This document shows positions 1-22,484 of a stretch of 22,484 nucleotides of DNA, piece after piece (position 1 is the stretch's first letter; each line of letters begins with the position of its first letter). The stretch spans positions 1-22,484 of the forward strand of contig JAFSYO010000063.1 of the NCBI GenBank assembly GCA_017449925.1. Reading direction: 5' to 3'. The translations under genes and the position numbers were made by a program. The DNA is from Stomatobaculum sp. (lineage in GTDB: Bacteria > Bacillota_A > Clostridia > Lachnospirales > Lachnospiraceae). The notes below the pieces were generated by a model. That model saw only the letters and a program-made list of their open reading frames with translations, was not told where the DNA came from and did no database searches.

Positions 1-162
1 CAGGAAGCCGCCCACCACAGGAGCCGGAATACAGTACTTCGTGAGGAAGCTCACTTTCTTCCGGATCCAGAAGCCGATCAGGAGCAGGATCGCGGCCAGC
101 GCCGTCGTCATGACCATCGTACAGCTGATATTCAATGTACCTTCAACAGTTTCAAAAGACAT
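1..162 (-). CDS. gltS: Sodium/glutamate symporter, N-terminal part (cut by window edge)
   Basis: Only the first 54 codons lie in the window; the rest runs off the left edge. The reading frame opens with ATG at 162 behind a GGGGG ribosome site about six bases upstream. The peptide has a hydrophobic segment at about residues 16-33, then a basic loop, then the sequence SFLTKYCIPAPVVGGFL. This matches the start of the GltS family, where a first membrane helix is followed by a KK/Y-IP-PVxGG(L/F) stretch. GltS proteins import glutamate with sodium through the inner membrane. The gene sits directly downstream of a large SARP-type regulator and has its own promoter with a SARP-like direct repeat, so regulation by that neighbour is likely. 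The family call is good from this fragment; the exact substrate cannot be verified here. Confidence 0.8.
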   Translation of the reverse strand, partial: MSFETVEGTLNISCTMVMTTALAAILLLIGFWIRKKVSFLTKYCIPAPVVGGFL

Positions 163-205
163 AAGTTACCCCCTTTTCTGACAGTATTCTTACTGCTGTC
201 CTGTC

Positions 206-238
206 ATTATACCTGACAGGCGTCCAAGAATCGTCCAA
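206..238 (-). promoter_or_regulatory. gltS promoter with SARP-type heptamer direct repeats
   Basis: Reading the minus strand, TTGGACG occurs at 238-232 and again at 227-221, separated by ATTC, giving an 11-bp pitch. Nine bases further on is a perfect TATAAT box (211-206), followed after about 43 bases by the gltS start codon. There is no good -35 hexamer at normal spacing, which fits an activator-dependent promoter. SARP regulators such as ActII-ORF4 and DnrI are known to bind heptamers repeated at 11 bp close upstream of the -10 box. A dyad, CTGTCA and TGACAG (201-206 and 214-219), also overlaps the -10 box and could be a second operator. Confidence 0.65.
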
Positions 239-281
239 AAAGGGGGTATGCCCCGGGGTCCCACGGGACTCTGATACTGTT

Positions 282-3200
282 TTACTCCGTCATGAAGTGT
301 TTCGTCTTGCTGTACAGCTCGTTTGCCCGGAAGCTTGTTTTTGCAGATATTCCCTGACGCAGCGCGCGGCGGATCAGCTCTGCTTCGAAAACATCCGGGA
401 TCCCGGATAAATGCCGCAGTCCCTTTCTGGCATACTGTTCCGCGGTTTCTTTCAGCAGACCCGTACCTGTGCCTTCTGTTCTTCCTTCCAGTTCCGCCTT
501 CTGCCTCATGGTCATGGAGACGAAGGAAAGGATCCCCTGTTCCAGGGGAGATCCCATCTTTCCGCAGCATTCTTCCGCCTCGGAAAGATACTTTTCCGCA
601 GCTGCGCTGTCGCAGTCCTCCGCAGCGTAATAAGCCAGATAGGCCGCCGCCGCTCCTCTTCCGGGAAGCTCTCCGTTCTTTCCCGATATATCCAGAGCTG
701 TCCGGAACAGCTCCCGGGCTTTTCTGTGATCCTCCAGGGCAAAAACCGTTCTTCCGTAGTGGACATAGACCCAGGTAAGACCGGGCCAGTTTTCACCGTC
801 CGCCAGTGAAAGCGCCTTTTTAAAACAGGCTGATGCCTCCGCGTATCCGTTTTTGTGGCGGTAGACTCTGGCCAGGTCCGCGTAAGCGGCTGCCAGCTGC
901 AGCTTCACTTCCGTGGTCTGCGGCTGTTTTTCCAGAAGATCCACTGCCTCCAGATGATAATAGGCGGCCTTGTCGTAGGACTGCCTGAGGCAGAAGCAGC
1001 AGCCTCTGAGCCTCTGAAAGGCGGCGGTCCGGAGAGGATCTCCGATGTCTGTCAGGCTCCGCATTCCCGCTGAGACGTAATGCTCCGCCAGGTCCGGATT
1101 CTGCCGGTACACCGCCAGCTGGGAAAGAAGATAGCAGATCCGGACGCGAAGGAAACGTCTCCCCCTGTCCTCCAGTCCGCTGATCCTCCCCAGGAGCTCA
1201 TTTCCCTGCTTCATATCTCCCCGGGTCGCCGCCTCGGTTCCCGCAGCCTCCAGCACCAGACACTCTGTATGGACCGCAGCTGCTTCTTCCATCCCCTGGC
1301 CCCGCAGCTCATCGAGCTGGCGGAACAACGCTTCTGCCTCCTGTCTTATCTCTTCCCGGTCTGGAATCTTCAGTTCTCCTCCTCCGTACCAGGAAAAGGG
1401 CACAAATGCCCGGGAGCATTCCAGAGACAATGCCGCCGCGCGGTAGGGAAGGGCCTTGTCAGGCATCTTCGCCAGTTCAAAGCACTGCGCAGTCTCCCGC
1501 AGATCCCTGCTGTCCCCCGGATTACCTTCTTTTTCCAGGATCGAAGCCATGTGCGCGTAAGCGGTCCTTTTTTCTCTGGCCGGCGTCATCTCATACACAA
1601 GCTCCCGGATCCGGCTGTGACGGAAGCGGTAAAAATCGTCTTTTCCGCCATGGTGCTCCTCGATCAGACCTTTTCTCCGGAGGACATCCACGCCTCCGGT
1701 CAGCATGCGGTCGTCCCCTCCGGAAAGCTTCAGCAGCACACTTCCGGAAAGCTGCTCGGGAAACAGCGAAAGAAGCTTCGCGATCCGAAGAGCGTTCTCA
1801 GGCAGGGAAGAGATTTCTTCCCCCAGGAGCTTTCCCGGTTCTGACAGTTCTTCCGGCGTCCGGTCCTTCGATTTCCTGATCAGCTCCTCCAGAAGGACCA
1901 GGTTACCGCCGCTCTCCCGGAGGAAGCGCTCCGAATATTCCGCGGCTTTTTCGTCTCCCAGTTCCCTGGCGATCAGAAATCTGATCTCTTCTCCGTTCAA
2001 AGGCTGAAGTTTCAGCCGCAGCAGCACGCCTTTCCGTTCCATTCCTTCCAGAATCTTCCGGATGCCGAATTTATAGTCATCCCGGCAGCTCAGCACTGCC
2101 ATGATCCCCTTCAGTTCCGCGGAATAAAGCAGATGTTCCAGCAATGTCCCGCCTGCGGTATCCAGCCACTGGATATTCTCCAGGATCAGCAGGATCCGGC
2201 GCTTCCGGAGAAGTTCCCGCAGCAGGATCTGAAGGGTCTCCTTGCGGAAAGCTCCGCCGCTCTCTTCCATCTCCCCAAGCTCCGCCTGGGTACGGATGGG
2301 CAGCGCCAGTCCTTCATCCGCCGCCAGATCCCACAGCTGCCTCGTCAGCCTTTTCCACGGCAGAAGGGGGAACTGTTCCTCAGACTGAAGGCAGTCGGTC
2401 CTGACCACGTACATTCCGCTGAGATCCGTCCAGCCCAGGAAGCTCTGGATCAGCTCGCTTTTGCCGCTGCCGGCTTCACCTGTCAGGAGACAGGCGCTGC
2501 GGTCAAGGTCGCTCCGCGCCAGCGCTTCCCTCGCCGCCACCAGGATCTCCAGGATCCGCTCCCGTCCCGCCGGGAGAACCGGACGCTCCGGATCAGCGCC
2601 GCTATTCGACGCCTCGTTCCAGCGGTTCATGATGCTGTAGTAAAGCGCCGTCGTGCTCTCCTGGGGCAGAATACCCAGTTCTTCCTGGAGAAGCTTTTTC
2701 AGCTGCTGGAACACCCGGGCCGCCTTCTCATACTCTCCTCCGGCACTGCAGCAGCGCATCAGAAGACAGGTCATCCCTTCATGGTACGGATCTTCACGCA
2801 GGTATTCCCGGCACAGCCGAGCCGCTTCCCTGGGGTCCTCCCGCTCTGCTTCTTCCGCCCGCCGGATCAGTTCTCCCAGGAAGATCTCCCGGGTCTTTTC
2901 CCGCACGGACCGGACCCATTCTTCGAAGGCGAAGGCGCGTTTCAGGGAAAAACCCTGCAGGAATTCTCCTGCGTTTTCCGGGATGATCCGCTCCCGGACC
3001 AGATGGTCGTAGTCACAGTCGGTCTCCCAGGACTCATTTACCACCAGCAGGGACTTCCGGGGAGAAAGAAGGAACTCTCCCCCCAGGACCTTCTTGAGGC
3101 TGTAGAGAGTATTCCTCAGGTTCTTAAGTCCTGCCGCCTCGTCACAGTCCTCCCAGAGCAGCGATATCAGCTCCTGCCTGCTGGCAGTCTTCCGCACCAG

Positions 3201-3302
3201 CATGTAGTAAAGCAGCGCCTCCGCCCGTTTCACCGGGAAAGATACCTGCTGCCCGTCCAGCAGAATCAAAGGCGTCTGGAGAAGCAAGGCTTTTAACATC
3301 AT
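282..3302 (-). CDS. SARP/BTAD-family transcriptional regulator with AAA ATPase and TPR repeats
   Basis: A 1006-residue regulator. Residues 1-90 resemble an OmpR-like winged helix (AEALLYYMLVRKTASRQELISLLW, then the NLRNTLYSLKKVL helix). Residues 95-225 form a helical bacterial transcriptional activator domain ending in the typical YEKAARVFQQLKKLLQEELG stretch. A P-loop GEAGSGKS follows at 275-282, with a Walker B-like ILLILENIQWLD at 370-381. The C-terminal half is helical and TPR-like. This is the AfsR-type layout: DNA binding, BTAD, signalling ATPase, ligand- or protein-binding repeats. The start at 3302 is chosen because AGGAGG lies seven bases upstream; a longer frame to 3494 would run into the divergent ftcD gene. 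An ATG directly follows at 3299, so the first residue could be either. It precedes gltS on the same strand and is divergent from ftcD, making both candidate targets. The signal sensed is unknown. Confidence 0.85.
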   Translation of the reverse strand: MMLKALLLQTPLILLDGQQVSFPVKRAEALLYYMLVRKTASRQELISLLWEDCDEAAGLKNLRNTLYSLKKVLGGEFLLSPRKSLLVVNESWETDCDYDHLVRERIIPENAGEFLQGFSLKRAFAFEEWVRSVREKTREIFLGELIRRAEEAEREDPREAARLCREYLREDPYHEGMTCLLMRCCSAGGEYEKAARVFQQLKKLLQEELGILPQESTTALYYSIMNRWNEASNSGADPERPVLPAGRERILEILVAAREALARSDLDRSACLLTGEAGSGKSELIQSFLGWTDLSGMYVVRTDCLQSEEQFPLLPWKRLTRQLWDLAADEGLALPIRTQAELGEMEESGGAFRKETLQILLRELLRKRRILLILENIQWLDTAGGTLLEHLLYSAELKGIMAVLSCRDDYKFGIRKILEGMERKGVLLRLKLQPLNGEEIRFLIARELGDEKAAEYSERFLRESGGNLVLLEELIRKSKDRTPEELSEPGKLLGEEISSLPENALRIAKLLSLFPEQLSGSVLLKLSGGDDRMLTGGVDVLRRKGLIEEHHGGKDDFYRFRHSRIRELVYEMTPAREKRTAYAHMASILEKEGNPGDSRDLRETAQCFELAKMPDKALPYRAAALSLECSRAFVPFSWYGGGELKIPDREEIRQEAEALFRQLDELRGQGMEEAAAVHTECLVLEAAGTEAATRGDMKQGNELLGRISGLEDRGRRFLRVRICYLLSQLAVYRQNPDLAEHYVSAGMRSLTDIGDPLRTAAFQRLRGCCFCLRQSYDKAAYYHLEAVDLLEKQPQTTEVKLQLAAAYADLARVYRHKNGYAEASACFKKALSLADGENWPGLTWVYVHYGRTVFALEDHRKARELFRTALDISGKNGELPGRGAAAAYLAYYAAEDCDSAAAEKYLSEAEECCGKMGSPLEQGILSFVSMTMRQKAELEGRTEGTGTGLLKETAEQYARKGLRHLSGIPDVFEAELIRRALRQGISAKTSFRANELYSKTKHFMTE

Positions 3303-3341
3303 CTTTTCCTCCTGTGACTGTTTTTCGGTGTTTCTGTCCTC

Positions 3342-3371
3342 TTGACTTTTCCTCTCTTCTCCGCCTAAGAT
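3342..3371 (+). promoter_or_regulatory. Probable promoter of ftcD
   Basis: TTGACT (3342-3347) and TAAGAT (3366-3371) are separated by 18 bases, a good match to a housekeeping sigma-70 promoter. The expected transcript starts near 3378 and leaves a leader of roughly 58 bases before ftcD. The site lies in the divergent region just upstream of the SARP regulator's ribosome site. Confidence 0.55.
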
Positions 3372-3435
3372 AGTGGGACAGCGGCAGTCCGCCGGGTACC
3401 GGGCAGCCGCCATTTCTGTGAAGGAAGGAAAAATT

Positions 3436-4356
3436 ATGCAGAAACAGATGCTGATCCAGTCCATCCCCAATTTCAGCGAAGGCCGGGATCTCAAAAAGGT
3501 GGAGCAGATCGTCGACGCATTCCGCGGCAGGCCAGGTCTGAAGCTCCTTGACTACTCGACCGACCCGGACCACAACCGTTCTGTCGCCGTTGTCATCGGC
3601 GGACCGGAAGCAATGAAGGAAGCCATGGTGGACGCCATCGGACGTTCCATCGACTTGATAGATATGAACATACACGAAGGAAAGCATCCCCGCATCGGCT
3701 GCGTGGATGTCATTCCCTTTATTCCTGTCCGCGGAGCCACGCTCCAGGACGCGGACGCTCTGGCAAAGGAAGTGGCACAGCGCGCGGCGGAGCAGTTCAG
3801 CTTTCCATTTTATCTTTACGAAGCCTCTGCCTCCGCGCCTCACCGGGTCTCCCTTTCCGATATCCGGGCAGGACAGTACGAAGGACTTGCCGGGAAAATG
3901 AAGGATCCTCTCTGGATCCCGGACTACGGTCCCGCTTCCCCGCATCCCACTGGAGGCGCGGCCGCCATCGGCGCCAGGATGCCTATCATTTACTATAACG
4001 TAAATCTCGACACCTCCAGCCTGGAGACCGCCCGCAGCATTGCCCGAAAGATCCGCGGGTCCGACGGCGGATACCGCTTTGTCAAGGCCATGGGCATCGT
4101 TCCTGAAGGCAGGAACAGCGCCCAGGTCTCCGTCAACCTGACGGATTTCAGCAGGACCTCTCTCTACACCGTTTTCGAAACGGTAAAGATGGAGGCCGCC
4201 CGCTACGGCGTCCGCGCAGTATCCAGCGAAGTCGTGGGCTATCTCCCGCTTCAGGCCCTGGTGGACAGCGCCGAGTATTATCTGCAGCTGGAAGACTTCA
4301 GTCCGGACCAGATCCTGGAATACGACATCTGGAACAAAGAAGAAGAGGAAAAATAG
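3436..4356 (+). CDS. ftcD: Glutamate formimidoyltransferase (monofunctional)
   Basis: A 306-residue protein covering only the formiminotransferase N and C subdomains, without the cyclodeaminase domain of the ~540-residue vertebrate enzyme. It moves the formimino group from N-formimino-L-glutamate to tetrahydrofolate and releases glutamate, the last step of one histidine-degradation route, in the cytoplasm. Visible signatures are SIPNFSEGRD at 9-18 and the HEGKHPRIGCVDVIPFIP stretch at 80-97, which contains the His expected to act in catalysis. ATG at 3436 is chosen because AAGGAAGG lies upstream; a longer frame back to 3373 overlaps the promoter. The gene stands alone between its own promoter and terminator. 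No hut genes and no cyclodeaminase (fchA) are in the window, so the pathway partner must lie elsewhere. Confidence 0.93.
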   Translation: MQKQMLIQSIPNFSEGRDLKKVEQIVDAFRGRPGLKLLDYSTDPDHNRSVAVVIGGPEAMKEAMVDAIGRSIDLIDMNIHEGKHPRIGCVDVIPFIPVRGATLQDADALAKEVAQRAAEQFSFPFYLYEASASAPHRVSLSDIRAGQYEGLAGKMKDPLWIPDYGPASPHPTGGAAAIGARMPIIYYNVNLDTSSLETARSIARKIRGSDGGYRFVKAMGIVPEGRNSAQVSVNLTDFSRTSLYTVFETVKMEAARYGVRAVSSEVVGYLPLQALVDSAEYYLQLEDFSPDQILEYDIWNKEEEEK

Positions 4357-4362
4357 TACAGT

Positions 4363-4401
4363 ACAGAGAGCGCAGGCTGATGCTGCGCTCTCTGTTTTTT
4401 T
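4363..4401 (+). terminator. Strong intrinsic terminator after ftcD
   Basis: A perfect 13-bp stem (4363-4375 with 4383-4395) encloses a 7-base loop and is followed by a run of T to 4401. It begins six bases after the ftcD stop. On the minus strand the hairpin is followed by a looser T-rich run, so it may also stop transcripts from the convergent HAD gene. Confidence 0.92.
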
Positions 4402-4406
4402 CCTCA

Positions 4407-4476
4407 ATATTCCGTGGTCTCCGGGTCTGCCGGTATTCCAGGGCCTCCGGATCCCTCAGTATTTCAGGATCTCCGG
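4407..4476. repeat. Three-copy 26-bp tandem repeat spanning the HAD gene stop codon
   Basis: Related 18-bp cores lie at 4407-4424, 4433-4450 and 4459-4476, spaced by exactly 26 bases. The rightmost copy encodes the last sense codons of the HAD hydrolase (PEILKY), and the stop codon follows it at 4456-4458. The two copies to the left are outside the gene. The two rightmost copies agree at about 15 of 18 positions, and the farthest is more diverged. This looks like a tandem duplication of the gene's 3' end. Confidence 0.7.
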
Positions 4477-5148
4477 CAGGGCCGCGATCCGCTCCGCCGC
4501 GGCCTTTTCCGGTGTATCCAGAGCCACGTTCTTTCCCGCCGGCGCGAACCAAAGGGCTTTCATTCCGGCCTGCATGGCTCCGCAGTAATCCTTCGGGAAG
4601 CTGTCCCCGACAAAAATGCACTCCTCCGGGGCGGCCCCCGCTTTCTTTATGCATAGACTGAACAGTCTCTGGTCCGGTTTCTCCACACCCGCCTCTTCGC
4701 TGGTGACGATAAAATCCACATACCCGAGGAGCCCCAGCCGCTCCAGCTTGATGAACTGGATCCAGGCGGTCATATCCGTACCGATGCCGATGCGGACGCC
4801 CCTCTTCTTCAGCTCCCGCATCGTCTCTTCCGCCCCCGGGGACGGCGCCGACGCTTTCATCAAGGTCTCCCAGTACAGCTCATAAAGCTTCATCGCGTGG
4901 GGCTGCAGGGGCAGGCCGTACTCTTCCAGCATGTTCTGGTAGCGGATCAGCCGGTTGTGGCAGGCCGCCACATCACCCATTTCACCGTGCAGCCGCTTCA
5001 TCATGCGGCGCGCCTCCTCGGGAAAGCGCCCCGGTTCCCAGCCGAAATGCTTCTCCGCATAGGCCGAGAGCTCTTTCATGGACACCGCGTTCGCACTTTC
5101 GTAGTCGTAGAGCGTTCCGTCGATGTCAAAGATCACTGCTTTGATCAT
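4456..5148 (-). CDS. HAD-superfamily hydrolase (class IA, YjjG-like)
   Basis: A 230-residue phosphatase-type HAD protein. Motif I is FDIDGTLYD at 7-15 with nucleophile D8 and acid/base D10. Motif II is the GIGTD segment, motif III the Lys of VEKPDQRLF, and motif IV FVGDSFPKD. A helical cap lies between motifs I and II, as in class IA enzymes. Relatives dephosphorylate small phosphometabolites such as nucleotides or phosphoglycolate; the substrate cannot be read from sequence. The ATG at 5148 is preferred because GGAGAA sits eight bases upstream; an in-frame GTG at 5166 has no ribosome site. It is convergent with ftcD and downstream of the CoA-transferase gene on the same strand, separated by a repeat-rich gap of 160 bases. 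Confidence 0.88.
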   Translation of the reverse strand: MIKAVIFDIDGTLYDYESANAVSMKELSAYAEKHFGWEPGRFPEEARRMMKRLHGEMGDVAACHNRLIRYQNMLEEYGLPLQPHAMKLYELYWETLMKASAPSPGAEETMRELKKRGVRIGIGTDMTAWIQFIKLERLGLLGYVDFIVTSEEAGVEKPDQRLFSLCIKKAGAAPEECIFVGDSFPKDYCGAMQAGMKALWFAPAGKNVALDTPEKAAAERIAALPEILKY

Positions 5149-5163
5149 GGGTTGTTCTCCTTT

Positions 5164-5297
5164 CACCCCAGACTCGGGATGCTTCGCATCCCTCGTTTTT
5201 GGTGTCCAGAGGCGTTTCGCGCCTTGGCCACCTCGGAAATATGAGTAAAATCTGCCTGAAAAGCAAGCTTTCCATTCAGATTTTACTCATATTTCCT
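5164..5297. repeat. Intergenic element with a 20-bp perfect stem
   Basis: The gap between the CoA-transferase stop and the HAD start is built of palindromes. There is a 7-bp stem GGGATGC/GCATCCC at 5176-5192 followed by a T run on the plus strand. A 5-bp stem AGGCG/CGCCT lies near 5210-5224. A perfect 20-bp inverted repeat pairs 5235-5254 with 5277-5296 around a 22-base loop, which itself holds a small AAAGC/GCTTT stem. No T run follows the large hairpin on the minus strand, so it is not an ordinary terminator for the CoA-transferase. A diverged relative lies at 6761-6817 on the other side of that gene. It could be a degenerate MITE or a dispersed intergenic repeat. Confidence 0.65.
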
Positions 5298-5308
5298 GGG
5301 GTGCTGTA

Positions 5309-6619
5309 TTATTTAAAATTTTCCTCCGCGTACTTGGAAAGCTCCGCCCGGAAATCGGGATGCGCCACAGAGATCATGGCCTCCGCCCGCTCCCTGAGGG
5401 ACAGCCCCGAAAGCTTCACCACACCGTACTCCGTGGCCACGTACTGGATCATGGTGCGGGGCGCGGAGACAGTGGAGCCGCCGGGAATAAAGGGGACGAT
5501 GTTGGACTTCCGCATGCCGTCCTTCGTCACGCGGGAGGAATTCATGCAGACAAAGCCCTTTCCGCCCAGGGAGCGGTAGGCGCCCTCCAGGAAATCCATC
5601 TGGCCGCCGATGCCGGACAGCTGGCGTGTTCCCGCGGATTCGCCGTTCTCCTGACCCATGAGGTCCAGCTGCACGCCGCCGTTGATGCTGATGACGTTCT
5701 TCATGGACGCGATGCGGTAGGGATCGTGGACGTAGTCCAGGTCGCCAGGGTGGAACAGCTCCGGCTCCGCGTCCAGCCAGTCGTATAGTTCCTGGGAACC
5801 CATGGCCAGATTCCAGGTGGAGAGGCCGGTGTCAAATTCTTTCCGCGCATTGGTGAGCTTTCCTGCCTTGTACAGCGCCAGAAAGGCGTCGCTGATGGTG
5901 CCGGTGTGGCAGCCGATGTCCTTCAGGTCCGACTCCGCCACCATGTTCGCCACGGTGAAAGGAACGCCGCCCACGCCCAGGGAAAGCACTGCCCCGTCCG
6001 GGATCTCCGCCACCACCAGCTCCGCGATGCGGCGGTCCGTCTCCGACGCAGCCTTGTAACTCCGCTCCGGCATCGGCTCGTGGAAGCCCTCCACCACATA
6101 GTCCGCCTCGCTCAGGTGGACACGGTGGGAGCCCTCCACGCCCTGCAGACGCGGATAATGTTCATTGATCTCAAAAATGACGGTGCGGGCATTTTCAAAG
6201 ATGACCCTCCAGGTGTAGTTGGAGATGCCGAGACCGCAGTAGCCCTCATCGTCCGGTCTCGAAACCGGTACAAAAGCCACATCCACCCGGATGTGATTCC
6301 GGTACAGCACCGGCAGAGAGCGGAGCATCACCGGCATGAAACGCACCAGCCCCTTCGACTGCATCTTCCGCTCATAATCCCCGATATGCCAGCTGTAATA
6401 AGAAAAGGATTCCTGCTCCGGATCCGCTTCGATCACCTCGATCCGCGGCCGGATCACCAGGCCGCCACGGATCTTCACATCCTTTACTTCTCCCTTGCGG
6501 GCGGCCAGCGCTTTGTCCAGAAGCTCCGGATAACCTGCGCCGAAACCATAGTCCACCCAGTCTCCGTCCCGCACTGCCTTGACTGCCTCTTCCGGTGAAA
6601 CGATCCTGTACTGCTTCAC
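5309..6619 (-). CDS. Acetyl-CoA hydrolase/transferase family protein, butyryl-CoA:acetate CoA-transferase-like, probable altered active site
   Basis: A 436-residue protein of the But/4-hydroxybutyrate CoA-transferase family, close to the usual ~440-450 length. Family marks are GDWVDYGFGAGYPEL at 19-33, the glycine-rich SLGVGGVPFTVA at 213-224, GSQELYDWL, and SGIGGQMDF in the C-terminal half. Family members swap CoA between acyl groups through a glutamyl-CoA intermediate. The catalytic Glu, from memory of the family, sits in an H-T-E or Y-T-E motif. Here the aligned stretch reads CHTGTISDAF (237-246), with Gly at 240, so classical activity is doubtful. The start codon is GTG at 6619 with a GGGGG ribosome site ten bases upstream. 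It is divergent from the 2-hydroxyacid dehydrogenase-Etf operon, and a link to lactate or acyl-CoA metabolism is inferred from that. Confidence 0.82.
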   Translation of the reverse strand: MKQYRIVSPEEAVKAVRDGDWVDYGFGAGYPELLDKALAARKGEVKDVKIRGGLVIRPRIEVIEADPEQESFSYYSWHIGDYERKMQSKGLVRFMPVMLRSLPVLYRNHIRVDVAFVPVSRPDDEGYCGLGISNYTWRVIFENARTVIFEINEHYPRLQGVEGSHRVHLSEADYVVEGFHEPMPERSYKAASETDRRIAELVVAEIPDGAVLSLGVGGVPFTVANMVAESDLKDIGCHTGTISDAFLALYKAGKLTNARKEFDTGLSTWNLAMGSQELYDWLDAEPELFHPGDLDYVHDPYRIASMKNVISINGGVQLDLMGQENGESAGTRQLSGIGGQMDFLEGAYRSLGGKGFVCMNSSRVTKDGMRKSNIVPFIPGGSTVSAPRTMIQYVATEYGVVKLSGLSLRERAEAMISVAHPDFRAELSKYAEENFK

Positions 6620-6705
6620 TTTCTTTTTCCCCCTTCTTGATACGGTGCACCCGCCGAAAGCCGATTCCGCGCTGTTTATTGTTTATATATAACCGTGATA
6701 AAATC

Positions 6706-6734
6706 AGTATACTCCATTCCGCGGCCTTCGTGAA
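6706..6734 (-). promoter_or_regulatory. Candidate promoter of the CoA-transferase gene
   Basis: On the minus strand TTCACG (6734-6729) and TATACT (6711-6706) are 17 bases apart. The -10 box is strong and the -35 moderate. The predicted leader to the GTG at 6619 is about 80 bases and passes through a very AT-rich segment (TTATATATAAAC). Confidence 0.45.
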
Positions 6735-6760
6735 CTTTTTCCATGTCCTCATTTAGCCGG

Positions 6761-6817
6761 CACCCTACGCTCGGGTCGCTTCGCGCCTTTACCATTTCGG
6801 AATTATTACTCATTCTG
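6761..6817. repeat. Second, shorter copy of the intergenic element flanking the CoA-transferase gene
   Basis: The segment starting CACCCTACGCTCGGG resembles CACCCCAGACTCGGG at 5165. The following TTCGCGCCTT..CCA..TCGGAA..TAT pattern resembles the segment at 5215-5254. Both copies are in the same orientation, one on each side of the 5309-6619 gene. The right arm of the 20-bp inverted repeat is missing here. Similarity is clear by eye but diverged. Confidence 0.5.
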
Positions 6818-6830
6818 TACATTATGACGC

Positions 6831-6859
6831 TTGACTATGGACAATCTATCGTGTATTTT
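6831..6859 (+). promoter_or_regulatory. Probable promoter of the dehydrogenase-etfBA operon
   Basis: TTGACT (6831-6836) and TATTTT (6854-6859) with a 17-base spacer. The predicted start near 6866 leaves a leader of about 107 bases before the first gene. The remaining gene-free bases between 6620 and 6972 hold the CoA-transferase promoter, the repeat element and the leader hairpin listed separately. Confidence 0.55.
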
Positions 6860-6892
6860 TACTCTTAATGTTTTATAAACATTCAGTATCGG

Positions 6893-6922
6893 GGATCCGG
6901 ACCTCAGATCGGCCTGAGATCC
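6893..6922 (+). promoter_or_regulatory. Hairpin in the leader of the dehydrogenase operon
   Basis: GGAT (6893-6896) pairs with ATCC (6919-6922) and CTCAG pairs with CTGAG inside it, with a one-sided CCGGAC bulge. It lies about 27 bases after the predicted transcription start and 50 bases before the start codon. There is no T run, so it is not a terminator. It could be an mRNA-stabilising or protein-binding structure; I recognise no riboswitch. Confidence 0.35.
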
Positions 6923-6972
6923 AAGTGCTGAACAAATACAGATTGATATGACACAAAGGAGAAGCAGCACGA

Positions 6973-8565
6973 ATGGACGACAGTTTTCGTGATACATACC
7001 GGCAGTACCTGAAGGATGAATCCCGTACTACCGGATACGCAGACTCCATCTCCTTCCCGAAGTCGGAGGAGGAAGTCTCAGAAGACCTGAAGAACTACTG
7101 CGGTAAGGGCATTCCCGTCACTGTTCAGGGCGCCCGGACCGGACTGACCGGCGGATGCGTCCCCTACGGCGGCCATATTCTCAACACCTCCGGACTGGAC
7201 CGCTTCCTCGGCATGGAAATCGCGAAGGACGGCAGCTTTCTGATCCGCGTGCAGCCGGCTATCCCGCTTTCCAGGCTGCGGTCGCTTCTGGCAGAAAAGA
7301 GCCTCCCGACAGAAGGCTGGGACGAGGACTCCCTGACGGTATATGAACATTTCAAGATGGCGCCGGAGCAGTTCTTCCCGCCGGATCCCACGGAAAGCTC
7401 CGCTTTTCTGGGCGGTATCGCCGCCTGCAACGCTTCCGGCTCCCGGAGCTATCTCTACGGTCCCATGCGGCCCTATGTCCAGGGACTCAAGCTGGCGCTC
7501 ACTGACGGGGACGTGCTTTCCCTGCGCCGCGGAGAATGCTTTGCAGAGGGGCGCATCCTCCGGGTCCGCACTGAGAGCGGCCGGGTGATCGAAGCCAAGC
7601 TTCCTTCTTACCAGATGCCCTCCTGCAAGAATGCCTCCGGATATTTCGCCGCGGACGATATGGACGCCATCGACCTGATCATCGGCTCCGACGGTACCCT
7701 CGGCGTTCTGACAGAGCTGACTCTGAAGCTTATTCCGAAGCCGAAGGTCATCTGGGCGGTCAGTGTCTTTTTCAAGGACGAGCCCATGGCGATCCGCTTT
7801 ACGGAAACTCTGCGCCCGGAAATAAAGAACGCCGCAGCCATTGAATATTTTGACGGAAACGCCCTGCAGATCCTCCGGAACCAGAAGGCGAACAACGCCG
7901 CCTTCTCTTCCCTGCCGGTGATCCCCGAAGACGCGGGATGCTGCATCTATGTGGAGCTTCACTGCGGTTCGGAAGAAGAAGCCATGGAGACTCTCTACAG
8001 GATCGGCGACGTCCTCACGAAATGCGGCAGCAGCGAGGCAGATACCTGGGTCGCCCGGGACGAGAAAGATAAGAACCTGCTGATCTTCTTCCGCCATGCG
8101 GTCCCGGAGAGCACCAACATGCTGATCGACGTCCGCAGGCAGTCGGATCCCACCATCACCAAGCTCGGCTCCGATATGTCCGTACCGGACGGAAAGCTTT
8201 CGGACATCGTCAAGTTTTACCGGCAGACCCTTGCGGAAGAAGGGTTCGACTCCGCCACCTGGGGACACATCGGAAGCAACCACCTGCACGTGAACATCAT
8301 CCCCGCCAATCACGAGGAGCATGTCAGAGGAAAGGCGCTCTTCAGCCGCTGGGCAGAGAGAATCACTTCCCTCGGCGGCGCGGTCTCCGCGGAGCACGGC
8401 GTGGGTAAGATCAAGCGTGACTTCCTCCGTATCATGTACGGAAAAGAAGGCCTCCTGGAAATGGCGGCGGTGAAGGCCGCCTTCGACCCGTCCCTGATGC
8501 TGGCCCGGGGAAATCTGTTCCCAGAAGAGATCCTGGATGAGATCAGAAAGGAGGCGCGCGCATGA
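6973..8565 (+). CDS. FAD-linked D-2-hydroxyacid dehydrogenase (probable D-lactate dehydrogenase, Etf-coupled)
   Basis: A 530-residue flavoprotein of the GlcD/LctD type. The N-terminal PCMH FAD-binding domain shows VQGARTGLTGGCVP at 51-64 and PPDPTESSAFLGGIAACNASG at 136-156. The C-terminal FAD-oxidase domain carries the metal and substrate His cluster HIGSNHLHVN (432-441) and EHGVG (474-478). These enzymes oxidise D-2-hydroxyacids to 2-oxoacids. The stop overlaps the etfB start by ATGA, so the electron acceptor is almost certainly the Etf encoded next, as in the Acetobacterium woodii lactate dehydrogenase-Etf complex that drives lactate oxidation by NAD+ with reduced ferredoxin. At 530 residues it is longer than typical LctD proteins (~460-470). 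D-lactate is the leading substrate; 2-hydroxyglutarate or another 2-hydroxyacid is possible. An AGGAG site precedes the ATG. Confidence 0.85.
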   Translation: MDDSFRDTYRQYLKDESRTTGYADSISFPKSEEEVSEDLKNYCGKGIPVTVQGARTGLTGGCVPYGGHILNTSGLDRFLGMEIAKDGSFLIRVQPAIPLSRLRSLLAEKSLPTEGWDEDSLTVYEHFKMAPEQFFPPDPTESSAFLGGIAACNASGSRSYLYGPMRPYVQGLKLALTDGDVLSLRRGECFAEGRILRVRTESGRVIEAKLPSYQMPSCKNASGYFAADDMDAIDLIIGSDGTLGVLTELTLKLIPKPKVIWAVSVFFKDEPMAIRFTETLRPEIKNAAAIEYFDGNALQILRNQKANNAAFSSLPVIPEDAGCCIYVELHCGSEEEAMETLYRIGDVLTKCGSSEADTWVARDEKDKNLLIFFRHAVPESTNMLIDVRRQSDPTITKLGSDMSVPDGKLSDIVKFYRQTLAEEGFDSATWGHIGSNHLHVNIIPANHEEHVRGKALFSRWAERITSLGGAVSAEHGVGKIKRDFLRIMYGKEGLLEMAAVKAAFDPSLMLARGNLFPEEILDEIRKEARA

Positions 8566-9437
8566 ACGGCAGTATGAATACCGGAAAAAAGACCTTCAAC
8601 ATGGTCGTCTGCGTAAAACAGGTCCCCGCCGGCGCCCAGGCAAAGCTGGACCCTGTGACGAAGACCCTGGTGCGCAGCGCAGGCTCCTCGATCCTGAATC
8701 CCTATGACGCTTTCGCGGTGGAAGCCGCCCTGCAGATCAGGGACGGGTTCGCCGGACAGACGGCTGCCCAGGACGGACAGACCGTCAGCCCCTTCTGCAC
8801 AGTCACTGCCCTCAGCATGGGCGTTCCCTCGGTGGAAAAAATGCTGAAGGACCTCATTGCCCGCGGCGTGGACGAAGGCGTCCTGCTGACGGACCGCGCC
8901 TTTGCCGGCGCTGACACCATCGCCACCTCCCGCTCCCTCGCCCTGGGAGTCCGGGAGATCGGATACCGGAGCGGAAGCGCTTCGCTGATCATCTGCGGCC
9001 ACATGGCTGTGGACGGCGATACCGCCCAGATCGGACCGGAGCTGGCGGAAACTCTGAAGCTTCCCCACGTCTCCAACGTGCTGAAGATCGTGGAAGTGGA
9101 CCCGGAAGGGACTTACCTCATCGTCGAGTGCATCGCGGCGGAAGGAAGGCAGACCCTGAAGGTGCAGCTTCCCGCCCTGATCACTGTCTCCAAGGATATC
9201 AACGTCTTAAGGCTCCCCTCCATCAGGGGCATCCGGAAGGCGGAACAGCATCAGGTCCGGGTCCTCGGCGCAGCAGAACTCAACGCGGACGTGGCCCTTC
9301 TGGGGAAAATGGGCTCGGCGACCCAGGTGGTCCGGACCTTTACGCCGGATTTTAAGACCACCGCGGAACGCATCACGGGCACCCCGAAGGAAGCAGCCGT
9401 GAAAATCAGAGACATCATCGGGAGAATAATAGGATGA
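8562..9437 (+). CDS. etfB: Electron transfer flavoprotein beta subunit, bifurcating type
   Basis: A 291-residue Etf beta subunit. It has VCVKQVP at 16-22, NPYDAFAVEAAL at 46-57, the LLTDRAFAGADTIATSRSLA stretch at 108-127, and CGHMAVDGDTAQIGPELAE at 145-163. The DGDTAQxGPExAE loop binds the second FAD in bifurcating Etf proteins instead of AMP. It would take electrons from the dehydrogenase and pass them to NAD+ or ferredoxin through EtfA. The start ATG at 8562 overlaps the upstream stop and is preceded by AAAGGAGG. Its own stop overlaps the etfA start by ATGA, so the three proteins are translationally coupled and probably made in equal amounts. A stretch at about 62-78 (AGQTAAQDGQTVSP) looks like a small insertion relative to shorter family members. 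Confidence 0.93.
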   Translation: MNGSMNTGKKTFNMVVCVKQVPAGAQAKLDPVTKTLVRSAGSSILNPYDAFAVEAALQIRDGFAGQTAAQDGQTVSPFCTVTALSMGVPSVEKMLKDLIARGVDEGVLLTDRAFAGADTIATSRSLALGVREIGYRSGSASLIICGHMAVDGDTAQIGPELAETLKLPHVSNVLKIVEVDPEGTYLIVECIAAEGRQTLKVQLPALITVSKDINVLRLPSIRGIRKAEQHQVRVLGAAELNADVALLGKMGSATQVVRTFTPDFKTTAERITGTPKEAAVKIRDIIGRIIG

Positions 9438-10471
9438 ACTTCAATCAAAGGAAAAGCGAGATCTGGGTATACGCGGAACAGCATGCCGGCGTCATTCATC
9501 CGGTGGCTTTTGAGCTGCTGGGCACTGCCAGAAAGCTGGCGGATGAGAACGGCTTCCGTGTCACCGCGGCAGTGATCGGCGACCTCCGGGCCAGCAGCGC
9601 GGAAGAACTGATCGCCGCAGGGGCGGACCATGTTTTTCTGGTCACTCATGTAACTCTCAGGCTGCCCATGGAACTCCCCTATGAGAAGATCCTCTACAGC
9701 CTTGTATCCCGGGAACAGCCGGATATCCTTCTCTTCGGCGCCACTCCCTTCGGCCGCTCCCTGGCGCCCCGTCTGGCCGCCCACCTTGGGACCGGCCTCA
9801 CTGCGGACTGCACTTCCCTCTCCATCGATCCGGAGAGCGGATTCTTAAAGCAGGTGCGGCCCGCTTTCGGCGGCAGCCTGATGGCGGAGATCATATGTCC
9901 GGTCATGCGCCCGCAGATGGCGACGGTGCGGCCCGGTGTCTTTACGCGCCCCGTTCCTGATTTTACCCGGGGCGGCAGCATCGAACGTATCTGGCAGCCC
10001 ATAGAAGAGCCGCGAGTCAAGGTGCTCCGCACGGAAGCCCGCCGTGACGGCCGCTCCATCGCAGGCGCCAAGCGCCTCGTCATCGCCGGCCGCGGTATCG
10101 GCCTCAAAAAGAACCTTGCTCTGGTGGAGGAGCTTGCCGCGCTTCTGGATGCTGACTGGGGCTGCTCCCGTCCGCTGGTGGAAAACGGCTGGTGCGACAG
10201 CTTCCGTCAGGTCGGCCAGACCGGCTGCTCCGTCGCCCCGGATCTTCTGGTCAGTATCGGGGTCTCCGGCGCCGTGCAGCACACCGCCGGCATCACCGGC
10301 GCGAAGCAGGTCATCGCGGTGAACAAGGACCCCTCCGCGCAGATCTTCGCTTCCGCTGACTACGCTGTGGAAGGCGACTGCGTGCAGTTCATGAAATCCC
10401 TCATTTCCGAACTCCGGGCGAACCCGCCGATGCGGACCATCTGGGGAAGCTCCGAAGAGTACAACGGTTAA
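9434..10471 (+). CDS. etfA: Electron transfer flavoprotein alpha subunit
   Basis: A 345-residue Etf alpha subunit. The N-terminal domain shows GLTADCT at 121-127 and RPQMATVRPGVF at 159-170. The C-terminal FAD domain shows GRGIG at 219-223, CSRPLVENGW at 244-253, QVGQTG at 259-264, IGVSGAVQH at 275-283 and a final ADYAVEGD. The protein starts directly with the Etf fold (MNFNQRKSEIWVYAEQ), so it lacks the N-terminal [4Fe-4S] ferredoxin-like extension reported for LctC of Acetobacterium woodii. The residue after QTG is Cys265 where Lys is usual. It completes the dehydrogenase-EtfB-EtfA operon and is followed by a terminator. Partner to EtfB; whether the complex truly bifurcates cannot be decided from sequence. 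Confidence 0.93.
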   Translation: MNFNQRKSEIWVYAEQHAGVIHPVAFELLGTARKLADENGFRVTAAVIGDLRASSAEELIAAGADHVFLVTHVTLRLPMELPYEKILYSLVSREQPDILLFGATPFGRSLAPRLAAHLGTGLTADCTSLSIDPESGFLKQVRPAFGGSLMAEIICPVMRPQMATVRPGVFTRPVPDFTRGGSIERIWQPIEEPRVKVLRTEARRDGRSIAGAKRLVIAGRGIGLKKNLALVEELAALLDADWGCSRPLVENGWCDSFRQVGQTGCSVAPDLLVSIGVSGAVQHTAGITGAKQVIAVNKDPSAQIFASADYAVEGDCVQFMKSLISELRANPPMRTIWGSSEEYNG

Positions 10472-10522
10472 CGGAAGAACAAAACAAAAAGTACATCCGT
10501 TATCGGAAAGACAAAAGCAAAA
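10467..10522. repeat. Direct repeat spanning the etfA stop codon
   Basis: Two 24-base segments at 10467-10490 and 10499-10522 (GTTA-CGGAA-CAAAA pattern) agree at about 19 of 24 positions with a 32-base pitch. The first copy contains the etfA stop codon at 10469-10471. The sequence is A-rich, so part of the match may be compositional. Confidence 0.5.
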
Positions 10523-10559
10523 GAGCGGCGGCCCGCTTCATTCCGGGCCTAACCGCTCT
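10522..10559. terminator. Bidirectional terminator between etfA and the zinc-ribbon gene
   Basis: A hairpin pairs AGAGCGG (10522-10528) with CCGCTCT (10553-10559), with an inner GGCCCG/CGGGCC stem. On the minus strand it is followed by TTTTGCTTTTGT, so it best serves the zinc-ribbon gene. On the plus strand the tail is weaker (ATTTCTGTGCCTTGTTTT), but the two genes converge here and can share it. Confidence 0.75.
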
Positions 10560-10603
10560 ATTTCTGTGCCTTGTTTTCAGCTCTTTTCCTTTTTCAGGAT
10601 GCT

Positions 10604-11869
10604 TTATTTTCCTTTTTTCTTTTTCTCCTGCTCCATTCTCTTCTTGTTCTCTTCCTGAATTTTTTTGCTTTTTTCGTAGAGATCTACCTGCCCTGTGACG
10701 GGGGAGGAACCGAGGGGCTTCAATCCGCCGGAGTCAGGAGACGGGGGATTTGCCTTTTTGGCTTTCATCTGCATGTAGTTCGCCGATTCCACCAGCGTGA
10801 ACTCCGAAATCTCTCCCTCTCCGTTTTCAGAGGTCATATGAGTATCGTCCTTCAGCTGATAGGTGACCATTCCTCCCTTCAGTCCGAGATCATATACGTG
10901 TATCGTCCGGCTGTCGGCAAAAACGTATCTGTCCAGAATGATGCCCTCCGTGCTCCGGTTCTCATGGCTGAGCTCGTTCAGCATGAGATGTCCGTCCCTG
11001 TATGCCAGGATCTCACCGCCCCGGATGCCTTTGTATACACTGGACCACAGCCCCAGGAACTTTTTCAGCTTGACTGACTCCGCATCCTCTCTTATAAAAT
11101 GCCTTGTTTTTCCGTCTATCGTCGCGGTGAGACGATCCCGTTTACTCGAGTTGTCAAAGATCAGATCGACCGAACCTTCCGGCAGCTTTTTATCCTTAAT
11201 CGTAAGGACTGTGCCCCCCTTAATGTTATATTTTTTGTCCTTGTACACATCCGAGGTATCAGCGTAATCATTGACGCGCATGCACGCGGCTTTGTCTTCC
11301 TCCCAGACCCGCATCACGACCTGCCCGATCTCTTCATCTTCGTCCGCGCTCCACCAGTCACCGCAGAAATCTTCCAGGTACTGCGATCCTTTGTCGGAAG
11401 ATACTTGCTTCGGCTCCGACGGCTGCACGAAATCCACCCGCTCTATCGTTTCTGTCCCTATCACACTGCTGACCACATTATAGCCGATGGCCACGGTCAG
11501 CGCCGCAGCAAAGGCTCGTTTCCAAGGGAAACCCTTCTTCACTTTTGGGGGAGCAGACTGCCGGTACGTGTTCTGCGGCGCGGAAGATTGCCGGTATGCA
11601 TTCTGCGGCGCGGAAGTCTGGTTCCCGGGTCCGCCGGGCGCCGGTCCTCCTTCAGACTGCCCGGCGGGAGAGCCGCAGTTCCTGCAGAACTTGCTTTGTG
11701 CTCCGAGAGGCGCGCCGCATACCGTACAGATCTGTGTCTGCGGCTGCATTCTCACAGCGTTCTGAGACGCTCCTTGGGGAGCGTCGGCTGAGACGATCTC
11801 TTTGCCGCACTGGCTACAGAACGACGCTGTATCCAACAACTGATTTCCGCAATATTTGCAAAACTTCAT
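10604..11869 (-). CDS. Double zinc-ribbon, single-pass membrane protein of unknown function
   Basis: A 421-residue protein. Two rubredoxin-like zinc ribbons have cysteine pairs C4/C7-C18/C21 and C48/C51-C62/C65. A Gly/Pro/Gln-rich linker follows and contains two 10-residue repeats, SAPQNAYRQS and SAPQNTYRQS, at 86-105. Then comes a basic stop-transfer-like patch (KVKKGFPWKR) and one hydrophobic segment at about 118-137. The remaining ~280 residues would be extracytoplasmic if the zinc ribbons stay inside, and look beta-rich with an acidic character. The tail is very rich in Lys and Glu. Zinc-ribbon-TM proteins of this kind are common in Firmicutes and mostly uncharacterised. AGGAG lies six bases before the ATG. 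It follows amrS by 44 bases on the same strand, so it may belong to the AmmeMemoRadiSam transcript. Repeats of AAAAAGGAAAA straddle its stop codon. Confidence 0.75.
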   Translation of the reverse strand: MKFCKYCGNQLLDTASFCSQCGKEIVSADAPQGASQNAVRMQPQTQICTVCGAPLGAQSKFCRNCGSPAGQSEGGPAPGGPGNQTSAPQNAYRQSSAPQNTYRQSAPPKVKKGFPWKRAFAAALTVAIGYNVVSSVIGTETIERVDFVQPSEPKQVSSDKGSQYLEDFCGDWWSADEDEEIGQVVMRVWEEDKAACMRVNDYADTSDVYKDKKYNIKGGTVLTIKDKKLPEGSVDLIFDNSSKRDRLTATIDGKTRHFIREDAESVKLKKFLGLWSSVYKGIRGGEILAYRDGHLMLNELSHENRSTEGIILDRYVFADSRTIHVYDLGLKGGMVTYQLKDDTHMTSENGEGEISEFTLVESANYMQMKAKKANPPSPDSGGLKPLGSSPVTGQVDLYEKSKKIQEENKKRMEQEKKKKGK

Positions 11870-11913
11870 ATGATTCTCCTACTGTTCCACAACAGTTTCC
11901 GTACAGACGTATT

Positions 11914-12774
11914 TCAGCAGTTCCCTGTATACACGTACTTCAGGTTTTCCCGGGCGATCTCCGCCAGGCGGTAGATCTTCGGCACCGGCGTCGCAGGCCG
12001 GTCCGTCATATGGAAGCGCGGGAAAAAGCGGGAGATGTGCAGAGGAATGTGGTTCCCGATGACCTTTCCGGAGCCGTCCTTCAGCCCCGCGATCCAGCCG
12101 GAGAGCTCCCGCATCTCCTCCTCCGAATCATTTTCCCCGGGGATGATGAGTGTCGTGAGCTCCACGTGGCAGTTCTTCACCGCCTCCCGGATAAAATCCT
12201 GCACCATTGCAAGGCTGCCGTGCAGCACATCCCGATAGTACCGCTCTGTTATTCCCTTCAGGTCGATGTTCATGGCGTCGATATACGGCGAAAGCTCCGA
12301 CAGAACGGTAAGCTCCGCCGTCCCGTTCGTCACCATCGCGTTCAGCATGCCCGCCTCATGCACCAGCTTCGCCGTGTCCCGCACGAACTCGTAGCCGATC
12401 AGAGGCTCGTTGTAAGTATAAGCGATGCCGATGTTCCCGTGGGGCCGGTACTTCAGCGCCAGGGCGCAGAGATCCTCCGGCATCAGCAGCTCAGCAGACG
12501 CTTCGCGGAACTCTTTTATCTCCGGCCCCCAGGATATCTCATGGTTCTGGCAGAAAGGGCACCTCAGGTTGCAGCCGTAGCTTCCCACAGAAAGGATGCG
12601 CTTCCCCGGATGAAAGCGGTTCAGCGGCTTCTTTTCGATGGGGTCCAGGGCGATGGACGTGATCTTCCCGTAATTCGCGGCGAAGATCTTCCCGTCCTCC
12701 GCGGCCCGGCCGCCGCAGAACCCGGTCTCCCCGTCCTTTATCTCACAGTGCCGGAAGCATACTTCACATCTCAT
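11914..12774 (-). CDS. amrS: AmmeMemoRadiSam system radical SAM enzyme
   Basis: A 286-residue radical SAM protein. The [4Fe-4S]-SAM motif is GCNLRCPFCQN with C68, C72 and C75. An extra N-terminal cysteine set (C3, C6, C10, C20: CEVCFRHC and GFC) is typical of this family and of relatives of pyruvate formate-lyase activase, and could bind another metal centre. Later segments (NEPLIGYEF, VTNGT, DLKG, PLHISRFFPRFHM) fit the AmrS family. The family is defined by its association with MEMO/LigB-like and AMMECR1 proteins, both present in the next gene upstream. The reaction and substrate are unknown. An AGGAGG site sits a few bases before the ATG. It lies 115 bases downstream of the fusion gene and 44 bases upstream of the zinc-ribbon gene. 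Confidence 0.9.
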   Translation of the reverse strand: MRCEVCFRHCEIKDGETGFCGGRAAEDGKIFAANYGKITSIALDPIEKKPLNRFHPGKRILSVGSYGCNLRCPFCQNHEISWGPEIKEFREASAELLMPEDLCALALKYRPHGNIGIAYTYNEPLIGYEFVRDTAKLVHEAGMLNAMVTNGTAELTVLSELSPYIDAMNIDLKGITERYYRDVLHGSLAMVQDFIREAVKNCHVELTTLIIPGENDSEEEMRELSGWIAGLKDGSGKVIGNHIPLHISRFFPRFHMTDRPATPVPKIYRLAEIARENLKYVYTGNC

Positions 12775-12805
12775 GTCCTTCCTCCTGTTTTTTACTGGTG
12801 ATTCA

Positions 12806-12846
12806 CGGGCGGCTTATTTCCCGGGCGGCTTATTTCCCGGGCGGCC
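12806..12846. repeat. 16-bp tandem repeat between the LigB-AMMECR1 and amrS genes
   Basis: The unit CGGGCGGCTTATTTCC occurs at 12806-12821 and 12822-12837, and its first eight bases occur again from 12838. Further GGCGGC-rich partial copies continue to the stop codon of the fusion gene at 12890. The repeat lies just 3' of that gene. Confidence 0.8.
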
Positions 12847-12889
12847 TGGAAGCCAGGCGGCTCTCCGGCGGCGGCTCACCGGCGGCAGA

Positions 12890-14353
12890 TCAACGGTGAC
12901 GGATCACTTCGAAGCGCTCCAGGGAGACCTTCTCCCCGGGACGGATGCCGGCTTTCTGCTTCGCGATGGAGATCTGCTGCTCCACGGTGTCCACGCCGTC
13001 CAGGTCCGGCAGCAGAAGTCCTCTCCTGCCGCCCTTTGTGACGATGACGCCGTAGCGCTTCACGTCAAGCTGCGACGGGGAATCGATGGGTTCCGGATCT
13101 CCCAGCACGTCCACGTTGATCTCCAGCCAGGGAAGCTCCTCCGGCTTGATGGCATCGAACCGCGGGTCTTGGGTGGAGGCGCTGATCGCGTTATGGACGA
13201 TCTCCTCCGCCAGACTGTCTCTGGTGGGAAGGATAGTACCGATGCATCCCCTGAGTTTTCCGTGCTTGTGGATGGAGACGAAAGCGCCAGCGCGGGTATC
13301 CCTCAGCTCCTTCCACGCCGCTTCCCCGGAAGCGCCTGCGGCGGTTCCTTCGTTTGCAGTTCCCTCTTCCGCGGCCTTCAGTCCTGCCGCATCTGAATAC
13401 TCATTCCGCCGCAGCACCTTCCGGTGCAGCACATAGCTCTCCACAGAAGCCCTGGCCAGGCGGACGAAAGCATCCTCCCCGTCCCGCTGCGCCTTCAGCG
13501 CAGCCTCCTGCTCCTCCAGGTAGCGGTCCAGGAAATGCCGGGAGCTGTCCTCCACTCCCGGATAGAAGGTGCAGATGCCGTAGCCCACGCCGGTCACATC
13601 CTCATGGGACAGCTGTGTTGCCTTCACACTTCTTCCGTCCAGCGCCCCCGCCATGATCACAAAGGATCGATGGCCGCACTCCGCCGCTTTTTCACAGAAG
13701 TTCTCATCAAACCCGAACATCTCCCCGAAGGCGGCCCGGGAACAGACGTCCATAATCCGGGCGTCGTACTGAGGCCCTTCCGGCGAGTAGCCATAGGGGC
13801 CGTAACTCTGAAGCTTGTGGGACAGGTCACCGCTGGCTACCAGGACCACTTTGCGCCCCGTCCGCTCCGCCGCCTCCCGGATCATCATCCCCAGGCGGTA
13901 GTGATCGGACAGCGGCAGGCCGGAGAGTCCGATCCGCACCAGCTTATAATCCGTATACTTTTGACGGATGAACCAGAGCGGCACCATGGTCCCGTGATCC
14001 AGGTCCTTGTCCCGCTCGCCAAGGGTCCCGGCGGGGAACCCCGCGTCTTTCGTGATGCGGCACAGCTCTTTTACCAGTTCCGTGTCATAGTTCTCCGTAA
14101 AACGCACCTGCCCCGCAGCAAAATTCGCGAAGGAACCGGAAGCGCGGCTGCCCGGTGAAATGTGGAAATAGTCCGAATAAAGAATGGAATGCGGACTGGT
14201 GATCACGATGGTCTCCGGCTTCAGCGCGGCGATCTCATCCGCCACCTGCTGATAGGCCTTCGTGGTGCTTTCGACCTGTTTTTCACTTCCCCGCCCCACC
14301 TGCGGCACGATCATCGGCGGGTGCGGTACCATAAACGCGGCAAGTATCGGCAT
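12890..14353 (-). CDS. LigB/MEMO-type domain fused to AMMECR1 (AmmeMemoRadiSam A+B fusion)
   Basis: A 487-residue two-domain protein. Residues 1-266 match the class III extradiol dioxygenase/MEMO fold: [18 protein letters not shown] at 5-22, SPHS at 53-56, [12 protein letters not shown] at 117-128 and ASGDLSHKL at 173-181. His11, His55, His120 and His179 are possible metal or active-site residues. After a linker rich in Ala, Gly and Glu (about 321-346) comes an AMMECR1 domain with the family hallmark LRGCIG at 367-372. In many organisms the two parts are separate proteins; here one gene supplies both, with the radical SAM partner just downstream. The molecular function is unknown in bacteria. 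The ATG at 14353 is chosen for AGGAGGAG upstream; a frame extension to 14431 has no ribosome site. A class III dioxygenase acting alone is an alternative reading of the first domain. Confidence 0.87.
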
Positions 14354-14565
14354 AGGCTCTCCTCCTGACAGATTCTTACTCTTAATGATTCTCTCTTTAC
14401 AACTCAGACGGTTTCCCGCCGGGTCAATCACTTTTTACTGCAGAAAGCAGGCATCTGAACAGTACCTTCTTTCAGTATATTTTATTTTTTTGGCCAAGAA
14501 AAGCAGTGCCCGCATCAGGCAGACCGGCTGTTGAAGAGTGCCGCGGATCGACGGGAGCATCTTCC
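14354..14565. other. Gene-free spacer upstream of the LigB-AMMECR1 gene
   Basis: This spacer holds the upstream region of the fusion gene. On the minus strand a TATACT box at 14479-14474 sits behind an A-rich tract after TTGGCC, but no -35 hexamer is well placed, so a promoter here is only tentative. No coding sequence is supported. An inverted pair CTGTTGAA (14528-14535) and TTCAACAG (14578-14585) reaches into the neighbouring repeat. Confidence 0.3.
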
Positions 14566-14647
14566 GGGAACAGCTCATTCAACAGTCTCCGCAGGGAACG
14601 GCTTATTCAACAGTTTCCGCAGGGAACAGCTCGTCCAGAAGTTCCGC
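14566..14647. repeat. 28-bp tandem repeat spanning the HTH-Uma2 stop codon
   Basis: Copies lie at 14566-14593, 14594-14621 and, more diverged, 14622-14647. The first two agree at 25 of 28 positions (core TTCAACAGT-TCCGCAGGGAAC). The middle copy holds the stop codon of the HTH-Uma2 gene (14603-14605) and its last codons (FPAETVE). The rightmost copy is inside the gene and the leftmost is beyond it. Confidence 0.8.
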
Positions 14648-15532
14648 GGTGCCGCTCAGGTCCACCTTGCACTCCCCGCCCCAGATCCCCACAGGAATCT
14701 TATCTTTAAAAGTGTAGATCGCGGGTATTTGCTCATGTTCAAAATCGTAGACCACTACCTGCCCGGTCCGGGGATCGATCATCCAGTACTCCCTGACGCC
14801 TGCATCAATGTATTTGGACATTTTCAGCGTCATGTCCTTCTTTCTGGTAGAAGGGGAGAGGATCTCCACAATGAAGTCTGGCGCTCCGAAGATCCCTTTG
14901 TAAGTGATCTTTGAGCGGTCGCAGACGATGATCACATCCGGCTGCACCATGGTCCTGTTGTTCCGGTCCAGCTGCACGTCCACAGGAGACATCATGGGAA
15001 GGCAAGGTCCTTTGCGGGAGTTGCGGAACAAAAGCAGCTGCGAGTAAATATCTCCCCCGATGATCTGATGTGGGGATGCAGGCGTCCCCATATCGTAGAA
15101 CACTCCGTTGATCAGCTCCACCCGCTGCTCCTCCGGAAGGGCATAGTAATCCTCCAGCGTATATTCCCCCTGACGGTCGTACTCATGCGTATTCGTTTCC
15201 GGGTTCGGAACATGGCGCCTTCTGTCCTCATACTGGTATGCCGCAGCCGCATCCCTTACCTCAGCCTTCGGCGCCCGGCGCTCTGCCGGGAAACTTGTCC
15301 CAGAAACCGGCTCCTGATATTCCCTTGAGAACACAGCCCCGGAAAGAGGCGCCTGATGTTCTCTCCTTCCGAGCACTCCCTCCAGCTTCAGGATCGTCTC
15401 CCGCCGCGGTCGTGAAGTGATCCCGCCGAACACTTTCTGGATCGTGCCGAGCGGCACCTTCGAAAGCTCCGACAGCTCCTGATACGAAAAACCAAGCTGG
15501 ATCCTCCGTTGTTTCAGTTCATCCAGTGTCAT
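14603..15532 (-). CDS. HTH-Uma2 fusion protein (PD-(D/E)XK-fold, DUF820)
   Basis: A 309-residue protein. Residues 1-55 form an XRE-like helix-turn-helix (LGFSYQELSELSKVPLGTIQKVFGG). A variable linker to about 120 is followed by a Uma2 domain: YTLEDYYALPEEQRVELING (124-143), VQPDV with D199, and PDFIVEILSPSTRKKD (218-233) with E223 and K231/K232. These residues are the pattern of a restriction-endonuclease-like active site and appear intact. Uma2 proteins are widespread, often in many copies, and their target is unknown. The ATG at 15532 is preferred for its GGGG ribosome site. An in-frame ATG at 15634 would add 34 residues including a KEAA repeat, but it abuts a TATAAT box and has no ribosome site. 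The gene has a well-formed promoter, and its 3' end is a tandem repeat. Confidence 0.82.
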   Translation of the reverse strand: MTLDELKQRRIQLGFSYQELSELSKVPLGTIQKVFGGITSRPRRETILKLEGVLGRREHQAPLSGAVFSREYQEPVSGTSFPAERRAPKAEVRDAAAAYQYEDRRRHVPNPETNTHEYDRQGEYTLEDYYALPEEQRVELINGVFYDMGTPASPHQIIGGDIYSQLLLFRNSRKGPCLPMMSPVDVQLDRNNRTMVQPDVIIVCDRSKITYKGIFGAPDFIVEILSPSTRKKDMTLKMSKYIDAGVREYWMIDPRTGQVVVYDFEHEQIPAIYTFKDKIPVGIWGGECKVDLSGTAELLDELFPAETVE

Positions 15533-15571
15533 TTTCCAGCCCCTTTCCTGATGGTCTATACCTGTTTCCCA

Positions 15572-15607
15572 GGCTGCTTCTTTGGCTGCTTCTTTGGCTG
15601 TTCCTTT
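15572..15607. repeat. Three 12-bp repeats upstream of the HTH-Uma2 start
   Basis: GGCTGCTTCTTT occurs twice in tandem (15572-15583, 15584-15595) and a variant GGCTGTTCCTTT follows (15596-15607). In the frame of the downstream gene it would read AKEAAKEAA, so it is either leader RNA or an N-terminal extension if the upstream ATG is used. Confidence 0.75.
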
Positions 15608-15656
15608 CCTGATCAAAGAACTGCCCTCATCCATATTATAGCCGATTTATATTCTT

Positions 15657-15684
15657 ATTATAATACTTTTATATCCGTTTTCAA
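15657..15684 (-). promoter_or_regulatory. Promoter of the HTH-Uma2 gene
   Basis: On the minus strand TTGAAA (15684-15679) and a perfect TATAAT (15662-15657) are 16 bases apart. A second TATAAT at 15640-15635 with a weak TTATAA at 17-base spacing may be an alternative. If the second is used, transcription starts inside the ORF extension and the start at 15532 is the only possible one. Confidence 0.65.
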
Positions 15685-15760
15685 TTCAAATCCTGTTTTC
15701 GGGATATGGCAAAGAATAGGTCTGTCGCACTGAAAAACTTACCCGTGGGCTTGACTCCCG

Positions 15761-15800
15761 TGACATATGAAAACCAACAAAAGAGAAATTTCGTATGTCG
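15761..15800 (+). repeat. 40-nt element, copy A
   Basis: Starts TGACATATGAA and ends TTCGTATGTCG. The ends form a 10-bp inverted repeat (with one T/G wobble on the plus strand) around about 19 variable bases. It has the same length and orientation as copies B and C. Only the ends are conserved among the copies. Confidence 0.75.
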
Positions 15801-15855
15801 GAGGTCAAAGAGAAAGGGGGTATCAAGGAAGGTATTCAGCTTTGAAACAATGTCA

Positions 15856-15895
15856 TGACATATACAATCAGGAAATAATCCCGCTTCGTATGTCA
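15856..15895 (+). repeat. 40-nt element, copy B
   Basis: Starts TGACATATACA and ends TTCGTATGTCA, total 40 bases. The left arm is less complete than in A and C (7 bp TGACATA/TATGTCA). Its left edge is overlapped by a perfect 10-bp palindrome TGTCATGACA (15851-15860). Confidence 0.75.
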
Positions 15896-15940
15896 GGGCT
15901 CGGGAAGGTGGGCCTGCCACAATGAAAAATCAGATGGCTG

Positions 15941-15980
15941 TGACATATGAACTGGTCATAATTTCGCGTTTCGTATGTCA
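15941..15980 (+). repeat. 40-nt element, copy C
   Basis: Starts TGACATATGAA and ends TTCGTATGTCA, the most complete copy (11-bp arms with one wobble). Bases after the right end (GGG) match copy B. The start-to-start distances are 95 (A-B) and 85 (B-C) bases. Confidence 0.75.
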
Positions 15981-16001
15981 GGGAAAAAGAATTTCAGCAA
16001 A

Positions 16002-16022
16002 ATATACCCCCCGGGGGTATAT
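16002..16022. promoter_or_regulatory. 21-bp perfect palindrome, CsoR/CstR-like operator without an adjacent gene
   Basis: ATATACCCCC and GGGGGTATAT flank a single central C. A C-tract/G-tract dyad bordered by ATAC and GTAT is the known operator type of the CsoR/CstR/FrmR repressor family (copper, persulfide or formaldehyde sensing). No such repressor or copper/sulfur gene is in the window and no gene starts nearby, so it is an orphan site or a relic. Confidence 0.45.
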
Positions 16023-16086
16023 AACAAGTAATACGCCAAAACGAATCATGAAAAAGAGCAAGGCGACAAAACAAGGCACAAATAAT

Positions 16087-16108
16087 AGGGCTGTCATGCG
16101 ACAGCCCT
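16087..16108. terminator. Hairpin downstream of the trp-ABC operon
   Basis: A perfect 9-bp stem AGGGCTGTC/GACAGCCCT with a 4-base loop. On the minus strand the tail is ATTATTTGTG, a weak T tract. It lies about 95 bases after the stop of the ABC ATPase gene and is the only terminator candidate for that operon. The rest of the gene-free stretch 15685-16203 holds the 40-nt elements and the palindrome listed above. Confidence 0.5.
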
Positions 16109-16203
16109 CATGCTTTTCATAATTCGAAGAAAGCACCCGCCAGCATCAAGGAGACCACCGGCCCCGCGGCATCACAAAATCTTTTGCCCGCCGTGCCCGT
16201 CAC

Positions 16204-16989
16204 TTACACAATGGCGGACCGCCGGTGGGCCTGGCGGTAGAAGAGCTCCGCCAGTTTCCCGGGAGTCATCTGCTGCCGCGCTTCGCCGGAAAGGTCCATG
16301 GCGATCTTCCCGTTGTCGAGAAGAATCGTGCGGGTGCCGCAGGCGAGCGCATAATCCATGTTGTGGGTAACCATCAGGGTCGTGATCTTTTTTTCTTCCA
16401 CGATCTTCTTCGTCAGTGCCATGACCTTATCCGCGGCGCCGGGGTCCAGCGCCGCCGTGTGCTCGTCCAGGAGCAGAAGCTCCGGCTCCGCGATGGTCGC
16501 CATGATCAGGGATGCCGCCTGCCGCTGCCCTCCGGAGAGAAGGCCCATTTTTGTCTTCATTCTGTCCTCCAGCCCCATCCCGAGGCGGGACAGGGTTTCG
16601 CGGAAAAAGGCGCTGTCCCGCCGGTTCAGCGCGAAAAAGGACGGAGAGGCTTTTCTTGTGTAGGCAAGGGCCAGGTTCTCCTCCAGCGTCAGGTTCGGGG
16701 CGGTCCCGCGGAGCGGATTCTGGAAGAGGCAGCCGATGTCGTAGGCCCGCCGGTAATCTTTCAGCCTGGTGATATCCCTGCCGCCAAGCAGCACTCTTCC
16801 TTCATCCGGGAACATGCTTCCGAGGATGATGTTGAACATGGTGGACTTGCCGGATCCGTTGGAGCCAAGGACCGTGACGAACTCTCCTGCCGGGACCGTC
16901 AGATCCAGGTGATCCAGCGCGATTTTCTCATTCACTGTGCCAGGTTCGAAAACGCGGACAATGTTTTCCAGCACAAGCGCACTGCTCAT
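16204..16989 (-). CDS. ABC transporter ATP-binding protein (TrpXYZ-like)
   Basis: A 261-residue ATPase with Walker A GSNGSGKST (42-50), Q-loop LFQNP (88-92), signature LSGGQ (151-155), Walker B LLLLDE (171-176) and switch His209 in VTHNMDYA. All catalytic parts are present. It would power the permease and binding protein encoded just upstream. Its ATG overlaps the permease stop by four bases. The three genes resemble the ABC_sub_bind/BPD_transp_2 uptake systems. Some members, linked to trp genes in Firmicutes, have been predicted as tryptophan transporters (TrpXYZ). The location at the end of a trpF-trpB-trpA transcript favours tryptophan or a close relative as substrate. Other substrates of this family cannot be excluded. 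Confidence 0.88.
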   Translation of the reverse strand: MSSALVLENIVRVFEPGTVNEKIALDHLDLTVPAGEFVTVLGSNGSGKSTMFNIILGSMFPDEGRVLLGGRDITRLKDYRRAYDIGCLFQNPLRGTAPNLTLEENLALAYTRKASPSFFALNRRDSAFFRETLSRLGMGLEDRMKTKMGLLSGGQRQAASLIMATIAEPELLLLDEHTAALDPGAADKVMALTKKIVEEKKITTLMVTHNMDYALACGTRTILLDNGKIAMDLSGEARQQMTPGKLAELFYRQAHRRSAIV

Positions 16990-17933
16990 TTCCGCTCACC
17001 TCCCCTCTGAACCGCCGCCTTCTTTCCTGCGGCGGTGAGCCGCGGCACCGCGAGGGATGCGATGACTATGATCACCGACAGGAGCTTAACGGAATAGCTG
17101 GGCAGGTCGATCTTATAGGCCGCCTGGATCATCAGCCGGTAGATCAGGGAACCTGCCACCACCCAGAGGATCTGCTTTGTGACGGACTGCTTGCCGAACA
17201 GGGTCGTGCCGATGACCACGGAGGCGAGACCCATGACCATCATCCCCGTGCCGCAGTTCAGGTCGGCGTACTGCTGATACTGGCAGAGCAGCGCCCCCGA
17301 AAATCCCACCAGGGCGTTGGAAAGCATCATTCCGCCGATCCGCGCGGCATCCGCGTTGATGGAGGAGGATCGCACCATTTCCTCATTGTCTCCTGTGGCG
17401 ATGATGGCCATTCCCCGCCTGGTCCGGAAAAAGATGATCAGGATGGCTGCGGTCACTGCCACGAGGATGCCCGTCAGGACACAGGCGGAAGCTGAGGAAT
17501 CCAGCCCCTGGCCGAAGGATGTCTGGAACAGCTTGTAAACTGTTTTGACGGGGGCAGGAACCTCCACGCCCACAGCATTGACCTCCATCCTCTGGAGGTA
17601 GCGGTTGGACTGGCCGCCGAGGATCGCGTAGTTCACGGTGTAGAGTCCCGTCATGGTCAGGATCCCGGAAAGGATGGCTTCGATCTTCAGTTTCGTCTGG
17701 AGCAGTCCGGTGCACGCTCCTGCCAGGGCTCCCGCCAGGATCCCTGTGAACAGCGCGGCACCCGGATGTCCGAGGATGGCGGTCTGGGCGCAAACCGTCA
17801 TTCCGAACACAAAACTTCCCTCCACAGAGAGATCCGGCGTCTTCAGGATCCCGAAGGAGAGAAAAACGCCCAGCGCCATAGGCGCGTAAATAAAGCCCTG
17901 CCCGAAGGCTGATATCAGCATGTCCGCAATCAT
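16986..17933 (-). CDS. ABC transporter permease (TrpXYZ-like)
   Basis: A 315-residue, strongly hydrophobic protein with roughly eight to nine membrane segments, of the LivH/BPD_transp_2 type. The N-terminal segment GILKTPDLSVEGSFVFG, with PDLSVEGSF after the first helix, is characteristic of permeases that work with ABC_sub_bind proteins. The C-terminus ends in a basic tail (KKAAVQRGGERK). An AGGAG site precedes the ATG, 13 bases after the stop of the binding-protein gene. It couples to the ATPase gene by an ATGA overlap. It forms the membrane channel of the predicted tryptophan-linked importer. Confidence 0.88.
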   Translation of the reverse strand: MIADMLISAFGQGFIYAPMALGVFLSFGILKTPDLSVEGSFVFGMTVCAQTAILGHPGAALFTGILAGALAGACTGLLQTKLKIEAILSGILTMTGLYTVNYAILGGQSNRYLQRMEVNAVGVEVPAPVKTVYKLFQTSFGQGLDSSASACVLTGILVAVTAAILIIFFRTRRGMAIIATGDNEEMVRSSSINADAARIGGMMLSNALVGFSGALLCQYQQYADLNCGTGMMVMGLASVVIGTTLFGKQSVTKQILWVVAGSLIYRLMIQAAYKIDLPSYSVKLLSVIIVIASLAVPRLTAAGKKAAVQRGGERK

Positions 17934-17946
17934 AACTTACTCCTGG

Positions 17947-19050
17947 TTACTGATTAAAATGGCTTGTCCCGTCCTCTTCCACAAGGACCTCGAATCCTTC
18001 ATAGGCGGATACCGGATAATCGCCGCCGAAGTCCTTCACGGCCTTCATGTTCACGAATTTCGCGTACTCCGCGAGAGTCTCATAAGGAATGTCCTTCGGC
18101 TCTTCGCCGGCTTTGATGCGCTTTACGATCTCCGCCACCTGCTCTCCCAGCTGCACGTAGTTCACGCCCACGGTCGCAAAGCCGCCGTCCGCTACCATGG
18201 AATCCGCACCGCAGTAAATGGGGATCTGCTTCGGATACGCGGCTGATGTGTAGGTCGCCATGGCGCTGGCAATGGTATTGTCGTTGCCGGTGTAAAGGGC
18301 CTCGATGCCCTTGCCGAGCAGGGATTCCACCGCGGTCTGCAGTTCGGAGACATTGGAGATCGATGTTTCCTCATAGGGGATGCTGTTCTCGTCGCAGTAT
18401 TTCTTCGCGGCGTTGATGGTGGAGACGGAGTTAGTCTCGCTGGAGGTATAGACAAAGCCGATCTTTCCGCATTCCGGCTGGAAGTTGAAGATCAGCTTCA
18501 CGATCTCGGCCGCAGGGATGTTGTTGGAGACGCCGGTGATCATCTCGCTGCCTTCTCCTGTGAGGCCCGCCGCCACAGGATCCGAGACCGCCGCGAAGAC
18601 GATGGGCGTCTTCTCCCCGTCGTAGACCGCCTTTGCTGACTGCGCGGTGGATGTGGCGATGGGGACGATGATGTCGGTCTTTTCGCTTTTCAGGTTCGAA
18701 AGGATGGATGTCAGCGCAGCTGTGTCGCCGTTGGCGTTCTGCGTCACGATCTCAATATCGGGATCATCTTCCAGATTTTTGATGATGGTATCCCGGATCT
18801 GGTCCAGCGAGGTGTGGGTCATGGGCTGGACGATCGCTACCTTGACTTTTTTCCCGGAGGATGCCGCCGGCGCTGCCGTTTCTCCGGAAGCCGCCTGCGT
18901 TCCTGCTGCCCCGGAGCCCGCAGCCTCTGCCGCCGCAGTGCTCTGCGCCGCCGCTCCTTGGGAAGAAGCCTGTCCGCTTCCGCCGCATCCTGCAAGCATG
19001 CTCAGTGCCAGTGCCATGGAAATCACAATGCCGATCCCTCTTCTTTTCAT
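17947..19050 (-). CDS. ABC transporter substrate-binding lipoprotein (ABC_sub_bind family)
   Basis: A 367-residue binding protein. A signal peptide ends in the lipobox LAGC with the lipidated cysteine at residue 22. Residues 23-67 are a low-complexity linker of Ala, Gly and Ser. The mature domain begins KKVKVAIVQPMTHTSLDQIRD and continues with IVPIATSTAQSAKA, PIVFAAVSDPVAAGL and ALYTGNDNTIASA. This is the pattern of the ABC_sub_bind family (periplasmic-binding fold, two lobes), whose known relatives bind aromatic amino acids. It would capture the substrate at the outer face of the membrane. A strong AAGGAGGAG ribosome site precedes the ATG, which overlaps the dehydrogenase stop by four bases. 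Confidence 0.88.
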   Translation of the reverse strand: MKRRGIGIVISMALALSMLAGCGGSGQASSQGAAAQSTAAAEAAGSGAAGTQAASGETAAPAASSGKKVKVAIVQPMTHTSLDQIRDTIIKNLEDDPDIEIVTQNANGDTAALTSILSNLKSEKTDIIVPIATSTAQSAKAVYDGEKTPIVFAAVSDPVAAGLTGEGSEMITGVSNNIPAAEIVKLIFNFQPECGKIGFVYTSSETNSVSTINAAKKYCDENSIPYEETSISNVSELQTAVESLLGKGIEALYTGNDNTIASAMATYTSAAYPKQIPIYCGADSMVADGGFATVGVNYVQLGEQVAEIVKRIKAGEEPKDIPYETLAEYAKFVNMKAVKDFGGDYPVSAYEGFEVLVEEDGTSHFNQ

Positions 19051-19991
19051 TTTTCTCCTCCTTTTTCTGCCGCAAGTGCGATATGTTCCCGGATGATCTC
19101 GCAGGAGTGATGCAGCTGTTCCTTTTCTTTTTCCGAGAGCGGAAGTTCGATGATCTTCTCGATGCCTCCGGCCCCGATCCTGCAGGGTACTCCGCAGTGG
19201 ACTTCACTTTCGCCGTACTCGCCCTGCAGCAGCACCGACGCCGGAAGGATCCGCTTCTCATCCAGGAAAATACATCTCACCAGGTCCGCCGCAGCGGAGC
19301 CGATCCCGAATTCCGTGGACTTTTTCCCTTCAATAATGATCATCCCGCTCTGTCTTGTATCCTCAAGAAGCTCTTCTTCGGAAAGGCCGAATTCCCTGAA
19401 TCCCAGTCCGCCGATCCGGATCGAAGAAAAGGGGATCATGGAGGAGTCTCCGTGTTCCCCCAGGCTGTACGCCTGGACCGACTTTCTTCCGACTCCGGCC
19501 CTTCTGCTGATTGCCCGGACAAGGCGCGCGGTGTCCAGAAGAGTTCCTGTTCCGAAGGCGCGCTCCCTCGGGAGTCCCAGGCCTTTCCTCATGTAGTCCG
19601 CGATGACATCGCAGGGATTCGTGATGGAGACGAAGATCCCCGGGATCCCGAAAGGTTTCAGGTCACGGATCAGTTCCTCCGCCATCTCCGCGGACCTCCC
19701 GAGAAGATCCAGCCTGGTCTGCCCCGGTTTTCTTCCTTCCCCGATGGCGTTGATGACCACCGCCGCGTCCGAAACGTCGCTGTACTCTCCCGCCCGGACC
19801 ACGGTCTCCGTCCCCGCAAAGCCGATGCTGTCATCCACGTCCAGTGCCTGGGAGACCGCCTTGTCCTTGTCTATATCCACCAGGACGATCTCGCTGCACA
19901 GTCCCTCCTGGGCCAGGGCGTATGCCGCGTGGGATCCCACATGGCCCGCTCCCAGGATCACGACCTTTCTGCTGCGCATACTGTTATACAT
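19047..19991 (-). CDS. L-lactate/malate dehydrogenase-family 2-hydroxyacid dehydrogenase in the trp operon
   Basis: A 314-residue NAD-dependent dehydrogenase. It has the nucleotide fold GAGHVGS (14-20) with acidic VDID (38-41), favouring NAD over NADP. The catalytic set is Asp153 and Arg156 (TLLDTAR) and His180 (GEHGDS). The mobile loop reads RKPGQTRLDLL (87-97). Compared with classical L-lactate dehydrogenase (QKPGETRLDL), the substrate-selecting Gln102 is Arg87 here and Glu107 is Gln91. In Bacillus LDH, Gln102Arg is the known change that switches preference to oxaloacetate. The scaffold is otherwise LDH-like. The gene is 63 bases downstream of trpA and coupled to the ABC lipoprotein gene. 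Candidate substrates are oxaloacetate, pyruvate, or an aromatic 2-oxoacid such as indole-3-pyruvate. Starts at 19991 or 19979 are both possible; GGAAGG favours 19991. Confidence 0.85.
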   Translation of the reverse strand: MYNSMRSRKVVILGAGHVGSHAAYALAQEGLCSEIVLVDIDKDKAVSQALDVDDSIGFAGTETVVRAGEYSDVSDAAVVINAIGEGRKPGQTRLDLLGRSAEMAEELIRDLKPFGIPGIFVSITNPCDVIADYMRKGLGLPRERAFGTGTLLDTARLVRAISRRAGVGRKSVQAYSLGEHGDSSMIPFSSIRIGGLGFREFGLSEEELLEDTRQSGMIIIEGKKSTEFGIGSAAADLVRCIFLDEKRILPASVLLQGEYGESEVHCGVPCRIGAGGIEKIIELPLSEKEKEQLHHSCEIIREHIALAAEKGGEK

Positions 19992-20054
19992 TCTGCCTTA
20001 CCTTCCTTTTCCACAGCCGTTCCTGCTGTATTCCCGGTATTTTCCGTTTTTCTG

Positions 20055-20882
20055 TCAGCCCCCGTAATTCTTCACTCCGGCCTTCATTTCTTTCACATAT
20101 TTCCCGACCTCCGGGGGCGCGTCCTTTCCGTACTTCGCAAGGAGCTTCACGATGGCGGAGCCCACAATGGCGCCGTCAGAGACCGCTGCCATCTTTCCCG
20201 CCTGCTCCGGGGTCGAAATGCCGAATCCGATCGCGCAGGGGATGTCCGTGCTCTCCCGGACCGTCTTCACGATGGAATTTAAATCCGTCGTGATCTCGCT
20301 CCTGACACCCGTCACCCCGAGGCTGGAGACGATGTACAGGAACCCCTCCGCCTCCTTCGCGATCATCGCGATGCGGTCCTCCGAGGTCGGCGCGATGAGG
20401 GAGATGAGGTCCACGCCGTACTTCCTGCACACCGGCAGGAACTCCTCCTTCTCCTCAAAGGGCAGGTCGGGGAGGATGATGCCGTCAATGCCGATTTCAC
20501 GACAGGCGGAGATGAATTTCTCAGCGCCGTAGGAATAGACCACATTGGCGTAAGTCATGAACACCATGGGGACCGTCACCGGCTCTGCGCCTGCCTCACC
20601 GCAGTTTTCCGCGCCGCCGGCGTTTCTTCCCCGCAGCTCCTTTACCATCTCAAAGATCTTGTCCGTCGTCACGCCGCCGGAGAGGGCCCGCACATTGGCC
20701 TCCTGGATCACCGGCCCCTCCGCCGTGGGATCCGAAAAGGGAATGCCCAGCTCCACCAGGTCCGCGCCGTTCCGGACCATCTCCCGCACCGCCGCTGCCG
20801 TGGTGGCGAGGTCCGGGTCGCCGCAGGTGATGAAGGGAATAAACGCTTTGCCGTTTTCAAACGCTTTGCGGATATTACTCAT
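20055..20882 (-). CDS. trpA: Tryptophan synthase alpha chain
   Basis: A 275-residue TIM-barrel protein that cleaves indole-3-glycerol phosphate to indole and glyceraldehyde 3-phosphate; indole passes to the beta chain. The family signature [19 protein letters not shown] lies at 42-60 with the catalytic Glu44 and Asp51 (equivalent to E49 and D60 by motif). Further marks are the G-D-P start region (FITCGDPDL) and the phosphate-binding GFGIST near the C-terminal third. Its start overlaps the trpB stop by eight bases, so the two chains are translationally coupled. Length is normal (about 265-270). Confidence 0.97.
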
Positions 20883-22065
20883 GGATGTCCTCCCCTCTGT
20901 AGCGGGCGATGGCCGCGCAGTCCTTGTCGCCTCTTCCTGAAATAGTGATCACGATGCTCCTGTCTTTTTTCATGGAGGGGGCGATCTTCATGGCGTAGGA
21001 CACGGCGTGGGCGGATTCTATGGCGGGGATGATGCCCTCGGTCCTGGCCAGGTACTCAAAGGCCTGCACCGCCTCTTCGTCCGTCACCGGCACATATTCC
21101 GCGCGGCCCGTGTCGTGCAGGTACGCGTGCTCCGGCCCGATGCCCGGGTAGTCCAGCCCGGCGGAGATCGAGTAGACCGGAGCGATCTGCCCGTATTCGT
21201 CCTGGCAGAAGTAGGACTTCATGCCGTGGAAGATGCCCAGCCGCCCGGTGGCGATGGTCGCCGCGGTCTCAAAGCTGTCCACGCCCCGGCCCGCCGCCTC
21301 GCAGCCGATCAGCCGGACTTCCTTGTCCTCGATAAAGTGATAGAAGCTTCCGATGGCGTTGGAGCCGCCGCCCACACAGGCGATTACCGCGTCCGGGAGC
21401 CTGCCCTCTTTTTCCATCATCTGCTCTTTGATCTCCCTGGAGATCACCGCCTGGAAATCCCGGACGATGGTCGGGAAGGGATGCGGTCCCATGACAGAGC
21501 CCAGGCAGTAATGGGTGTCGGCGATCCGGGAGGTCCACTCCCGCATGGCTTCGGACACTGCGTCCTTCAGTGTGCCCGTGCCGCTCTTCACCGGGATCAC
21601 TTCCGCCCCGAGAAGACGCATACGGTACACGTTCAGGGCCTGGCGGATCGTGTCCTCTTTTTCCATGAAGACCACGCACTCCATGCCGAAGAGCGCCGCC
21701 GCCGTGGCTGTCGCCACGCCGTGCTGCCCTGCGCCGGTCTCCGCGATCAGACGGGTCTTCCCCATCTTTTTCGCGAGAAGCGCCTGCCCCAGGACGTTGT
21801 TGATTTTGTGGGCGCCTGTATGATTCAGATCTTCCCTTTTCAGGTAGATCTTCGCGCCGCCGAGGTCCTCCGTCATCTTCTTCGCGTAATAAAGCCTGGA
21901 AGGCCGTCCCGCGTACTCATTAAAAAGCTCCGAGAGCTCCCGGTTGAACTCCGGGTCGTTCTTGAAGTGATCGTAGGCCGCCTCCAGCTCGATCACCGCG
22001 TTCATCAGTGTCTCCGGGATATACTGTCCGCCGTGGATCCCGAACCGTCCTCTTGGATTCGTCAT
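20875..22065 (-). CDS. trpB: Tryptophan synthase beta chain
   Basis: A 396-residue PLP enzyme that joins indole and L-serine to L-tryptophan. PLP-binding Lys87 is in GAHKINN, catalytic Glu109 in ETGAGQHG, and the phosphate cradle is GGGSNAIG. All match TrpB1, and the length is normal. The ATG at 22065 is chosen because it gives the canonical start [18 protein letters not shown] and lies behind AAAGGAG; the open frame to 22125 would overlap the trpF coding end. The start is one base from the trpF stop, so the genes are tightly coupled. Confidence 0.97.
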
Positions 22066-22066
22066 T

Positions 22067-22484
22067 TTAACTGCCGCTCCTTTCTGCCTGGTTCCGGTGT
22101 CCTTCGGCCCGGACTGCGCTGACAAAAGCTTTCATTTTCTCAGGGTCCTTCACCCCTCCGGTCTCGATGCCGCTGCTCACGTCCACTGTGAAAGGATGGA
22201 GCGTCCGCACCGCCGGCCCCGCGTTTTCAGGATCCAGTCCGCCGGCCAGGAAATACGGCCGCCGGAAGTTCTCCAGAAGGGACCAGTCGAACACCTTCCC
22301 GTCCCCGGCGCCCGCATCCAGAAGCACGTAGTCCGCGGTGCTCCGCTCCGCCGCCGCAAGATCCTTCCCCGACCGGATCCGGAAGGCCTGGATCAGCGGC
22401 GCCGCCGTCAGCTCCCGCAGCCGACGTAGATACGTTTCGTCCTCGCTGCCGTGGAGCTGCACGAGGTCGATGATGCCGCGCTTC
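22067..22484 (-). CDS. trpF: Phosphoribosylanthranilate isomerase, C-terminal part (cut by window edge)
   Basis: The last ~138 codons of a TIM-barrel isomerase; the 5' end runs off the right edge. The frame reads through the edge ([15 protein letters not shown]). The GTG of VQLHG is an internal Val, not a start. Family marks are [16 protein letters not shown] and [20 protein letters not shown], the last forming the phosphate-binding and catalytic Asp region. TrpF converts N-(5-phosphoribosyl)anthranilate to CdRP. It is followed directly by trpB. Upstream genes (probably trpC, trpD) and any T-box leader lie outside the window. Confidence 0.95.

Follow-up and report, generated by a model that had tools for sequence, protein, structure and literature searches.

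At one edge of a Stomatobaculum sp. contig (JAFSYO010000063.1; the whole stretch analysed, 22,484 nucleotides, is called the window here), the start of a gltS gene follows a long SARP-type regulator gene on the same strand, and the interval between them carries a tandem heptamer. Which protein acts on this interval, and what does the gene set behind it serve? The features that bear on the question, in window coordinates, are these:

1..162, minus strand: start of a gltS-type sodium/glutamate symporter gene that runs off the window (PF03616, E 5.1e-9)
201-206 and 214-219, plus strand: CTGTCA/TGACAG dyad over the -10 box, present in the window
206..211, minus strand: -10 box, a perfect TATAAT, 9 bp past the second heptamer
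221..227, minus strand: downstream heptamer TTGGACG, exact match, at 11-bp pitch to the upstream heptamer
232..238, minus strand: upstream heptamer TTGGACG, exact match
282..3302, minus strand: SARP regulator gene, 1006 aa, with winged helix and BTAD (residues 1-235), STAND/NOD ATPase and TPR, assigned by domain matches and fold comparison
3436..4356, plus strand: ftcD, glutamate formimidoyltransferase, divergent from the regulator (TIGR02024, 371.5 bits for a cut-off of 221.25; start codon by eye)

Read 5' to 3' on the minus strand, the interval is CCCCCTTT TTGGACG ATTC TTGGACG CCTGTCAGG TATAAT, an operator-promoter of the form TTGGACG-4 bp-TTGGACG-9 bp-TATAAT (238 to 206) placed 5' of gltS and beside the SARP-NOD-TPR regulator gene. 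The initial annotation had reported two perfect heptamers at 11-bp pitch and, nine bases on, a perfect TATAAT, and we found them so at 238-232, 227-221 and 211-206, with bases 220-212 as the spacer. They are the only exact copies of TTGGACG in the whole window, whose sequence, put through 2000 dinucleotide shuffles, produced an exact pair twice (about 0.001 per window). The annotation was equally right that no proper -35 box is present: at a spacing of 16-18 bp to the -10, no -35 candidate scores above 2/6, which leaves no usable box, and positions 100-400 yielded no promoter of the sigma-70 type, so that an ordinary sigma-70 promoter for gltS was rejected. A riboswitch or T-box in the gltS leader was also rejected, since Rfam gave no match at the gathering score in the whole window. 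On the strand of the regulator gene no terminator for it was found, the single match being on the plus strand.

We then read the corresponding region in relatives. Conservation of the heptamers and of their pitch had been set beforehand as the check, and the layout, an 11-bp pitch and then a -10 exactly 9 bp on, is kept in 11/11 gltS promoters (window included), a number whose independent part is smaller because L005, L119 and L120 are near-copies. Across the 11 promoters the -10 box is TATAAT or TATACT and the best -35 has only 1-2/6 matches. The upstream heptamer is TTRGACG in 9/11, with the one-base variants TTGGGCG (L006) and TTATACG (L118, G589), and the downstream one is TTNGAYG in 10/11, G589 having TCAGATG. 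The dyad fared differently. A second regulator had been suggested to act on it, but although CCCCCTTTTTGGACGATTCTTGGACGC is identical between the window and L001, the locus of the nearest named regulator (83% identity; uncultured Lachnospiraceae bacterium RUG12573), the CTGTCA dyad is lost there and the upstream part has diverged. Thus, while the operator layout passed the main test in all gltS loci, the second-regulator idea fails and was rejected. Past the -10 box, the gltS 5' leader (166-205, minus strand) is near-identical in the window and L001, and it could form a small hairpin, CAGTA AGAA TACTG, with the pairing assigned by eye.

The gene at 282-3302, read from the same strand as gltS, has the BTAD, AAA_16 and TPR_12 domain matches that its earlier description as a SARP/BTAD-AAA-TPR gene had implied; its start codon at 3302 was judged from a GGAGG and from the alignment. 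Both an N-terminal winged-helix DNA-binding domain with BTAD, the hallmark of SARPs, and a STAND/NOD ATPase with TPR behind it, the hallmark of the large AfsR-like SARP-NOD-TPR proteins, are present. Since TPR matches took up the fold search when the whole protein was modelled, we modelled the N-terminal part separately, and its predicted fold resembles AfsR and EmbR, the AfsR type being the closest. The protein also matches the STAND-TPR protein 6mfv (E 1.1e-14). Among the best 120 of 135 matches, at least 43 full-length relatives have 39-83% identity, in addition to the 100% self match, and past one shorter match at 39% the identity drops to about 25%. In a regulator tree of 88 rows (quick method, many long branches flagged; L008, L020, L024 and L041 left out, as were regulators with a frame below 600 residues or a match starting after residue 40), those of the gltS-operon group and that of L002 form one clade with support 100. 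The regulators of G004, G1250 and G1369 are near-copies of one another.

This combination has a known counterpart. In the AfsR work of PMC10936776, SARP dimers occupy 11-bp repeats placed between a poor -35 and the -10, where they dock region 4 of sigma, the 3' repeat lying 8 bp from the -10. The gltS promoter fits the SARP rule in its pitch of 11 (direct repeats are expected 11 or 22 bp apart) and, with a gap of 9 instead of the 8 given for SARPs, also in the placing of the 3' repeat about 8 bp from a -10 with a poor -35. According to the available text of PMC10936776 and PMC10972967, AfsR of Streptomyces coelicolor likewise has a SARP domain followed by NOD and TPR, and the afs box likewise consists of direct repeats at 11-bp pitch between a -10 and a poor -35. 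Geometry and fold are thus those of SARPs, and this is not a new kind of regulator. It differs from AfsR in the heptamer, TTNGACG here and CGTT(T/C)ATCG in the AfsR repeat as given in those texts, in its Firmicute host, and in neighbours that are catabolic and not antibiotic genes. Unlike EmbR of Mycobacterium tuberculosis (PDB 2fez, 2ff4), whose solved chains have 373-379 residues, it has 1006 with the STAND ATPase and TPR; unlike MalT-type STAND activators, it has a SARP-type, N-terminal DNA-binding domain, and Rap and other TPR proteins match its TPR part equally well or better than MalT-type ones.

By using a pattern built from seven gltS sites (window, L001, L003-L007), with up to 3 mismatches, we searched 12 whole genomes that have a close relative of the regulator. 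It matched 12 times in 10/12 genomes, once or twice in each, and the reversed pattern matched 0 times. Ten of the 12 matches are gltS promoters; the other two lie just 5' of hutH in G005 and G589, at hut loci with a second, more distant SARP gene. Given how the pattern was made, six of its seven source sites fall within these genomes and are not independent there, which leaves as independent matches the gltS sites of G007, G589, G1250 and G1369 and the two hutH sites. No operator match was found in G008 and G009, both in many contigs, and G009 had no gltS-like gene found. Two SARPs of this family also occur in G554 and at L009, as they do in G005 and G589. In the window itself, neither this pattern nor the broader one described below found an operator with up to 4 mismatches in the gap between ftcD and the regulator; autoregulation through the same operator was not seen in the window, and 4-mismatch matches in front of the regulator occurred only in L073, L075 and L083.

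The regulator family reaches well beyond gltS. We found 76 loci by scanning the species genomes of GTDB, and in Clostridium, Sporomusa, Acidaminococcus, Veillonella, Companilactobacillus, Enterococcus and others the regulator stands beside some or all of hutH, hutU, hutI, ftcD, fchA, fhs and hutD (for each recurrent neighbour one representative was checked against NCBIfam or Pfam and the rest were assigned by similarity). Judged by gene identity, the neighbours that could be named are hut, ftcD, fchA, fhs and transporter genes, not a secondary-metabolite cluster, a setting that is typical of SARPs from antibiotic clusters without defining them. Over these loci and further SARP loci, about 1.65 Mb in all, the gltS-site pattern matched 22 times with up to 2 mismatches and 40 times with up to 3, and a control pattern in which the repeats were reversed but the -10 left as it is matched once with up to 4. 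Of the 12 best non-gltS matches, 11 precede hutH, hutU, fhs or ftcD, and the remaining one precedes a 414-residue gene beside the regulator, an amidohydrolase by eye. Pairs of heptamers peaked at pitch 11 (94, versus 15-54 at the other 32 pitches), whereas the reversed heptamer showed no peak (38 at pitch 11), and the gap from pair to -10 peaked at 9 (50/126 pairs), the next being 10 with 8.

With a broader pattern and up to 4 mismatches, an operator stands before a catabolic or transport gene in 43/76 loci. In the other 33, several of them cut short, none was found in that position, and 12 of these have a match somewhere with the gltS-site pattern. All four Streptococcus suis loci are among the 33, with hut genes and no operator match, and 17/92 broader-pattern matches in the locus search had no assigned gene behind them. 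Across genomes, the broader pattern with up to 2 mismatches was found in 6/13 with a SARP of this family versus 0/39 SARP-free ones (Fisher p about 8e-5), a comparison to be read with the fact that the pattern was chosen after the 1.65-Mb search, which included short loci of the 13 SARP genomes: the matches in G289, G028, G145 and G333 lie inside loci already searched (except one weak G145 match), and the G1247 and G1366 matches fall elsewhere. A genome was counted as SARP-free if it gave no match at E 1e-60 or better, and the 39 were drawn from genomes scanned without a match. Motif frequencies among the matches reflect the search pattern and carry no weight in the argument. At 3 mismatches the search became noisy, with 8/13 versus 5/39 genomes and 18 true-pattern versus 10 reversed-control matches.

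Some loci of the family have other companions. SARP genes stand beside a three-subunit molybdenum hydroxylase at L009:13221-18648, L018, L036, L049, L052, L060, L063, L045 and L030, mostly with a HutH-like lyase and a BCCT transporter and in some cases with the same operator. Transporter and lyase together may point to the uptake and cleavage of ergothioneine or another histidine betaine. In Veillonella (L062, L065, L066, L070, L072), an operator-like site near 5820-5910 on the minus strand faces away from an SDF transporter gene, with no clear gene behind it. Operator-like sites at L034:17997 and L054:9848 (both minus strand) precede genes of 414-427 residues, by eye M20-type amidohydrolases and possibly members of the regulon.

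What, then, does the gltS operon do? The downstream gene, running from its start codon at 162 past the window edge, matches Glt_symporter, in line with its first description as a glutamate symporter gene. Its 54 residues in the window score 28.7 bits against TIGR00210, and the L005 orthologue scores 346 bits for a cut-off of 310.75; no relative of solved structure was found by sequence. The order operator-gltS-ftcD-fchA-hutD occurs in 9/10 gltS-bearing relatives (L001, L003-L007, L118-L120), the tenth, L107, being a 3-kb stretch in which gltS is the only gene found. In 7/9 of these operons fhs follows, and it was not found in the available stretches of L001 and L004; in L005, L006, L119 and L120 an ECF component (c17) follows fhs. 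Because gltS is followed by ftcD, fchA and hutD in nearly all relatives, and because the wider regulator family keeps company with hut genes, glutamate uptake as such is too narrow a target. Of the initial proposal that a SARP controls glutamate uptake, the SARP-type geometry and the tie to the SARP gene have stood, and the restriction to glutamate uptake has not. Near ftcD, the window at 5309-10471 has a CoA-transferase, an FAD-linked 2-hydroxyacid dehydrogenase-like protein and an apparent Etf pair (by eye), possibly a fermentation module, and at 11914-14431 (minus strand) a radical-SAM-like protein stands beside a Memo/AMMECR1-like fusion (by eye), which resembles the AmmeMemoRadiSam system.

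The gene content of the clade points to formiminoglutamate (FIGLU). Among the 12 genomes, hutU, hutH and a hutI over the cut-off were each found in two, each time G005 and G589, and 10/12 had none of them; all 12 have weak hutI-like matches below the cut-off, which we took for other amidohydrolases. As the completeness of the 12 genomes is unstated, the missing hut genes are not proof of absence. In G1250 and G1369, which lack hutH, hutU and any hutI over the cut-off, the locus sits on contigs of 2.3 and 2.5 Mb. With these genes missing in most genomes, most bacteria of the gltS clade seem able to process FIGLU and unable to produce it through the known pathway from histidine. GltS, the only transporter gene identified in all nine operons, is therefore the natural candidate for a FIGLU importer, and together with the 10/12 genomes this suggests that it may import FIGLU.

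Taking these observations together, positions 201-238 are probably the operator-promoter of the next-door SARP-fold activator, whose regulon would be the catabolism of histidine-derived compounds, here through a gltS operon that imports FIGLU or an analogue. Two regulator subunits would sit on two TTNGACG repeats, one DNA turn apart, at the usual place of the -35, and would hold the sigma factor over the good -10 box by the same contact as in AfsR. A metabolite sensed by the ATPase-TPR part would permit binding, in the manner of MalT. In the gltS clade, the operon gltS-ftcD-fchA-hutD, mostly with fhs, would convert imported FIGLU or a close analogue to glutamate, ammonia and formate and could yield ATP via formate-THF ligase; the genes for this are in place, and substrate and flux are predicted from them.

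The same operator and regulator might instead drive an operon in which GltS imports glutamate for fermentation and FtcD-FchA-Fhs only recycles one-carbon units. We regard this as possible, if rather doubtful. The L005 orthologue does exceed the gltS equivalog cut-off, and the CoA-transferase and FAD-oxidase/Etf genes nearby could serve amino-acid fermentation. Moreover, the same genomes have other gltS-like genes (3 in G001, 4 in G008, 3 strong and 1 weak in G1250), so the family is used more than once and the operon symporter may simply carry glutamate. However, FtcD requires a donor of the formimino group, gltS keeps the company of two ftcD copies together with hutD and fchA, and the sole operator match in G001 and in G1250 lies at the operon copy of gltS, with none at the other gltS-like genes.

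That the heptamer pair belongs to another regulator, for example an OmpR/PhoB-type response regulator, with the SARP gene a mere neighbour, is very unlikely. Such sites can overlap, since a review places PhoP on the AfsR site at afsS, but operator and SARP co-occur across families and genomes, and in G005 and G589, where the gltS operon and the hut genes each have a SARP of their own, both loci also carry an operator. As for a chance repeat before an ordinary promoter, where the perfect -10 box could serve a holoenzyme independent of any activator, its likelihood is negligible: the two exact pairs in 2000 shuffles and the lack of reversed-control matches in the 12 genomes speak against it, and conservation in 11/11 promoters refutes it. 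Hence, with a conserved operator, hut-gene neighbours and a predicted SARP-type N-terminal fold, the system appears to be a SARP regulon that serves the catabolism of histidine and FIGLU and not antibiotic production, with FIGLU as the putative substrate or signal.

HutC and HutP are known regulators of histidine genes. HisR (PMC9413887) is another, and all three control histidine metabolism genes, as is predicted here. Unlike HutC, a GntR-family protein, the present regulator has SARP-type domains. Among the literature matches listed, outside subscription papers and regulon databases, none linked SARP/BTAD regulators with histidine or FIGLU catabolism, and no precedent for a catabolic SARP branch in Firmicutes, its operator or a FIGLU circuit appeared among them. 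A wider proposal, which could equally well hold or fail, is that of a widespread, non-antibiotic SARP-STAND-TPR branch in Firmicutes with the shared operator TTNGACG-4-TTNGACG-9-TATAAT, which would sense a histidine-derived metabolite. Gene duplication would have divided the branch into separate circuits, one each for histidine, a BCCT/molybdenum-hydroxylase module and FIGLU scavenged via a GltS-family transporter by bacteria unable to produce it from histidine.

Antibiotic clusters are the setting in which SARPs are best known as activators, and here the same geometry appears in an apparently catabolic regulon over many Firmicute families. The system offers a testable class of ligand for the AfsR-type ATPase-TPR sensor and a candidate regulator for the hut genes of many Firmicutes, and its operator lets members of the regulon be found from sequence alone. 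For gut bacteria, it suggests a candidate FIGLU transporter and a FIGLU-scavenging way of life.
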